60,485 bases of DNA, from NCBI GenBank assembly GCA_029263175.1, contig JAJCXZ010000075.1:1-60485 (forward strand). Reading direction: 5' to 3'. The DNA is from Acidimicrobiales bacterium (lineage in GTDB: Bacteria; Actinomycetota; Acidimicrobiia; Acidimicrobiales; Aldehydirespiratoraceae). The translations under genes were made by a program, and so were the position numbers. The notes under the pieces are model-generated. The model ran no database searches and was not told the origin of the DNA. It worked only from the letters and a program-made list of their open reading frames with translations. Shown piece by piece: positions 1 through 60,485 of this stretch; the first letter of the stretch is position 1; every line of letters begins with the position of its first letter.

Positions 1-2
1 CG

Positions 3-392
3 GCCTCGTGCACCCCCGAGCAGCGCGCCGTGATCGAGCAGATCAACAATGAACGTGACGCTGCAGGCGAAACGATGCTCGTTCCTCACCCTGAGCTCAT
101 CGCGCAGGCTCAGCTCTGGGCCGACTCCATGGCGGCCGAAAACGACCTCCGTCACTCAGATCTGTCGGGTGAAGGGATCCCTGGCGGGTGGGGCGTGATC
201 GGCGAAAACGTCGGTACCGGCGAAGACCTCTCGGCAATCCAGGGCGCGTTCCTCGGGTCCCCTGCACACCGGGCCAACATGCTTGACCCGCGCTTCGACA
301 CCATGGGCACGGGCGTCGCTTTCGCCAGAGACGGCAGCGTCTGGGTCGTGCAACTCTTCGCCCAGTACCACCCAGGCTCAGACCTGACCTGA
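3..392 (+). CDS. CAP (SCP/PR-1-like) domain protein, 5' end outside the window
   Basis: The reading frame is open from the first bases of the window, so the N-terminus, probably with a signal peptide, is missing. About 129 residues are visible. They carry the features of the CAP superfamily: an N-terminal helix with QINNERDAAG, the HSD of the first histidine motif, the central GENVGTG motif (GENIA-like in the family) and a C-terminal part with AHRANMLDPRFDTMGTGVA. Bacterial CAP proteins are usually secreted and their biochemical role is poorly defined. The gene ends 16 bases before the convergent sigma-factor gene. An internal GTG at 30 is unlikely to be the true start because the frame continues upstream. 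Confidence 0.85.
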   Translation, partial: ASCTPEQRAVIEQINNERDAAGETMLVPHPELIAQAQLWADSMAAENDLRHSDLSGEGIPGGWGVIGENVGTGEDLSAIQGAFLGSPAHRANMLDPRFDTMGTGVAFARDGSVWVVQLFAQYHPGSDLT

Positions 393-408
393 CCCTCAGA
401 TGAGGGGG

Positions 409-1347
<939 letters not shown>

Positions 1348-1400
1348 GGAAATCCCTCTCGTAGATGGCCCGTCCTCGGCACGATACCGAGTGTTGACCG

Positions 1401-1871
1401 TCACACCACCGGCGCGACCATTCGGAATATCTCGGCAAATTTCGCATCGGGCCTGAGCGCGTCCGATTGCGCCGACACCAGGTCGATCATGAGGAACTCG
1501 ACCGCTCTGCGCAAGGACCAATCTGCATGAGGATCACAATGGGTGACCATTTCGGCGCATTCCCTGATCAGCTGACCAGTCAATGCTGCAGCAACGCCGA
1601 CCGGATCTGACGTGTCGGCCAGGGCAACCAGAGCATCCTCCAGAGCGGGCTCAGCGGGCACGATGGCGCGCTCATCGGCAAGCAGCACCGAGTCGGGCAG
1701 CACCTCAGCCAGGGCGGCAACATGCGATCCGAGATGGCGGCTCAGGGTGGCCAGCCACACCGCGTCAGCGGGGTCGTCAACTCGCTCGACCCAACCGCCG
1801 AACAGCTCGAAGAGCCGACTGGTCAACCACTGCAGCGAAGCACACACGCGTGCGTTGTGCGCCGCATTCAT
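1401..1871 (-). CDS. Conserved-looking hypothetical protein, 156 aa
   Basis: I do not recognise the family. The protein is mostly helical, begins MNAAHNARVCASLQWL and has a central HLGSHVAALAEVLPD segment followed by LADERAIVPAEPALEDALVAL. No signal peptide or membrane segment is visible. It sits 13 nt after nadE and its TGA stop overlaps a possible GTG start of the sigma-factor gene, so the three are probably co-transcribed. The alternating histidines and acidic residues on helices might suggest a ferritin-like helical bundle, but no complete ExxH metal motif is evident, so no function is proposed. Confidence 0.6.
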   Translation of the reverse strand: MNAAHNARVCASLQWLTSRLFELFGGWVERVDDPADAVWLATLSRHLGSHVAALAEVLPDSVLLADERAIVPAEPALEDALVALADTSDPVGVAAALTGQLIRECAEMVTHCDPHADWSLRRAVEFLMIDLVSAQSDALRPDAKFAEIFRMVAPVV

Positions 1872-1884
1872 CGATCGACCGCGT

Positions 1885-3663
1885 TCATCCCCGGTACCGG
1901 TTGACGATCGGCATTCGCCGGTCACGACCGAAGGCCTTCTTCGTGATACGTGTGCCGATCGGTGTCTGGCGTCGCTTGAATTCGGCAATGTCGACAAGAC
2001 GACAGATCCGCTGAACCATCTCCGGATCGGACCCCTCGATGCCGAGGCCCACAATCTCGGCCGCAGTGTGATCGTCCTCCACATAGGCCCGCAGGATCGG
2101 ATCGAGCACCTCATAGGGCGGCAACGATTGATCGTCACGCTGTCCCGGCTTCAACTCCGCGGAGGGAGCTTTCGTGAGCGAGCCCTGAGGAATCCATGGC
2201 TTGCCGGCTTGTGCGTTACGCCAATGGCCGAGCTCATAGACCCGGAGCTTCCAGACATCCTTGATCGCAGCGAACGCTCCAGCCGTGTCGCCGTAGAGCG
2301 TCGAGTAGCCGACGGCGGACTCGCTTTTGTTGCCGGGGGTCAGGACGAGCCATCCGTGTTCATTGGCGAGCGCCATGAGGATGACGCCGCGGAGCCGGCT
2401 CTGCAGGTTCTGATCGGTGAGGTCGCCCACCTCGATCCTGCCGTCGGCCACGTGGGGCACGAGCATCTCGGCGAACGCTGCGTGAGCGGGCTCGATCGGC
2501 ACGATCCGGGTGTCGATGCCCATATTGGTGCCGAGTTCCTCGGCGTCGCTGATCGAGTGGTCGCTCGAATAGCGCGAGGGCATGAGGATGCCGAACACAT
2601 TCTCGGCACCGAGCGCGTCGACGGCGATGGCTGTGACGAGCGATGAATCGACGCCGCCGGACACACCGAGACAGATCTGCATGAACCCGCTCTTGCGGAC
2701 GTAGTCACGCACGCCGAGCACGAGGGTCTCCCACTCTTCGGCGAGGGGGCTCAGCGGCTCGGCCATCGGTCCGGGCACGAACGTGCGCTGGGCAGCATGT
2801 GTCGGCGTGACGAATGTGGTCGGGTACCGGTCGAGCGTCGCCGCGGCAGGAGAAAGCTCGACGTCGAACACGTCGAGCGATTCGACGAACGACTCGCACC
2901 TGGCAGTGATGGCCGGGCCATCAGCGGTGGGGCTCACGACGAACGATCCCCCATCGAAGACGAGTTCGTCCTGGCCGCCGACGAGGTTGACGTAGACGAC
3001 CGGAATCGAGGACTCGTCAACGCGTTCTTTGATGACATCTTCACGGACCTGCTGCTTGCCGCCCCGAAATGGGGAGCCGTTGATGTTGATGACGAGCCGG
3101 GCGCCACCGCGCGCCAGCTGGGTGACGGGGCCATCGGGGATCCATGAGTCTTCGCACAGCGTTACGCCAACGGAGGCGCCACCAATCTCGTACAGCGCCA
3201 GAGACTGATCGCCGGGACGGAAGTGGCGGAGCTCATCGAACACGTCGTAGTTGGGCAGGTGGCGCTTGTGATACGTGCCGAAGATCTTCCCTTCAGCACA
3301 GACCGCCACTGCGTTCCAAACACCGTTGAAATAGTCGATCCCGCCAACGTCTTGGATGACGCGGTCGGCTGCGCCGCCGAAATCGTCGCCATCAGCGAAG
3401 CCGACAATGGCGACGGTGCGGCCTGTGCCAGCCGCAAACTTCTCGAGCGCAGCGCGGTTGGCGGCCACGAAACCGGGCTTCAACACGAGGTCTTCGGGCG
3501 GATAGCCCGTGAGGGTCATCTCCGGAAGAATCACGACGTCGGCGCCGAGACCGGATGCCTCGTCGACGACCGCCGAGGCCCTCGCCAGGTTGCCATCGAG
3601 ATCGCCCACCACCGCGTTGAACTGCGAGATGGCAATGCGCAGAGTTTCTGGAGTCTCGGTCAC
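1885..3663 (-). CDS. nadE: Glutamine-dependent NAD+ synthetase
   Basis: Catalyses the last step of NAD synthesis, amidating deamido-NAD with ammonia released from glutamine. The 592-residue protein has an N-terminal nitrilase-type glutaminase domain with the expected triad: Glu in ILPEMTLTGYPPEDL (about residue 48), Lys in YHKRHLPNY (about 133) and Cys in TLCEDSW (about 170). The C-terminal synthetase domain has the SGGVDS pyrophosphate-binding loop at about 335-340. GTG at 3663 is chosen because TACGAT lies 6 nt upstream, the leaderless arrangement seen all over this window; an in-frame TTG at 3717 lies inside a palindromic repeat arm and is less credible. The gene follows the type II glutamine synthetase on the same strand. 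Confidence 0.93.
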   Translation of the reverse strand: MTETPETLRIAISQFNAVVGDLDGNLARASAVVDEASGLGADVVILPEMTLTGYPPEDLVLKPGFVAANRAALEKFAAGTGRTVAIVGFADGDDFGGAADRVIQDVGGIDYFNGVWNAVAVCAEGKIFGTYHKRHLPNYDVFDELRHFRPGDQSLALYEIGGASVGVTLCEDSWIPDGPVTQLARGGARLVININGSPFRGGKQQVREDVIKERVDESSIPVVYVNLVGGQDELVFDGGSFVVSPTADGPAITARCESFVESLDVFDVELSPAAATLDRYPTTFVTPTHAAQRTFVPGPMAEPLSPLAEEWETLVLGVRDYVRKSGFMQICLGVSGGVDSSLVTAIAVDALGAENVFGILMPSRYSSDHSISDAEELGTNMGIDTRIVPIEPAHAAFAEMLVPHVADGRIEVGDLTDQNLQSRLRGVILMALANEHGWLVLTPGNKSESAVGYSTLYGDTAGAFAAIKDVWKLRVYELGHWRNAQAGKPWIPQGSLTKAPSAELKPGQRDDQSLPPYEVLDPILRAYVEDDHTAAEIVGLGIEGSDPEMVQRICRLVDIAEFKRRQTPIGTRITKKAFGRDRRMPIVNRYRG

Positions 3664-3713
3664 CCACTCATCGTAGAGGTCAAGCGCCGTACCCGGAATC
3701 GAGAACGGACCCT

Positions 3714-3773
3714 CCAACGCACACTGGGGACATCGTTCACGCTGCGATGATGCAGTCCCAGTGTGCGTTAGAG
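3714..3773. repeat. Palindromic repeat, copy A1, long-loop form
   Basis: The left arm AACGCACACTGGGGA (from 3716) pairs with the right arm TCCCAGTGTGCGTT (3756-3769). A smaller CATCG/CGATG stem (3731-3735 with 3745-3749) sits in the loop. The arms match copy A2 at 49061-49105, but the loop is longer and unrelated. It fills the gap between the glutamine synthetase stop and the nadE start, where it could act as a partial terminator. Confidence 0.8.
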
Positions 3774-3777
3774 CTCG

Positions 3778-4791
3778 TTAGGCCAGTGCGCTGCAGACGG
3801 TGTTGGTCAGCAACGTCGACAGGACATACGGGTCGGCGTTGGCGTTCGGGCGACGATCCTCGATGTAACCCTTGCCGTCCTGCGCGACCTGCCACGGGAT
3901 GCGGATCGAGGCACCACGATCAGAGACGCCGTAGCTGAACTGGTCGAAACGCTGGGTCTCGTGAGCGCCGGTGAGGCGGTCCTCGATACCGACGCCGTAA
4001 CCCTCGAGGTGGCGTTCCGGCACACCCAGGGCACCCATCGCCTCGCACGCTGCGATGATGGATTCGTAGTTCTCACGCATCGCCCTGGTGGAGAAATTGG
4101 TGTGCATGCCGGCGCCGTTCCAGTCACCCTTCATCGGCTTGGCCTCGATGCTCACCTCGACGTTGTGCTCCTCCGCCAGACGGAAGAGAAGGTAGCGGGC
4201 AACCCACATGTGGTCGCCGACGGCGACCGTGTCTGCCGGGCCGATCTGGAACTCCCACTGACCGGGCATGACCTCGGCGTTGGTGCCAGAGATGGCGAGG
4301 CCGGCATCCATGCAGGCCTTCGTGTGCTCCTCGATGAGGTCACGGCCGTGGATCTTGAGCGCGCCGACGCCGCAGTAGTACGGGCCCTGGGGCGCCGGGA
4401 ATCCGTTGTTCGGAAAGCCGGCGGGCCAACCGGTGGCCGGGTTGATCAGCGTGTACTCCTGCTCCAGACCGAACCACGGTTCCTGGTCGCCGTACTTCTC
4501 GAGCGCGGCGCGGGCGCCCGCACGAGTGTTGGTGGGGTGGGGCGAGAGGTCAGCGGTGAGTGCCGTCTCGCAGAGGACGAGGATGTCGTTGCCGCCGCGA
4601 ATCGGGTCAGGGCACTGGAAAACCGGCTGGAGAACAACGTCGGAGTTGTCGCCAGTGGCCTGGTTGGTGCTGGAGCCGTCGTAGCCCCAGACGCCGGGCT
4701 CGTCGCCGTCGGCCAGGATCTTGGTCTTGGAGCGGATCTCGGCCGTCGGCACACTGCCGTCGATCCACAGGTACTCAGCCCGGTAGGCCAT
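3778..4791 (-). CDS. glnII: Glutamine synthetase type II (GSII, eukaryotic-like)
   Basis: Makes glutamine from glutamate, ammonia and ATP. The 337-residue length fits GSII rather than the 440-470-residue GSI. GSII features are visible: the N-terminus MAYRAEYLWIDGS, WGYDGSSTNQA, WFGLEQEYTL with metal-binding glutamates, the GDWNGAGMHTNFSTR loop and the DRGASIRIPWQV substrate/ATP region. GSII occurs in Streptomyces, Frankia and rhizobia beside GSI and is usually induced by nitrogen limitation. It is divergent from a GSI gene and the shared 230-bp region carries an 11-bp direct repeat. ATG at 4791 begins the conserved sequence. There is no clear Shine-Dalgarno sequence and no TAnnnT box next to the start. 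Confidence 0.94.
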   Translation of the reverse strand: MAYRAEYLWIDGSVPTAEIRSKTKILADGDEPGVWGYDGSSTNQATGDNSDVVLQPVFQCPDPIRGGNDILVLCETALTADLSPHPTNTRAGARAALEKYGDQEPWFGLEQEYTLINPATGWPAGFPNNGFPAPQGPYYCGVGALKIHGRDLIEEHTKACMDAGLAISGTNAEVMPGQWEFQIGPADTVAVGDHMWVARYLLFRLAEEHNVEVSIEAKPMKGDWNGAGMHTNFSTRAMRENYESIIAACEAMGALGVPERHLEGYGVGIEDRLTGAHETQRFDQFSYGVSDRGASIRIPWQVAQDGKGYIEDRRPNANADPYVLSTLLTNTVCSALA

Positions 4792-4901
4792 GGTGTTCTC
4801 AATCCTTGTTCGTTGCCCGCATCGCGGGAGTGTCGTCGCGCGCCAGTCTGGCGGTTCGGGGGCCATGGTTCCAAGACGGAATTTCAGTGCTGTTGCTCAT
4901 T

Positions 4902-4923
4902 TGTGAACGGAGTGTGAACGCAC
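4902..4923. promoter_or_regulatory. 11-bp direct repeat, likely OmpR-family (GlnR/PhoP-type) operator
   Basis: TGTGAACG occurs at 4902-4909 and again at 4913-4920, exactly 11 bp apart, on one face of the helix. On the minus strand the units read GTTCACA, close to the GTTCA-containing direct-repeat units bound by streptomycete PhoP; GlnR also uses 11-bp half-sites. It lies between two divergent glutamine synthetase genes, so nitrogen or phosphate control is a reasonable inference. Confidence 0.5.
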
Positions 4924-5021
4924 CCCATCGACCCTTCGCACAGGCTGAGATGCGCGGCAACCTGGGAATCGGTCGCCCGCCCGGGCAAACTTGTTTGACG
5001 GCAATCACCGATGGAGCCGAG

Positions 5022-6359
5022 ATGTCACGTGAACAGGAATACGTGCTGCGAACCGTCGAGGAACGCGGCGTTCGACTGATCCGTCTCTGGTTCACTGACG
5101 TGCTCGGCAAGCTCAAGTCGGTCGCTATTTCGCCCGCGGAGCTCGAGGCTGCGTTCACCGACGGCGTGCAGTTCGACGGCACCGCGATCGACGGCTTCTC
5201 CCGCATCCACGAATCCGACGTGCTCGCCCGCCCCGACGCCACCACGTTTGAGTTGTTGCCATGGGCGAAGGACGACGAGCCGTCCGGTCGAATGTTCTGC
5301 AACATCGCCAACCTCGACGGCTCGCCGTTCGAGGGCGATCCTCGTCAGATTCTGCGCCGCAATCTCGACAAGGCCCGCGCGGCGGGCTATTCCTTCTTCG
5401 CTGCCCCCGAAGCCGAGTTCTTCTACTTCGCGTCGGGCGATTCGGCCGACGGACCTCCGCAACCTCTCGATCACGCCGGCTACTTCGACCTCACCACCGG
5501 CGACGTCTCGAGTGATCTTCGCAAGCGCACGATCCACATGATCGAGGCGATGGGCATTCCGGTGGAGTACTCCTTCCACGAGGACAGCCCAAGCCAACAC
5601 GAGATCGATCTGCGCTACACCGAAGCGCTCGACATGGCTGACAACGTGATGACGCTGCGTCTCGTCGTCAAGAAGATCGCCATGGAACGAGGCGTCTACG
5701 CCACGTTCATGCCCAAGCCGCTCAATGGTGTGCAGGGTTCGGGCATGCACACCCACCTGTCGCTTTTCGAGGGCGAGACGAACGTCTTCCACGATCCCGA
5801 CGACAAGTATGGGATGTCGACTACGGCCAAGCAGTTCACTGCGGGAATCCTGCGTCACGCCCGCGAGATCACCGCGGTCACCAACCAGCTCGTCAACAGC
5901 TACAAGCGGTTCGCAGAGAAGTCCGAAGCGCCGCCCTACGTTTCGTGGGCCCGCAACAATCGCTCGGCGCTCGTGCGTGTGCCCGTCCGCAAACAGGGCA
6001 AGCCCGAGTCCGCCCGGATCGAGTATCGAGCTCTCGATGGCGCGTGCAATCCGTATCTCGCATATTCGATGCTGCTCGCCGCCGGCCTTCGCGGGATCGA
6101 GGACGGCTATGAACTGCCGCCGGAAACGAACGTCAACCTGTTCGAGCTGACCGACAGCGAGCGCCATGAGATCGGCGTCGAGCCGCTGCCGCGCTCACTC
6201 GACGAGGCGCTCGACGTGATGGAGGAATCCAAACTCGCCCGAGACACTCTCGGAGACCACGTCTTCGAGTGGTTCCTGCGCAACAAACGCGCCGAGTGGG
6301 CCGAATTCTGCGCCCACGTCACACCCTTCGAACTCGACCGGTACCTCTCGAGCTGGTGA
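5022..6359 (+). CDS. glnA: Glutamine synthetase type I, short GlnA2-like form
   Basis: ATP-dependent glutamate-ammonia ligase or a related gamma-glutamyl ligase. The 445-residue protein starts MSREQEYVLRTVEERGVRLI and continues RLWFTDVLGKLKSVAI, very like the actinobacterial GlnA2 group. Other GSI motifs are FDGTAIDGFSRIHESD, the metal-binding APEAEFFYF, GSGMHTHLSLF, NSYKRFAEKSEAPPYVSWA and the arginine-rich RIEYRALDGACNPYLAYS. No adenylylation-type KLYDLPPEE tyrosine motif is visible near the C-terminus, so control by adenylylation looks unlikely. The GGAG at about 5013 supports the ATG at 5022. It is followed after 4 nt by an OmpR-family regulator, and is divergent from the GSII gene. Confidence 0.93.
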   Translation: MSREQEYVLRTVEERGVRLIRLWFTDVLGKLKSVAISPAELEAAFTDGVQFDGTAIDGFSRIHESDVLARPDATTFELLPWAKDDEPSGRMFCNIANLDGSPFEGDPRQILRRNLDKARAAGYSFFAAPEAEFFYFASGDSADGPPQPLDHAGYFDLTTGDVSSDLRKRTIHMIEAMGIPVEYSFHEDSPSQHEIDLRYTEALDMADNVMTLRLVVKKIAMERGVYATFMPKPLNGVQGSGMHTHLSLFEGETNVFHDPDDKYGMSTTAKQFTAGILRHAREITAVTNQLVNSYKRFAEKSEAPPYVSWARNNRSALVRVPVRKQGKPESARIEYRALDGACNPYLAYSMLLAAGLRGIEDGYELPPETNVNLFELTDSERHEIGVEPLPRSLDEALDVMEESKLARDTLGDHVFEWFLRNKRAEWAEFCAHVTPFELDRYLSSW

Positions 6360-6363
6360 CCTG

Positions 6364-7041
6364 ATGGACCCTCTGCTCGTCCACCCCGACCCGGCCCCGC
6401 CGGAGTTGGTCCAGGCGCTCGATATGGGCGGCTGGGCCTGGAAGGGGGCGTCCGATGTCGACGCCGCCCGCAGGGACGAGCCGGCCGACGGCTGGGTCGG
6501 CGCGGTCATCGTCGCCGGAAGCGACTCGGAGGAGGCGTTCCGTTTCTGCCGTGCGATCCGGTCCGGAGACGTCAACGTCGACTCCGTCCTGCTGCTCATC
6601 GGCGGCGGCCAGCTGGCTTCGTTGGACTTTCGTGAGGACCTGTTCGACGACTTCTGCCTCTACCCGTTCCACCCTGTGGAGTTGGAGGCGCGGCTCAAGC
6701 ACCAATTCCGCCGGTCAGGACAGATCGCACGCGCCGAGGTCATCGAATACGGCCCACTGGCGATGAACCTGGAGACGTACCAGGCCCTGATCGAGGGCAA
6801 GCCGCTTGACCTCACCTACATGGAGTACGAGCTGTTGAAGTTCCTGGCGTCGCATCCCGGCAAGGTCTTCACCCGCGAGACGTTGCTCAGCCGGGTCTGG
6901 GGCTACGACTACTACGGTGGCGCCCGCACCGTCGACGTCCACGTGCGACGCCTGCGCGCCAAACTCGGCGAGGAGCACGCCAACCTCATCCAGACGGTGC
7001 GGTCGGTCGGCTACAGCTTCGGCGCCTCCCGCTGGGCCTAG
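6364..7041 (+). CDS. GlnR-like OmpR-family regulator with degenerate receiver
   Basis: A 225-residue DNA-binding regulator. The C-terminal half (about 125-222) is a full winged helix: YGPLAMNLETYQALIEGKPL, DLTYMEYELLKFLASHPGKV, SRVWGYDYYGGARTVDVHV and RRLRAKLG, then TVRSVGYSF. This is very close to streptomycete and mycobacterial GlnR. The first 110 residues have the receiver layout, but the usual phospho-acceptor strand reads AVIVAGSD with no Asp at the expected place, and the conserved Lys before Pro-Phe is a Tyr (LYPFHP). It is therefore probably controlled without phosphorylation, as known for GlnR. Position 4 nt after the glutamine synthetase supports a role in nitrogen regulation. Confidence 0.85.
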   Translation: MDPLLVHPDPAPPELVQALDMGGWAWKGASDVDAARRDEPADGWVGAVIVAGSDSEEAFRFCRAIRSGDVNVDSVLLLIGGGQLASLDFREDLFDDFCLYPFHPVELEARLKHQFRRSGQIARAEVIEYGPLAMNLETYQALIEGKPLDLTYMEYELLKFLASHPGKVFTRETLLSRVWGYDYYGGARTVDVHVRRLRAKLGEEHANLIQTVRSVGYSFGASRWA

Positions 7042-7073
7042 TTGAAACGGTGGGGTCAGACCCCTGTTTCAAC
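7041..7073. repeat. Palindromic repeat with GGGGTCAGACCCC core, copy D1
   Basis: Arms GTTGAAAC (7041-7048) and GTTTCAAC (7066-7073) enclose the core GGGGTCAGACCCC. It begins on the last base of the regulator's TAG stop and ends just before the convergent TetR stop, so it occupies the whole intergenic gap. It may act as a two-way terminator. Confidence 0.8.
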
Positions 7074-7613
7074 TCAGCGCAAGCCACGGCAGAGTGTGGT
7101 GATCAGGTGGTGGAAGTCGGTGTCGGGGTGGCGCTCGTCCGCGCTGTGCTCGAGTACGAGGAATCCGTGGATGGCGCTTCGGACGCTGCGGGCGAAGGTT
7201 GCGGCATCTCGATCACTCGCCCCTGCGGCCCGGTGCAGCAAGACGAAGACGCCATGGAGCTCCTCGTCGGCGCTCCCGAGCTCATCGGCCGATGCCCGTA
7301 GCGTCGCAACAAATCGACCCGGGTGCCGGTGACTGTGCTCTCGATACGCGATCGCCACGGCGTGGAGCGCAGCGTCACCGGCCGTCCCGATGGCTGCATC
7401 GCGTACGTCAGCGGTCAGGCGGCGCAACGACTCCACTGCCACCACGCGGCGGAGCCCGCCCAGGCCATCTACGTGTGAGTAGAGGGCCGATGGCCCGACC
7501 CCGAGAGCTTCGGCCACCTGCGAGAGCGTCAGCGCTTCAAACCCATCGCGATCGACGATCTCGACGGCGGTGGTGACGACAACCGTCTCACTCAGACGGA
7601 CGCGGGGAGCCAT
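7074..7613 (-). CDS. TetR-family repressor with WHG-type C-terminal domain
   Basis: A 179-residue regulator. The N-terminal helix-turn-helix runs through VVTTAVEIVDRDGFEALTLS and VAEALGVGPSALYSHVDGL. The C-terminal part, with AYREHSHRHPGRFVATLRA and a final RSAIHGFLVLEH, resembles the TetR WHG domain (PF13305). The ATG at 7613 is preceded by TAGGGT with a 7-nt gap, consistent with a leaderless transcript. It is divergent from a small heat-shock gene across 108 bp with several TTCA/TGAA dyads, so autoregulation and control of the hsp20 gene are likely. The ligand cannot be told from sequence. Confidence 0.88.
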   Translation of the reverse strand: MAPRVRLSETVVVTTAVEIVDRDGFEALTLSQVAEALGVGPSALYSHVDGLGGLRRVVAVESLRRLTADVRDAAIGTAGDAALHAVAIAYREHSHRHPGRFVATLRASADELGSADEELHGVFVLLHRAAGASDRDAATFARSVRSAIHGFLVLEHSADERHPDTDFHHLITTLCRGLR

Positions 7614-7654
7614 GCGCCTGACCCTACTCGTTCGGTTTCTCAAAAATTTGGACT

Positions 7655-7690
7655 GGTTCAGGAATAGTGAAAGTGATTCAATGTTGAACC
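7655..7690. promoter_or_regulatory. Dyad cluster between tetR and hsp20, possible operator
   Basis: GGTTCA at 7655-7660 is inverted at TGAACC 7685-7690. TTCAATGTTGAA (7677-7688) is itself a palindrome with a 2-nt centre. The site lies just upstream of the hsp20 ribosome-binding site and downstream of a TTGGAC at 7648-7653. A binding site for the divergent TetR protein is a plausible inference. Confidence 0.4.
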
Positions 7691-7721
7691 AGATACCCAA
7701 CAGGAACAGGAGGAATACCAA

Positions 7722-8156
7722 ATGCTCTTCTACAACGACCCATTCCGTGACTTCGACAGCTTCTTCAATCGGTCGACGACTCGCCCGAGTGGCAGCCTGA
7801 GCGTTCCGATGGACGCCTATCGACGCGATGACGACGTCTGGGTTCATGTCGATCTTCCCGGAGTGACGCCCGACAGCCTCGACATCAACGTCGAACGCGA
7901 TGTGTTGACCATTGGCGCCGAGCGCAACTGGCAGCACGAAGAGGGCGACCGCGCCTATCTCAGCGAGCGACCCCGCGGCACGTTCAGTCGCCAGGTCCAC
8001 CTCGGTGAGGGGCTGGATGCCGAAGCCATCGAGGCGAACTTCTCCGACGGCGTGCTAACGCTTCGGATACCCGTCGCCGAGAAGGCAAAGCCTCGCAAGA
8101 TCACCATCACGCCAGGAACAGCACCAGCCATCGAGGCTGAGTCATTCTCCTCGTAA
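7722..8156 (+). CDS. Small heat-shock protein, Hsp20/alpha-crystallin family
   Basis: ATP-independent holdase chaperone in the cytoplasm. The 144-residue product starts MLFYNDPFRDFDSFFNR, a typical N-terminal arm, and then has the alpha-crystallin domain at about 30-130. Family landmarks are VHVDLPGVTPDSLDINVE, the RGTFSRQVHLGEGLD strand and the closing FSDGVLTLRIPVAEKAKP. An AGGAGG ribosome-binding site lies about 7 nt upstream of the ATG. Divergence from a TetR-family regulator suggests stress- or ligand-responsive expression; no CIRCE element was seen. Confidence 0.93.
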   Translation: MLFYNDPFRDFDSFFNRSTTRPSGSLSVPMDAYRRDDDVWVHVDLPGVTPDSLDINVERDVLTIGAERNWQHEEGDRAYLSERPRGTFSRQVHLGEGLDAEAIEANFSDGVLTLRIPVAEKAKPRKITITPGTAPAIEAESFSS

Positions 8157-8219
8157 GCGGGATCCGCGACGTCTGCCCACGCCCCCTCCGGCGGCGTCGC
8201 GCCGTCTAAGCGAACGTCG

Positions 8220-8237
8220 ACCCCTACTCGTAGGGGT
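8220..8237. terminator. 18-nt perfect palindrome spanning a stop codon
   Basis: ACCCCTAC and GTAGGGGT are separated by two bases. The minus-strand TAG stop (8224-8226) of the small membrane protein lies within it. It also faces the 3' end of the hsp20 gene. No T-run follows, so termination is only suspected. Confidence 0.5.
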
Positions 8238-8415
8238 TGGCGTTCGCGAGGGCGAGGTACTCGTTGGGCTCGCCATCATCGGTGAGGTTGTCGAGGTCGC
8301 TGTTGCGACCGACCAAACTGCCGAGCGCGCCGGCGATACCGGCCATGGTCATCAGCACGCCAATCGGCATGGCGATGACGAGCGCCACGATCATGATGAT
8401 GCCACCAATGTCCAT
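8224..8415 (-). CDS. Small single-span membrane protein, 63 aa
   Basis: Unknown function. The product starts MDIGGIIMIVALVIAMPIGV and has one long hydrophobic helix (about 4-36) followed by a short acidic tail ending LANANPYE. The ATG at 8415 has TTAAAT 6 nt upstream, compatible with leaderless transcription. It is located downstream of the RidA gene, from which it is separated by a palindromic repeat. Hydrophobicity and consistent codon use support a real gene, but length makes this uncertain. Confidence 0.6.
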   Translation of the reverse strand: MDIGGIIMIVALVIAMPIGVLMTMAGIAGALGSLVGRNSDLDNLTDDGEPNEYLALANANPYE

Positions 8416-8429
8416 AGCGGTATTTAACT

Positions 8430-8483
8430 CCAAATTGCTGCAACTCACCCACCCCTGAGGTGGGCCAGCGCCGGCAATTTCGG
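8430..8483. repeat. Nested palindromic repeat, copy C1
   Basis: The outer stem AAATTGC (8432-8438)/GCAATTT (8474-8480) encloses an inner stem CCCACC (8448-8453)/GGTGGG (8459-8464). The same nested design and many of the same bases occur at 35608-35664. It starts directly after the RidA stop codon when read on the minus strand. Confidence 0.8.
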
Positions 8484-8484
8484 A

Positions 8485-8829
8485 TCAGATGGTGGCGACT
8501 GCCTCGATTTCGATCTGAGCGCCGAGCGGAAGCTTGGCTACAGCCACCGCGGAACGAGCGGGACGGTGGTCGCCGAACTCCTCCATGTAGATGTCGTTCA
8601 TGACGGCGTAGTCGTCCATGTCGACGAGGAAGACGGTGGTCTTGACGACGTCGGCAAGTGAGGCGTTGGCCGACGAGAGCACGCCACGCAGGTTGACGAA
8701 GACCTGCCGGAGCTGGGCCTCCACTCCGCCCTCGACGATCGCACCATCAGCTATGCCGATCTGACCGGAAGTGAAGAGTAGATCGCCGCCACGGACGATG
8801 GGTGTGTAAGGACCGACTGGCTTGCTCAT
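8485..8829 (-). CDS. RidA/YjgF/YER057c/UK114 family protein
   Basis: Probable enamine/imine deaminase that clears reactive intermediates released by PLP enzymes. The 114-residue length is typical of the trimeric RidA fold. Visible family features are MSKPVGPYTPIVRGGDLLFT, SGQIG, the QLRQVFVNLRGVL helix, KTTVFLVDMDDYAVMN and the C-terminal RPARSAVAVAKLPLGAQIEI, whose first Arg-Ala-Arg contains the substrate-binding arginine. ATG at 8829 is supported by TAGGGT 7 nt upstream. It runs in the same direction as the upstream Fe-S/Mo fusion, whose stop is 59 nt away. Confidence 0.9.
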   Translation of the reverse strand: MSKPVGPYTPIVRGGDLLFTSGQIGIADGAIVEGGVEAQLRQVFVNLRGVLSSANASLADVVKTTVFLVDMDDYAVMNDIYMEEFGDHRPARSAVAVAKLPLGAQIEIEAVATI

Positions 8830-8888
8830 GGGCGTCACCCTAACTCCAGCCATCGCTTCACCCCGCACAGCCTCGTGCTCCCGTCCGG

Positions 8889-10433
8889 TTAGCCTGTCGG
8901 CCAGTCCTGCGGACAGCCCCTTGCGAGCCACGCGGCTGCGGCGACTGCAGCCATGACGGCGTCACTGCCGTTGACAGGCTGACCGTCGTCGGGCTCGATC
9001 GTGATGTTGATCGTCGGCGTCTCGACGGCGCGCAGGATGCCGAACGAGCGCACCGTGAGATCGTGGATGACCCCATCCGCGTCGACACCAAGCGACTCGC
9101 TCGTGACGAGCCCGAGGCCCATGTGGGCGGCGCCGATGCAGTAGCTGCGCAGAATTGTCTCATCGAGAGGAGCACCACACCGAACGTTCACGGCGATCGA
9201 GCCGTCCGCCGCGACCGCGGCCGTGGCCGAGCCGCCTCCAGGCGACGTGATCCAGCCGACTTCTCCTCGAAGACCGGCTGACAAGACCGCCATCTCCAGC
9301 CACCCGGCGCCACGTATGGCGGCAGATGTCCGCGGCCCGGGCACGTCGACCTCCTCGACATCGAGCCCAGACGCGGCTGCGGCTATCACGTCGGCTATGC
9401 CAGCGGTACGCGCGACTCGGACGAGGCCGGTGCCATCCGCCCGCACGCCGGCTGCGAGCGGCGGACGCTTCGGTCCACGGCGAACCACGTCCTCACGGGA
9501 GTAGAGCACTCGGACGGCGTGGCCGTGGTCGTCGGCCAGCCGTCGAGCCACCGCACCGACATCTGAATCGACCTTGCCGCCGAAGGCCCCACCGTTCTCC
9601 AGCGGAGACACCGGTTGACCTCCGGGAAGGCACCAGGCTGCGTCGGTTTCGAGATAGCCGGGTTCGGTCCAGGTCGTACGCAACGTCTGGACCCAATCGC
9701 CTTCGGGCATTTCAATCGGCGGAGAGAATTCAGCGGTCGTGCGGCGGCCCTGAACCTTGCCGGCGAGGCGTAGCGCTTCGGCACGGGTCCCAGCGACGAC
9801 CCACTCCTCCGTTGACGTGTCGAGAGCGGCAACCAACGCACCGGCGGGAGCGGTGTCGTCGGAGAATCCACCTCGACCGATCGCAACGTCGGATGCGGTC
9901 GACTGGGCTGACCCACCTTCGAGTTCGGCTCGGTGAGACGCGCCTGCGGAGCGAAGGACCCGAGTTGCGGTCGGGAAGGCCACCCAGGCATCAACGACCG
10001 GCTGCCATCCGGTGCAGCGGCACATGTGCGCGAGCAGCGCATCGGCGGCGGCGTCACGGTCGTCGTGGCTCGCACCGCGGGACCGAAGGCCCTCGAAACG
10101 GCAGATGATTCCTGGCGTGCAGAAGCCGCACTGACTACCGCCGGTCTCAGCGAAGGCATTGATCCAACGAGCGACGTCACCCGTGGCAATGCCGTCGACT
10201 GTCGTGATCTCGCGTCCGCGCACCCGGCGAACTGGAGTCACACACGACACTCGAGGCTGGCCATCGACGAGGACAGTGCAGCAGCCGCACTGACCCTGCG
10301 GCGAGCATCCGTCCTTCACCGAGGTCTTGCCTGCAGCCCGGAGCACATCGAGCAGTGTCGACGTCTCGTCATCGACGCCGACGAGCTCGCCGTCGACGGT
10401 GATCTCGAGAGAACGGTGCGCGTCAATTGCCAT
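8889..10433 (-). CDS. Fusion of a [2Fe-2S] subunit with a shortened molybdopterin-binding domain (xanthine dehydrogenase family)
   Basis: The 514-residue protein starts with a complete CoxS-type iron-sulfur unit: plant-type ferredoxin cysteines at 43, 49, 52 and 64 (GCSPQGQCGCC) and the second cluster with QCGFC at 102-105 and MCRC at 138-140. From about 200 onward it resembles a molybdenum-hydroxylase large subunit, including YLETDAAW, GGAFGGK (281-287) and a RGAG-like AAIRGAGWLEMAV. This part is only about 300 residues against roughly 750 in normal enzymes, and the usual GxGE catalytic glutamate near the C-terminus is not recognisable (NGSDAVMAA instead). It may be an inactive or reshaped family member. 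The ATG at 10433 has TAACCT 7 nt upstream. Confidence 0.82.
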   Translation of the reverse strand: MAIDAHRSLEITVDGELVGVDDETSTLLDVLRAAGKTSVKDGCSPQGQCGCCTVLVDGQPRVSCVTPVRRVRGREITTVDGIATGDVARWINAFAETGGSQCGFCTPGIICRFEGLRSRGASHDDRDAAADALLAHMCRCTGWQPVVDAWVAFPTATRVLRSAGASHRAELEGGSAQSTASDVAIGRGGFSDDTAPAGALVAALDTSTEEWVVAGTRAEALRLAGKVQGRRTTAEFSPPIEMPEGDWVQTLRTTWTEPGYLETDAAWCLPGGQPVSPLENGGAFGGKVDSDVGAVARRLADDHGHAVRVLYSREDVVRRGPKRPPLAAGVRADGTGLVRVARTAGIADVIAAAASGLDVEEVDVPGPRTSAAIRGAGWLEMAVLSAGLRGEVGWITSPGGGSATAAVAADGSIAVNVRCGAPLDETILRSYCIGAAHMGLGLVTSESLGVDADGVIHDLTVRSFGILRAVETPTINITIEPDDGQPVNGSDAVMAAVAAAAWLARGCPQDWPTG

Positions 10434-10440
10434 TGCGGGG

Positions 10441-10450
10441 AGGTTACGGT
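10441..10450. promoter_or_regulatory. Overlapping divergent -10 boxes
   Basis: Reading right to left, TAACCT (10446-10441) is 7 nt before the ATG at 10433. Reading left to right, TACGGT (10445-10450) is 8 nt before the ATG at 10459. The two boxes overlap by two bases, so polymerase binding for the two genes should be mutually exclusive. Confidence 0.55.
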
Positions 10451-10458
10451 CGCTGTCC

Positions 10459-11349
10459 ATGAGTCACGTAGATCGACGCACCTTCCTGGTGGGATCCGCC
10501 ACGATCGCCCTCGCCACCGCTTGTGGCGGCACCAGCACCGATGCTGCCGTCAACACCACGGGAGAAGCTTCGTCCGCGCCTGAGTTCCTGGTGGTGCGGT
10601 TCCCTGATGGTTACCGCGCTACCTCGACGATGATCGCCGGAGTCGAACAGCGCATGCCGTTCGCGGTCGCTGATTCGATCGACATCATGCGAGAGGGTGC
10701 GCCTGACCGCCTCACGTTCCTGATCACTCAGGGCGAGACGGTCGTCACGCAAACCTCGGTCGAGGCGCACCGTGAGGGCATCATCACGCCGTACTACCCG
10801 GTGAAAGTGACGTTCCCCGAGGCAGGCGCCTACGCCGTGTCGCTCGCCGACTACCCCGACATCGCATCGGCCGACATCCTGATCGCCGACGCCAGCGAGG
10901 TCTCGCTGCTACAGCCGGGCGACAGCCTTCCCGCTGTCGGCACGCCGACGCTCGCCGACAGCCGCGGCGTCGTCGACATCTGTACTCGCGCAATCGAGTG
11001 CCCGTTCCACGACCACAATCTCGTTGACGTGCTCGCCAACGGCAGACCGACCGTGTTGCTCATCGCCACGCCGGGCTTCTGTCAGACCGACATCTGCGGC
11101 CCGGTCGTCGATCTCCTCATCGAGGAGTCGCCGAGCTACGAGGGAATCGACTTCATCCACGCCGAGGTCTATGTCGACCCATCGGCGTTCGAAGGTGGCG
11201 GGTTCCCCGACACCTCACCCATCGTGTCGACGCTCGGGCTCCCCTACGAGCCCATCTTGTTCGCGGCGAACGGCAACGGCGAAGTCGTTACTCGACTCGA
11301 TCTCGCATGGGACCGCTCCGAACTGAACGAGGCGATCGCGACGCTCTAG
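10459..11349 (+). CDS. Tat-exported lipoprotein with thioredoxin-like C-terminal domain
   Basis: A 296-residue protein. The N-terminus MSHVDRRTFLVGSATIALAT has a twin-arginine signal, followed by ACGG, a lipobox cysteine, so it is predicted to be a folded, Tat-exported outer-face lipoprotein. A beta-rich middle part (about 45-165) is followed by a thioredoxin-fold domain with the paired cysteines in TPGFCQTDICGPVVDLL (C-x4-C). The spacing differs from the C-x2-C of thioredoxin and C-x3-C of Sco proteins, so substrate and redox partner are unknown. ATG at 10459 is preceded by TACGGT with an 8-nt gap. Divergence from the Fe-S/Mo fusion may be only a shared promoter. Confidence 0.8.
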   Translation: MSHVDRRTFLVGSATIALATACGGTSTDAAVNTTGEASSAPEFLVVRFPDGYRATSTMIAGVEQRMPFAVADSIDIMREGAPDRLTFLITQGETVVTQTSVEAHREGIITPYYPVKVTFPEAGAYAVSLADYPDIASADILIADASEVSLLQPGDSLPAVGTPTLADSRGVVDICTRAIECPFHDHNLVDVLANGRPTVLLIATPGFCQTDICGPVVDLLIEESPSYEGIDFIHAEVYVDPSAFEGGGFPDTSPIVSTLGLPYEPILFAANGNGEVVTRLDLAWDRSELNEAIATL

Positions 11350-11354
11350 GCAAG

Positions 11355-11385
11355 ATGCAGCGTTGCTCGGAGCAAACGCTGCAAC
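11355..11385. repeat. Palindromic repeat, copy B1
   Basis: TGCAGCGTT-GCT pairs with AGCAAACGCTGCA around CGG. Read on the minus strand it begins 4 nt after the TAG stop of the IscA gene with TTGCAGCGTTTGCTCCGAG, identical to copies B3 and B4 over 19 nt. The second half differs but is still complementary. Confidence 0.8.
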
Positions 11386-11388
11386 CGC

Positions 11389-11709
11389 CTAGCTGAACGA
11401 CGAACCGCAGCCGCAGGTGCGCTGGGCGTTGGGGTTGTCGATCGAGAAGCCGGCGTCCTGGAGTCCATCTTTGTAATCGAGGGTTGCACCCTCGAGAAGC
11501 TGAGCGGACGACGGGTCGACAACGACGCCGACACCGTTGTAGTCGGCGATGAGATCTTCGGAGTCACGGTCCGTGTCGAAGAACATTTCGTAGGAAAATC
11601 CGCTGCAACCACCAGGGCGAACGGCGACGCGAAGGGCAAGGCCTTCTTCGCCTTCAGCGCTGATGAGTTCGCCAACCTTGCCTACGGCACGATCTGTAAG
11701 GGTGATCAT
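11389..11709 (-). CDS. A-type iron-sulfur cluster assembly protein (IscA/ErpA/SufA family)
   Basis: Carries or delivers [Fe-S] clusters to apo-proteins. The 106-residue protein has the three conserved cysteines: Cys35 in RPGGCSGFSYEM and Cys99/Cys101 in RTCGCGSSF. The N-terminus MITLTDRAVGKV is typical. A GGAG Shine-Dalgarno sequence precedes the ATG at 11709. It is divergent from an Mrp/NBP35-type Fe-S carrier ATPase, which supports a local role in cluster assembly. Actinobacterial single-copy proteins of this type are closest to ErpA, but subtype cannot be set without alignment. Confidence 0.93.
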   Translation of the reverse strand: MITLTDRAVGKVGELISAEGEEGLALRVAVRPGGCSGFSYEMFFDTDRDSEDLIADYNGVGVVVDPSSAQLLEGATLDYKDGLQDAGFSIDNPNAQRTCGCGSSFS

Positions 11710-11795
11710 GGTGAGCTCCTGTGAGTGTCGGGCGGGAGTGAACCCGCGAACCGGTCAACACGAGTGTATCGGTGGTTGTTCCCTAAGCTGAAGTA

Positions 11796-12974
11796 GTGGC
11801 TCACATCGCACCTCCAACGACCGAGCACGTCATGGGGCTTCTGCGCGGCGTCATCGACCCAGAACTCGGGTCCGACATCGTAGAACTCGGCATGGCCAAA
11901 GGCGCCCAGGTCAGCGATGACGGCGTTGTTGTGCTCGAAATCGCCCTCACCACATCAGGGTGCCCGCTGCGCGCGCAGATCCAAAAGGACATTCGCAGCC
12001 GCATCACGACTCTCCCCGGCGTGACCCGAGTGAAGATCAACTGGGGCGAACTCACACAGGACGAACGCACCGAAGCAATGTCGAAAGCTCGCTTCAATGT
12101 CAGCCAGGACGCCCCTGATACCGCGATCCCACCCACTACCAAAGTGTTGATGATCGCGTCGGGCAAAGGCGGTGTCGGCAAGTCCTCGATCACCACGAAC
12201 CTCGCCGCGGCGCTTGCCGAGAAGGGCTACGCCGTTGGCGTGATGGACGCCGACATCTGGGGCTTCTCGGTCCCTCGCATGCTCGGCGTCGAAGGCGACC
12301 TGCTGTCGATCGAAGGCAAGATTCAACCGCTCGTCCGCAAGATCGGCGAGGGTCGACTCGAGATTGTCTCGATGGGGTTCCTGGTCGCCCAGGAGGACTC
12401 GGCGCTCATGTGGCGCGGACTCATGCTCAACCGAGCGGTCCAACACTTCTGCCAGGACGTCGCCTGGTCCGAAGACCTCGACTATCTCCTGATCGACATG
12501 CCACCGGGCACCGGCGATGTCCAGATGGGTCTCGCCAAGATGTTGCCGCGAGCCGAGATGGTGATCATCACCACACCTGCGCTCAACGCGCAGAAGGTCG
12601 CCGCCCGCGTCGCCGACATGGGCCGCAAGAATTACCTCCGCATCGTCGGCGTCATCGAGAACATGACCGAGTTCGTGGCCCCTGACGGATCGCGTCATGC
12701 ACTCTTCGGTGCCGGCGGCGGCCAACAACTCGCCGACGACATCGGCGCTCCCCTTCTCGGCAGCGTCCCCATCGAGCCGCTGGTCAGCAAAGGCGGCGAT
12801 ACCGGCGAGCCAGCGTCGCTCGGCGAAGGTGCCGCCGCCGACACGCTGCGAAGCATCGCCGCCGCGATCGCTGAGGAGTACGTGCCGCCGATCGAAATGG
12901 CCGGCTGCAGCGCCCGAATGCTCGACGCTGCCATGGCCGCCCTCGACGAACTCGACCTCAACGAATCGGCCTAG
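11796..12974 (+). CDS. Mrp/NBP35 (ApbC)-family P-loop ATPase with N-terminal DUF59 domain
   Basis: Iron-sulfur cluster carrier ATPase. The 392-residue protein has a DUF59/MIP18 domain at about 8-90 with TTSGCPLRAQI, then a Mrp ATPase domain with the deviant Walker A SGKGGVGKSS at 122-131, DADIWGFSVPRML and LLIDMPPGTGD. The CxxC pair that bridges clusters in many Mrp proteins is not seen after ENMTEFV; a single Cys lies in EMAGCSARM. GTG at 11796 is chosen because TAAGCT lies 6 nt upstream. It is divergent from the A-type Fe-S protein, and a B-type palindrome abuts its stop codon. Confidence 0.92.
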   Translation: MAHIAPPTTEHVMGLLRGVIDPELGSDIVELGMAKGAQVSDDGVVVLEIALTTSGCPLRAQIQKDIRSRITTLPGVTRVKINWGELTQDERTEAMSKARFNVSQDAPDTAIPPTTKVLMIASGKGGVGKSSITTNLAAALAEKGYAVGVMDADIWGFSVPRMLGVEGDLLSIEGKIQPLVRKIGEGRLEIVSMGFLVAQEDSALMWRGLMLNRAVQHFCQDVAWSEDLDYLLIDMPPGTGDVQMGLAKMLPRAEMVIITTPALNAQKVAARVADMGRKNYLRIVGVIENMTEFVAPDGSRHALFGAGGGQQLADDIGAPLLGSVPIEPLVSKGGDTGEPASLGEGAAADTLRSIAAAIAEEYVPPIEMAGCSARMLDAAMAALDELDLNESA

Positions 12975-13005
12975 TTGCAGCGTTTGCGACGAGGTGTGCT
13001 GCAAC
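12974..13005. repeat. Palindromic repeat, copy B2
   Basis: A perfect 8-bp stem GTTGCAGC (12974-12981)/GCTGCAAC (12998-13005) closes a 16-nt loop. It overlaps the last base of the TAG stop of the Mrp gene and runs in the same orientation relative to the gene as the other B copies. Confidence 0.8.
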
Positions 13006-13079
13006 TCTGTGACTCCTCAATTCGCCACCCTCGTCTGCCGATTGAGACTGGTAGGTCGTTAGGAGAGAGGCGACAGAGG

Positions 13080-14639
13080 ATGACGTCGTGGAATCGCCGG
13101 GTGGCAGCAGCCTCCCGGGTGCGCGAAACCGATGGAGAATTCACCGACGAGCGCCTCGCCGCGCTCGGGCTCCCGACCGGTCTCCATCCAGACGACGCCA
13201 CGGCTGTCTTCGGTCTCCTCCGTATCGCCGAAGGACGCCCCGGCGGCTTCGGCACCACGATCCTCGCCCGAGTCGAAGGCGAGAATGGCGGACCCGACCG
13301 AAACGTCCGGATCGTGGTGCTCGGCAACGAGCGCGGCGCAACCACCCTCGTCGGCGACGCCGACGAGGAGCTCGTTCTCGACACCCTCACCGGTCTGCCG
13401 GGACGCGAGTACCTGCTCGAAATGCTCGAAGACGCTATTCAAGCCAGCCTCGACACCGACCATTCGGTCGCCGTCTATTCGATCGACATCGATCGATTCA
13501 AATCCGTGAACGACACGCGCGGATTCAGCGCCGCCGACGACGCACTGCGCTTCCTCGCCACCAAACTCGAAGACGCACTACGGCCCGACGACATCCTCAC
13601 CCGTTTCGGCGGAGACGAATTCACCATTGTTTGCCCCGACGTCCTGGGTGTCGCCGAGGCCACTACGCTCGGCGAACGCTTCCGGGCCACCTGCATCGAT
13701 GCAGGTATCGACAGTCCGCTCAGCGGCCTGACCGTGTCCGTCGGCATCGCCATCGGCGGGTCGAGCCGCAACGCAGAAGACCTCGTCCGCGAAGCTGAGA
13801 CGGCGCTCTACCAGGCCAAGGGGCTCGGCCGCGATCGTTGTGAAGTATTCGACGATGACCTGCGCACACGAGCCGAGCGCCGCAACACCGTCGACCAGCG
13901 CCTGCGCAAGGCGCTCGACGACGATGCCATCCAGGTCCACTACCAGCCCATCGTCGACCTGCAAACAGACCTTGTTGTCGGCTGCGAAGCGCTGCTTCGC
14001 ATCGTCGGCGAAGACGGCAGCCACCTCAACCCTCGCGAGTTGGTAGGAGCGGCCGAAGACAGTGGTCTCATCCGACGCATCGAAGAGACCGTTCTCCAAC
14101 GAGCGGCCGCCGCTGTGCGCTCACTCCCCGACGTAGGCGACGACCCGATGTTCGTCTCCGTCAACGTCTCGGACCGGCGGGTGCTCGACAGCCGTTTCCC
14201 GCTCACCCTCGCTCGCACCTTGCACAACGCGGACCTCCCCGCGGAGCAGGTGCACCTCGAGCTACATCCCGGGATCCTTGCCCAAAAGGGGGCAGGCGTT
14301 CGCCTCGTCACCCAACTCCGTGCGCTCGGCGTCTGCGTCGTCATCGACGAGTACCTCGGTGCCAGTGACAGTGACCTGATCGACAAGAACTCGATCGACC
14401 TCGTCAAGCTCGACAAGCGACTCGTGCACGGGATCCACGGCGATCGAGGCCGCACTCGTGCAGAGCTGGTCATCGGTTCGATCACCGATCGCGGGGTCGA
14501 CGTCTGCGCTGTCGGTGTGGAAACGCCGGAAGACCTCGTCGCAGTGCGCGAACTCGGCTGCCGGTATGCGCAGGGCTACCTCTTCAGCCCGCCGATCGAA
14601 GCAACGAGGCTGGCCGAGATGCTTGCCAGCCAGGCCTGA
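13080..14639 (+). CDS. GGDEF-EAL protein: diguanylate cyclase with degenerate EAL domain
   Basis: A 519-residue cytoplasmic cyclic-di-GMP protein. The cyclase domain (about 100-265) has intact DIDRFKSVND and GGDEF (about 177-181), with an RPDD inhibitory I-site five residues before GGDEF. The EAL domain (about 285-515) keeps EALLRI, the VNVS asparagine, the VKLDK lysine and QGY. However, the ITE glutamate is lost (LELHPG), DDFG reads DEYLG and the EGVE glutamate is Val (VGVET). I infer that it makes c-di-GMP under feedback control and that its EAL part binds rather than hydrolyses. The N-terminal 90 residues resemble a weak GAF-like sensor. AGGAGAGAGG upstream supports the ATG at 13080. Confidence 0.88.
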   Translation: MTSWNRRVAAASRVRETDGEFTDERLAALGLPTGLHPDDATAVFGLLRIAEGRPGGFGTTILARVEGENGGPDRNVRIVVLGNERGATTLVGDADEELVLDTLTGLPGREYLLEMLEDAIQASLDTDHSVAVYSIDIDRFKSVNDTRGFSAADDALRFLATKLEDALRPDDILTRFGGDEFTIVCPDVLGVAEATTLGERFRATCIDAGIDSPLSGLTVSVGIAIGGSSRNAEDLVREAETALYQAKGLGRDRCEVFDDDLRTRAERRNTVDQRLRKALDDDAIQVHYQPIVDLQTDLVVGCEALLRIVGEDGSHLNPRELVGAAEDSGLIRRIEETVLQRAAAAVRSLPDVGDDPMFVSVNVSDRRVLDSRFPLTLARTLHNADLPAEQVHLELHPGILAQKGAGVRLVTQLRALGVCVVIDEYLGASDSDLIDKNSIDLVKLDKRLVHGIHGDRGRTRAELVIGSITDRGVDVCAVGVETPEDLVAVRELGCRYAQGYLFSPPIEATRLAEMLASQA

Positions 14640-14655
14640 GCCTCAACCAGCAGGG

Positions 14656-15138
14656 TCAGTCCGCCGGGCCGAGCTCGATCGGGCCGTCATCATCCTCGGG
14701 ACGAATCGTGGCCTCGCCGACATCCACAATGTCTCCGAACCCGGACCCGAAGCCGCCAAATCCGCTTCCTGCGACCTGAACCTTGCCCGCGAAGCGAGCG
14801 ATCAGCACCGTGCGGATGATTGCTCTGCTCGGCGGGAACAAGCACAGCAGGCCCACTGCATCCGTTAAGAACCCCGGCGTGAGCATCAGTGCACCGGCCA
14901 TGGCCACGAGCAGGCCGTCGACCAGTTCCTTGGTAGGGAGGGATCCCTCATTGAGCTGGCTCTGGATACGGCCGATCAGGCTCAGACCCTCGCGGCGCAC
15001 CATCCAGGCTCCGACGATGCTGACCAGAATTATCAGGGCGATCGCGTTCCAGCCTCCCACCGCGGCACCGACTTGGATGATGATGTAGATCTCCACGATC
15101 GGAACGACGAGGAAGAGCAGAGCCAGAATGCGAAACAC
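14656..15138 (-). CDS. fxsA: FxsA-family inner membrane protein
   Basis: A 160-residue membrane protein of the FxsA family, named for the E. coli suppressor of phage F exclusion; its molecular role is not settled. Hydrophobic helices are visible at FRILALLFLVVPIVEIYIII and IALIILVSIVGAWMV, and in LVDGLLVAMAGALMLTPGFL with the family motif LTPGFLTDAVGLLCLFPPSR. The C-terminal tail is glycine-rich and acidic. GTG at 15138 is selected because TACGAT lies 6 nt upstream. It is convergent with the GGDEF-EAL gene and divergent, by 13 bp, from a kinase-like gene. Confidence 0.85.
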   Translation of the reverse strand: MFRILALLFLVVPIVEIYIIIQVGAAVGGWNAIALIILVSIVGAWMVRREGLSLIGRIQSQLNEGSLPTKELVDGLLVAMAGALMLTPGFLTDAVGLLCLFPPSRAIIRTVLIARFAGKVQVAGSGFGGFGSGFGDIVDVGEATIRPEDDDGPIELGPAD

Positions 15139-15151
15139 GAGGTCATCGTAG

Positions 15152-16198
15152 GTGCGAACACTTGAAGATCTCACCGCGCCCGCCATCGGCGCAGCTCTCA
15201 GAAGCACCGGAATCGTCGACACAGACCCCACCGAAGTGACGATCGCCGAGATCGGATCGGGGTTCGGATTGCTGGGCACATTGGCCCGCATCGGACTCGC
15301 CTGGCCGGCGGGCACAGCCGGTCCCGCAACCGTTGTCGCCAAGCTCCCGACCACAAGTCCAGAGAACGAGTGGATCGTCAACCACTTCAGCTACGACCGT
15401 CGCGAGGCCGGCGTCTATCGCGACCTACGGCCCTGGGAGCGAGCCCCGACTCCCGTCTGTCTCGCTCAGGAATGGGACGAAGCCGCTGGAAGCGGCTGGC
15501 TTCTGCTCAACGATCTCGGCCATCTGTCCAGTGGCGACCAACTGGAGGGCGCCACCGACGACGAGGCCCTCGCCATGGTCGAGTCCCTCGCCGCCTGGCA
15601 CGCCGCATGGTGGAACGACGACTCGCTCACCGATCTGGACTGGCTGCCTGACGTCACGCATCCGACGGTGGCCGGCTACGGCGACATCTTCGACCGAACC
15701 TGGGAAACGTGCGTCGCCAAGCTCGGAGGCGCGCTCCCCGCCCGCACCCTGAGGGCGGCCGAAACCGGTCGCGCCGAGTTCGAGGACGCGCTCGATGCCT
15801 TCGCAGCCGGCCCGCGCACGGTCGCGCATGGCGATGCCCGCCTCGACAATGCGCTCTTTGGAACTGCGGGAGCCGTGCTGCTCGACTTCCAACTCGCCAC
15901 TCACAGCCGTGGCGCGTACGACCTCGCCTTCTTCTGCGCCGGCTCGATCGCAACCGAGGATCGACGCCGACTCGAACCGGCACTGCTCGACCGCTACCTC
16001 GAATGCCTTCGTGCTCGCGGCGTCGGCGACTACAGCGCCTCGGATCTGGCGAGGGACTACCGTCTCGGCCACATCGTCAACCTTCCCAATCCGGTCAGCG
16101 CGCTCGCGGTCGTGAATCCAGGCAGCGTCCGGGGAGCCAGATTCCTTCATCGCAACGCGGTGCGAGGGATCACGGCCACAGTCGACCACCTAGGCTGA
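15152..16198 (+). CDS. Aminoglycoside phosphotransferase/choline-kinase-like protein
   Basis: A 348-residue small-molecule kinase of the APH/EcKL fold. The nucleotide lobe has VVAKLPT, where the Lys should contact ATP. The catalytic loop reads TVAHGDARLDNALF (Brenner-type HGDxxxDN) and is followed by the metal-binding LLDFQL. The WHAAWW segment is common in this family. The substrate is unknown and antibiotic resistance should not be assumed. GTG at 15152 is the first start of the conserved part, with no Shine-Dalgarno sequence. The gene lies 7 nt upstream of selA, so it may be the first gene of the selA-selB transcript. Confidence 0.8.
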   Translation: MRTLEDLTAPAIGAALRSTGIVDTDPTEVTIAEIGSGFGLLGTLARIGLAWPAGTAGPATVVAKLPTTSPENEWIVNHFSYDRREAGVYRDLRPWERAPTPVCLAQEWDEAAGSGWLLLNDLGHLSSGDQLEGATDDEALAMVESLAAWHAAWWNDDSLTDLDWLPDVTHPTVAGYGDIFDRTWETCVAKLGGALPARTLRAAETGRAEFEDALDAFAAGPRTVAHGDARLDNALFGTAGAVLLDFQLATHSRGAYDLAFFCAGSIATEDRRRLEPALLDRYLECLRARGVGDYSASDLARDYRLGHIVNLPNPVSALAVVNPGSVRGARFLHRNAVRGITATVDHLG

Positions 16199-16205
16199 CC
16201 GGGCT

Positions 16206-17471
16206 GTGACTGATCCCGTCCCCTCGCAACGTCCGCCGTCGGTCGACAAGCTGGCCCGCTCGCTCGGCGACATCGGCCTGCCCCATCCGATGCTGGTGGA
16301 AGCAGCCCGCGCCGCCATCACAGCGGGCAACGCCGACAGTGCCCGCCAGATCGCCGAAGACATGGCCCGCCGCCTACTCCGCCCCGTCATCAACGGCACG
16401 GGCACCCTGCTTCACACCAACCTCGGCCGCGCTCCTCTCGCTTGGGAACAGCCCGAGAGTTACTCGAATCTCGAACTCGACCTCACCACGGGTGAACGTG
16501 GCTCCCGAATGGCAACGGCCCCTGCGCTTCTTGCCCGTGCCTGCGGAGCCGAGGCGGCCATCGTCGTGAACAACTGTGCGGCCGCCGTACTCCTCGTGCT
16601 CGCCGGCCTCGCCGAAGGGCGCGACGTTGTGGTCTCGCGCAGCGAGCTGGTCGAGATCGGCGGCGGGTTCCGCGTTCCCGAAGTGATGGACCGCTCGGGC
16701 GCACGACTGATCGAGGTCGGCACGACCAACCGCACGCGCCGGGCCGACTTCGCCAAGGCCGTCGACGCCCCCTCGAACGACGTGGGCGTCGTCCTGCAAG
16801 TTCACCAATCCAACTACAAGATCGTCGGGTTCACCGAAGCTCCTCGCACCGCGGAGCTGGCCGATCTTGGCCCGACACTCGTCGCCGACATTGGCTCCGG
16901 ACTCCTCGACTCGCGCTGCCCGTGGCTCGACGGTGGGCCGCCTGGTTGGCTCGCCGATGAACCCGCCGCACGCCAAACCCTCGAGGCAGGCGCCGATCTC
17001 GTGACCTTCAGCGGCGACAAGCTTCTCGGCGGCCCGCAAGCAGGCATCATCGCCGGCGATGCTGATCTCGTGGCCGCCTGTGCACGCCACCCGCTGGCTC
17101 GAGCGCTTCGCCCGGGCTCGCTCGTGCTCGGTGCCCTCCAGGCCACCGCTCTCGCCTACCTTCGCAACGACGGCCAGGCCATCCCCTTCTGGCGGATGGC
17201 CTCAGCTCCCGTGCTTGGACTCCGCTCCCGAGCCACCGCACTCGGTGTCGGCGATGTCGTCGACGTGATGTCGACGCCTGGCGGCGGCACGTTGCCGGGG
17301 GTCGAGATCGCGTCGGCCGGCGTCGCCCTCAACGGCGATCGCCGCACAGCATTGCGGCAACGCGAACGCCCGCTGATCGGACGGGTGATCGATGGCCGCA
17401 CCGTGATCGACATGCGCACCGTTCACCCCGACGACGACACCGAAGTCGCCGAGGCACTGGCTGCACTCTGA
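16206..17471 (+). CDS. selA: L-seryl-tRNA(Sec) selenium transferase
   Basis: PLP enzyme converting seryl-tRNA(Sec) to selenocysteinyl-tRNA(Sec) using selenophosphate. The 421-residue product has the N-terminal helical tRNA-binding part (about 1-60), NGTGTLLHTNLGRAPL at 63-78, NNCAAAVLLVLAGLA, the HQSNYKIVGFTE segment and the PLP-lysine motif TFSGDKLLGGPQAG with Lys about 272. GTG at 16206 lies 7 nt after the kinase-like gene. Its TGA overlaps the selB ATG by one base (TGATG), so translation is probably coupled. Together with selB it shows that the organism inserts selenocysteine at UGA codons. Confidence 0.95.
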   Translation: MTDPVPSQRPPSVDKLARSLGDIGLPHPMLVEAARAAITAGNADSARQIAEDMARRLLRPVINGTGTLLHTNLGRAPLAWEQPESYSNLELDLTTGERGSRMATAPALLARACGAEAAIVVNNCAAAVLLVLAGLAEGRDVVVSRSELVEIGGGFRVPEVMDRSGARLIEVGTTNRTRRADFAKAVDAPSNDVGVVLQVHQSNYKIVGFTEAPRTAELADLGPTLVADIGSGLLDSRCPWLDGGPPGWLADEPAARQTLEAGADLVTFSGDKLLGGPQAGIIAGDADLVAACARHPLARALRPGSLVLGALQATALAYLRNDGQAIPFWRMASAPVLGLRSRATALGVGDVVDVMSTPGGGTLPGVEIASAGVALNGDRRTALRQRERPLIGRVIDGRTVIDMRTVHPDDDTEVAEALAAL

Positions 17472-19189
17472 TGCACGTAGTCGCCACGGCAGGCCACGTC
17501 GATCACGGCAAGTCCACGCTCGTCAAGGCGCTCACCGGCACGGATCCCGATCGGCTCGATGAGGAGAAGGCCCGGGGACTTACCATCGACCTCGGTTTCG
17601 CCGGTGCGAAGCTCCCGTCCGGCCGGGGTGTCTCGTTCATCGACGTGCCCGGCCACGTGCGCTTCCTCAAGAACATGCTCGCGGGTGTCGGTGGGGTCGA
17701 CGCATGTGTCTTTGTCGTGGCCGCCACTGAGGGCTGGAAGCCCCAGAGCGAGGAGCACTTGCGAATCCTCTCTCTGCTGGGCATTCGCCACGGCATGATC
17801 GCCCTCACCAAGGTCGGCCAGGCCGACGAGGAACTGGTCGAGCTCGCCATGCTCGAGATCGCCGATCGTGTCGCGGGTTCCTTCCTCGAAGATGCGCTGA
17901 TCGTGCCTGTGGACGCCATCGATGGCATCGGTCTCGACGACCTCGGTGCCGCTCTCGACGAACTGCTCGACAACACCCCGACGGCCGCCGATCTGAAGAA
18001 GCCACGACTCTGGATCGACCGCGTGTTCGCCGCGAAAGGCGCCGGCACGGTCGTCACCGGCACTCTCACCGGCGGGCTCGTCCGTGTGGACGACGAGTAC
18101 ACAGTGCTCCCTCTTGGCATCGATGTTCGCGTGCGTGCCCTGCAAAGTCAGCACACAGGACGCACCAAGATCCCGCCCGGAAATCGTGTGGCGGCAAACC
18201 TCAGCGGTGTCAGCCACGACCAACTCACACGCGGTGACGTGCTCGTTCGGGCCGACCAGTGGCATGTCACTCGTCGGGTCGACGCATCTCTCGACGTCCT
18301 CCAGTCTCTCGACCGACCCGTCAGCCGGCGCGGTGCCCACGTCGCGTACTTCGGCAGCGGCGAACACTCGGTGCGTCTCCGTGTGCTCGGCCCCGACACG
18401 ATCGATCCGGGCGAGCGCGGCTTCGTCCGTCTTCATCTCCCCGTGGGGCTTCCCCTGGTGCCCGGCGATCGCTTCATCGTCCGCGAGTCCGGCCAAGGCG
18501 TCACACTCGGCGGTGGTGAGATCCTCGACGTCGATCCACTGGTCGCCGCGGCGAAGGCAAGACCGGATCGCAACGTCGATCGGGTGATCGCTGAACGTGG
18601 GCGAGTCGACATCGATCATCTCCTTCGCCTCACGGGTGAGCGCCGCGAGCCCGACGTCGGCAACTGGGCTGTCGCCCCCCGCGAGATCGGAGCCACGATT
18701 GAGCGAATCCGTTCTGCCGTCGATCAGGCCGGACCTCTCGGACTCGACCTCGCGTCGCTCGACGACTTCGAACGGGCTGTGCTCGACACGCTCACCGATC
18801 TCGCACTCGATGGAGGCCACGTGCGTGTCGCCGCGGCGGCAGACCCGCTCGCGGAGCATTCGTTCGTCGATCAGCTTGCGGCGGCACCATTCGATCCCCC
18901 CGATCCCGATGGGATCGATCGGGCCGAACTACGAGAACTGGTGCGGCGCGGAGCTGTCATCGAGGAGGGCGGCGTCTACTTCGCCGCCTCGGCAATCGAC
19001 GACGCTGCGCTCGTGGTGGCGAGGCTCTTGGAGGACAACCCAGAGGGAATCACCGTCGCTCAAGCCCGTGATGCTTGGGGCACCACACGAAAGTTCGCCA
19101 TCCCCCTCATCACCCGTCTCGACAGCACAGGTGTGACCCGGCGGCGCGACGATCTACGGATTGCCGGTCCGCGGCTCCCGGCTCTCTAG
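17471..19189 (+). CDS. selB: Selenocysteine-specific elongation factor
   Basis: GTPase that brings selenocysteinyl-tRNA to UGA codons marked by a SECIS hairpin. The 572-residue protein begins with an EF-Tu-like G domain: AGHVDHGKST at 7-16, the RGLTIDLGFA switch, DVPGHVRFLKNM and a degenerate TKVGQAD where NKxD is usual. The beta-barrel domains follow (to about 350), then a C-terminal region of winged helices for mRNA binding, ending LITRLDSTGVTRRRDDLRI. It overlaps selA by 1 nt and ends 5 bp from the convergent whiB gene. No selC, selD or selenoprotein was found in the window. Confidence 0.95.
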   Translation: MHVVATAGHVDHGKSTLVKALTGTDPDRLDEEKARGLTIDLGFAGAKLPSGRGVSFIDVPGHVRFLKNMLAGVGGVDACVFVVAATEGWKPQSEEHLRILSLLGIRHGMIALTKVGQADEELVELAMLEIADRVAGSFLEDALIVPVDAIDGIGLDDLGAALDELLDNTPTAADLKKPRLWIDRVFAAKGAGTVVTGTLTGGLVRVDDEYTVLPLGIDVRVRALQSQHTGRTKIPPGNRVAANLSGVSHDQLTRGDVLVRADQWHVTRRVDASLDVLQSLDRPVSRRGAHVAYFGSGEHSVRLRVLGPDTIDPGERGFVRLHLPVGLPLVPGDRFIVRESGQGVTLGGGEILDVDPLVAAAKARPDRNVDRVIAERGRVDIDHLLRLTGERREPDVGNWAVAPREIGATIERIRSAVDQAGPLGLDLASLDDFERAVLDTLTDLALDGGHVRVAAAADPLAEHSFVDQLAAAPFDPPDPDGIDRAELRELVRRGAVIEEGGVYFAASAIDDAALVVARLLEDNPEGITVAQARDAWGTTRKFAIPLITRLDSTGVTRRRDDLRIAGPRLPAL

Positions 19190-19194
19190 CAGCG

Positions 19195-19449
19195 TCAGAC
19201 GGTGGCCATCGAGCGGCGCTCAGCCTCGCTCAACCCGCCCCAGATCCCGTGTTGCTCACGGATCGAAAGCGCGTAGCCAAGGCAGTCGTCGCGGACTGCA
19301 CACTCGCCACAGATCGCCTTGGCTCGTTCTTCACGGAAGCGCTTCTCGTCGCGTCGCTCAGGCTGTGTCGGTGGAAAAAACACCACAGCCTGAGGCCCAC
19401 GGCACGCTGCTCGAAGTTGCCACTCCGCCTGTTCGCTAGGAATTGTCAT
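19195..19449 (-). CDS. WhiB-family [4Fe-4S] transcriptional regulator
   Basis: An 84-residue redox- or NO-sensing regulator that in the family binds the sigma factor region 4. The four cluster cysteines are Cys16 (ACRG), Cys47 and Cys50 (AICGEC) and Cys56 (DDC). The GIWGGLSEAERR motif follows and a short tail. The ATG at 19449 has an AGGGGA Shine-Dalgarno sequence, and an upstream in-frame start at 19482 is not needed. It converges on selB with 5 bp between stops. The small size and WGG motif suit WhiB1/WhiB2-like members; the exact subclass is uncertain. Confidence 0.93.
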   Translation of the reverse strand: MTIPSEQAEWQLRAACRGPQAVVFFPPTQPERRDEKRFREERAKAICGECAVRDDCLGYALSIREQHGIWGGLSEAERRSMATV

Positions 19450-19669
19450 ACGTTCCCCTTGCCCTAGGCCACGGGTTACCATGATGAGACGAATGTCACA
19501 AACGCCCTGTGTGGTTGTGAGTCTTTTTCGGTCACTCTGTGTGAGATTCGACTGATTTCAGTACACAATGACACAGGAAGGGCATCCAGAGGTCGATTGA
19601 CGCCCTGATGACACCCTCTCGCCACGATGACGTCATGACCGGTACCGTCGCGTTCACATGGGGTCTTCG
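19450..19669. promoter_or_regulatory. Divergent control region between whiB and the BTAD regulator
   Basis: Within this 220-bp gap are dyads TCACAA/TTGTGA (about 19497-19518) and TCAC-TCTGT-GTGA (about 19532-19544). They could be regulator sites, but no known consensus fits well. No -10/-35 pair of good quality was seen by eye. Confidence 0.3.
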
Positions 19670-22600
19670 ATGACGCGTCCGTTTCGGCTGCAGCCGCCCG
19701 AGAGCACGAGCGCGCTCCTCCGACCCGCGATCCTGCGGAAGCTTCTGCGCCGGTTCGAGACCCGCGTCACGCTGGTGCAAGCCGGCGCAGGCTTCGGCAA
19801 GACCACCGCGTTGGGTCAGGCCGTCGAGCAGAACCTCGTCGCCTCGCACGGCCACGACATCTGGCTCGGATGCGAGCCGGCAGATCGCGACGCGGACCAC
19901 CTCCGGGCCGGCCTCAGCGAATCCCTGGGGCTCGCCCCCGACAGCACCCTCAACGCCATTGCCGATTCGATCGCAGCCCGATCACCAGCACCCGTATGCG
20001 TGATCCTCGACGACATGCACGAGATCCCCGCTGGATCAACGGGCGCGTCACTCGTCGAGCAGCTGATTCAAGAGCTCCCCGCCAACGGCCGCGTGCTGCT
20101 CGCCTCTCGGGTTGAGCCGGCCGTCAACCTCGCCCGCCTCGATGCCCAGGGCCGAGTCGAGCGCCTCAGCGAGACCGACCTGGCCCTCGGCGGCCCCGAC
20201 CTCGCAACGCTCGCCGCTGCTGCGGGACGACCAGTCGATGACATCAAACACCTCGGTGGCTGGCCGGCACTCGTTGCCCTCGGGCTCCGAGAAGGTCCCG
20301 TCGCCGGCTTCCTCGATGAGGAGGTCCTCACTTCGCTCGACGGTGAGCAGCGGCACCTGCTGTCGGTGGTGGTCGCGCTGGGCGGTGCCAGCGATGCGCT
20401 CCTTCGCTCGCTGACCGGGCTCGACCCGGCAGAACGGCTCGCCGAACTCCCGATGATGAATCATCGCGATGGCTGGTTCCAGGCGCACGATCTCTGGCTC
20501 GAGATCTTCTCGGCTGACGAGTTGGCAACGACCCGCGGAGCCCACGTGCGGCCCGCCATCGACTATCTCCTGAAACACGCCCATGCCGAGCGGGCAGTCG
20601 AGCTCGCCTTCCGCGGCGGTGAACCCGACCTGGTGGTCCGTTGCCTCCGCGAGGCGATCATCGGCGGGCGAACCGAAGACCCGGAAACACTGCGCTACTG
20701 GCGCGCTTCTCTCCCACCTGACTCACCCCCGCATCCGATCATCACGCACCTGCAAGGGCTGATCGAACAATCAATCGACCCGACCACTGATCGCTCCCGA
20801 GCCCACTTCGAGAAGGCTGCCGACGGGTTCACCGCCCTCGGCGACACCGAAGCAGCAGTTTCGGCGGTGGCCGAACTGGGTTTCTGGCACCACATCCAGC
20901 GCGATGCACCGGGGCTGATGGGTGTCGCAGGTCGCATGAGCCAACTCGCCGAAGCCGGCGAGCCCGCGGCGACGCCCTACATCGAAATCATCGGAGCCTT
21001 CGTCGCGCTGGCCCAGGGCAACCCCCACGACATGCTCGCGGCCGTCGCCCGAGCACGAGCACTACCGATGACAGGACGCTTCGAAGCGATCGCCGACTGG
21101 CTCGAGTTTCAAGCCCGTGAGTTCCTCGGCGAGAGCCGGGTCGATCTCGCCGACCGGTATCTCGCCGGGGCCGGCGCGATCCGCGGTACTGAGGTCATCG
21201 CCATCTCCGCACGCTGGCGGGCCGGCCACATCAAGGAGCTTCTCGCCGACCCTGACCGTTGGGCAGCGCGAAGCGGCAGTGAGCGAGCCCGCTTTCTCAC
21301 CCACGCATGGTTGGCGGCGATCTCGGCCGGCAGCGGCGACCTGGCCACGGCACGATCGCATCTCCGCCAAGCCACGACACTGGCCGGCGAACGCGGCGCG
21401 AAACAAGTAGAGATCACGCTGGCGCTCCCCGAGCTGTTGATCATGCACGAAGAAGGCCGATCCGACGAGGCACGGACAGCCATGACGGCCCTCCTCGACC
21501 GAATCCCGGTCGCCGACGACACTCGCCTGTCCTACAACGGCTCGGGGGCCCTCATTGCTCGCCTCGACCCCGAGGCACTCGAGAATCTCCGGCTCCCGTT
21601 ACCCGATCGCGACATCGGTCTCGGGGCTGCACTCCGAGCGATGGACGAGAGCGGCACGGTCACCTCTCTCGCCACCGTTCCCTGGCCCGAAAGCCCTGGC
21701 ACCCTCGTCTCGACCCTCTTCCTCAGAACCGCCTGCGAGTTCGTGTGTGCCGCGTGGGCAGCAGGTCGAGAGGAGGCTCACAGCACCGTCGAGTGGCTGC
21801 TCGACGTCATCGGTGAGCCGGCTCGAGCGCGGCTGCGCGACCAGACCGAGCACCCGATCCCCGAGGTCGCCGCGGCGGCCAAGGAGATCCTGGCCGGAGT
21901 TCCACTCCCGCCGGCCGAAACCCGCTCGCTGCTTCTGCTCGGCAACGAACTGCTGTTGCTCGGGTCACAGGAATCCGACCACGACGATTGGCGACGCGAA
22001 CGTGTCCGATCGCTACTCGGCTACCTCGTGATCCATCCGGAGTCATCGCGCGATGCCGTGATGACCGCCCTCTGGCCCGAGGCGTCCCCCGAGGCCAGCC
22101 GACGCAATCTGCGGTCGACGCTGAACCTGCTGCTCGGCGTCCTCGAGTCGGGTCGCGCCGGCGGCGATGCCGCCTACTTCGTCCGCGCCGACGGCACCCG
22201 CATCCGCCTGTCCGGTCACGACCGACTCGACGTCGACGTGTGGCGCTTCGACTCGCTCGTCGACGAAGCCGAGCAACTCGAGGCCGACGGGGCCCCCAGC
22301 CTGGCCGTCGAGTGTCTCACCGAGGCGACCTCGCTCTACCGCGGTGACCTGCTCGGCACAATCCACGAAGGCGAGTGGCTGCATCTCGAGCGCCAGCGGC
22401 TTCACGTTCGGTTCGTCACGGCCGCCACGCGGTGTGCTGAGCTTCTCCTCGCCCACGATCGGGTCGACGAAGCAATCGCCCTCGCCACCCGCACGATCCA
22501 GCTCGAACCATGGTCGGAGTCCGCCCACCGCACACTGGTGGCCTCCCATCTCCAGCGCGGCGACCGCGCCGCAGCCCATCGGGCGATGCAACGCTGCCAC

Positions 22601-22675
22601 GAAGTGTTGGAGGAGCTTGGTGGCCCCGTCGACGAACAGACCGAAATGCTGGAACGCCGCCTCGCCGGCAGCTGA
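19670..22675 (+). CDS. Large ATPase-type regulator with C-terminal SARP/BTAD domain
   Basis: A 1001-residue signal-transducing NTPase regulator. The N-terminal P-loop domain has Walker A GAGFGKTT at about 39-46 and Walker B VILDDMHEI near 107, as in MalT/LAL proteins. A long helical TPR-like middle region (about 300-720) follows. The C-terminus holds an OmpR-type winged helix (LLGYLVIHPESSRDAVMTAL, then a RRNLRSTLNLLL helix) and a bacterial transcriptional activation domain with LYRGDLLGTIHEGEWLHLER and TPR repeats. Fusing a MalT-like ATPase before SARP is unusual in order, because LAL proteins end in LuxR HTH. ATG at 19670 has GGGG 7 nt upstream; the ATG at 19658 has none. Confidence 0.85.
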   Translation: MTRPFRLQPPESTSALLRPAILRKLLRRFETRVTLVQAGAGFGKTTALGQAVEQNLVASHGHDIWLGCEPADRDADHLRAGLSESLGLAPDSTLNAIADSIAARSPAPVCVILDDMHEIPAGSTGASLVEQLIQELPANGRVLLASRVEPAVNLARLDAQGRVERLSETDLALGGPDLATLAAAAGRPVDDIKHLGGWPALVALGLREGPVAGFLDEEVLTSLDGEQRHLLSVVVALGGASDALLRSLTGLDPAERLAELPMMNHRDGWFQAHDLWLEIFSADELATTRGAHVRPAIDYLLKHAHAERAVELAFRGGEPDLVVRCLREAIIGGRTEDPETLRYWRASLPPDSPPHPIITHLQGLIEQSIDPTTDRSRAHFEKAADGFTALGDTEAAVSAVAELGFWHHIQRDAPGLMGVAGRMSQLAEAGEPAATPYIEIIGAFVALAQGNPHDMLAAVARARALPMTGRFEAIADWLEFQAREFLGESRVDLADRYLAGAGAIRGTEVIAISARWRAGHIKELLADPDRWAARSGSERARFLTHAWLAAISAGSGDLATARSHLRQATTLAGERGAKQVEITLALPELLIMHEEGRSDEARTAMTALLDRIPVADDTRLSYNGSGALIARLDPEALENLRLPLPDRDIGLGAALRAMDESGTVTSLATVPWPESPGTLVSTLFLRTACEFVCAAWAAGREEAHSTVEWLLDVIGEPARARLRDQTEHPIPEVAAAAKEILAGVPLPPAETRSLLLLGNELLLLGSQESDHDDWRRERVRSLLGYLVIHPESSRDAVMTALWPEASPEASRRNLRSTLNLLLGVLESGRAGGDAAYFVRADGTRIRLSGHDRLDVDVWRFDSLVDEAEQLEADGAPSLAVECLTEATSLYRGDLLGTIHEGEWLHLERQRLHVRFVTAATRCAELLLAHDRVDEAIALATRTIQLEPWSESAHRTLVASHLQRGDRAAAHRAMQRCHEVLEELGGPVDEQTEMLERRLAGS

Positions 22676-22678
22676 GGC

Positions 22679-24055
22679 TCAGGCCTCGCCGCCCTCGAGA
22701 TCAGCATCCTTGGACGGCCGCATCTCGCGATAGTCGCGAGCGCCGCCCTCCTCGGGTTCGATCTCGAGGTACAGACCCTCGATCGACACAACCCGGACCG
22801 GATCACCCTTGGCAATGGGGGTGGTGCGATTGACACGCGCCTTCCAGGGAGCGCCGTCGATCATCACGACGCCCTCCTTCTTGATGTCGTCGGCCGCCTC
22901 GCCCATGAAACCGATCATCCACTCGCGCCCGATGGTCGGTGTACCGAAGCGGGTTCGAACCATGGCGGGCATCCCCGAGATCATGGAGACGGAAATACCG
23001 AGCACGCCGGCGACCAACGTGACCCAACTGATGCCGAAACCGTCGAACAGGAAAAGCGAGCCGACCACCAGACATATCGTGGCGATCACCGACCACACTT
23101 GGGGCACACCCGTTTGCACGTCGATCGCATAGCCGAGCATGGCGACGACGAGCAGCGCCAGGGCCCACGGCTGCACGGGAAGTGCGGCGAGGCCATAGCT
23201 ACCGAGAATGAACGAACCAGCGCCGACAACGCCGGCAACGCCGATGCCTGCGGTGTACAGCTCGAAAATCAGGAGCCCAACACCGATCAGGAACAGCAGG
23301 TACGCCATCGCCGGGCTCGCGAATGTGTGCATCCAACCGTCGAAGACGGGCAGCTTGGAGAAGCGGATCGGAGAGACCGGGATACGGAGGGCTTCGTCCC
23401 CGCTCGTGTCGATCCGGGTCTCGAAGCCAGGCAGCTCCAGCGCAAAGAACGCGAGCGTCGGTGAGTCACGATCGGCGAGCCCGACCGAGAGCACGCTTTC
23501 CTCATCGATGGTGTCGCGTTCGATGGCAGCAGCGGCAGCCAAGAACTCAGGGGTCAGCAGCGCTGCCGGAATGACCAGCTCGCCGGTGTTGCCGAAGTGG
23601 GAACCGACAGCGACGGCGAGCTCGTCGACCGTGCCGAGCAGTTGGGCAACCTCGCGTTCGGCGCGGGCCCCGGAGGGTCCCACCCAGGCGTAGATGGGAA
23701 TGTCGGCGTTGGCGATGCGTTCGGCCAACTGGACGAGACGTTCGTCATCGATCACGGCGCGGGTGCTGTTGACCTGGAGGATGATTCCGCCGGATCCCGA
23801 ATTCTCCGCCCGCTCGATCGAGCGCTCGAGATAGTCGGCGACAATGCCGTCGAGGAAGCCCGACATCTGCACGACGTCGAAGATCAGAGGATCGATGGAT
23901 TCCTGCGCGTGGCCTGTTGCTCCGGCTTTTGCCGGTGACATGGCCGACAGCATCCCGACCAGGATGGCAAGGAAAGCCGCCGATAGGGTGACGCGCCTTC
24001 GAACAGTCGATCGCTGAGACGAGGAGGGAAATGGATCCCGGTCACTTCTTCGCAT
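22679..24055 (-). CDS. NfeD-family membrane protein with ClpP/SppA-like domain
   Basis: A 458-residue membrane protein of the NfeD1b architecture. A signal segment (about 22-44) leads to a ClpP-class domain (to about 230), then four to five transmembrane helices (for example MAYLLFLIGVGLLIFELYTA) and a C-terminal OB-fold domain with GVVMIDGAPWKARVN and GDPVRVVSIEGLYLEIE. In active NfeD proteases the nucleophile is in a GARAASAG-type motif. Here it reads GARAEREV and NTPGG reads NSTRA, so protease activity is probably lost. The start is uncertain: ATG at 24055 overlaps the divergent arsA-like gene by 25 bp. Confidence 0.8.
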   Translation of the reverse strand: MRRSDRDPFPSSSQRSTVRRRVTLSAAFLAILVGMLSAMSPAKAGATGHAQESIDPLIFDVVQMSGFLDGIVADYLERSIERAENSGSGGIILQVNSTRAVIDDERLVQLAERIANADIPIYAWVGPSGARAEREVAQLLGTVDELAVAVGSHFGNTGELVIPAALLTPEFLAAAAAIERDTIDEESVLSVGLADRDSPTLAFFALELPGFETRIDTSGDEALRIPVSPIRFSKLPVFDGWMHTFASPAMAYLLFLIGVGLLIFELYTAGIGVAGVVGAGSFILGSYGLAALPVQPWALALLVVAMLGYAIDVQTGVPQVWSVIATICLVVGSLFLFDGFGISWVTLVAGVLGISVSMISGMPAMVRTRFGTPTIGREWMIGFMGEAADDIKKEGVVMIDGAPWKARVNRTTPIAKGDPVRVVSIEGLYLEIEPEEGGARDYREMRPSKDADLEGGEA

Positions 24056-24975
24056 CTTCGCGGGTCCTGGTCGTAGCGGGAAAGGGTGGAGTCGGTAAGA
24101 CCGTCGCCGCCGCAACCATCGCTGCAGCGGCTTCACGGTGTGGCCTGTCCGTACTTCTCGTAGAAGTGGCCGGACGTTCGGCCGCGGCCCCGATGTTCGG
24201 AGCCAGTCCACAAGGCTACGAGGAAGCGGTGCTGGTTCACGAGGCGGAGACGAATGGCATTCGTCACGGCGAAATCCGAGGCAAGTCCATCACGCCAGAC
24301 GACGCGCTCGTCGAGTGGCTGTCGAGCCACGGCTTCAACCGTTTGGTGAAGCGTATGGCGAAATCCGGGATCCTCGAAGTGATCGCCACGGCCACTCCAG
24401 GCATCAAAGACCTGCTCGTGCTCGGGCGAATCAAGGCCCTCGAATCCGAAGGCGCTGCGGATCTGATCGTGGTTGATGCGCCGGCCGCTGGCCACGCGCT
24501 CGGGTTTCTCCGAAGTCCGTCCGGCGTACGCGACGCAGCCCGCTCCGGGACCATCCATCGCCAAGCCGTCGAGGTGCTCGAGTTGATCGGCGATCCCGAG
24601 CGGCTCCAACTGATCCTCGTCACCATCGCGGAAGAGACGCCGATCAACGAGCTGATCGAAACATCGTATGCAGTCGAGGACGAAGTCGGGGTGAAGCTCG
24701 GCCCCGTGGTGGTCAACAGCGTGCTGCCGCGGATCGAGGGGCTCGATCGGTCCGTCGCCCGGGCCAAAGTCAACAAAGCGGAGCGGGCCGACCTTGCCGA
24801 GGCAGCGGCATTTCGTGCGTCTCGCACCGCGCTGCAAGACGAGCAACTCGAACGCCTCGGCAGCGAGCTTCCGTTGCCCCAGATTCGGATGCCGCAGATC
24901 TTCGGAACCGAGATCGGCCCGGCCGAGATCGAGCTTCTTGCCGGTGAGTTCATCGCCGGGATCGAGGCGCTGTGA
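24031..24975 (+). CDS. ArsA/GET3-like ATPase, first of a tandem pair
   Basis: A 314-residue P-loop ATPase of the anion-transporting ATPase family. The deviant Walker A KGGVGKT is at about 17-24, and the switch II-like segment reads VVDAPAAGHALGFLRS. A strong GGAGGG ribosome-binding site precedes ATG at 24031. It overlaps the second ATPase by four bases (GTGA), so the two are translated together and may form a heterodimer. Mycobacteria have a comparable adjacent pair, Rv3679-Rv3680, next to a whiB gene. A role in arsenic export is unlikely without ArsB, and none is present here. Confidence 0.88.
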   Translation: MDPGHFFASSRVLVVAGKGGVGKTVAAATIAAAASRCGLSVLLVEVAGRSAAAPMFGASPQGYEEAVLVHEAETNGIRHGEIRGKSITPDDALVEWLSSHGFNRLVKRMAKSGILEVIATATPGIKDLLVLGRIKALESEGAADLIVVDAPAAGHALGFLRSPSGVRDAARSGTIHRQAVEVLELIGDPERLQLILVTIAEETPINELIETSYAVEDEVGVKLGPVVVNSVLPRIEGLDRSVARAKVNKAERADLAEAAAFRASRTALQDEQLERLGSELPLPQIRMPQIFGTEIGPAEIELLAGEFIAGIEAL

Positions 24976-26084
24976 CCGAAACGAGCGTGGCCGACTACCA
25001 GGACCTGATCCAGAGCCGTCGGGTCATCATCTGTTGCGGTACCGGAGGCGTGGGCAAGACCACGACGTCGGCGGCAACTGCGGTCGCCGCGGCGCAGGCC
25101 GGCAAGCGGGCGGCGGTCGTCACGATCGACCCGGCCAAGCGGCTGGCCGACGCCCTCGGCATCGCCGAACTCGACAACACCCCACGATTGATCGACGGAC
25201 CGTGGCCGGGCTCGCTCAGTGCGTTGATGCTCGACACCAAGTCGACCTTTGACGAGGTTGTGCGCCGCCACGCCCACGACGACGCTCAAGCCGAGAAGAT
25301 CATCGGCAACCGCTTCTACCGCAACGTCAGCGGCACGCTCAGCGGCACGCAGGACTACATGGCTGTCGAGAAGCTCAACGAGCTCCACGACAGCGGTGAC
25401 TACGACCTCGTGGTGGTCGATACCCCTCCCACGCGTGACGCCCTGGCCTTCCTCGAAGCTCCCAAGTTGCTGTCGCGGCTGCTCGACAATCCGATCTACC
25501 GAATCGTCACCGCTCCCAATCGCGGCCCGTTCAAGGTCATCAACACCGCGGCACAACAGGTCCTTCGCCAGCTCGCCCGCGTCGTCGGCGCCACCGTGGT
25601 CGATGAGGCAGTGGCGTTCTTCCAGGCCTTCGAGGGTATGGAGGACGGGTTCCGTGATCGGGCCAATGCCACGCTCGAACTCCTCGGAGACGACCGCACA
25701 GCGTTCGTGCTGGTGGCATCACCCCGAGCCGACACAATCGACGAGGCCCGCTATTTCCTCCGCCGGCTCCACCGTGCCGAACTCGACGCGTCCGCCGTCG
25801 TGGTCAATCGGATGTTGCCGCAGCTCTCGACGACTCCGGAGCGAGCCGCAGAGCTCGTCGGTGCACTGGCGGGATCAGCCGCGGGCCCCGCCGCGCAGGC
25901 GCTCGCCGATCTCACCGCAACAGCGACGGGCGACGACCTGCGTGTCGCCGAACTCCAAGACGCGGCTCCGGACGCGTTGACGGTCCGGGTACCCATGCTT
26001 CCCGACGACGTCCACGACATCGACGGCCTCGCCGAGATCGCCCGCCTGCTGACCAAGTCACGCGGGGGACAGACCCCAGCGTGA
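24972..26084 (+). CDS. ArsA/GET3-like ATPase, second of a tandem pair
   Basis: A 370-residue partner of the previous gene. Walker A is CCGTGGVGKTT at about 17-27, followed by VVTIDPAKRLADALG and the switch segment VVVDTPPTRDALAFLEAP, all typical of ArsA half-proteins. It is longer than its partner by a helical insert (about 165-225), which in this family often forms the hydrophobic client or partner site. GTG at 24972 overlaps the upstream stop. The C-terminal residues KSRGGQTPA are encoded by the left arm, core and part of the right arm of a palindromic repeat, so the end of the protein seems to have been rewritten by that element. Confidence 0.88.
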   Translation: MTETSVADYQDLIQSRRVIICCGTGGVGKTTTSAATAVAAAQAGKRAAVVTIDPAKRLADALGIAELDNTPRLIDGPWPGSLSALMLDTKSTFDEVVRRHAHDDAQAEKIIGNRFYRNVSGTLSGTQDYMAVEKLNELHDSGDYDLVVVDTPPTRDALAFLEAPKLLSRLLDNPIYRIVTAPNRGPFKVINTAAQQVLRQLARVVGATVVDEAVAFFQAFEGMEDGFRDRANATLELLGDDRTAFVLVASPRADTIDEARYFLRRLHRAELDASAVVVNRMLPQLSTTPERAAELVGALAGSAAGPAAQALADLTATATGDDLRVAELQDAAPDALTVRVPMLPDDVHDIDGLAEIARLLTKSRGGQTPA

Positions 26085-26088
26085 CTTG
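26054..26088. repeat. Palindromic repeat with GGGGACAGACCCC core, copy D2
   Basis: Arms CAAGTCACGC (26054-26063) and GCGTGACTTG (26079-26088) form a 10-bp stem around GGGGACAGACCCC, with one G/A mismatch. It contains the stop codon (26082-26084) of the second ArsA-like gene and lies 10 bp before the convergent STAS gene's stop. Confidence 0.85.
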
Positions 26089-26098
26089 CTGATCGGGT

Positions 26099-26449
26099 TC
26101 AGCTGGGAACTTCGGCGAGAGCCGAGACGGCCTCTTGGAGGACTTCCTTGACCGGAACAATCCGGTCGAAGCCCGTCGTGTGCAACAAGCGGGTGATGTT
26201 GGCCCGATCGCAGAATACGGCGATGCGTCCATCGTTGTCGCGCACCTTGCGGATGCCGCCGATCAGCGCACCCAAGCCGGCGGAGTCCATGAACTGCACA
26301 CCAGCGAGATTCACGATCAAGCGAGGCTCGGAACCGAGCTCCGCAAACGCCTCGCGGAACTGGGCGACGGAGTACGCGTCAAGCTCACCTTCAGGGCAAA
26401 GCTGGACGTAGTCCCCTTGGTCGGGGCGGTCAACGCGAATCTCGAGCAC
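26099..26449 (-). CDS. STAS-domain anti-anti-sigma factor
   Basis: A 116-residue single STAS domain of the SpoIIAA/RsbV type. The family's phospho-acceptor site is present as VQFMDSAGLGALIGG, with Ser after Asp. Strand-helix features LIVNLAGV and GRIAVFCDRANITRLL follow. Such proteins free a sigma factor by binding its anti-sigma kinase when unphosphorylated; no kinase is in the window. GTG at 26449 is chosen since TACCAT lies 6 nt upstream. It is divergent from a stand-alone receiver protein, so the two may belong to one signalling route. Confidence 0.87.
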   Translation of the reverse strand: MLEIRVDRPDQGDYVQLCPEGELDAYSVAQFREAFAELGSEPRLIVNLAGVQFMDSAGLGALIGGIRKVRDNDGRIAVFCDRANITRLLHTTGFDRIVPVKEVLQEAVSALAEVPS

Positions 26450-26527
26450 GGCGGCATGGTACCCAAAGAATCCGATCCACTCCACGCGGGGCGAGAAACC
26501 CAAGGGGTCAGGTGTACGATCGTCGCC

Positions 26528-26896
26528 GTGACGGACATTCTTCTCGCCACCGATTCTGACTGGCTCACCGACGAGGTCGAGGCCGCGATTGCCGGTGTTC
26601 ACCTGCTGCACCGCGTGCGGGCCGGTGTCGATGTCGTCCCCGCAATCGAACAGGTCGACCCTGCGCTCGTGCTGCTCGATCTACAGATCGGCAACATGGG
26701 AGGCGTCGCCGCGTGTTTGGCCATTCGCCACCGAGAAGAGATGGGCGATCTCGAAGAACGTCCGATCATTCTTCTGCTCGATCGTGAGGTCGACATCTTT
26801 CTGGCCAACGAGTCAGGCGCCGACAGTTACCTCGTAAAGCCGCTCGATCCATTCTCGCTGCTACAAGCAGTCGAGACCACCCTCGCCACGGTCTGA
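26528..26896 (+). CDS. Stand-alone response-regulator receiver domain (CheY-like)
   Basis: A 122-residue receiver with no output domain. The phospho-acceptor is in LVLLDLQIGNMGG, and the conserved lysine is in YLVKPLDPFSLLQAV. The acidic pair near the N-terminus is represented by LLATDSDW. The usual Thr/Ser at the end of strand 4 is not obvious (ILLLDREVD). GTG at 26528 is preceded by TACGAT with a 7-nt gap, suggesting a leaderless transcript. It lies divergent from the STAS gene and just upstream of tRNA-Pro; its kinase and target are not in the window. Confidence 0.82.
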   Translation: MTDILLATDSDWLTDEVEAAIAGVHLLHRVRAGVDVVPAIEQVDPALVLLDLQIGNMGGVAACLAIRHREEMGDLEERPIILLLDREVDIFLANESGADSYLVKPLDPFSLLQAVETTLATV

Positions 26897-26965
26897 CGAT
26901 TCCCGCCCGCTCTGAAACAGAGGAGCCGTCGCCGATCGCAGGCGATACCCTTCGGTTCTGCAATA

Positions 26966-27039
26966 CGGGCAGTGGCGCAGGTTGGTAGCGCGCCTCGTTC
27001 GGGACGAGGAGGTCGTGGGTTCAAATCCCGCCTGCCCGA
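26966..27039 (+). tRNA. tRNA-Pro (anticodon CGG)
   Basis: A 74-nt cloverleaf without CCA. The acceptor stem CGGGCAG pairs with CTGCCCG; the D arm is GCGC/GCGC; the anticodon stem CCTCG/CGAGG encloses TTCGGGA, giving anticodon CGG; the T arm GTGGG/CCCGC encloses TTCAAAT. The discriminator base is A. The 39-bp tandem array starts 3 nt after its 3' end. Confidence 0.95.
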
Positions 27040-27041
27040 CT

Positions 27042-27155
27042 GATAAGCCGGAGGCTCCCTCGTCGGGCCCCCGACAACAAGATAAGCCGGAGGCTCCCTC
27101 GTCGGGCCCCCGACAACAAGATAAGCCGGAGGCTCCCTCGTCGGGCCCCCGACAA
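27042..27155 (+). repeat. Tandem array, 39-bp unit, 2.9 copies, next to tRNA-Pro
   Basis: Units begin at 27042, 27081 and 27120 with GATAAGCCGGAGGCTCCCTC and are identical over their shared length. Each holds two dyads: AGCC-GGA-GGCT and the perfect GTCGGG-CC-CCCGAC. The unit is a multiple of three, so one frame shows a repeated DKPEAPSSGPRQQ, but that frame runs through the tRNA and is not considered coding. Confidence 0.9.
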
Positions 27156-27165
27156 GCGTCTCATC

Positions 27166-27194
27166 CGAACCCTCCGCTTCTTGCGGAGGGTTCG
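27166..27194. terminator. 12-bp hairpin after the tRNA/tandem-repeat unit
   Basis: CGAACCCTCCGC pairs perfectly with GCGGAGGGTTCG around the loop TTCTT. It is followed by GTCAGTTTC, only a weak T-run. Position suggests termination of the tRNA transcript. Confidence 0.65.
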
Positions 27195-27307
27195 TCAGTT
27201 TCGCCGAGCGTGCAGCGGAGGACGGCAGCCACCCGCATGAACTGACGATCGTCTGGCCCCACCGATGCGATCCTAGGGGACTCCGGCCAACAGGTTCGTG
27301 CCGCAGA
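27195..27307. other. Intergenic stretch without recognised feature
   Basis: Between the terminator-like hairpin and the end of the minus-strand membrane gene I see no gene, RNA or repeat. The whole gene-free stretch from 26897 to 27307 is otherwise explained by the tRNA, tandem array and hairpin. Confidence 0.5.
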
Positions 27308-27934
27308 TCAGATGGGAGCCGGGATGTTGCTGGGGCGCCGCGGCGCGGAGAGAAGCGCCGCGACGAGAATGGCGAGACTCAGCAGGTACAGCGGTGGGAA
27401 CCAGAACCAGGCAACCGCGGGAGCGGGCGCACCGACCACCAGCAGAGCGGTGCCAATCCGAGGCCGGGTCTTCTTGGCCCGCACAATTACACCGGAGAGC
27501 AGGACCGCGCTGAGCGCCAGGGCCGACAGCACCCAGTACAGCTCGTTGCGACTATCCGAGTCGCCCGCGGACCCGAGCAACACCAGCAGGGACATACCCG
27601 GCATGACGCCCAGGGCAGCGAGTGCAATGGCGAAGTCGTGACTGTGCCTCCGGATGTAACCGTTCATGATGACGCCCTTTCTGAGCGATTGAGACTGCGC
27701 CCTGACGGCCCGTCGCCAGGCGATATCGGCGGGCGCACCGAGGAGAACACGCACCACAACTTCGAGTTGGTACCGCCGGTGTCCTGTCGAGTGGAGCGCA
27801 ACATCGTTGCCGTGCTCCCAGAGGTCCGACTCGAGTTCGTCCCGGCGATCAGCGGCGGCTGCGGTCGGCAGGTTTCGCGTATAGAGCCGAGCCCACCTGC
27901 GGCAGAGCCAGACACCAGATCCGACCGCGTTCAT
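27308..27934 (-). CDS. PadR-associated membrane protein, HAAS/permease-prefix-like
   Basis: A 208-residue protein with a soluble helical N-terminus (WARLYTRNLPTAAAADRRDE, then LESDLWEHGNDV) that resembles the HAAS-type domain often encoded after PadR genes. Three to four transmembrane helices follow (for example FAIALAALGVMPGMSLLVLL, ELYWVLSALALSAVLLSGVI and LYLLSLAILVAALLS). The ATG at 27934 overlaps the PadR stop (ATGA), so translation is coupled. By family context it may be a membrane partner of the PadR-controlled response. The molecular function is unknown. Confidence 0.7.
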   Translation of the reverse strand: MNAVGSGVWLCRRWARLYTRNLPTAAAADRRDELESDLWEHGNDVALHSTGHRRYQLEVVVRVLLGAPADIAWRRAVRAQSQSLRKGVIMNGYIRRHSHDFAIALAALGVMPGMSLLVLLGSAGDSDSRNELYWVLSALALSAVLLSGVIVRAKKTRPRIGTALLVVGAPAPAVAWFWFPPLYLLSLAILVAALLSAPRRPSNIPAPI

Positions 27935-28281
27935 GCCGGACTCACTCGCGGCGCAGCCGACGACTCCGGGGCGGTTTGACCGTCAACGATCGCGACCTGA
28001 CCGAGCCCGGTGATCCGGTAGAGCCGACGGCGCGGCCTTCCCGCCACCGTCGCGATGTCAGGATCTTCCCACTCTTGCTCGAGCAAACCCGCGTCGGCGA
28101 GACGTCCCAACGCTTTGTAGAGCGTGCCATGGGCCGTGAGTTGCCGAGCACCCTTGTGCTCAGCAAGTTGCCGCGCGAGCCCGTAGCCGTGCAACCAAGG
28201 GTCGGTGGAGTTCAGCGCAGATGCAAAGACCGCGAGGATGTCGAGTTCGAGCGGGAGGAGAACGCCTGGCTTACGTCGCAT
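27931..28281 (-). CDS. PadR-family transcriptional regulator
   Basis: A 116-residue winged-helix regulator. PadR features are LPLELDILAVFASAL, the YGLARQL helix, the LTAHGTLYKALGRLADAGLL recognition-helix and wing region and the RRRLYRITGLGQ segment. The PadR core is short and lacks the long C-terminal dimerisation helix pair, which fits the small class I type. A near-consensus promoter ends 7 nt before the ATG at 28281, so the mRNA is probably leaderless. The gene overlaps the downstream membrane protein by four bases. Confidence 0.87.
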   Translation of the reverse strand: MRRKPGVLLPLELDILAVFASALNSTDPWLHGYGLARQLAEHKGARQLTAHGTLYKALGRLADAGLLEQEWEDPDIATVAGRPRRRLYRITGLGQVAIVDGQTAPESSAAPRVSPA

Positions 28282-28288
28282 GCCTTCA

Positions 28289-28317
28289 TTAATAGGAAGC
28301 TATGATCTCATTGTCAA
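28289..28317 (-). promoter_or_regulatory. Consensus-like promoter of the padR operon
   Basis: On the minus strand TTGACA (28317-28312) and TATTAA (28294-28289) are separated by exactly 17 bp. The -10 is 7 nt from the ATG, so transcription should start at or next to the start codon. An ATAG-CTTC-CTAT dyad between the boxes could be the PadR operator. Confidence 0.75.
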
Positions 28318-28429
28318 GCGCGGCCACCGCACTAGCGTCCAGACATGGAGTGCGCTCCCCTCTCGATCCGAGCAACCAAACAGGCGGCCGTCGTCGAGAT
28401 GATGCGATCAGCCGATGCTGGACCGGTCG

Positions 28430-29683
28430 CTAGTCGAGTGACCCAGCCGGTATCACTGCTCGACTCCAGCCGAGGCCGATCGCGGCCAGCACTGCGCCAC
28501 AACCCATGCCAAGGGAGAGCGGCGTCGTGGTGCCGTCGAACGCCCGGTCGAACACCGATCCGAGCGCGGCGCCGAAGATCATCGGAATCATGCCGAAGAT
28601 CGCTGCTGCTGTGCCCGCGACATCGCCGAGGGGGCGCATTGCCGCGGCGTTGATGTTGGGGATCAGGAGTTGCTGACACCCGATCACCAAACTCACGCAG
28701 ACAAAGAAGAGCCAGAAGGGTGGATCGCCATTCGTGGTGAGCGAGACGACGATGAAGATCCCGACAGCAACCGCGAGGGCAGGAATGGCGCGACGCATCA
28801 TGTTGCTGAGCCCAACGCTCACGACGAGCTGACGGTTGGCCAGCATCACGCCTGCCATGAGGAGCGCAATGGCAGCGAAGATCGCGGGGAACCAGTCGGC
28901 TAGACCGAACACCTCATCGATGATGATCTCTGAGCTTCCGAGGTACGTCATGAACGACGCGAAGAGGCCGACGGTGGCGAGGAGGTAGCCATACGTGCCG
29001 GGCGTGGTGAAGATCACCTTCAGCGCGCGGCGGAACTCGGCCCACGAGTCGTCCACCGGTTTCGGCTCGTGGCGCATCGTGGGTGGAAGCCGTGTCGTGA
29101 GGACGAAGACCGCACCGGCGTAGACAGCGCAGGCGACGAACACGAACTCCCAGCTGCTGACGGCAACGATCCCGGCACCCAGTGCGGGGGCAAGCGTCGG
29201 AACGATCGTGAACACGGCCATGATCGTCGACATCTGCTTCGCCATCTCAGAGCCCTCGAACGAGTCGCGCACCATCGCGAGGGCGGCCACTCGAGGTCCG
29301 GCAGTGGCCATGCCCCAGATGAAGCGGGCGACGAGCATCATCTCGAGATTGGGCGCGAGAGCTGCGCCCAACGCACCGATGATGTACAACGCAAGACCGC
29401 CCCACAGCACGGGACGCCTTCCGTACCGGTCGGCGAGGAACCCCGCTGGCAGCAACGCGATGCCTTGCCCCATGAGGAACACGGTGATCAGGCTGGCAAC
29501 GGCCGTCGAATCCATCTCGAGGTCGAGGCCAGCTCGGATCTCGGGAAACGCCGGAAGCATCATGTCGATGGCCAGGGCGGTACCGGCCATCACCATCGAC
29601 AGGGTGAATGTGAAGCCGGCTCGTCCTGGTTCGAATCTGGAACTTCGCGTCGGCGCGCTCGTCCTGGTGGAAGTGTCAGTCAT
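28430..29683 (-). CDS. Major facilitator superfamily drug transporter (Bcr/CflA-like)
   Basis: A 417-residue inner-membrane protein with about 12 predicted transmembrane helices. The family signature between helices 2 and 3 is present as GFLADRYGRRPVLWGG, and helix 1 contains ALAIDMMLPAFPEI, typical of the Bcr/CflA multidrug group. The N-terminal tail is Ser/Thr-rich and cytoplasmic. It probably exports small hydrophobic molecules by proton antiport, but the substrate cannot be read from sequence. The ATG at 29683 has neither a clear Shine-Dalgarno sequence nor a TAnnnT box. Confidence 0.85.
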   Translation of the reverse strand: MTDTSTRTSAPTRSSRFEPGRAGFTFTLSMVMAGTALAIDMMLPAFPEIRAGLDLEMDSTAVASLITVFLMGQGIALLPAGFLADRYGRRPVLWGGLALYIIGALGAALAPNLEMMLVARFIWGMATAGPRVAALAMVRDSFEGSEMAKQMSTIMAVFTIVPTLAPALGAGIVAVSSWEFVFVACAVYAGAVFVLTTRLPPTMRHEPKPVDDSWAEFRRALKVIFTTPGTYGYLLATVGLFASFMTYLGSSEIIIDEVFGLADWFPAIFAAIALLMAGVMLANRQLVVSVGLSNMMRRAIPALAVAVGIFIVVSLTTNGDPPFWLFFVCVSLVIGCQQLLIPNINAAAMRPLGDVAGTAAAIFGMIPMIFGAALGSVFDRAFDGTTTPLSLGMGCGAVLAAIGLGWSRAVIPAGSLD

Positions 29684-29840
29684 AGAATTGTTCGTCGGAG
29701 CGTACGGCGGCGGCGGCCGCAGGCCCCCATCAGTGTCCGACTACGCTCGCGGCGGACGGAATGCGTGTCGCCCGGAGCCGCTCGTTCTGGGTCGGCCGGC
29801 CATAGTCCATTCGGCCTAACAAGATGATCCTGGTGGCCGA

Positions 29841-31850
29841 TTGAAGCCCGTGCTGCGAGAGGGACCAACCGCGAGACGCGGCGACATTCAGGGGTTGCGC
29901 GCGGTCGCCGTGGTCATCGTCGTGCTGTACCACGCAGACGCGGGATTCGGCGGTGGCTTTGTCGGGGTGGATGTCTTCTTCGTCATCTCTGGCTACGTGA
30001 TCGCCAGGAGTCTGCTCACCGAGCTCAACAGCACCGGATCCATCGATCTGAAGCGGTTTTACCTGCGACGCGTGCGCCGCCTCCTGCCGGCCCTGGCGAT
30101 CATGCTCGGAGCGGTGTTGGTCGCGGCCAGCTATCTGTCGCCGATCGGTGGTCAGCGGTCAACCGCAATCACCGGTGTGGCGGCCGCCCTCTTCAACGCC
30201 AACCACTATCTCGCCACGCTGAAAGCCGGCTACTTCGACGTGGCGCTGGAGTCGAACGCTCTGCTCCACACGTGGTCGCTCTCCATCGAGGAACAGTTCT
30301 ACTTCGTTTTTCCCGCGCTACTCCTCGTCGGTTGGCGGCTCCGCCTTCCCGGCCGACGCATCACGTCACCAATCGGCGGATTGTGGACGATCCTCGGCAC
30401 AGCGGCAGCAGCTTCGCTCGGACTCACGCTCTTCCTCGTCTACCTCTCCGGCCGCGGTTCAAGCGATGCGTTCTACCTCGCGCCGGCGCGGGCATGGGAG
30501 TTCATCGCCGGCGCGGTCATCGCCTTGGCAGCGACTCGGCTACAACGGATCGCGCCGCTTCCCGGGGCAGTCCTGACATTCAGCGGTGCGGGACTCGTGC
30601 TGTGGGCGACATTCAGCTTTGACGCCGACACAGTGTTCCCGGGTCTGGCCGTGATGCTCCCGGTCGCCGGCAGTGTGCTCTTGATCGCCGGCGGCGAGGT
30701 CGCGCCGACAACGCCCATCACCCGGCTGCTGGCGTGGAGACCGCTCCGGTACATCGGTGATCTCTCGTACAGCTGGTACCTCTGGCATTGGCCGGCAATC
30801 GTCTTCGCTCGAGCCTGGTTCCCAACCTTCGAGTCGGCCGCACTCTTCGGTGCCGCGGCGTCACTCGCTCCCGCGATCTTGTCGTATCACTTCGTCGAGG
30901 AGTCGTTCAGACACGAACCGAGTGTCACCACCCGCCAGACGCTTCGCTTGGCCAGCGCATCCATCACCCTTCCCCTGATTGCCTCGATTGCCGTACTCGT
31001 TTCAATGGCCGCGGTCCAGCAGCGCGACCATCTCGAACCGTTCGACCGTCACGGCGATTTCCTGCTGGGCTGCGACAGTCGCGTACCGCTCGGCCAGCGC
31101 GGGGAGTCCGAGTGTGAGACGCGCCTCGACGGGGCGATCGGCACCGCTGTCCTCATCGGAGACTCTCAGGCCGGCCAACTCACCGAAGGCTTCCTGGACG
31201 CGTTCGGCGCCCACGAATACTCAACCACGCTCGCCACGTCGAGCAATTGTCCGTTCGTCGACTTGATCGTTGTTGACGGCACTGACGGCTCAGAGGCGTG
31301 CCACGACTTCGTGACGGGGACAGTTGCCGCCCTCGTCGAGGCGCCGCCCGATGTCGTGGTGCTCGCAACCGACACCAAGCGATACCTCGATCGACATCCA
31401 CGGCTGATCGACCCCGCGACCGGGGAGATGGTGACCGAGACGGCCGACGCTTGGGAAGCGGCGTTCCTCCGGGTCGTCGAACCGTTGGCCGACGCAGGGA
31501 TCGAAGTCATCCTCGTTCATCCCATCCCCCGGTACGGCAGCTGGGACCCCCGGGGGTGTGCGGTTGCCATCTGGGAATGGGCGCCGAAACGTTGCCAACC
31601 GGAGCAGTCCGTTGTGGCAGCGCGCGCCGCTACAAAAGCTGCGCTGTTGATAGAAGCCAGGGTCGTGGCGACAGCGGAAGTGATCGCCATCGATCCGTTC
31701 CCGCTGCTCTGTGACGAAGGGCGCTGTCGAACCCGCGACGCCGACGGCTGGATCATGCGCGACTACGGCCACATCTCGGTGGCCAAGAGCCTCGAGTTCG
31801 CCGCCGTATTCGAGGACACAATCGCGGGCATCGTGATCGACGCGTCCTAG
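29841..31850 (+). CDS. Acyltransferase-3 (OafA/YrhL) fused to a C-terminal SGNH domain
   Basis: A 669-residue protein that probably O-acetylates a cell-surface polysaccharide. The N-terminal membrane part (about 1-380) has GDIQGLRAVAVVIVVLYHAD with the conserved Arg/His, GGFVGVDVFFVISGYVI and HTWSLSIEEQFYFVFP. The extracytoplasmic SGNH domain has the block I serine in LIGDSQAGQL and the block V Asp/His in MRDYGHISV. The start is uncertain: TTG at 29841 or GTG at 29850. Its stop overlaps the stop of the convergent ltrA-like gene in a shared CTAG. Confidence 0.88.
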   Translation: MKPVLREGPTARRGDIQGLRAVAVVIVVLYHADAGFGGGFVGVDVFFVISGYVIARSLLTELNSTGSIDLKRFYLRRVRRLLPALAIMLGAVLVAASYLSPIGGQRSTAITGVAAALFNANHYLATLKAGYFDVALESNALLHTWSLSIEEQFYFVFPALLLVGWRLRLPGRRITSPIGGLWTILGTAAAASLGLTLFLVYLSGRGSSDAFYLAPARAWEFIAGAVIALAATRLQRIAPLPGAVLTFSGAGLVLWATFSFDADTVFPGLAVMLPVAGSVLLIAGGEVAPTTPITRLLAWRPLRYIGDLSYSWYLWHWPAIVFARAWFPTFESAALFGAAASLAPAILSYHFVEESFRHEPSVTTRQTLRLASASITLPLIASIAVLVSMAAVQQRDHLEPFDRHGDFLLGCDSRVPLGQRGESECETRLDGAIGTAVLIGDSQAGQLTEGFLDAFGAHEYSTTLATSSNCPFVDLIVVDGTDGSEACHDFVTGTVAALVEAPPDVVVLATDTKRYLDRHPRLIDPATGEMVTETADAWEAAFLRVVEPLADAGIEVILVHPIPRYGSWDPRGCAVAIWEWAPKRCQPEQSVVAARAATKAALLIEARVVATAEVIAIDPFPLLCDEGRCRTRDADGWIMRDYGHISVAKSLEFAAVFEDTIAGIVIDAS

Positions 31851-33022
31851 TTCGTCAGCCGTTCGACCCGCCGACCTTCGAAGACAAGGGCGACGAGAAT
31901 GATCAGGTCGATGGCGACGATCAGCCAGAGGCCATCAATGGTGGACCCGCCCAGCAGCAGAGCCGCCAGCGCCGCCATGGCGAGGGCCCGCTCGGGAGGA
32001 AAGACACGGAAGGCACGAAGCACCGCGGCCTCGATCCCCCCGAAAAACATCACGAGTCCGACCAGCAACATGACTCTGAACTCGAGATCGAGGTCACTGC
32101 TCGGATGAAGGGTGATCTCTTCCAGCGCCGCCGCCGACACGATCACTCCACCCACGATCAGCGCGTGCAAGTACGTGTACACGTCGCGCGCATAGCGGCT
32201 CTTGTCCGGCCCGTGGAGTTGGCTGAACCGGTGCTCGAACACGCGCTGCGGCCGATCGAAGTAGGCCCACCACAGCAGCGCGGCGAACATCCCAGCGGCG
32301 ATCAACGACCCGATCGTGTCAGCGGGAAGACCTTCCTCTTCGCTCAGGGCACCAAGCACCGGGACGGCGATGGCGACGATCACCTCGCCCAAGGCAATGA
32401 TGATGATGAGACCGTGGCGTTCGGCGAAGTGGCCGGGGCGCACGACCCAATCGCCACCGCCCGCCTTCACCGTGCCGTACGCCACGATGGCAATTCCCGC
32501 GACCCATAGCACGATCCGTGAGGTCTCATCCTCGAGCGCCGCACCCGCAAGGAACGCTGCCATCGCGATGAGATTGGGGCGAGCATAGAGAATCGTCGAC
32601 TTCCACTCATCGGAGCCAACGGGATGGGCGATCATCATCATCACCAGCCCCATGGCGAGTATGACCACCACGGAGCCGGCGAACAACCAACCACCATCAC
32701 CAAGAGCCGTGGTCGTTGCCGCGGCCATCGGAATCGATGCGACAGTGGCGATGAGAACCACCCGTTGGACATGTCGTGAATGAGCGGACACTGCGTTGGC
32801 TGACCAGGTGAACTGGGTCCATGGCAGCCAAAGCATCCAGAAGATCAACCCGACCTTGAGCATTCCTTCGACATCCGGATGATGAACCAGGTGCGAGACG
32901 AGCTGCGAGAACGCGAAGACAAACGCGAGATCGAAGAACAGCTCCACCGGGTTCGCGGTGAAGTCTTCCGACGGGTCCGGACGATCGATCCATCCCCGCT
33001 TGGCCTTTGCACTTATCCCCAT
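31847..33022 (-). CDS. Low-temperature-requirement protein A (LtrA) family membrane protein
   Basis: A 391-residue protein with about 10 hydrophobic helices. The family N-terminus is visible: VELFFDLAFVFAFSQLV followed by the FWMLWLPWTQFTWSANA block. Further segments are ERHGLIIIIALGEVIVAIAV and YTYLHALIVGGVIVSA. LtrA was named from a cold-sensitive Listeria mutant and its role remains unknown. ATG at 33022 has an excellent -10 (TACAAT) 6 nt upstream, so the mRNA is likely leaderless. It is divergent from an amidase gene. Confidence 0.87.
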   Translation of the reverse strand: MGISAKAKRGWIDRPDPSEDFTANPVELFFDLAFVFAFSQLVSHLVHHPDVEGMLKVGLIFWMLWLPWTQFTWSANAVSAHSRHVQRVVLIATVASIPMAAATTTALGDGGWLFAGSVVVILAMGLVMMMIAHPVGSDEWKSTILYARPNLIAMAAFLAGAALEDETSRIVLWVAGIAIVAYGTVKAGGGDWVVRPGHFAERHGLIIIIALGEVIVAIAVPVLGALSEEEGLPADTIGSLIAAGMFAALLWWAYFDRPQRVFEHRFSQLHGPDKSRYARDVYTYLHALIVGGVIVSAAALEEITLHPSSDLDLEFRVMLLVGLVMFFGGIEAAVLRAFRVFPPERALAMAALAALLLGGSTIDGLWLIVAIDLIILVALVFEGRRVERLTN

Positions 33023-33028
33023 CGCCGG

Positions 33029-33034
33029 ATTGTA
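33029..33034 (-). promoter_or_regulatory. -10 box of the ltrA-like gene
   Basis: TACAAT, one mismatch from the sigma-70 consensus, lies 6 nt from the ATG at 33022. No clear -35 is visible at the expected spacing. Confidence 0.55.
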
Positions 33035-33098
33035 GGCCCGGCCGATCGCGAGGTCGTGGCCGTGCCGGGCTGCTCGGCGACGTGCGATACTCCCCGAC

Positions 33099-34517
33099 GT
33101 GCTGAACAAGATCATTTCGCAGTCCGCGGTCGACATCGCATCCCGAACCCGGACCGGGTCGCTCTCTGCTCGGGAGGTCGTCGAGGCGCATCTCGATCGA
33201 ATCGACGAGGTGAATGGCACCATCAACGCCATCGTCGCCGCCCGCTCCCGTGAGGATGTGCTGGCCGATGCCGACGCTGCCGATGCGCTGCCCGCTGATC
33301 AACGAGGGGCCCTGCACGGACTTCCCGTTGCGGTGAAGGACCTCCAAAACGTCGCCGGCCTGCCGACGCGGGCCGGTTCGCTCACCACATCCGACGAACC
33401 CGCTGCCAGCGATGGGCTCGTCGCGGCGCGGCTGAAGGCTGCCGGCGCAATCATCGTCGGCAAGACGAACACTCCAGAGTTCGGTACGGGCTGCCACACG
33501 TTCAACGAGGTCTACGGCACCACGAGCAATCCGTGGGACCCATCTCGGGTTGCCGGCGGTTCGTCTGGTGGTGCCGCAGCTGCGCTCGCTTCTCGGATGC
33601 TGCCGATTGCCGATGGGTCCGACCTGGGCGGTTCGCTGCGCAATCCTGCCGCATTCTGTGGTGTTGTCGGGCTGCGGCCTTCGATCGGACGGGTCCCCCT
33701 TGACCCCGCCCTCCTCGACAAGTCGGCATGGTTCCGGCGGTTCGGAGTGGAGGGACCCATGGGCCGCAACGTCGCGGACACCGCCCTGCTCCTCTCCGTG
33801 CTCGCCGGTCCGTCAGCCGACGACATCGTGAGCCTGCCGGATGACCCGGCCATCTACGCCGAGCCTCTCCCCACCACAACAATCGCCACGATCGGGTGGG
33901 CGGGGGATCTCGGCTTGCTGACGTGTGACAACGACCCGCTCGAGTTCGCCAAGGCCGCCGCCGGTCGAGTCGTCGACGTCGGCGGCTCGATGATCGAGAT
34001 CGCTCCCGACTTCTCGGTGGCCGAAGAGATATTCCGAGTCTTCCGTGGCCTCGGCTATCGACAGACCGGGCAACGACTCTCTCCCAGTCAGTTGTCGATG
34101 ACAAAGTTGACCGTGCAAGAGAACATCGAGTTCGGGCTTTCGCTCGACCTCGATCGGGTCATGCGTGCCGCCGAGCTTCGTTCTCAGCTCCACCGATCAG
34201 TGGCTCGAGCCTTCGAACAAGTCGACGTGATCGCTCTACCGACCACACAGGTGGTGCCGTTCCCGGTAGAGGTCGAGTACCCAACAGAAGTGGCGGGCAA
34301 GCAGATCGACGACTACCTGGGCTGGATGATGTCGAACTGTGTCATCACCGCCACCGGCTGCCCGGCCATCTCAATCCCGTCCGGATTCACCGAGGAGGGC
34401 CTCCCGACAGGGCTGCAGCTCGTCGCACCGATCGGGCAAGAGCGTCGGCTGCTCGAGATTGCCTCAGCCGTTGAAGCTGCCAATCCGCATTGGCACGAGG
34501 TGCCTGACCTCGGCTAG
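33099..34517 (+). CDS. Amidase signature family enzyme
   Basis: A 472-residue amide hydrolase of the GatA/acetamidase family. The Ser-cisSer-Lys triad is visible: Lys in GLPVAVKDLQN (about residue 80), the GGSSGGAAAAL stretch with cis-Ser (about 155) and the nucleophilic Ser in GSDLGGSLRNPAAFCG (about 180). There is no signal peptide. It is not in an operon with gatB or gatC, so a catabolic amidase is more likely than a tRNA amidotransferase subunit. GTG at 33099 is preceded by GATACT with a 7-nt gap. The substrate is unknown. Confidence 0.9.
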   Translation: MLNKIISQSAVDIASRTRTGSLSAREVVEAHLDRIDEVNGTINAIVAARSREDVLADADAADALPADQRGALHGLPVAVKDLQNVAGLPTRAGSLTTSDEPAASDGLVAARLKAAGAIIVGKTNTPEFGTGCHTFNEVYGTTSNPWDPSRVAGGSSGGAAAALASRMLPIADGSDLGGSLRNPAAFCGVVGLRPSIGRVPLDPALLDKSAWFRRFGVEGPMGRNVADTALLLSVLAGPSADDIVSLPDDPAIYAEPLPTTTIATIGWAGDLGLLTCDNDPLEFAKAAAGRVVDVGGSMIEIAPDFSVAEEIFRVFRGLGYRQTGQRLSPSQLSMTKLTVQENIEFGLSLDLDRVMRAAELRSQLHRSVARAFEQVDVIALPTTQVVPFPVEVEYPTEVAGKQIDDYLGWMMSNCVITATGCPAISIPSGFTEEGLPTGLQLVAPIGQERRLLEIASAVEAANPHWHEVPDLG

Positions 34518-34861
34518 CTGAGCAGCGCTGGGTCGCGGTCGATGGGACGAGTGATCGTCGACGGGTCCTCGTCGAACCCGATCACGATGCGGTAGCCGGC
34601 GGACTCTTCTCGATGCACCTGGCGCGCCTCGTCGCCCCGCAGCGTCGCGCCCGCGACCAGCGTGCAGGTCTGGCCGGTGTCGCGCTCGGTGACGGTGAGC
34701 TCGCCGCTGACCAGATACACGGTGGTCTGAAAGTCGTGCCAGTGAAAGTCGTTGTTGACCTCACCGACATCGAAGGTCAGCACGTGTTGACCGGCGGCCT
34801 CCGCCAGCGCGATCGCCTCCTCTTCGGTGCGGAACTGCTCGTATTTCGTGGTGAACGGCAT
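34514..34861 (-). CDS. Small cupin-fold protein
   Basis: A 115-residue single beta-barrel protein. The first cupin motif is represented by NDFHWHDFQTTVYLVSGEL and the second by ARQVHREESAGYRIVIGF. The two His before the Glu-rich strand could hold a metal. The ATG at 34861 has GGAG 7 nt upstream, which favours it over the in-frame ATG at 34888. Its end overlaps that of the convergent amidase gene by four bases. The ligand and reaction are unknown. Confidence 0.78.
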   Translation of the reverse strand: MPFTTKYEQFRTEEEAIALAEAAGQHVLTFDVGEVNNDFHWHDFQTTVYLVSGELTVTERDTGQTCTLVAGATLRGDEARQVHREESAGYRIVIGFDEDPSTITRPIDRDPALLS

Positions 34862-34915
34862 GGCTGACTCCGTTTTGGTCGTTGGCACGATCGTAGCGAA
34901 CTACGGTCGTGAGCT

Positions 34916-35602
34916 GTGAGCCGCCGCTACTTCACCCCTGACACGTTTGCCTTCCTGCGAGACCTGGCGGACAACAACGATCGGGTCTGGTTCAACGAAC
35001 ACAAGGAGCGCTACGAATCGTCGGTGCGGCAACCCGCACTCGACTTCATCACCGACTTCGTCGAGCCACTCGAATCGTTGTCGCCGTACTTCGTGGCCGA
35101 CTCCCGCACCGTGGGCGGCTCGCTCTTCCGGATCCATCGCGACACCCGATTCGCCAAGGACAAGACGCCGTACAAGCTCAACACCGGCATGCACTTCCGG
35201 CACGAACGAGCGAAGGATGCGCACTCCCCCGGTTTCTATGTGCACCTCCAGCCCCGGTCGTGTTTCGTAGGGGTCGGGCTCTGGATGCCGGAGCCGAAGG
35301 TGGCGTACCGGATTCGGGCCCACATCGATGAGAACCAGGACGAGTGGATTGCCGCCACCCGCGGCAAGCAGTTCACGTCGATGTACGACCTCGGCGGCGA
35401 CTCGCTGAAGCGTCCGCCGAAGGGATTCGACGCCGAGCACCCGCTGCTCGATGACCTCAAACGAAAGAGCTTCATCGCCACCGGCCCGATCACCCAAACC
35501 GAGATCACAAAGGCCACGTTCCGAGAGGATCTCGCCGAACGGTTCGCGGTCGGCGCGCCCCTCATGAAGTTTCTCTGCGCCGCAGTCGGCGTGAAGTACT
35601 AG
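34916..35602 (+). CDS. DUF2461 (TIGR02453) family protein
   Basis: A 228-residue protein of a widespread family of unknown function. Family features are the start YFTPDTFAFLRDLADNNDRV, then WFNEHKERYE, RIHRDTRFAKDKTPYK and GFYVHLQPRSCFVGVGLW. GTG at 34916 has TACGGT 8 nt upstream, in line with the leaderless starts of this window. A C-type nested palindrome fills the gap to the convergent coxL-like gene. No catalytic residues are established for the family. Confidence 0.88.
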   Translation: MSRRYFTPDTFAFLRDLADNNDRVWFNEHKERYESSVRQPALDFITDFVEPLESLSPYFVADSRTVGGSLFRIHRDTRFAKDKTPYKLNTGMHFRHERAKDAHSPGFYVHLQPRSCFVGVGLWMPEPKVAYRIRAHIDENQDEWIAATRGKQFTSMYDLGGDSLKRPPKGFDAEHPLLDDLKRKSFIATGPITQTEITKATFREDLAERFAVGAPLMKFLCAAVGVKY

Positions 35603-35607
35603 CCCAC

Positions 35608-35664
35608 CCCGAAATTGCTGCGCCTAGCCCACCCCAGAGGTGGAAAACTCCCTGCAATTTCGGG
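35608..35664. repeat. Nested palindromic repeat, copy C2
   Basis: The outer 11-bp stem CCCGAAATTGC (35608-35618)/GCAATTTCGGG (35654-35664) is perfect. The inner stem is CCACC (35629-35633)/GGTGG (35639-35643). It sits exactly between the convergent stops at 35600-35602 and 35665-35667. Confidence 0.85.
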
Positions 35665-37932
35665 TTAGGGGTTCATTGCGTTCCAGACCCGAGCGGGGGT
35701 AGTGGGCATCTCGACGTGGCGCACACCGAGGTGTGACAGCGCGTCGACCACCGCGTTGTGGACGGCCGGCCCGGCGCCGATTGTGCCGGCTTCACCGATG
35801 CCCTTCGCGCCGAGGGGGTTGCGGTTCGTGGGGGTCTCCATGGCGATGCGTTCGAAGCTCGGAACCTCGGCCGCCGATGTGAAGGCGTAGTCCATGAAGT
35901 TGCCGGTGAGCGGGTTGCCCTCGTCGTCGTACACGAACTCCTCCATCAACGTGTGCGCGATGCCGGAAGCGACGCCGCCGTGAACCTGCCCATCGAAGAT
36001 GAGCGGGTTGACGATCGTGCCCGCGTCGTCACAGGCGATGTGACGAAGGACGGTGACCTCGCCGGTATCCCGGTCGATCTCCACGACCGACAGGTGGGCG
36101 CCGAACGGGAAGGTGGCCCCCGTCGGTTGGAAGTCGGTTTCGGCCTTGAGTAGGTCGCCACCGGCCTCGATTTGGGAGGCCACCTCGGCCCAGGTCTTGC
36201 TGATCGATGGTGACCCCGTGACGGCGAAGACGCCAGACGCGACGTCGAGGACGATGTCGGCGGGGTTGGCTTCGAGCAGATCAGCCGCCGCGTTGCGGGC
36301 CTGATTGACGACGAGTTCACTGGCCTCGTGCACGGCTGAGCCGCCGACCTGTAGCGAGCGCGAGCCGCCGGTGCCGCCACCGCGGGCCACCTCGTCGGTG
36401 TCGCCATGGCGCACCTCGATCTTGTCGAACGGGATTCCGGTGACGTCGGCCGCCAGCTGGGCGAATGCCGTGTGGTGGCCCTGGCCGTGCGAGGACGACC
36501 CGGTCAGCACGAGCGCAGAACCATCGGGGCGCACCTCCATGCTGCCAAACTCGCTGGCGCTCATCGGGTTGGTGACCTCCACATAGGTCGACCAGCCGAG
36601 GCCGAGCAGCTTAGCGGTGGGGTCCTCACGACGTCGCTGCTGTTCGGCCCGAAGCCCGTGATAGTCAGCCGCCTCGATCACGAGATCCATGGCCTTGGCG
36701 TACTCACCGCTATCCATCTCGGCACCGGTTTGCGTCTTCAGCGGGAATGCCTCGGGCGGAATGAAGTTGACGCGGCGAACCTCAGCCGGGTCGATGCCGA
36801 TCTCCATCGCGAAGAGATCAAGGATCCGTTCGAGCGGTGTCGTGGCTTCAGGTCGGCCGGCTCCGCGGTAGGCGCCGATCGGCGACGTGTTGGTGACCAC
36901 GGAGTTGGACTGGAAATCGAGCTTCTCGATGGCGTACACGCCGAGAGCCATGATCCGGGTGAACATGGGAAGCACACATCCGATAGTGGGGTAGGCACCA
37001 CCGTCCTGGATGAGATCGATCTTGTAGGTCGAGATCTTGCCGTCTCGAGAGCCGCCCATCTTCAGCTGATACGTCACGGCGCGGGCGTGGGCGAGAGCGA
37101 GCATGCTCTCGGAGCGAGTCTCGGTCCATCGCACGGGTCGACCGAGTTCGCGGCCAACCGCAGCCAACACCATGTCTTCGGGGTAGGCCCCGTTTTTGCC
37201 GCCGAACCCGCCGCCGACATCAGGTGTGATGACATGGACGTCATCGAGCTCGACCCCCATGCCCTTGGCCAGTTCTTCTTTGGTGCGGTGCGGAAACTGG
37301 GTGCAGGCCCACTGGGTGAGCCGTATGCGGCCGTCGGCGTTGGGAGCCCACACCGACACCGCGGATCGAGGTTCCATCGGGGCGACAGACATCCGCGGGT
37401 TGCGCATCTCCAACTCGACGACAACGGCGCAATCATCGAACATCTCAGCGGAGCCGCCGGAGGGCTGCTGCCATGCCAAGTTGGTGCCGGCCGCGGGAAA
37501 GAGCAGCACCTTGTCCTTGATCGACTCGCGCATGTCGACCACCGCGTCGAGCGGTTCGTAGTCGACGAAGACCATCTCCGCGGCATCGACACCCTGGGCC
37601 CGGGTTTCGCTGACGACGGCCGCTATCGGCTCGCCCACGAAGCGAACCCGGTCAGAAGCGAGCCAGGTGCGCAACATGGCCTGGTTCAACATCGGCATGC
37701 CCGGAGGGCGAGCCTCAAGCCCGAGATTGGCAGCGGTGAACACGCCGACGACACCAGGCATTTCGAGCGCGTCTTCCGTCTCGATGCTCAGGATCTCGGC
37801 GTGGGCCATGAGTGAACGAACGAACGTCACGTGGAGCGCATCGGCGGGGCCGACGTCGGCCACGTACTTACCGCCGACGGTGAGGAAGTCAGGATCTTCC
37901 TTACGGATGACGCGGTTGCCAATCATGCTCAT
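35665..37932 (-). CDS. Molybdenum hydroxylase large subunit (CoxL-like, form II/aldehyde oxidase type)
   Basis: A 755-residue molybdopterin-cytosine-dinucleotide-binding subunit. It has GGGFGGK at 240-246, AYRGAGRPEA and the catalytic glutamate motif GAKGIGEAG near the C-terminus. The AYRGAGR loop marks form II (BMS-type) proteins; true form I CO dehydrogenases have AYxCSFR, so CO oxidation is not supported. Normal partners, the FAD-binding medium and [2Fe-2S] small subunits, are not adjacent on either side. Start could be 37932 or, two codons later, 37926; no strong ribosome-binding site is seen. The substrate, perhaps an aldehyde or N-heterocycle, is unknown. Confidence 0.88.
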   Translation of the reverse strand: MSMIGNRVIRKEDPDFLTVGGKYVADVGPADALHVTFVRSLMAHAEILSIETEDALEMPGVVGVFTAANLGLEARPPGMPMLNQAMLRTWLASDRVRFVGEPIAAVVSETRAQGVDAAEMVFVDYEPLDAVVDMRESIKDKVLLFPAAGTNLAWQQPSGGSAEMFDDCAVVVELEMRNPRMSVAPMEPRSAVSVWAPNADGRIRLTQWACTQFPHRTKEELAKGMGVELDDVHVITPDVGGGFGGKNGAYPEDMVLAAVGRELGRPVRWTETRSESMLALAHARAVTYQLKMGGSRDGKISTYKIDLIQDGGAYPTIGCVLPMFTRIMALGVYAIEKLDFQSNSVVTNTSPIGAYRGAGRPEATTPLERILDLFAMEIGIDPAEVRRVNFIPPEAFPLKTQTGAEMDSGEYAKAMDLVIEAADYHGLRAEQQRRREDPTAKLLGLGWSTYVEVTNPMSASEFGSMEVRPDGSALVLTGSSSHGQGHHTAFAQLAADVTGIPFDKIEVRHGDTDEVARGGGTGGSRSLQVGGSAVHEASELVVNQARNAAADLLEANPADIVLDVASGVFAVTGSPSISKTWAEVASQIEAGGDLLKAETDFQPTGATFPFGAHLSVVEIDRDTGEVTVLRHIACDDAGTIVNPLIFDGQVHGGVASGIAHTLMEEFVYDDEGNPLTGNFMDYAFTSAAEVPSFERIAMETPTNRNPLGAKGIGEAGTIGAGPAVHNAVVDALSHLGVRHVEMPTTPARVWNAMNP

Positions 37933-37980
37933 GGGATTGGTGTCTAGCGCAGATTCAACACGTTTCCTGAACTCGTTGGG

Positions 37981-38120
37981 TCAGCGCTTCCAGCTGTTGA
38001 CGAGCAACACGATCGAGTCGACCAACTCCTCGTCGCCGAACAACCGTCGAACTCGTGCAAGGTTGTCCTCCCTCTCGTGATGACGTTGCACGAGTTCATC
38101 AACATTGAAATACGTTCCGG
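37981..38120 (-). pseudogene. Possible C-terminal gene remnant (about 45 codons)
   Basis: The minus frame ends ...YFNVDELVQRHHERE and then DNLARVRRLFGDEELVDS before IVLLVNSWKR and a stop. Composition and the amphipathic pattern look protein-like, and it differs from the arginine/serine-rich shadow frames of this GC-rich DNA. No convincing start codon precedes it and the frame upstream looks non-coding. It may be the tail of a deleted gene or chance. I do not recognise the family. Confidence 0.25.
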
Positions 38121-38164
38121 CTTCTTGGCGTTGGTAGCAGCGCCTACTCCGTGAAGGAACCGAC

Positions 38165-38701
38165 GTGAAAATCCTTGCCATTCCAGCCAGCAACAGCCGC
38201 AATGGCCTCAATCGGCAACTGATCGGCTTTGCCGCTCGGCTTCTGGAAGACGGACTCATCACCGGTGCCGAGGTCGAGATCCTCGATCTCAACGAGTACG
38301 AGCTGCCGATCTACAGCGGCGAACGTGAAGCAGACGGCATTCCCGAGCTGGCCAGACAATTCGTGGAGAAGATCGGGGCGGCCGACGCGGTGATCGTGTC
38401 GTTCGCCGAGCACAACGGCTCCTACTCGGTCGCCTGGAAGAACACCTACGATTGGGCCTCACGCCTCGGCATGCAGGTGTACCAAGGCAAGAAGTTGGCG
38501 CTGCTTGCAACCACCCCCGGTGGACGCGGTGGAGCGCGTGTGCTCGAGAGCGCTACGACGCTTGCGCCGTTCTTCGGCGCCGACCTCGTCGGCAGCCTCT
38601 CGGTACCGAGCTTCCACGACAACTTCGACGCCGACAGCGGCGAACTCGTGAACCCCGAGCTGCGCAGCGAACTGGAATCGCTGCTCTCCAAACTGGGCTG
38701 A
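38165..38701 (+). CDS. NADPH-dependent FMN reductase family protein
   Basis: A 178-residue flavodoxin-like flavoprotein. The phosphate-binding loop is at the N-terminus (ILAIPASNSRNGLNRQL), the middle has DLNEYELPIYSGE, and the flavin ring contacts are in VSFAEHNGSYSVAWKNTYDW. The TTPGGRGGARVL loop is typical of the group. It probably reduces quinones or flavins with NAD(P)H; the physiological acceptor is unknown. GTG at 38165 has an AAGGAA Shine-Dalgarno-like sequence 6 nt upstream. It stands alone, convergent with pckG. Confidence 0.9.
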   Translation: MKILAIPASNSRNGLNRQLIGFAARLLEDGLITGAEVEILDLNEYELPIYSGEREADGIPELARQFVEKIGAADAVIVSFAEHNGSYSVAWKNTYDWASRLGMQVYQGKKLALLATTPGGRGGARVLESATTLAPFFGADLVGSLSVPSFHDNFDADSGELVNPELRSELESLLSKLG

Positions 38702-38717
38702 CCTCCCCTCGAACGGG

Positions 38718-40565
38718 TCAGGTCGGGTCGGGATTCATCTCCCAGTGTTCCGGTGAACGCCACAGTGCCGAGAGCGTGAGGTCGCGAATCGCCCTCATCT
38801 CACTGGGGATCCGGTCATTGAGCCGGATGAACAGTTCGTCGTGGGCGAGGATCTCCTTGTCCCAATCGGCGCGGTCGACCGACATTGCTTTGCGGAAGTC
38901 TGCTTCAGTGAACTCGTCGAGTCCTTTCCAGTTGATGTCGTCGTAGCGGGGCATCCAACCAAGGGGACTCTCGAGACCGTACGCCCGACCGTGCGAGCGC
39001 TCGACGATCCACTGCAGCACACGCATGTTCTCGCCGAACCCCGGCCAGACGAAGCGTCCCTGCTCATCGGTTCGGAACCAATTGACGCCGAAGATTCTCG
39101 GCGGATTGTCGACCACGCGGCCGAACGCCAACCAATGGTTGAAGTAGTCGCCCATGTGGTACCCGGCGAACGGCAGCATTGCGAAGGGATCGCGTCGAAC
39201 GACACCCTGCTCACCGAAGGCCGCCGCGGTGGTCTCAGACCCCATCGTCGCAGCGAGGTACACCCCATGCGCCCAGTTGAACGACTGGTATACGAGCGGC
39301 ATCGTGCCGGAGCGGCGACCACCGAACACGAACGCCTTGATCGGCACACCCTGCGGGTCGTCCCATTGATCATCGATCACCGGGTTCTGGCCGGCGGGTG
39401 CCGTGAAACGTGCATTGGGATGCGCAGCTTTCGTGTCGGACTCTGGTGTCCAGTCCTGTCCCTTCCAATCGATGGCATGGGCGGGCGGATCGCCGTCCAT
39501 GCCTTCCCACCAGATATCGCCCTCGTCGGTGAGCGCCACGTTGGTGAAAATCGTGTTCGAACCGATCGTCTTCATCGCACTCGGATTCGTGGCCATCGAG
39601 GTGCCGGGGGCGACCCCGAAGTATCCGGCCTCCGGATTGATTGCGTACAGCTTCCCGTCCTCGCCGGGTTTGATCCAGGCGATATCGTCGCCAACCGTCG
39701 TGACTTTCCACCCGTCTTCGCTGAACGCGTCTGGTGGTTCGATCATTGCGAAGTTGGTCTTGCCGCAGGCGCTCGGAAATGCAGCGGCAACATAGGTCTT
39801 CTCGCCGCTCGGCTCGGTCACGCCCATGATCAACATGTGCTCGGCGAGCCAGCCCTCGTCACGCGCCATCGTCGACGCGATGCGCAGCGCAAGACACTTC
39901 TTGCCGAGCAGCGCATTACCGCCATAGCCACTGCCATACGACCAGATCGAACGTTCCTCGGGGAAGTGGACGATGTACTTCTCGGTCGGGTTGCAGGGCC
40001 ACGCAACGTCGGCTTCGCCGGGCTCCAGCGGCGCCCCGACGGTGTGCATACACGGCACGAAGTGACCGTCTGCGCCGAGCATGTCGAGAACGGCCGAACC
40101 CATCCGGGTCATGATCTTCATGTTCACCGCGACGTACGCCGAGTCGGAGATCTCGACGCCGATCTGCGCGATCGGTGAGCGCAGCGGACCCATGCTGAAC
40201 GGGATCACGTACATCGTGCGGCCCCGCATCGACCCCTCGAACAGGCCGCCGAGAATCGTCTCCATCTCGGCCGGATCCATCCAGTTGTTCGTCGGGCCGG
40301 CGTCCTCGCGGGTGCGGCTGCAGATGAACGTGCGATCCTCGACTCTGGCAACATCGCTCGGGTCGGAACGAGAGAGGTAGCTGTTGGGCCGCAACTCGTC
40401 GTTCAGCCTGATGAACGTGCCAGCGTCAACCAGCCCCTGCGTCAGCTGGTCGTACTCCTCGTCGGTTCCGTCGCACCAATGAACGTTGGCGGGCTCGCAG
40501 AGTTCGACCATCTCTGCGACCCAGGACCGGAGCTTTTCGTTCTGCAAGTTCGTTGGAGTATCCAT
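38718..40565 (-). CDS. pckG: Phosphoenolpyruvate carboxykinase (GTP)
   Basis: Interconverts oxaloacetate plus GTP and phosphoenolpyruvate plus CO2 plus GDP, for gluconeogenesis or anaplerosis. The 615-residue length suits the GTP family. The kinase-1a loop reads [12 protein letters not shown] with the hyperreactive cysteine, and the metal/substrate regions include [36 protein letters not shown] and [20 protein letters not shown]. The ATG at 40565 begins [12 protein letters not shown] and has TAGGCT 8 nt upstream. An in-frame upstream start at 40619 is less likely. Confidence 0.96.
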
Positions 40566-40692
40566 TCCCAGCGAGCCTACATTTGCCCGCGGGGCCAGAT
40601 CCCCACCGGCGACCGGCATTGCCAGGTTTGCAGCCCCGATCTACGTCGGGACGTTGGGCCCTTGCCGAGCATTGATCACGTCATGAAAAGTC

Positions 40693-41118
40693 ATGGCCGT
40701 GAAGAACAAACCAAAGTTGGTCGACGTCATGTCAGCCGAACCGATCACGGTTCAGCTGGGCCAGGCGATTTCAGACGTGTACGAACTGCTCCAGGAGCTG
40801 CCGATTCATCACGTGCCCGTTGTCGATGGCCGAACGCCGGTCGGGATGATCTCGGCAACCGACATCTTGAAACTCGTCTACGACATCGAGGGTCACGATG
40901 AGCACATGCTTCGGTCCTTTCTCGACCATCAGTTCACGCTCGAGGACGCCATGTCCACTGATCTCATCACCACCAGGAGTGATCAGCCCCTGCACGTTGT
41001 GGTTGATCACATGGCATTTGGGGATCTGCACTCCGTCCTGGTGACCAACGACGACGGCGAACTCGTCGGCATCGTCACCAGCACGGACTTGATCCGACTG
41101 CTGCGAGAGCTGTTGTAG
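40693..41118 (+). CDS. Tandem CBS-domain protein
   Basis: A 141-residue protein consisting of a Bateman pair. CBS 1 (about 9-62) has VMSAEPITVQLGQAISDVYE and a HHVPVVDGRTPVGMISATDI motif; CBS 2 (about 80-138) has AMSTDLITTRSDQPLHVVVD and GELVGIVTSTDLIRLL. Such stand-alone pairs bind adenine nucleotides and regulate partners. The preceding 127-bp gap shows no clear ribosome-binding site. The partner is unknown and the convergent carbonic anhydrase need not be related. Confidence 0.88.
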   Translation: MAVKNKPKLVDVMSAEPITVQLGQAISDVYELLQELPIHHVPVVDGRTPVGMISATDILKLVYDIEGHDEHMLRSFLDHQFTLEDAMSTDLITTRSDQPLHVVVDHMAFGDLHSVLVTNDDGELVGIVTSTDLIRLLRELL

Positions 41119-41161
41119 ATCACCAGCGGCACCAGGACGGGAGGCTGATTCCCGTCCCGAC

Positions 41162-41671
41162 TCAGACAGGGTGGAGCAGGCCGTCGGTGACGTCGTAGAC
41201 GAAGCCGGTGATGTGCTCTTTGTGGGCGATGAACGGCGTGGCCAGCAGGCGTTGGATCGACTGCCGGGTATCGACGTAGGGGTCCGAGAACGACTCGAGC
41301 GCCCACCAGGGTTTGAGCCCGAGCTCGGCTTCCATCTCTGCTTTGAACACGTCCTCGGACACTCGTTGGAGTCCACAGTCGGTGTGGTGGACGAGGATGA
41401 TCTCGCGCGTACCGAGGAAGCGCTGTGACATGACCAGCGAGCGGATCACGTCGTCAGTGATCACGCCACCCGCGTTGCGGATGATGTGAGCCTCGCCGGG
41501 CTGAAGGCCGAGGATCTTGAACGTGTCCATGCGGGAGTCCATGCAGCCAACAACCGCCAACTGGCGCGTGGGGGCGACCTGAAGCTCTCCGGCGTCGAAC
41601 CCTTCAGCTCCTTCTCGATTGAGAGCGACCAACTCGTCGACACTTGGACTGAAGTGTTTGTCTGCCACGGC
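41162..41671 (-). CDS. Beta-class carbonic anhydrase
   Basis: Reversible hydration of CO2 with an active-site zinc. The 169-residue product has the zinc ligands Cys42 and Asp44 in VVGCMDSRMD, then His95 and Cys98 in VHHTDCG. IRNAGGVITDDVIRSL is the family's central helix. Start at GTG 41671 is inferred from TATCGT 7 nt upstream; longer versions would run into the promoter of the divergent membrane gene. The conserved Asp-Arg pair (D44-R46) is intact, so the enzyme should be active. Confidence 0.92.
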   Translation of the reverse strand, partial: AVADKHFSPSVDELVALNREGAEGFDAGELQVAPTRQLAVVGCMDSRMDTFKILGLQPGEAHIIRNAGGVITDDVIRSLVMSQRFLGTREIILVHHTDCGLQRVSEDVFKAEMEAELGLKPWWALESFSDPYVDTRQSIQRLLATPFIAHKEHITGFVYDVTDGLLHPV

Positions 41672-41722
41672 AACGACGATATCTGCCTGGGCGCCGCGGT
41701 TTGTGCTGACTACCGTGGGCGG

Positions 41723-42286
41723 GTGACCACCGATGGCGAACCGCGACTCAAGATTCGTTGGCAGGATCGACAGCGGGTGTTCCAAGCACGGGTGCTGACC
41801 CAGGCCGATATCGACGTCGACCTCCGCACATACCGCACGTTCAAGGGCTCACCGCTCGGTCGGCCTCGACCAGCAACCTCGCGTCCCGAGCGCGCCTTCG
41901 TCGTCGTGATCGCCACGATCGCGATCGTCGCGGCGCTCATGCTCGGCGCTGCTCCACGCGAGCTTGCCGCAGGAGTCGCCGGACTCGGCGGCGGCATGGC
42001 CCTGGTAGCCGGGCTGGCGGGGCCAGATCCGCGCCAGGTCATCGTGCCGTCGGAGCCCCTCCTCGCGATCTACGCGCGGAGAGTGGCGCGGGGCGATCTC
42101 CCCCAGGCCGTCACCCGGATCACCGACGCAGAGATGGCTCGCCTCGGGTCCCACGGCTATGGATCACTCGTCGGCACGGCCCGCCCCGGAGGCACGCTCG
42201 GCATCTTTGTCGACGACTATCTCGTCTGGGCGCGCACCCCGCCACGAAGCGGGATACAGCTCGACCCGCCATTCGGAATGGGTTAG
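41723..42286 (+). CDS. Hypothetical membrane protein with two adjacent hydrophobic helices
   Basis: A 187-residue protein, family not recognised. After a basic N-terminal 70 residues there are two close hydrophobic stretches (FVVVIATIAIVAALMLGA and LAAGVAGLGGGMALVAGLAG) with a short turn, then a soluble C-terminal domain of about 80 residues with RITDAEMARLGSHGYGSLVG. GTG at 41723 is preceded by TACCGT with a 6-nt gap, matching other leaderless starts. It is divergent from the carbonic anhydrase gene and convergent with a flavin reductase gene. Confidence 0.65.
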   Translation: MTTDGEPRLKIRWQDRQRVFQARVLTQADIDVDLRTYRTFKGSPLGRPRPATSRPERAFVVVIATIAIVAALMLGAAPRELAAGVAGLGGGMALVAGLAGPDPRQVIVPSEPLLAIYARRVARGDLPQAVTRITDAEMARLGSHGYGSLVGTARPGGTLGIFVDDYLVWARTPPRSGIQLDPPFGMG

Positions 42287-42299
42287 GGCCGGCTGCGTC

Positions 42300-42791
42300 C
42301 TAGTGGCGCTTGACGCCGCCGTACTTCATGCGTGTGTCATCCATCGATGCCGATCGTTTGTCGTCAGCGTTGATGGCCGCAGCCACGAGCTCGCCGACGA
42401 ACAGTGTGTGGGTACCGAGGTCCAGGGTGTGGCGCACTTCGCAGTCCATCCACGCGATCGCCTCATCGAAGACCGGGGCGCCTGTGGCGGCTTCGCTGAC
42501 AGCTCGACCGTTCAAGGCGCCGTCTTGGTAGGACGCCGGCTTGGAGAACTTCACGAAGACACGGGTGTCATCGCTGTCCCAGAGGTTGACGGTGAAGCAA
42601 CCGCCGGCGGAGATCAGCCGATGGGTCACGGCGGAATTGTCGACGCCGACTCCGATCAGCACCGGCTCCATCGACAGCTGAGAAATCCAGCTGGTCGTCA
42701 TGGCGTTGCGTTCATCACCCGCCCGCGAGCCGACCAGAGCCAGCGCATTCGGGATCTTCCACGTGATCCGGTTGATCAGCTCATCATCCAT
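42300..42791 (-). CDS. Flavin reductase-like FMN-binding protein
   Basis: A 163-residue split-barrel flavoprotein of the flavin reductase family. Features are ITWKIPNALALVGSRAGDE, MTTSWISQLSMEPVLIGVGV, the CFTVNLW strand and DCEVRHTLDLGTHTLFVGEL. It probably transfers hydride to flavin, or serves as the reductase of a two-component monooxygenase, though no oxygenase is adjacent. It starts 9 nt after the HyuA-type gene on the same strand, so it is probably in one operon with it. Confidence 0.88.
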   Translation of the reverse strand: MDDELINRITWKIPNALALVGSRAGDERNAMTTSWISQLSMEPVLIGVGVDNSAVTHRLISAGGCFTVNLWDSDDTRVFVKFSKPASYQDGALNGRAVSEAATGAPVFDEAIAWMDCEVRHTLDLGTHTLFVGELVAAAINADDKRSASMDDTRMKYGGVKRH

Positions 42792-42800
42792 GGTCTTTCC

Positions 42801-44822
42801 TCAGTCCAGGTTTGGTCGACCGCTGGCAATCGCAGTCGCGGTGCCCTCGACGAACATTGGGCGACCTTCGACGTCGATGACCTTCTCGGTCCAGGTCGTC
42901 TCGATCTCGAAGTCGACGGCGCCGGCTTCGATTGCTGCTTGGGTCACCGCTTCGGTGGCGAGGGCCTTCGCCCGGTCCCGCGCCTCCGGCCGCTCCCAGG
43001 CCGTCTCAGGGTCGGTGCCGGAGTGGATGCGGTAGACCCCACGACGCGGACAGGTGACCATGATCTCGGCCCGAACCCGCACCTTGGCGACGACGGCACC
43101 GATCGCATTCGCAACTCCGGCGTGCTCGGGAACTTCGACCGCGCAGCCAAGGAGCTCACCGATCGCCGGGTAGTACGTGCCCGCCGGCGCGCCGAGCCCA
43201 ATCAAGGGGACGCCGAGGCCGGCGACCACACGCGCACTGCGAGTGGTGCCATCGATGGCCGCGGCCACCAATGCCGAGGTCGAAGCTTCGGCCGGGAGGC
43301 CGTCACGTACCAGCGCCGCGTCGAGGAGCGCTTCAGCCGAGCGTCGAACGAGTGTGTCGACCACAACGGTGCTGATGATCTCCGCGGCTGTCGTAGTTCG
43401 CGACTCTTCGGCAATGGCTCGCCCGAACCGATCACGGCGACGGGCGAACAGCTCGGCGCCAAGCCGAGCCGCCTCGACGTCATTTGTGGCCTGGCGTCCA
43501 AGGACATGGCTCGCGTCGGTAGGAGTGAACGCGGACATACGGATGACGGCTCGACCGACGAGGCGGCGGATGGCGCGCTCCTGAAGGCTCGACCGGATGA
43601 CTCGATCCGCGGGCAACAGCTCATCGCCGAGCGCGTCGACGACTTCCTGCTCGAAACGGTCGAGCTTGGCGTTGTGGATGCGTGCCGTGGGTTCGAGGAA
43701 GACGCCATCCCAGGCGCCGGGAAGATCACTGTCGAGCTGCCGCTGCAAGACAGAGTGAACGACCGCACCGGCTCGGTCAGCGAGGAGGCTCAGCGGCACG
43801 ACCCGGCGAGGCCCGATCTCCAGCTGCGCGCCGACGGCCCGATCGATGAGCGCAACTTCGCTGTCGCCGCCCAGACCGTACGTGTGCATCATCACCGCCT
43901 CGACCATCGTGCGGTGACCTCCCACGCTCGCCCCGTCAGGGCTGAATTCCGGCAGACCGTCACGTACAACCGCGATGTCGGTGGTCGTGCCACCGATATC
44001 GGAGATGACGGCGTCGTCGGCTGCGGCGAGGTGCGCCGCACCGACAAGGCTCGCCGCCGGGCCGGACAGGATCGTCTCGACTGGCCGATCGCGAACAAAG
44101 TCCGTCGATACGAGCGAGCCGTTGCCGCGCACGATCATCATGGGCGCGTCGATACCCCGCTCCTCGAGGATGGAACCTGTCGTGGCGACGAGCTCGTCGA
44201 TCAGCGCGATGAGCCGCGAGTTCAGCAACGCGGTGACGCCTCGCTTCGGGCCGTTGAGACGCGCCGACAGGTGATGACTACACGTGACCGGCTTTCCGGT
44301 GCGCTCGCGGATCAGATCCCGAGCGGCGAGCTCGTGCTCGGCGTTGCGGGTGGCGAACTGTGCCGTGACCGCGAATGCGTCGACCAGGTCGGCTACCGCA
44401 TCGATCTCATCAGCCAGGGCGTCGAGGTCAAGCGGAGCAACCTGGTCACCGTGCGATGTGTGCCCGCCGTCGACAGCGACGACTGCGTCGGGGCCGACCG
44501 CCTCGCGGAGGCCGCCGCGGTCGAGCGCACCCTCCTCGAAGCCGATCGTCACCAGGCACGCCGGCCGTCCGGTTCCCTCGACGAGTGCGTTGGTGGCGAG
44601 TGTCGTCGAGAGCGCAACCATGCGAACGGCGGCGGGGTCGATGTCGGCGGAGTCGAGCGCGGCGTCAATGGCGCCGCTTATACCGATCGACAGGTCGTCG
44701 TGGGTGGTCGGCGACTTGGCCTTGGCGAGAATGGCGCGCGCGTCTTCGTCGTAGACGACGGCGTCGGTATACGTACCGCCGGTATCGACCCCGAGTGCGA
44801 TCCGGCGCTGCTGAGCAACCAT
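42801..44822 (-). CDS. Hydantoinase A/5-oxoprolinase family protein
   Basis: A 673-residue ATP-dependent amidohydrolase subunit of the ASKHA fold. The N-terminal phosphate-1 loop is RIALGVDTGGTYTDAVVYDE, and the phosphate-2 region is VISDIGGTTTDIAVV. Family motifs LSTTLATNALVEG and ILSGPAASLVGAAHL are present. The usual partner, HyuB, is not adjacent: downstream is a flavin reductase and upstream a divergent PPOX gene. The reaction (hydantoin, oxoproline or acetone-carboxylase-like) cannot be fixed. ATG at 44822 begins the conserved part; no TAnnnT box or ribosome-binding site is obvious. Confidence 0.88.
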   Translation of the reverse strand: MVAQQRRIALGVDTGGTYTDAVVYDEDARAILAKAKSPTTHDDLSIGISGAIDAALDSADIDPAAVRMVALSTTLATNALVEGTGRPACLVTIGFEEGALDRGGLREAVGPDAVVAVDGGHTSHGDQVAPLDLDALADEIDAVADLVDAFAVTAQFATRNAEHELAARDLIRERTGKPVTCSHHLSARLNGPKRGVTALLNSRLIALIDELVATTGSILEERGIDAPMMIVRGNGSLVSTDFVRDRPVETILSGPAASLVGAAHLAAADDAVISDIGGTTTDIAVVRDGLPEFSPDGASVGGHRTMVEAVMMHTYGLGGDSEVALIDRAVGAQLEIGPRRVVPLSLLADRAGAVVHSVLQRQLDSDLPGAWDGVFLEPTARIHNAKLDRFEQEVVDALGDELLPADRVIRSSLQERAIRRLVGRAVIRMSAFTPTDASHVLGRQATNDVEAARLGAELFARRRDRFGRAIAEESRTTTAAEIISTVVVDTLVRRSAEALLDAALVRDGLPAEASTSALVAAAIDGTTRSARVVAGLGVPLIGLGAPAGTYYPAIGELLGCAVEVPEHAGVANAIGAVVAKVRVRAEIMVTCPRRGVYRIHSGTDPETAWERPEARDRAKALATEAVTQAAIEAGAVDFEIETTWTEKVIDVEGRPMFVEGTATAIASGRPNLD

Positions 44823-44862
44823 GGACGCACAGTCTGCCGCCCCAGCGCCCCAAGAAGCGACA

Positions 44863-44868
44863 TATATT
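44863..44868 (+). promoter_or_regulatory. -10 box of the PPOX gene at 44875
   Basis: TATATT lies 6 nt before the ATG, the spacing seen for other leaderless genes here. It stands out in otherwise GC-rich DNA. Confidence 0.55.
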
Positions 44869-44874
44869 CTGCCC

Positions 44875-45387
44875 ATGTCCACGCCCCGTTCTGAACGCCC
44901 CCGGATGCCCGACTACGGAGTTACCGACGACCCCGAAGGACTTCTGCCGTGGTCCTGGGCCGAGAAGCGCCTCGCGGCGACCCGCAACTTCTGGCTCATC
45001 ACTGCCAACGCTGATGGACGGCCACACTCGATGCCGGTCTGGGGTGTGTGGATGCCGGACCGGCAGCGCTGGGGCGGAGGCTTCGGTGCATCTGCTCGCA
45101 AAGTTCGCAACATGAAGGAGAACGACCAGGCGGTGGTCACCAACGACAACTCGGTGGAGGCCATTTCGATCGAGGGCCGAGTTGTGCCCGTCACGGGCGA
45201 GGCCGCCGAACCACTGGTCGAGGCGTGGGCGGACAAGTATTTCGAGGAGACCGGCCAAGACCGCGAGGGCACCATGGCCTTCATGCGCGAGAGCACCATG
45301 TGGGAACTGATTCCCGAACGGGCTTTCGGCATGATCGAAACGCCTGAGGATTTCTCCTCGGCCGCGACCCGCTGGACCTGGAGTTAG
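44875..45387 (+). CDS. Pyridoxamine 5'-phosphate oxidase (PPOX)-fold protein
   Basis: A 170-residue split-barrel flavin- or F420-binding protein. The N-terminal strand pair NFWLITANADGRPHSMPVWG, and KVRNMKENDQAVVTNDN with ISIEGRVVPVTG, are typical of the family. TATATT 6 nt upstream supports ATG at 44875. It is convergent with a nitroreductase gene, with which it shares stop codon bases (TTAG). Which cofactor it uses cannot be told by eye. Other members are deazaflavin-dependent reductases or heme-binding proteins. Confidence 0.82.
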   Translation: MSTPRSERPRMPDYGVTDDPEGLLPWSWAEKRLAATRNFWLITANADGRPHSMPVWGVWMPDRQRWGGGFGASARKVRNMKENDQAVVTNDNSVEAISIEGRVVPVTGEAAEPLVEAWADKYFEETGQDREGTMAFMRESTMWELIPERAFGMIETPEDFSSAATRWTWS

Positions 45388-46034
45388 GGCCAGAGAGGTT
45401 CGTTGATCTCGAAACCAATCGGTTCGCCCCACGTGTTGCGGTACGAGACTTCGTGCACGGGGTTTCGCTTGGCCACCCCCCACTTGCCGGTCGGGTAGCC
45501 CATCGGCACGCAGCAGGCCATCCGGAATCCCGCGTCATCGGGCACACCGAGCACGTCGAGGGTCTCCGCGCCCTTGAAGTTGAGCACGGTCGTGAGCGAG
45601 GAGCCGACGCCATCAGCGCGCGCCGCGAGCATTCCGTTCCACACTGCCGGGAAGATCGAACCACCGCTCGTGTCGAAAAGATCGAACGCGAAGAACATCA
45701 GTGGGTAGGACCCGAAGTTGCTCTGAGCCCAACTCACCGAGTCGTAGATTCGCAAGAACTGCTTTGACTCGGGATCATCGTTGCCCTGTGCCGCCGCCAG
45801 TCGGTCCTTGTAGACCGTCTCCCACAATATGTCGATGCAGTCGCGGTAGATCTCGCCTATGCGCTGCCGCTTGGCCTCATCGTCGACAAACATGAATCGC
45901 CAGGCCTGCCCGTTGCCGCCGCTCGGTGCGCGGATCGCCGCATCGAGGATGCGCTGCTGCACGTCCTCCGGGATCGGATCGTCGGTGACCCGACGCATGG
46001 CACGGGTGGTGTACAGGGCTTCGCGAATGTCCAT
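45384..46034 (-). CDS. Nitroreductase-family FMN oxidoreductase
   Basis: A 216-residue flavoprotein. The FMN phosphate-binding motif is TTRAMRRVTDDPIPEDV near the N-terminus, followed by ILDAAIRAPSGGNGQAWRFM. The C-terminal flavin contacts include GVPDDAGFRMACCVPMGYPT and GVAKRNPVHEV. It is closer to the long-insert group (DRLAAAQGNDDPESKQFLRI) seen in actinobacteria. It reduces small oxidised organics with NAD(P)H in the family; the substrate is unknown. The ATG at 46034 starts MDIREALYTTRAMR. Confidence 0.88.
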   Translation of the reverse strand: MDIREALYTTRAMRRVTDDPIPEDVQQRILDAAIRAPSGGNGQAWRFMFVDDEAKRQRIGEIYRDCIDILWETVYKDRLAAAQGNDDPESKQFLRIYDSVSWAQSNFGSYPLMFFAFDLFDTSGGSIFPAVWNGMLAARADGVGSSLTTVLNFKGAETLDVLGVPDDAGFRMACCVPMGYPTGKWGVAKRNPVHEVSYRNTWGEPIGFEINEPLWP

Positions 46035-46090
46035 AGTCCATGCAGTTGAGCAGACCCTCAACCCACAGCGCCAACCGTCGATAGGACGAG

Positions 46091-46285
46091 GTGACAAGTT
46101 TCCTCGATTCTCTCCACGAACCTGAGCGACACTGCTCGTGTGGGCATCACGAGGGTTCGCACTGTCACGGGTTCACCAATCAGGCGTGTATGTGGTGTGA
46201 GTGCCGCACTTTCGCCGATCCGGAGAACTCGGTTGTTCGCGAACCGGTCGGGGCATCCCGACGCATGCTTCGCAACTTCCGCTGA
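46091..46285 (+). CDS. Small cysteine/histidine-rich protein (64 aa), putative metal-binding
   Basis: Family not firmly recognised. Residues 14-38 read HCSCGHHEGSHCHGF, then TNQACMWCECRTF, giving six Cys and several His in a C-x-C-G-H...C-x2-C-x-C pattern that suggests one or two zinc sites. A similar C-x-C-G-H...H...C-x2-C-x-C motif recurs in small actinobacterial proteins, from memory. GTG at 46091 follows AGGACGAG, a weak ribosome-binding site. It lies alone between a nitroreductase gene and an MpaB-type oxygenase gene. Confidence 0.6.
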   Translation: MTSFLDSLHEPERHCSCGHHEGSHCHGFTNQACMWCECRTFADPENSVVREPVGASRRMLRNFR

Positions 46286-46311
46286 TCGCTGCTCCCATAG
46301 GATCTTTGGCG

Positions 46312-47169
46312 ATGGACGTCGTTGAACAAACGCGCCAACGCATTGCCGGGGGGCTACGAGAGATCGTGTCAGGCACCAGCGAACGCCCTCAAGTCGTCTT
46401 TGACCCCGACGCGCCACGTCTCTTCGCCGCGGGCAGCGCCCCGTGGATGGTTCAGTCGGACGTCTCGATGCTGGTGGGCGGAATTCGAGCACTCTTGATC
46501 CAGACGCTCCATCCCATGGTCATGGCAGGCGTTGCCGATCACAGCGACTTCCGCATCGATCCGCTCGGTCGTCTGCAACGCACGAGCCAGTTCGTCGGAG
46601 TTACGACCTTCGGCACGCTTGACGAAGCCGAAGCCGCAATCGCCACGGTGCGACGGGTGCACGATCACATCACCGGCCACACGCCCGACGGCCGCCGCTA
46701 CGAGGCCAATGACCCGCACTTGCTGGCGTGGGTGCACGCAACCGAGGTCGACAGTTTCCTGCTGGCGCGGATCCGCTATGGCGCCACTCCTCTGCCGACC
46801 GGCGTCGCCGATCAGTACGTGGCCGACATGGGCGACATCGCGAGCCGGCTTGGAGTCGTCAACCCACCCCGCTCCACCGTCGACCTGGCTTGGACGCTCG
46901 AACGTTTCCGCCCCGAACTCAGTGTGGGCGAACAGGCCCACTCGACGGTTCGATGGCTTGCCGCGCCACCGGCACCGTTGCCGGTGAGAGTGCCCTACGC
47001 CGTGCTCTTCGGCGCTGCCGCCGCGCTGCTCCCCCGCTACGCCCGTCGGATGCTGCGGCTTCCCGTTCCGCCTCTCGCTGGGCCCGCCTTCATCGAACCG
47101 GCAGCGACCGGTCTGCTCCGGATCCTGGGTTGGGCGATGGGCCCACACCCGTCCCATAGCGATCTGTAG
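46312..47169 (+). CDS. Oxygenase MpaB/DUF2236-family protein
   Basis: A 285-residue helical protein of the DUF2236 (MpaB/latex-clearing-protein-like) family. Family features are WMVQSDVSMLVGGIRALLIQ followed by TLHPMVMAGVADHSDF, and HLLAWVHATEVDSFLLA; the conserved His residues are candidate heme ligands. There is no signal peptide, but a hydrophobic stretch PYAVLFGAAAALLPRY near the C-terminus could be membrane-associated. ATG at 46312 has TAGGAT 8 nt upstream. The substrate is unknown. Confidence 0.86.
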   Translation: MDVVEQTRQRIAGGLREIVSGTSERPQVVFDPDAPRLFAAGSAPWMVQSDVSMLVGGIRALLIQTLHPMVMAGVADHSDFRIDPLGRLQRTSQFVGVTTFGTLDEAEAAIATVRRVHDHITGHTPDGRRYEANDPHLLAWVHATEVDSFLLARIRYGATPLPTGVADQYVADMGDIASRLGVVNPPRSTVDLAWTLERFRPELSVGEQAHSTVRWLAAPPAPLPVRVPYAVLFGAAAALLPRYARRMLRLPVPPLAGPAFIEPAATGLLRILGWAMGPHPSHSDL

Positions 47170-47190
47170 CGGCACGCATAGAGTCCCCGT

Positions 47191-47442
47191 ATGGACCTTG
47201 CCGAGCTGCAGACCCTGATGGACGATCTCTATGGCGAAGCCGACGCGGCACGCGGCGTGCCCGCAACGGTGGCCTGGCTGTGCGAGGAACTCGGCGAGCT
47301 TGCTCAGGCAGTGCGCAAAGGCACCCGCGACCAACAGGTCCACGAGTTCGGCGACGTTCTCGCCTGGCTCGCGTCACTCGCCAACCAGATGGACATCCCC
47401 CTCGATGACGCCATGCAGCGCTACCTCGACAACCCGCCCTAG
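47191..47442 (+). CDS. MazG-like nucleotide pyrophosphohydrolase
   Basis: An 83-residue single-domain all-alpha NTP pyrophosphohydrolase. The metal-binding EExxE appears in AWLCEELGELAQAVRKG (Glu31, Glu32, Glu35), with the second set in HEFGDVLAWLASLANQM (Glu52, Asp55). It should cleave non-canonical nucleoside triphosphates to monophosphates and pyrophosphate. ATG at 47191 has TAGAGT 6 nt upstream. A B-type palindrome directly follows its TAG stop. Confidence 0.9.
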   Translation: MDLAELQTLMDDLYGEADAARGVPATVAWLCEELGELAQAVRKGTRDQQVHEFGDVLAWLASLANQMDIPLDDAMQRYLDNPP

Positions 47443-47474
47443 TTTGCAGCGTTTGCTCCGAGGTGTGCTGCAGT
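47443..47474. repeat. Palindromic repeat, copy B3
   Basis: It begins directly after the MazG TAG stop and ends directly before the convergent PPOX stop. TGCAGC and GCTGCA form its closing stem. It is identical over 33 nt, in inverted orientation, to copy B4. Confidence 0.85.
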
Positions 47475-47909
47475 TCAGGGGACACCGATGATGCGGTCGG
47501 GAGTGATGAAGATCGGGATTCGGCCTTCCTCGGCCATGACCCGGTCGTACTCGTCCCAGTTGTCGTGCGTGCCACCGGCCGCCACGAAGACGTCACGCAA
47601 CAACTGCCGCAATCCGCGCTCGCCGGCACCGTCATCGTCGTCCACGACCTCGGCCACGCCCTCGACACCAGCCCACTGCCAGCCCCGTCGAAACGTCACC
47701 GATGCTCGACCCGACGACCGGATGTGGGCAACCTTGCGGGCGTCGCCGCGAGCCACGAGCGCGACCGCATCTTCGCCCGTCATCGGATGGGCCATCGGCC
47801 CGGCGTTGACCACCGAACTGTGAACCGACCCGTCAGGCCGCGCCGCCGCTACGACACACAAACCCGTCTCGGTCCCTGCCATCGCCCGAACACTCTCGAA
47901 ATCAGCCAT
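47475..47909 (-). CDS. F420-type PPOX-class protein (TIGR03618-like)
   Basis: A 144-residue split-barrel protein. The start ADFESVRAMAGTETGLCVVA and the block DGSVHSSVVNAGPMAHPMTG, with VALVARGDARKVAHIRSSGR and ASVTFRRGWQW, match the actinobacterial F420-dependent PPOX group from memory. Cofactor use remains inference. The chosen ATG is at 47909, with TACGGT 5 nt upstream; a TTG at 47915 is possible. The gene is bracketed by 33-nt identical inverted repeats (B3 and B4), the only gene in the window so enclosed. Confidence 0.83.
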   Translation of the reverse strand: MADFESVRAMAGTETGLCVVAAARPDGSVHSSVVNAGPMAHPMTGEDAVALVARGDARKVAHIRSSGRASVTFRRGWQWAGVEGVAEVVDDDDGAGERGLRQLLRDVFVAAGGTHDNWDEYDRVMAEEGRIPIFITPDRIIGVP

Positions 47910-47930
47910 GCCCAACCGTAGGCCGGGCCG

Positions 47931-47962
47931 AACTGCAGCACACCTCGGAGCAAACGCTGCAA

Positions 47963-47964
<2 letters not shown>
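47931..47964. repeat. Palindromic repeat, copy B4
   Basis: Read on the minus strand it starts within the TAG stop of asd and ends 21 nt before the start of the PPOX gene. It shares 33 identical nucleotides with B3, inverted. Confidence 0.85.
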
Positions 47965-49117
<1,153 letters not shown>

Positions 49118-49618
49118 CTAGGCGCAGAAACCGGAAGGTTCGTTGCGGAGTCCGCACGTATCGCCGAAGGCCTCGTACTCGCTGCCGAACGGACTCTGCA
49201 TATAGAGGTCATCACAAGCCTGCATTTCGCCGGCTTCGCAGCCATCCCACAGCTTGTCGAGCTCGGCATCGTCACCGTAGGTGCCGACGCCGGCGTCGGG
49301 TCCTGACTCGGTGCCGATGTCTTCGACGATGTCGCTGACCTCGTCCTGCATCTCATCGGTGAGACCACCCATCAAGCACTCAGTGGTGATGGCAATCGCC
49401 TCGGCCGGCGGCTCATCGTCCCCCAGGGCCTGATCGGTGAGATCGCCGGGGTTGATACCGGCTGCGTTGAGCTTGTCGACGACGCAGTCGGCTTGTTCGT
49501 CTGTGAAGAAGCCGTCCTTCGTCAACTCGGCTTTGAACTCTTCATCCGTCGCTCCACCGCCGCAGGCAGTGGCCAGCAGCGCAAGCGCCGCAACGAGAAT
49601 CATCAAATATCGCCGCAT
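49118..49618 (-). CDS. Secreted lipoprotein of unknown function
   Basis: A 166-residue protein with a lipoprotein signal: MRRYLMILVAALALLATACG, with the lipobox Cys at about 19. The mature protein is acidic and has further Cys residues. The C-terminal module LWDGCEAGEMQACDDLYMQS with SEYEAFGDTCGLR and a final SGFC recurs in many actinobacterial secreted proteins; its role is unknown. An AAGGAAG ribosome-binding site supports ATG at 49618. A strong palindrome lies directly downstream. Confidence 0.78.
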   Translation of the reverse strand: MRRYLMILVAALALLATACGGGATDEEFKAELTKDGFFTDEQADCVVDKLNAAGINPGDLTDQALGDDEPPAEAIAITTECLMGGLTDEMQDEVSDIVEDIGTESGPDAGVGTYGDDAELDKLWDGCEAGEMQACDDLYMQSPFGSEYEAFGDTCGLRNEPSGFCA

Positions 49619-49744
49619 GGGCTTCCTTTCATAAGGGTGAGCCCCGCAGCTCACCACCACACCCAATCGACCGGTCCACACGCGATGTTGAGGGAGTTCA
49701 CCCTCCGTCACATGCCGAGGACGATTCAAGCTGTGGTGCGGCGA

Positions 49745-50527
49745 CTAGCTGAGGTCGGCGTAGAACGCGTCGAGCCGAGCCAGCAGATCCTCGTGATCGA
49801 GGACACCTTCGGAACGCTTCAGCTCGAGCAGCCACTTCATGATCTGGCCGACTTCGCGACCCGGCTCGATGCCGAGATGCGCCATGACGGCTCCGCCATC
49901 GATCTGCGGGCGCTCCGCGGCCTTGCGATCCTCTTCGGCCAACTCGGCGATGCGCCGCTCGAGATCGTCGATCCACTCTTGAATCTTCTGCCACTTGGCC
50001 TTGTTGCGGGTGGTGCAATCGCTGCGGATCAATGCGTTGAGTCTTCCGAGTAGCGGCCCAGCATCGCGGGCGTACCGGCGCACGGCGGTATCGCTCCAGC
50101 CGTCGGCATAGCCCTTGAACCGACCCGACATTCGCACCAGTTCGGCCACGTCTGAGACCTTGTCTTCGGAGTATCCCAGCGCCGTCATGCGCTTCTTGGT
50201 GACCCGGCCACCCACCACCTCGTGATGGCGGAACGTGACACCCCCGTGTTCGTAGCTGCGCGTCTGGGGCTTGGCGATGTCGTGGAAGAGGGCGGCGAGC
50301 CGCACCAGTTCATCGCTCGGCGTTTTGGCCACCACTGCCACCGTGTGCGAGAGCACATCCTTGTGACGGTGTATCGGATCCTGTTCCATGCGCAGAGCCA
50401 ACAGCTCAGGTACGAGCTGCTCGATGCGGCCACTGTCGATCGCCGACCACAGGGCTGCGGCGACGTCGTCTGCCATGACGATGGCAGACAGCGCTTCAGC
50501 GCCGTCACTGGGAGTCTCGGTATCCAT
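49745..50527 (-). CDS. HD-domain protein resembling the C-terminal half of CCA tRNA nucleotidyltransferase
   Basis: A 260-residue protein. HRHKDVLSHTVAVV and LAALFHDIAKPQTRSYE form the HD metal site, and HHEVVGGRVTKKRMTALGYS and LIRSDCTTRNKAKW match the HD plus RNA-binding half of actinobacterial PcnA/CCA-adding enzymes. The N-terminal nucleotidyltransferase domain (about 200 residues with GGxVRD and DxD) is absent, and the region upstream is occupied by a divergent gene. It may be a trimmed phosphohydrolase or work with a separate catalytic protein. TAGACT lies 9 nt upstream of ATG at 50527. Confidence 0.78.
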   Translation of the reverse strand: MDTETPSDGAEALSAIVMADDVAAALWSAIDSGRIEQLVPELLALRMEQDPIHRHKDVLSHTVAVVAKTPSDELVRLAALFHDIAKPQTRSYEHGGVTFRHHEVVGGRVTKKRMTALGYSEDKVSDVAELVRMSGRFKGYADGWSDTAVRRYARDAGPLLGRLNALIRSDCTTRNKAKWQKIQEWIDDLERRIAELAEEDRKAAERPQIDGGAVMAHLGIEPGREVGQIMKWLLELKRSEGVLDHEDLLARLDAFYADLS

Positions 50528-50584
50528 GGCGCCGAAAGTCTACGAGCCAGCGGCCGTCGCTCACGCCAAGGGAGGCCAAGGACC

Positions 50585-50590
50585 TAGGAT
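50585..50590 (+). promoter_or_regulatory. -10 box of the PIG-L deacetylase gene
   Basis: TAGGAT lies exactly 7 nt before the GTG at 50598. The same hexamer lies 8 nt before the MpaB start (46298-46303). Confidence 0.5.
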
Positions 50591-50597
50591 CTTGCCC

Positions 50598-51341
50598 GTG
50601 CCCACACTTCCCGATCTGCTTCACGGCGATGATGACTTCGCGCCCACAAAGGCCCTTGTGATCGTCGCTCACCCCGACGACATCGACTTCGGCACTGCCG
50701 GTACCGTCGCCATCCTCACCGACCACGGCGTCGACGTGGTCTACGGGTTGGTGACGAGCGGACAAGCCGGTGAACCGGCCGACTTGAGTGCTGAAGACCT
50801 TACCGAGATCCGCCAGGCCGAGCAGACAGCAGCCGGGAAGGTTGTTGGTGTGAGCGAGCTGCACTGGCTGGGCTTTCCCGACGGTGCCGTCGAGTCCACA
50901 CTCGAGCTTCGCAAGGCGATCTCTCGTCTGATCCGGATGGTGCAGCCCGATCTCGTGATCACACAGACTCCAGAACGCAACTGGGACCGCATCTACGCGG
51001 CTCATCCGGATCACCTCGCCACCGGCGAGGCCGTTGTGAGCGCCGTGTACCCTGACGCTCGCAACGCAAAGTCGTACCCGGAGCTCCTCGACGAGGGCTA
51101 CGAGCCTCACGCCGTCAAGCGCATCTGGCTCATGGCCGGCACCGAGCACAATCTTCGGGTCGACATCTCCGAGGCGATCGACCGCAAGATCGATGCGCTC
51201 CTCGAGCATCACAGCCAGAACGACGAACGCGCCGAGGTGCTACCAGGCATGATCCGAGAGTGGGCGGCGGAAAACGCCAAGACCTCCGGGATCGCCGGCG
51301 CCACGGCCGTCGAGAGCTTCCGCTCCGTCAACACCGAGTAG
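50598..51341 (+). CDS. PIG-L/LmbE-family N-deacetylase
   Basis: A 247-residue zinc-dependent deacetylase. The AHPDDIDFGTAGTVAIL motif supplies the His-Asp metal site, and the second His is in YAAHPDHLATGEAVVSA. QTPERNWDRIYAAHPDH is typical of the MshB/Mca and GlcNAc-PI deacetylase superfamily. In actinobacteria such enzymes act in mycothiol synthesis or on mycothiol conjugates, but no mycothiol gene is adjacent, so the substrate is open. GTG at 50598 is favoured by TAGGAT 7 nt upstream; an ATG at 50526 would overlap the divergent HD gene. Confidence 0.87.
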   Translation: MPTLPDLLHGDDDFAPTKALVIVAHPDDIDFGTAGTVAILTDHGVDVVYGLVTSGQAGEPADLSAEDLTEIRQAEQTAAGKVVGVSELHWLGFPDGAVESTLELRKAISRLIRMVQPDLVITQTPERNWDRIYAAHPDHLATGEAVVSAVYPDARNAKSYPELLDEGYEPHAVKRIWLMAGTEHNLRVDISEAIDRKIDALLEHHSQNDERAEVLPGMIREWAAENAKTSGIAGATAVESFRSVNTE

Positions 51342-51543
51342 GGCCAGCGTTGGAGGGTATCCGAGCGCGGCTTCGATGGCCGCTATTCCGGGGTCGGTGA
51401 GAGAGGCATTGGCCACAACCCGTGGCGGAACGACCTTTCCTCGTAGCACTCCCGCCCCCATTGGCTACGTTCTTGGCTGGTCAGGGGGAACCGGACGGCG
51501 GTTCCGGACGTCTGATCTCTACGCACCACTCCTGGAGGAACCC

Positions 51544-52899
51544 ATGCGTATCCAGCGTCTCCCTCTCCGACTGCTCCTCACCGCCCTTGCCTTGATGCTG
51601 GTCGCGGCAAGCTGCGGACTCGACAGCGACGACTCCACTGACTCTGGCGCCACCTCTGACGACAGCGCTGACGACAGCGGCGGCGAGGACTTCGACACGG
51701 CGACCACTGGCGAGGCAGCCGACTTTGACGATTCCACCGACGCCGAGGAGCCGGCCGCAAAGGACACCGAGGACGGCCTCGCCGTGCCAACCGCGCTCAC
51801 CGCTGCTGACATCGGACGAGACATCGTGTTTCGTGCCACAGTCGGCGTCGCCGTCGACGATGTCTCCGCCGCCGGGCGGGAGGCCACCCAGATCGTGACG
51901 AGCCTTGGTGGAATAGTGTTCGGTCAGTCGTCCACCGTGGATCCGTCGCCACGCACCGTCCTCACCTTCAAGATCCTGCCGGAGGACTTCGACGATGCCC
52001 TTGAGGCACTGGCCGGCGTCGGAGAACTCGTCGAACAGACGATCTCCGCCGAGGACGTCACCGACCGCGTTGTCGATCTCGAGAGTCGGATCATCACGTC
52101 GGAAGCAAGTGTTCTGCGGCTCCGCGGCTTCCTCGAAGGAGCCACGAATGTCGACATCATCGCCGACCTCGAACGGCAGCTCCTGGACCGGGAAACCACC
52201 TTGGAGACCCTGCGCGGCCAGCTCCGAACCCTCCGGGATCAGGTCAGCCTCGCCACCATCACCCTGACGATCACCCAGGCCGGCCGTGAGACGCTCCCCG
52301 CCGATGTCGACCTCGTCGCGTGGCTGGGCGACGATGAAGCCGATGCTTGTCCCGGCCATTCGTCACTGGATGTCAGTCGAGACGACAAGGCCGTCCTGTG
52401 CATCGAGATCGAAAACACCGGTGATGTCACCCTCACCGACGTCACCATCGAGTCGACGGAACTACGGCTCCGGGTCGATGATTTCGAGATCGCCACCGGG
52501 ACGCTCGATTCCCTCGACCCCGGTGACCGTCTCGTTGCGTTGTTTGATCTCGACGTGACCGAGGGCCGCGTTCAACGTCGGGATGCGCGGGGAGGCCTCT
52601 TCATCGATGTGCGGGTCGAGGCAACACCGGCCGACAACCCCGAGCAGACCCTCGAGGCCCTCACCGATGTCGTTCTCATCGCCGACAGCGACACACCGCT
52701 TCCCGGATTCGGTGATGCGTTCGGTGGAGGTGTCGCCACCTTGGCGGCAATCGGGAGCGTCCTTCTGATCGTGCTTGGCGGTCTACTGCCGTTCATCCCG
52801 TTCATCGCGGTCGCAGTCTGGTTTGTCGTGCGGCGCAGAGGGGGAACGGTCAAGCCCCTCGACACACCCTCGCCTCCGCCAGCCCGCGACACGGAGTAG
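51544..52899 (+). CDS. DUF4349-type lipoprotein with C-terminal membrane helix
   Basis: A 451-residue envelope protein. The signal peptide MRIQRLPLRLLLTALALMLV leads to AASCG with a lipobox Cys. An acidic, low-complexity linker (about 25-75) follows, then a DUF4349 domain with GGIVFGQSSTVDPSPRTVLT, the RVVDLESRIITSEASVLRL coiled segment and LERQLLDRETTLETLRGQL. A second beta-rich domain and a C-terminal hydrophobic helix with a basic stop-transfer (VWFVVRRRGG) complete it. GGAGGAACCC precedes ATG at 51544. The 200-bp gap before the gene shows no recognisable feature. The function is unknown. Confidence 0.83.
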   Translation: MRIQRLPLRLLLTALALMLVAASCGLDSDDSTDSGATSDDSADDSGGEDFDTATTGEAADFDDSTDAEEPAAKDTEDGLAVPTALTAADIGRDIVFRATVGVAVDDVSAAGREATQIVTSLGGIVFGQSSTVDPSPRTVLTFKILPEDFDDALEALAGVGELVEQTISAEDVTDRVVDLESRIITSEASVLRLRGFLEGATNVDIIADLERQLLDRETTLETLRGQLRTLRDQVSLATITLTITQAGRETLPADVDLVAWLGDDEADACPGHSSLDVSRDDKAVLCIEIENTGDVTLTDVTIESTELRLRVDDFEIATGTLDSLDPGDRLVALFDLDVTEGRVQRRDARGGLFIDVRVEATPADNPEQTLEALTDVVLIADSDTPLPGFGDAFGGGVATLAAIGSVLLIVLGGLLPFIPFIAVAVWFVVRRRGGTVKPLDTPSPPPARDTE

Positions 52900-52918
52900 C
52901 ACCGAATCCCGCTCGGGA

Positions 52919-53551
52919 CTACGCGAAGTAGCGGGCTTCGATGCCGTCGAGCATCGCCTCGAGACCCTCATCGAAGCGCTCGGCAACAGACATCGTGCGC
53001 AGGGCGGCGCGAAACCGAGCCACCGCCTCAAAGCCATCCGGCAACTCAGCATCGGCGTGCACATCTGCACCCGCGGCCTGGTCGGCCGACCGTTCCTGAA
53101 TCAGCGTGCCGACGACGTAGGCCGAGACGGCAGAGAACGCGAGGGCCGGTGCCCGGAGATCGTCGGTGACGCCATCAAAGATCGATGCAACGCGATCCAT
53201 GAGCTGGAGCCCCCCCGGCGTGTCACCGGGCCGATCGATCAGCAACGGCAGCGATTCGGGGTGCGCTTCGGCGGCATGCACATACGAGGCGGCGAGGCGG
53301 CGGGCCTTCTCTCGCCAATCCCCATCCGGTGTGCCGTAGGCCCGGAAGATCTCGGCGTAGATCAGATCGGTCACCGCGTTGAGGAGGTCGTCCTTGTTGG
53401 CCACGTGGTTGTAGAGCGACATCGCTTCAACGCCGAGCGCGGCGCCGAGTTTGCGCATACTGAGGGCTTCGAGCCCTTTTTCGTCGATCAGCGAAAGGGC
53501 TGCCGAGGCCACCCGGCCGCGGGTCAATGGCTCGCGATCGACGACAGTCAT
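52919..53551 (-). CDS. TetR-family regulator with TetR_C-type domain
   Basis: A 210-residue regulator. The HTH is in VASAALSLIDEKGLEALSMR followed by KLGAALGVEAMSLYNHVANK. The C-terminal domain, from about 85, resembles the tetracycline-repressor C-terminal family (AASYVHAAEAHPESLPLLID). ATG at 53551 has TACACT 7 nt upstream. A GGCCCT/AGGGCC dyad (53552-53557 with 53564-53569) overlaps that -10 and the likely transcription start, an ideal autoregulatory operator. No divergently transcribed target gene is evident. Confidence 0.87.
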   Translation of the reverse strand: MTVVDREPLTRGRVASAALSLIDEKGLEALSMRKLGAALGVEAMSLYNHVANKDDLLNAVTDLIYAEIFRAYGTPDGDWREKARRLAASYVHAAEAHPESLPLLIDRPGDTPGGLQLMDRVASIFDGVTDDLRAPALAFSAVSAYVVGTLIQERSADQAAGADVHADAELPDGFEAVARFRAALRTMSVAERFDEGLEAMLDGIEARYFA

Positions 53552-53569
53552 GGCCCTGAGTGTAGGGCC
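53552..53569. promoter_or_regulatory. Dyad overlapping the tetR promoter
   Basis: GGCCCT and AGGGCC flank a 6-bp centre directly upstream of the TetR start codon. The dyad overlaps the TACACT -10 box (53564-53559 on the minus strand). Autorepression is inferred. Confidence 0.4.
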
Positions 53570-53630
53570 CGGCAAGTCCCAGGGAGTCAGCGAGCGAGCG
53601 TTTGCAGCCGTGCTCGCCCGGCGATGCCGC

Positions 53631-54683
53631 CTAGGTCGAGCGTGCGGCCGGGGCCCATTCGAAGACGGTGAACGCACCCATGCCGTCTGGGTCCAGCAGT
53701 GTCTCGGCCTCGCGAACTCGGCTTCGGCCTTTGAGCGCGGCGAGGCCACCGGCGGGCGCGCCGGCCTCCCAGATTTCTCTCCCTTCCCGCACCAGCGCTT
53801 CGATGCCGTGGACTCGGAGATACTGCGCCTGGCTGGTCATCAGTAGCCCGTCGGCCGCCGCGACAATCTGCTCCACGGCAAGATCGGTGGTGATGTCCTG
53901 CGAGCCCGGCTGGTCGAGCCAATGGGTGCCGGCGCCGTGCTCCCGGAAGGTCCGCAGCCAGCCACCGTCCCGCTCCGCCAGAACATCGATCGGGGCCGCG
54001 TAGTCGAATGCGAGAAGCCGACAGCTCGCCGAACGGTTGGCGCGGATCCACTCGCCTGCGGCTCGATGAAGTGGGAGTTGAATCCCTGGCTCAGCGTCGA
54101 CTCCAAGATCGATGTCGACGATCCCACCCAGATGTTCGACAAACGCTGCGCCCCTGATGTCGACCAGAACCTCACGCCATCCCTCCACCGAACGTTGCGC
54201 TATGTCGAAAGGGAGATTGTCGAGCAGTTCGTTCGCGAGGACCACATCGCACCGGCCGGCGGGTGATGCCGAGAAGCTCTCGATGGCTCCATCCACAGGA
54301 TGCATCGAACGCTGGGCGTCCGAGAGCTCGACCAGCTCGAGACGGAGTGCCCTGCGTTCAAGGCAAGCCGGCGCCGCCGCAATGATCGACCGGGCGAGCG
54401 TGCCGGGGCCGGCGCCGACTTCGCGAACGACCCAGTCGTCGGGCTCACCGGCATCGATCCACCACGTATCGAGAGCATTGGCGAGGACGGCACCGAACAG
54501 AGGCCCGACCTCTGGAGCCGTCAGAAAGTCGCCTCGCCGACCGGCCCGGCCTGTTGCCCCGGCCCGGACGTAGAAGCCTTCGGCCGGGTCATACAACGCC
54601 GCGCCGATGAAGGCCGACGCGCTGATCGGGCCCCGCGATCGGATCTCGTTGGCGAGACGCTCGGCGAGCGGCTCGCGATGCAC
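53631..54683 (-). CDS. SAM-dependent methyltransferase, MidA/NDUFAF7 family (complex I assembly)
   Basis: A 350-residue class I methyltransferase of the DUF185/Methyltransf_28 family. Signatures are GPISASAFIGAALYDPAEGF, GDFLTAPEVGPLFGAVLANA and the SAM loop VREVGAGPGTLARSII, then VVLANELLDNLPFD. The eukaryotic member NDUFAF7 dimethylates an arginine of complex I subunit NDUFS2 (bacterial NuoD). GTG at 54683 lies 5 nt after the nuoN stop, so it is the last gene of the nuo operon in this window, which strongly supports an assembly role here. Its target is inferred. Confidence 0.86.
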   Translation of the reverse strand: MHREPLAERLANEIRSRGPISASAFIGAALYDPAEGFYVRAGATGRAGRRGDFLTAPEVGPLFGAVLANALDTWWIDAGEPDDWVVREVGAGPGTLARSIIAAAPACLERRALRLELVELSDAQRSMHPVDGAIESFSASPAGRCDVVLANELLDNLPFDIAQRSVEGWREVLVDIRGAAFVEHLGGIVDIDLGVDAEPGIQLPLHRAAGEWIRANRSASCRLLAFDYAAPIDVLAERDGGWLRTFREHGAGTHWLDQPGSQDITTDLAVEQIVAAADGLLMTSQAQYLRVHGIEALVREGREIWEAGAPAGGLAALKGRSRVREAETLLDPDGMGAFTVFEWAPAARST

Positions 54684-54688
54684 CTGGG

Positions 54689-56197
54689 TCAGCCGCCGAC
54701 GCCGGCGAGCAGGCTCACCTTGGTGACGTCGCCCACGAGGCCGGGCAACACGCCGAACACGATCGTGGCGGCAACAGTGAGCACGAGGGCCGACTTGAGC
54801 GATGCGGGGACCCGCACCGGCGTCAAGTCGCCGTCGGGCGCTTCGTCGGCCCACATCTTCGCCCCGATGCGGGCGTAGTAGTAGAGCGCAATGACCGAGT
54901 TGACGGCTACGAACACACCGAGCACCACACCGGAGACGGTGTTGGCTTCGATGACTGCGCCCATGATGCGGAACTTGGCCCACCAACCACCGAGCGGCGG
55001 GATGCCAGCGAGTGCAAAGAGGAAGATGGTCATCGCAACGGTGAGGCCCGGGGCGTAGTGGAACAGCCCCCGGTAGTCGTCGATCTCGGCCGAGCGGGTC
55101 TTGCGGGCAACGGCGATGACTACCGCGAAAGCGCCGAGGTTCATGACGGCGTAGATCACGAGATAGCTCACCGTGGCAGCGAGTGCGGAGTCGGGAACGT
55201 CGCTGGCAACTGCCAACGGGGCCAACATGTAGCCGGCCTGGGCCACACCGGAGTAGGCGAGCATGCGGACGATGTTGGTCTGACGGAGGGCGATGAGGTT
55301 GCCGACGGTCATCGACACGGCCGCAAGCGCGAAGATCATCGGCTCGTAGACATCGTCGCGTCCGATGAAGCCGACGAACAACATGTTCATCAGGGCCACA
55401 AATCCGGCGGCCTTCGACGCAACCGACAGGAAGGCCGTGACGGGGGTTGGTGCGCCCTCGTAGGTGTCTGGTGCCCAGGTGTGGAACGGCACGGCCGACA
55501 CCTTGAAGGCGAAGCCGACGATCACAAAGATGATGCCCATGACCACGATGGCCGAGGGCGAGTCAGAGGCACTGATCGACTCGTTGAGATCAACCAGAAG
55601 GGTGGTGCCCGAAGCGCCGTAGAGCAGCGACATGCCGTACAGCAGGATCGCGGAGGCAAACACACCCATCAGGTAGTACTTGAGGCCTGCTTCGTTGCTC
55701 TTCAGGTCGCGCTTGCGCCAGGTGGCCAGCATGTAGGCCGGGATCGACAGCAGCTCGAGAGCGATGAAGATCGTGATCAGGTCACGAGCCGACGCCATGA
55801 GAATCATGCCGAGGATCGAGCTGAGCAGAAGCCCGTAGTACTCGTTCTCCCAGTAGTCGCCCTCGGAGATGTAGTTGCTCGAGATGAGCACGACGATGTA
55901 GCCGGCCAGGATGAACACGGCCTTCATGATGAGGGCGTACTTGTCGACCACGAAGGCGCCGCCGAACATCGACCGATCGGCACCGTCGACCGCGAGGGTG
56001 ATGATCGGAACCATCGTGGCGAGCAGGCCGATGGAGGCGAGCGCCGGGGCCCATTTGCGACCGCGCTCCAGCCAGACAATGTCCATCAGGGTGAGCAGGA
56101 CGCCGAAAGCGAGCAAGGTGAGCTCGGGCGCGGCAGCATGCCAATCGATTGGTGGTCGGACGAAGTCTCCGACCTCGGCAGCGAGCGCAGCGAGCAT
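54689..56197 (-). CDS. nuoN: NADH-quinone oxidoreductase subunit N
   Basis: An antiporter-like proton-pumping membrane subunit of complex I. The 502-residue protein has about 14 hydrophobic helices. The conserved motifs are ALELLSIPAYMLATWRKRDL with the helix-5 glutamate and SNEAGLKYYLMGVFASAILL, as well as FKVSAVPFHTWAPDTYEGAP with the helix-7 lysine. ATG at 56197 lies 5 nt after the nuoM stop. The methyltransferase gene follows 5 nt downstream. Confidence 0.96.
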   Translation of the reverse strand: MLAALAAEVGDFVRPPIDWHAAAPELTLLAFGVLLTLMDIVWLERGRKWAPALASIGLLATMVPIITLAVDGADRSMFGGAFVVDKYALIMKAVFILAGYIVVLISSNYISEGDYWENEYYGLLLSSILGMILMASARDLITIFIALELLSIPAYMLATWRKRDLKSNEAGLKYYLMGVFASAILLYGMSLLYGASGTTLLVDLNESISASDSPSAIVVMGIIFVIVGFAFKVSAVPFHTWAPDTYEGAPTPVTAFLSVASKAAGFVALMNMLFVGFIGRDDVYEPMIFALAAVSMTVGNLIALRQTNIVRMLAYSGVAQAGYMLAPLAVASDVPDSALAATVSYLVIYAVMNLGAFAVVIAVARKTRSAEIDDYRGLFHYAPGLTVAMTIFLFALAGIPPLGGWWAKFRIMGAVIEANTVSGVVLGVFVAVNSVIALYYYARIGAKMWADEAPDGDLTPVRVPASLKSALVLTVAATIVFGVLPGLVGDVTKVSLLAGVGG

Positions 56198-56202
56198 TGG
56201 GA

Positions 56203-57807
56203 TCAGCCTCCGAAGGTGGCCTGGGCGGCGGCCGCCACACCCTCACAGCCACCTTCGAGTTGCAGACAGTTGTCGAGCGACTCGACGACGGCTGGGTCGG
56301 TGATCTCGAAGATGAGACCGGGGGCCACACCGAAGAGGACGATCAGGAAGAGGAACGGCGCCCACGCAATCCATTCGATGCGCTTGACGTCGACGATCTC
56401 GGGATCGTTGGCGAACTCCTCGGGCGCCTCGCCCATGGCCGTGCGCTGCAGGAGCCAGAGCAGGTAGCCGGCCGCCAGAACCGTGCCAACCGCCGCGATC
56501 ACCATGTAGCCCCGGAACGTCTCTTCCGGGATGCCGTTGGCGGGCTGGTAGGCCGCGAGGATCGCCGGGAACTCGCCCCAGAATCCGGCGAGACCCGGGA
56601 GGCCGAGCGAAGCCATGACGCAGAACCCGAGAATCCAGCCGAGCTTGGGGGCCTGGAGCAGCATGCCGCCGAGACGCTTGATCTCGAGCGTGTGGTAGCG
56701 CTCCTTCACCGAACCGGCGATGAAGAAGAGCATGCCGGTGATGAGGCCGTGAGCGACCATGCCGAAGATGGCGGCGTTGATACCGAAGTCGGTGAGCGTG
56801 GCGATGCCAAGCATCACGAAGCCCATGTGGGCCACTGACGAGAAGGCGATCAGGCGCTTCATGTCGGTCTGGGCGAGACAACCGAGTGCGCCGTAGATGA
56901 TGCCGATCACGGCGAAGAGGCCGATCCAGGGAGCCCATGCTTCAGCAGCCTCGGGAAGCATGGGGATGGCGATGCGGATGAAGCCGTAGGTACCGAGTTT
57001 CAGGAGCACGGCGGCCAGGATGACCGAACCCTGCGTCGGCGCCTGCGTGTGTGCGTCCGGCAGCCACGTGTGGAACGGGAACAACGGCACCTTGACACCG
57101 AAGCCGAGGAACATTCCGCCGAAGATCAGGAGCTGCGATGACCGAACGATGCCGGCTCCTGCCACGTCGGACAGAACCCGCATGTCAAAAGTGCGCAGGA
57201 GTTCACCCGTGGTCGGGTCCTTCGAGAGGAAGAACAACGCCAGGAAGCCGAGCAGCATGAGGGCCGACCCGAACAGCGTGTAGAGGAAGAATTTGAGCGA
57301 GGCGTAGCGGCGATCCTCGCCACCCCATACCGCGATCATGAAGAACATCGGGAGCAGGACGACCTCGAAGAAGACGAAGAAGAGGATGAGATCCTGCGCC
57401 AGGAAGGTGCCGATCATGCCCGTCTCGAGGATGAGCATGAGGATCAGGAACGACTTGGCGTTGCCCGGGTGAGGGATGTGATCCCACGAGTAGATGAAGA
57501 CCAATGGCATCACGAACACGCTGAGCATCAAGAGCGGCAACGACATGCCGTCGAGGCCCATGATCAGTCGCGAGTTGATGACTTCGATCCAGCTCTCGTC
57601 GACGACGTACTGCAGCGAGCCCGCGTCGCTGTAGTTGAAGTCGATGAGATACCAGATGCCCAGCGCCAGAGCGAGGAGCGAGGCAAGCAGGGAGACCTGC
57701 TTGTGGGCCTCTTCATTCTCTTGCGGAATGAGCATCATCAACAGGGCGCCGGCGAGCGGCACGAAGGTGATGACGAGGAGGCCCCAGTCGGTGAGGAATT
57801 CAGGCAT
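56203..57807 (-). CDS. nuoM: NADH-quinone oxidoreductase subunit M
   Basis: The second antiporter-like proton-pumping subunit. The 534-residue protein has about 14 helices, with FFVFFEVVLLPMFFMIAVWG holding the helix-5 glutamate, and VKVPLFPFHTWLPDAHTQAP, where the helix-7 lysine precedes the HTWLPDAH motif. LIAFSSVAHMGFVMLG is also conserved. ATG at 57807 starts 56 nt after the nuoL stop, the largest gap inside this operon. The C-terminal tail (from about 505) is hydrophilic, with paired cysteines in DNCLQLEGGCEG. Confidence 0.96.
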   Translation of the reverse strand: MPEFLTDWGLLVITFVPLAGALLMMLIPQENEEAHKQVSLLASLLALALGIWYLIDFNYSDAGSLQYVVDESWIEVINSRLIMGLDGMSLPLLMLSVFVMPLVFIYSWDHIPHPGNAKSFLILMLILETGMIGTFLAQDLILFFVFFEVVLLPMFFMIAVWGGEDRRYASLKFFLYTLFGSALMLLGFLALFFLSKDPTTGELLRTFDMRVLSDVAGAGIVRSSQLLIFGGMFLGFGVKVPLFPFHTWLPDAHTQAPTQGSVILAAVLLKLGTYGFIRIAIPMLPEAAEAWAPWIGLFAVIGIIYGALGCLAQTDMKRLIAFSSVAHMGFVMLGIATLTDFGINAAIFGMVAHGLITGMLFFIAGSVKERYHTLEIKRLGGMLLQAPKLGWILGFCVMASLGLPGLAGFWGEFPAILAAYQPANGIPEETFRGYMVIAAVGTVLAAGYLLWLLQRTAMGEAPEEFANDPEIVDVKRIEWIAWAPFLFLIVLFGVAPGLIFEITDPAVVESLDNCLQLEGGCEGVAAAAQATFGG

Positions 57808-57863
57808 GAGTGTTGTTCCTGGTTACCAGTCGAAGAAAGTTTCGGGAGTTGGAGAGCACGGTT

Positions 57864-60200
57864 CTAGAGAGCAAGGATGAGGACGAAGGCGCCGGCCGCT
57901 ATGGCGGCGCCCGCAAAGAGGATGGCGGCGTAGTTCTGAACCCGGCCCGAGTTCATCGCGCGGAGCTCCTGGCCGGTTGCGTCGGAGACAATGCCCGCAC
58001 CGTTGACGAATCCGTCGACCAGTCCCTGGTCGATCTTTTCGTAGACGAGCTTTCCGGTGCGAACCGACGTCTCGCCCACGGCGTTGACGGTGCCGTCGAT
58101 GACGTTCTGGTTGACCCAGTTGGCAGCTCGGGCGAGAGGACCCTTGGTGAAGCCGGCGATGACCCCCGTATAGAGGTGGTCGAGGTAGTACTTGTTGACA
58201 AGCACCTTGTGTCCGGTACGAGCGATGGCGCTTGTCGTGGTGAGGCCATTGGGCAGCCCGGTGAGAGATTCCCCGACCTGCTTGCTGCGGCGGTCGACCC
58301 ACACGAAGTAGTACAGGAAGGCGATCCCGGCGCCGACAACGGCGATGATGCTGGCCACGATCGCCAGGGAGTAGCTCGGGGTGCCGTGGGCGATACCCGG
58401 GAAATACGACGCGCCGGTCGGCTCGATGAAGTGACCGAACCGCTCCTCCCAGCCGTCGGGGACCAGCCAGATTCCGCTCGGGAGGTTGACGAAGCCGACG
58501 AGAATCGCGAATCCCGAAAGAATGTAGAGAGGCACCAGGATTCGAGGACCGGACTCGTGGGGGTCACCGTGGCCGTGGGTGTCGCCTCGGAACTGGCCGT
58601 GGAAGGTGAGGTAGACGCATCGAGTCATGTAGGCGGCAGTCAGAGCGGCGCCGATCAAGCCCATGGTGAGATGGAAGGAGTAGGCACCGTTGCCGCCGGT
58701 GCCACCGAACAGGCCCCAACCGCCGGTACCGACAAGGATCTCATCCTTCGACCAGAAGCCGGCGAGCGGGAAGACGCCGGCGAGCGCGAGCGAGCCGATG
58801 ATGAAGGTGATGTAGGTCTTCGGCATGAACTTGCGCATGCCTCCCATGTCCTTCTTCATGTCGAAGCTGTGCACTGCGTGCGCGACAGAACCCGAGCCGA
58901 GGAAGAGGTTGGCTTTGAAGAACGCGTGCGTGAAGAGGTGAAAGACCGCCGCAGTCCAGGCACCGACGCCGAGGGCCATCGCCATGTAGCCGAGCTGCGA
59001 CACCGTGGAGTAGGCGAGCACCTTCTTGATGTCGTCCTGCACGAAGGCAAGAAGGCCACCGAAGACGAGGGTGATGGCGCCGACGGTGGCGAGGAGGTTG
59101 ATACTCGAACCGCCGATCTGCATGCCTTCGAAGAAGACCGGGTAGAGGCGGGCGACCATGTAGATGCCGGCCACGACCATGGTGGCGGCGTGGATCAGCG
59201 CCGAGACCGGTGTCGGACCAGCCATGGCATCGGGCAGCCAGGTGTGAAGGATGAACTGGCCGGACTTCGACATCACCGCCGCGGTGAGACAGGCGGCGGC
59301 GACGACCAACGCTGCGTGGCCGACCGTGCCGTTGACGATGTTCTCGTTGATCGTGATCGTGTCGAAGGTCTTGCCGCCGCCAGCAGCGAAGAACAAGGTG
59401 ATCATGCCGACCAGCAAGCCGACATCACCGACGCGGTTGGTGAGAAACGCCTTGAGCGCTGCATCACTGTTGGGCTTTTCTTCCCACCAATGGCCGATCA
59501 GAACGAACGAACAAACACCGACGAGCTCCCATCCGACGATCATCTGAAGGATGTTGTCGGAGAGGACGAAGAACAGCATCGACGCGGTGAACAGCGACAG
59601 AAAGGCGAAGTAGTGGGTGTAGCGCCGGTCGCCTCCGACATAGTCGGTGGAGTAGATGTGCACCAGCAGCGAGATCAACGTGACGACGAAGAGCATCATC
59701 ACCGCGAGGCCGTCCACCAGAATGCCGGCGTCGAACTGCACACCGCCGTTCTGGAACCACTGGGTGGAGTTCTGAACCGCTACGTAGGGATGCGCGGGAG
59801 CGTGTCCCTCATCCCCGTGAGCGTCGTCGACGACTGCCTGGTCATCGTCGGTGGCGTGATCGTCTTCCTCCGCATCAGCGGTGAGGACGAGTTCATCGCT
59901 GGCGATCGAGCCATCAGCGATGATCGCATGTTCGGCGTCGCCGCCTTCGAGCTCGAAGTTGTCACGGTGGTCGATCCAGGCAATGCCTGTGAGGACGGCC
60001 AGGATGAACGAGATGCCGACAGCGGCGATGCCGAGCTCGGCACCCTTCTTGGGCAGACGCTTGCCGAAGAACAAGATCACCAGGAACGAGATCGCTGGAA
60101 GCAGCGGAATGATCCACGCGTTCTCGAGGAACCAGTTGGCGTCGTGCGTACGGGTGGAAACCCCGGACACGGCTTCGGCGGCTAGAACAGAAAGTGACAC
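57864..60200 (-). CDS. nuoL: NADH-quinone oxidoreductase subunit L, long form with acidic insert
   Basis: The largest antiporter-like proton-pumping subunit, with the long lateral helix at its C-terminal side. The 778-residue length exceeds the usual 610-660. Core motifs are MIVGWELVGVCSFVLIGHWW with the helix-5 glutamate, SKSGQFILHTWLPDAMAGPT with the helix-7 lysine region and ISLLVHIYSTDYV. An insert of about 60 residues rich in Asp, Glu and His (about 85-145, bases 59760-59955) lies between the second and third helices, in a probable extracytoplasmic loop. GTG at 60200 is 7 nt after the nuoK stop. Confidence 0.95.
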   Translation of the reverse strand: MSLSVLAAEAVSGVSTRTHDANWFLENAWIIPLLPAISFLVILFFGKRLPKKGAELGIAAVGISFILAVLTGIAWIDHRDNFELEGGDAEHAIIADGSIASDELVLTADAEEDDHATDDDQAVVDDAHGDEGHAPAHPYVAVQNSTQWFQNGGVQFDAGILVDGLAVMMLFVVTLISLLVHIYSTDYVGGDRRYTHYFAFLSLFTASMLFFVLSDNILQMIVGWELVGVCSFVLIGHWWEEKPNSDAALKAFLTNRVGDVGLLVGMITLFFAAGGGKTFDTITINENIVNGTVGHAALVVAAACLTAAVMSKSGQFILHTWLPDAMAGPTPVSALIHAATMVVAGIYMVARLYPVFFEGMQIGGSSINLLATVGAITLVFGGLLAFVQDDIKKVLAYSTVSQLGYMAMALGVGAWTAAVFHLFTHAFFKANLFLGSGSVAHAVHSFDMKKDMGGMRKFMPKTYITFIIGSLALAGVFPLAGFWSKDEILVGTGGWGLFGGTGGNGAYSFHLTMGLIGAALTAAYMTRCVYLTFHGQFRGDTHGHGDPHESGPRILVPLYILSGFAILVGFVNLPSGIWLVPDGWEERFGHFIEPTGASYFPGIAHGTPSYSLAIVASIIAVVGAGIAFLYYFVWVDRRSKQVGESLTGLPNGLTTTSAIARTGHKVLVNKYYLDHLYTGVIAGFTKGPLARAANWVNQNVIDGTVNAVGETSVRTGKLVYEKIDQGLVDGFVNGAGIVSDATGQELRAMNSGRVQNYAAILFAGAAIAAGAFVLILAL

Positions 60201-60207
60201 AGCGGCC

Positions 60208-60485
60208 TCAGCCCTTCAGCAGGTCGGCCTGGGTGAGGTCGATGCTGCGGCGGTTGCGGTACATGAGCAAGACGATGGCGAGGCCAATACCGACTTCGGC
60301 AGCGGCCACCGCGATCGTGAAGAGCGCGAACACGGAGCCACCACCGTCGTCGTTGAGGGCGCCGAAGGCGACAAGATTGATGTTGACGGCGTTGAGGATC
60401 AGCTCGATCGACATCAAGACGAGCATGGCGTTCTTGCGAGCGAGGACGCCGTAGACCCCGAGGCAGAACAGAACGGCCGCGAGGA
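60208..60485 (-). CDS. nuoK: NADH-quinone oxidoreductase subunit K, 5' end outside the window
   Basis: Partial: about 91 C-terminal residues are visible and the frame stays open to the window edge. It has three hydrophobic helices with the conserved glutamates in [20 protein letters not shown] and [20 protein letters not shown], both needed for proton transfer in the family. The visible start of the segment reads [13 protein letters not shown]. It is the most upstream complex I gene in view. The rest of the operon (nuoA-J expected) should lie beyond 60485. Confidence 0.95.

Follow-up and report, generated by a model that had tools for sequence, protein, structure and literature searches.

A shrunken molybdenum hydroxylase-like protein conserved in Acidimicrobiia may be a two-[2Fe-2S] redox protein free of molybdenum cofactor

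Results

An intact Fe-S unit fused to a shrunken large-subunit-like region

The window, the whole 60,485-nucleotide stretch of Acidimicrobiales DNA that was analysed, contains a minus-strand gene (8889..10460) for a compact protein of 523 residues, defined by its ORF translation, its orthologues and a structural model, in which two [2Fe-2S] domains are followed by a region resembling the large subunit of molybdenum hydroxylases. On balance this protein is probably a pseudo-hydroxylase free of molybdenum cofactor (Moco) that derives from a fused enzyme of the TIGR03311 type and is now a two-[2Fe-2S] redox protein. The weight given to the Moco-free reading relative to its rivals rests mainly on the segments that are missing from the protein.

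An inner ATG at 10433, taken as the start in the first-pass annotation, is an alternative start of the ORF, and residues 1–15 of the longer product have a pLDDT below 50 in the AlphaFold2 model. The N-terminal plant-ferredoxin-type [2Fe-2S] domain (residues 18–86; 10203..10409, minus strand, as for all features of this gene) contains the cysteines C52, C58, C61 and C73, while the second [2Fe-2S] domain, Fer2_2 (residues 87–158; 9987..10202), contains C111, C114, C147 and C149. Both domains score above their Pfam cut-offs (Fer2 25.9 bits, Fer2_2 61.4 bits), confirming the intact Fe-S unit claimed in the first-pass annotation. The large-subunit-like region (residues 170–523; 8892..9953) is predicted to adopt a xanthine-oxidase-family fold from which segments are missing. 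The two motifs previously reported to remain there were recovered, GGAFGGK at residues 290–296 (9573..9593) and RGAG at residues 383–386 (9303..9314), the latter lying opposite RGFG of the fused parent in the alignment. The family motif NGSD (residues 497–500; 8961..8972) stands at the start of the last helix (499–513).

Profile matches to the catalytic domains are weak. MoCoBD_1 scored 16.5 bits over 52 residues and MoCoBD_2 18.9 bits over 55 residues, both against a Pfam cut-off of 27, and the hammerhead domain PF01315 is absent from the Pfam matches of the protein. The top NCBIfam model, TIGR03311, reached 126.8 bits against a cut-off of 830.45, and no model dedicated to the compact family was found among the Pfam or NCBIfam matches. 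When the single sequence was searched against the PDB, the top-scoring stretch in each match listed was the Fe-S part. The region after the Fe-S unit comprises ∼354 residues. Its counterpart in L123, the closest full-length relative (864 codons), has ∼700, and a canonical large subunit encoded elsewhere in the window has 755. The shortening proposed from the initial inspection is thus real; the remaining length is about half, and not clearly less than half, of the normal one. The canonical molybdenum large subunit (35665..37932, minus strand, 755 residues) is complete and retains GIGE; its best NCBIfam models, glyceraldehyde and CO dehydrogenase, fall below cut-off.

The AlphaFold2 model of the compact protein has a pLDDT of 93.1 and a pTM of 0.92. 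Foldseek ranks two aldehyde oxidoreductases from Desulfovibrio first (E values of 8.2e-21 and 8.7e-19) but superposes the whole chains poorly (TM by query 0.50 and 0.66, rmsd 14.3 and 11.7 Å). For the D. gigas enzyme, 1sij (TM 0.50 by query, 14.3 Å by Foldseek), the good fit is the gapped alignment produced by VIA-align, which re-examines the Foldseek matches (Z 23.4, 475 residues, 2.9 Å). By the same method bovine xanthine dehydrogenase, 3bdj, aligned over 478 residues at 2.8 Å (Z 24.3), and the 50 chains listed gave Z values of 16.2–24.7 over 322–478 residues. In the model, the xanthine-oxidase fold seems to be kept even though about half of the large-subunit region is gone.

Segments missing from the compact form

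At least 90% of the 79 aligned compact sequences lack, among others, residues 206–233, 256–274, 316–343, 381–400, 500–516, 574–659 and 666–755 of L123, blocks whose exact borders depend on the alignment. The motifs MGQG and TTGSR lie inside the last two of these blocks (86 and 90 residues); a complete MoCoBD_1 or MoCoBD_2 domain carrying these motifs is not present in the compact form. In known enzymes these two segments presumably cradle the pterin, while GGAFGGK and the arginine corresponding to R383, we assume, face the Moco. Three further parental positions, Phe525, Gln529 and Gln769, are aligned with Ala385, Glu389 and Tyr440 of the compact protein.

The loop before the last helix, which in the parent carries the catalytic Glu (GVGE), is shortened in all seven alignments made of this region. 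As the whole-profile hhalign alignment ended at residue 357, the C-terminal part was aligned separately. Six alignments (three hhalign, three MAFFT) place the parental Glu in a gap, and the seventh places it opposite Ala501, next to D500; in none of the seven is it opposite Asp500 of NGSD, the loop alignment itself being uncertain by a few residues. D500 occupies the first turn of the last helix in the AlphaFold2 model. A one-for-one Glu-to-Asp exchange is thereby rejected. The first-pass annotation had NGSD replacing the GxGE motif; the loop has been shortened and not directly swapped. Nor does a catalytic Glu reappear at a shifted place within that loop; by sequence, E389, D467 and D500 remain candidate bases. 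In xanthine oxidoreductase this Glu acts as the base, according to the accessible part of the source (PMC3624778), and in mouse AOX1 the exchange of Glu1265 for Gln (E1265Q) gives an inactive enzyme (PMC2671166, as excerpted).

Conserved residues

Conservation was assessed in an alignment of 79 compact sequences, comprising the window sequence and 78 of the 80 best orthologous loci; L049, with a stop at residue 4 of its match, and L116, with one at residue 42, were excluded. A second, smaller alignment held 22 of the 78 loci plus the window sequence. All eight cysteines (C52, C58, C61, C73, C111, C114, C147 and C149) are invariant in 79/79 sequences. Their equivalents, read from phmmer alignments to 1rm6 and 1sij, are taken to be the cluster ligands in those proteins. 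Also invariant are G291, F293, G294, K296, K331–P334, A385, G386, E389, Y440 and H446. Position 295 of GGAFGGK is Gly in 41, Ala in 32 and Ser in six of the 79 sequences, and the residues of NGSD are conserved in 75 (N497), 72 (G498), 78 (S499) and 78 (D500).

By our own count, 73 positions are at least 95% conserved without being plain invariant residues of the parent. Of these, 56 depart from the parental consensus, 47 lying within the large-subunit-like part; the 56 include G238–R239 of GRRTT, W276–C277, E389, Y440 and S499–D500 of NGSD. As the compact protein thus has 56 conserved positions of its own, unlike the parental consensus, its decay is improbable.

Kinship with fused and separate hydroxylase subunits

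Six fused full-length relatives (L122–L127) comprise 864–879 codons, start codons not being fixed. The three that were scanned scored 777–791 bits against nearly the whole of TIGR03311, a model of selenium-dependent xanthine dehydrogenase, just below its cut-off of 830.45. A tree of the Fe-S domains was built from 24 rows, namely 12 of the 79 compact sequences, the six fused relatives and six proteins of the window's own genome, with L008 left out. All 12 compact rows cluster together (100/100). A wider group (100/100) unites them with the six fused relatives and with L002, a row from the own genome; five CoxS-like proteins of the same genome stand apart from it. The order among the fused rows is not settled in the tree, so that 'derived from' rather than 'sister to' is our interpretation of this kinship.

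The TIGR03311-like fused proteins likewise carry an Fe-S unit and a large-subunit region in one chain and share with the compact form the signature KDGC(S/A)P.GQCGCCTV. They possess MGQG, TTGSR and the catalytic-Glu loop, however; the compact protein has lost the first two and has a shortened version of the loop. The Desulfovibrio aldehyde oxidoreductase (MOP, 1sij/1dgj), the cofactor of which is MCD, resembles the compact protein in fold (predicted here), in domain order, in its two [2Fe-2S] domains and in having no FAD domain, and differs in length (906–907 residues versus 523). Glu869 of MOP binds near the Mo, as stated in the accessible text of PMC10223205. Small Fe-S subunits of the CoxS/XdhC type also have two [2Fe-2S] domains, and those of the same genome share 35–40% identity with the compact protein. 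In contrast to the fused compact gene, however, they stand alone beside separate Mo and FAD subunits; the compact gene also occurs in genomes without matches to such partners.

Distribution and selection

Among 61 genomes (the window's own included), 45 contain a one-piece, near-full-length orthologue with 56–100% identity. In three of the 45 (G018, G020 and G024) one stop codon lies inside the match, that of G018 (the locus L049) at residue 4. Three genomes (G009, G037 and G060) yielded fragments only. In G033, G044 and G055 the orthologue matches in pieces within a single open frame, which suggests inserted linkers. Across the class, a match at E≤1e-60 was obtained in 97 of 296 genomes, a count that includes fragments and genomes from other orders; in G290, one of these genomes, the match is to a fused full-length protein. 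At the level of the phylum 18 of 396 genomes match with the full profile, and again 18 with a profile of residues 170–523, all being the own genome or members of the same family, order or class. The weakest best match among the 18 with the latter profile (E 1.6e-89) lies far from the limit of 1e-20, showing that the distribution has a sharp edge. Beyond the phylum the survey consisted of a named-genome scan, from which the best 80 of 576 confirmed loci (54–83% identity) were used. These 80 are labelled Acidimicrobiia, its members or, more broadly, Actinomycetota, except L087, L111 and L109. The latter loci are labelled Acidobacteria, Terriglobia and Bifidobacterium breve, respectively; both the locus and its neighbours are Acidimicrobiia-like in each case, and the bins are possibly mislabelled.

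Comparison with L009, L010 and L011 (L011 and L038 being one contig) gave dN/dS values, rough as dS exceeds 1, of 0.04–0.08 for the Fe-S part and 0.08–0.10 for the remainder. Judged from these sequence comparisons (dN/dS 0.04–0.10), both halves of the gene are under purifying selection. The occurrence of equally short orthologues in 45/61 genomes, together with these dN/dS values, shows that the compact form is more than chance. The first-pass annotation had considered that full-length orthologues would indicate a local deletion; the orthologues are instead just as short. Equally short orthologues and strong selection rule out both a local deletion and a pseudogene.

Genomes without canonical hydroxylase parts

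Ten of the 61 genomes have no MoCoBD_2 match. In seven of them the compact gene is present (only as a fragment in G037; the others are G039, G044, G045, G047, G055 and G059), while G051, G056 and G058 have neither. In none of the seven carriers was there a match to XdhC_CoxI (PF02625) or an above-cut-off match to FAD_binding_5, G039 showing one weak match to the latter. G046, which also lacks a PF02625 match, resembles the seven except for a single weak match to MoCoBD_2 (E 3.5e-4); in all eight genomes tested, the seven carriers and G046, FAD_binding_5 is absent or below cut-off. The seven are drafts of 84–97% completeness, in which genes may be missed; the joint absence of three families in all of them nevertheless appears hard to put down to assembly gaps alone.

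Chaperones of the XdhC type are usually needed by this enzyme family, according to the available portion of PMC2997495. The absence of XdhC is an imperfect sign, however, since G005 matches MoCoBD_2 eight times yet lacks an XdhC match, and a Sulfolobus control matched MoCoBD_2 and FAD_binding_5, again without XdhC. MoaC was found in 60/61 genomes, including the seven carriers. Moco is therefore probably available in these organisms, and its availability does not discriminate on whether the compact protein needs it.

Gene neighbourhood

Directly downstream of the compact gene is a RidA/YjgF-type gene (8485..8853, minus strand, start uncertain; Pfam Ribonuc_L-PSP). Upstream, on the same strand as the compact gene, lies a gene for an A-type Fe-S carrier of the ErpA/IscA kind (11389..11709, minus strand; Pfam Fe-S_biosyn), from which a gene for an Mrp/NBP35-type Fe-S carrier ATPase diverges (11796..12974, plus strand). 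A further divergent gene (10459..11349, plus strand), whose start codon and that of the compact ORF overlap, encodes a protein with a CQTDICGP motif. By eye this protein has a twin-arginine-like signal, with Pfam TAT_signal below cut-off; it gave no Pfam match above cut-off and no sequence match in the PDB. Its homologue is present in 49 of the 80 orthologous loci, and a CxxxxCGP pattern in 43.

The ErpA-like gene lies upstream on the same strand in 71/80 loci (within 150 bases in 17, and with its match end more than 800 bases away in 51 of the 71), and RidA downstream on the same strand in 63/80 (within 150 bases in 54), distances being measured between match ends and not gene ends. The compact gene stands between the two in 58/80 loci, and Mrp diverges from the ErpA-like gene in 62/62 loci containing both. 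All counts out of 80 are lower bounds because some loci are cut by contig ends. The arrangement Mrp/ErpA/compact/RidA recurs in L129, L131 and L133, from the same taxonomic order, and in both stretches from outside that order, L130 and L132.

Twelve stretches without the compact gene were examined, out of 17 genomes taken. The ErpA-like gene is directly beside RidA in six (L163, L168, L169, L172, L173 and L174) and ∼1 kb from it in two (L167 and L170), while in four (L164, L165, L166 and L171) a RidA match near the ErpA-like gene is missing. The adjacency in 6/12 shows that the ErpA–RidA pairing can do without the compact gene. Genes farther out, for a response regulator and glutamine-synthetase-like proteins, are often conserved as well (55, 51 and 40 of the 80 loci), and the adjacency to ErpA and RidA is thus weak functional evidence that may reflect general conservation of gene order. 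Within the window, positions 3778–7041 hold two different glutamine-synthetase-like genes (identified by eye) facing apart, followed by a gene with a Trans_reg_C domain.

Discussion

We infer that the compact protein has lost Moco, and likewise the direction of descent, electron transfer, a partner for it and a link to ErpA and RidA. A fused xanthine dehydrogenase-like enzyme of the TIGR03311 kind would have been duplicated in Acidimicrobiia, and one copy would have lost the putative molybdopterin-cradling segments and the catalytic-Glu loop. The shortened copy may then have been kept on its own as a redox protein whose two [2Fe-2S] clusters would pass electrons to and from a putative partner, the shrunken domain being a scaffold or docking surface and no longer an active site. 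Electron transfer with the shrunken domain as scaffold is the most economical role. The position between the genes for an A-type carrier and RidA suggests a function in Fe-S or amino-acid/imine redox homeostasis, with the A-type carrier perhaps the source of the protein's clusters; such a role alongside the ErpA-like carrier and RidA is a plausible hypothesis. Of the functions initially proposed for this protein, a pseudoenzyme or electron-transfer protein fits best, an assembly factor is disfavoured and a minimal hydroxylase is unlikely.

A minimal hydroxylase would bind Moco or some smaller pterin differently from known enzymes, with D500, E389 or D467 as its base. The retention of GGAFGGK and RGAG, the conservation of D500 in 78/79 sequences, MoaC in 60/61 genomes and the 56 positions conserved unlike the parent, which imply that some site is under selection, all accord with this, and G005 and the Sulfolobus control indicate that canonical enzymes are possible without an XdhC match. 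We nevertheless consider it unlikely, given the loss of the MGQG and TTGSR segments, the shortened GVGE loop, the alignment of the parental Phe525, Gln529 and Gln769 with Ala385, Glu389 and Tyr440, the seven host genomes without XdhC or above-cut-off FAD-subunit matches, and the inactivity of the Glu1265-to-Gln mutant of AOX1 in the excerpted PMC2671166. A slimmer chance is that the domain has been reshaped to form a new site for a ligand or cofactor, which would make the protein a new class of [2Fe-2S] redox enzyme on the xanthine-oxidase fold, handling reactive imines or Fe-S damage together with ErpA and RidA.

About as doubtful as a minimal hydroxylase is the idea that the protein assembles, stores or senses Fe-S clusters in concert with the A-type carrier and Mrp, using its hydroxylase-like domain as a docking platform. 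Besides the conserved neighbourhood with the ErpA-like gene and Mrp, it can draw on a possible shared-operon logic, as the accessible part of a study of a Pseudomonas strain without RidA names IscS as a target of 2-aminoacrylate damage (PMC9239102). The cluster domains, however, are of the electron-transfer type found in hydroxylases, the ErpA–RidA pair remains where the compact gene is absent, and ordinary conservation of gene order accounts equally well for the adjacency. Common ancestry and fold could point to an accessory protein that assists canonical enzymes of the xanthine-oxidase family in assembly or electron transfer, a proposal rendered highly improbable by strong counter-evidence, the gene being kept in seven genomes (once as a fragment) without MoCoBD_2, XdhC or above-cut-off FAD-subunit matches. 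That the gene is a decaying remnant, or an artefact of assembly or local deletion, has the reduced length as its one argument and a negligible probability, refuted as it is by the same compact form in many genomes of the class, purifying selection on both halves and a confidently predicted fold.

We found no description of a conserved lineage of shrunken molybdenum hydroxylases among the listed titles and abstract beginnings of open-access papers, a search largely outside subscription journals. If the reading as a Moco-free redox protein is right, compact genes of this kind are not to be tallied as xanthine or CO dehydrogenases in metagenomes. In many members of the class Acidimicrobiia a metabolic enzyme seems to have become a redox protein of a different kind, which would be the descendant of a large metalloenzyme that retained its electron wiring while dropping its catalytic cofactor, and would make it possible to test cleanly which parts of the fold Moco binding requires.
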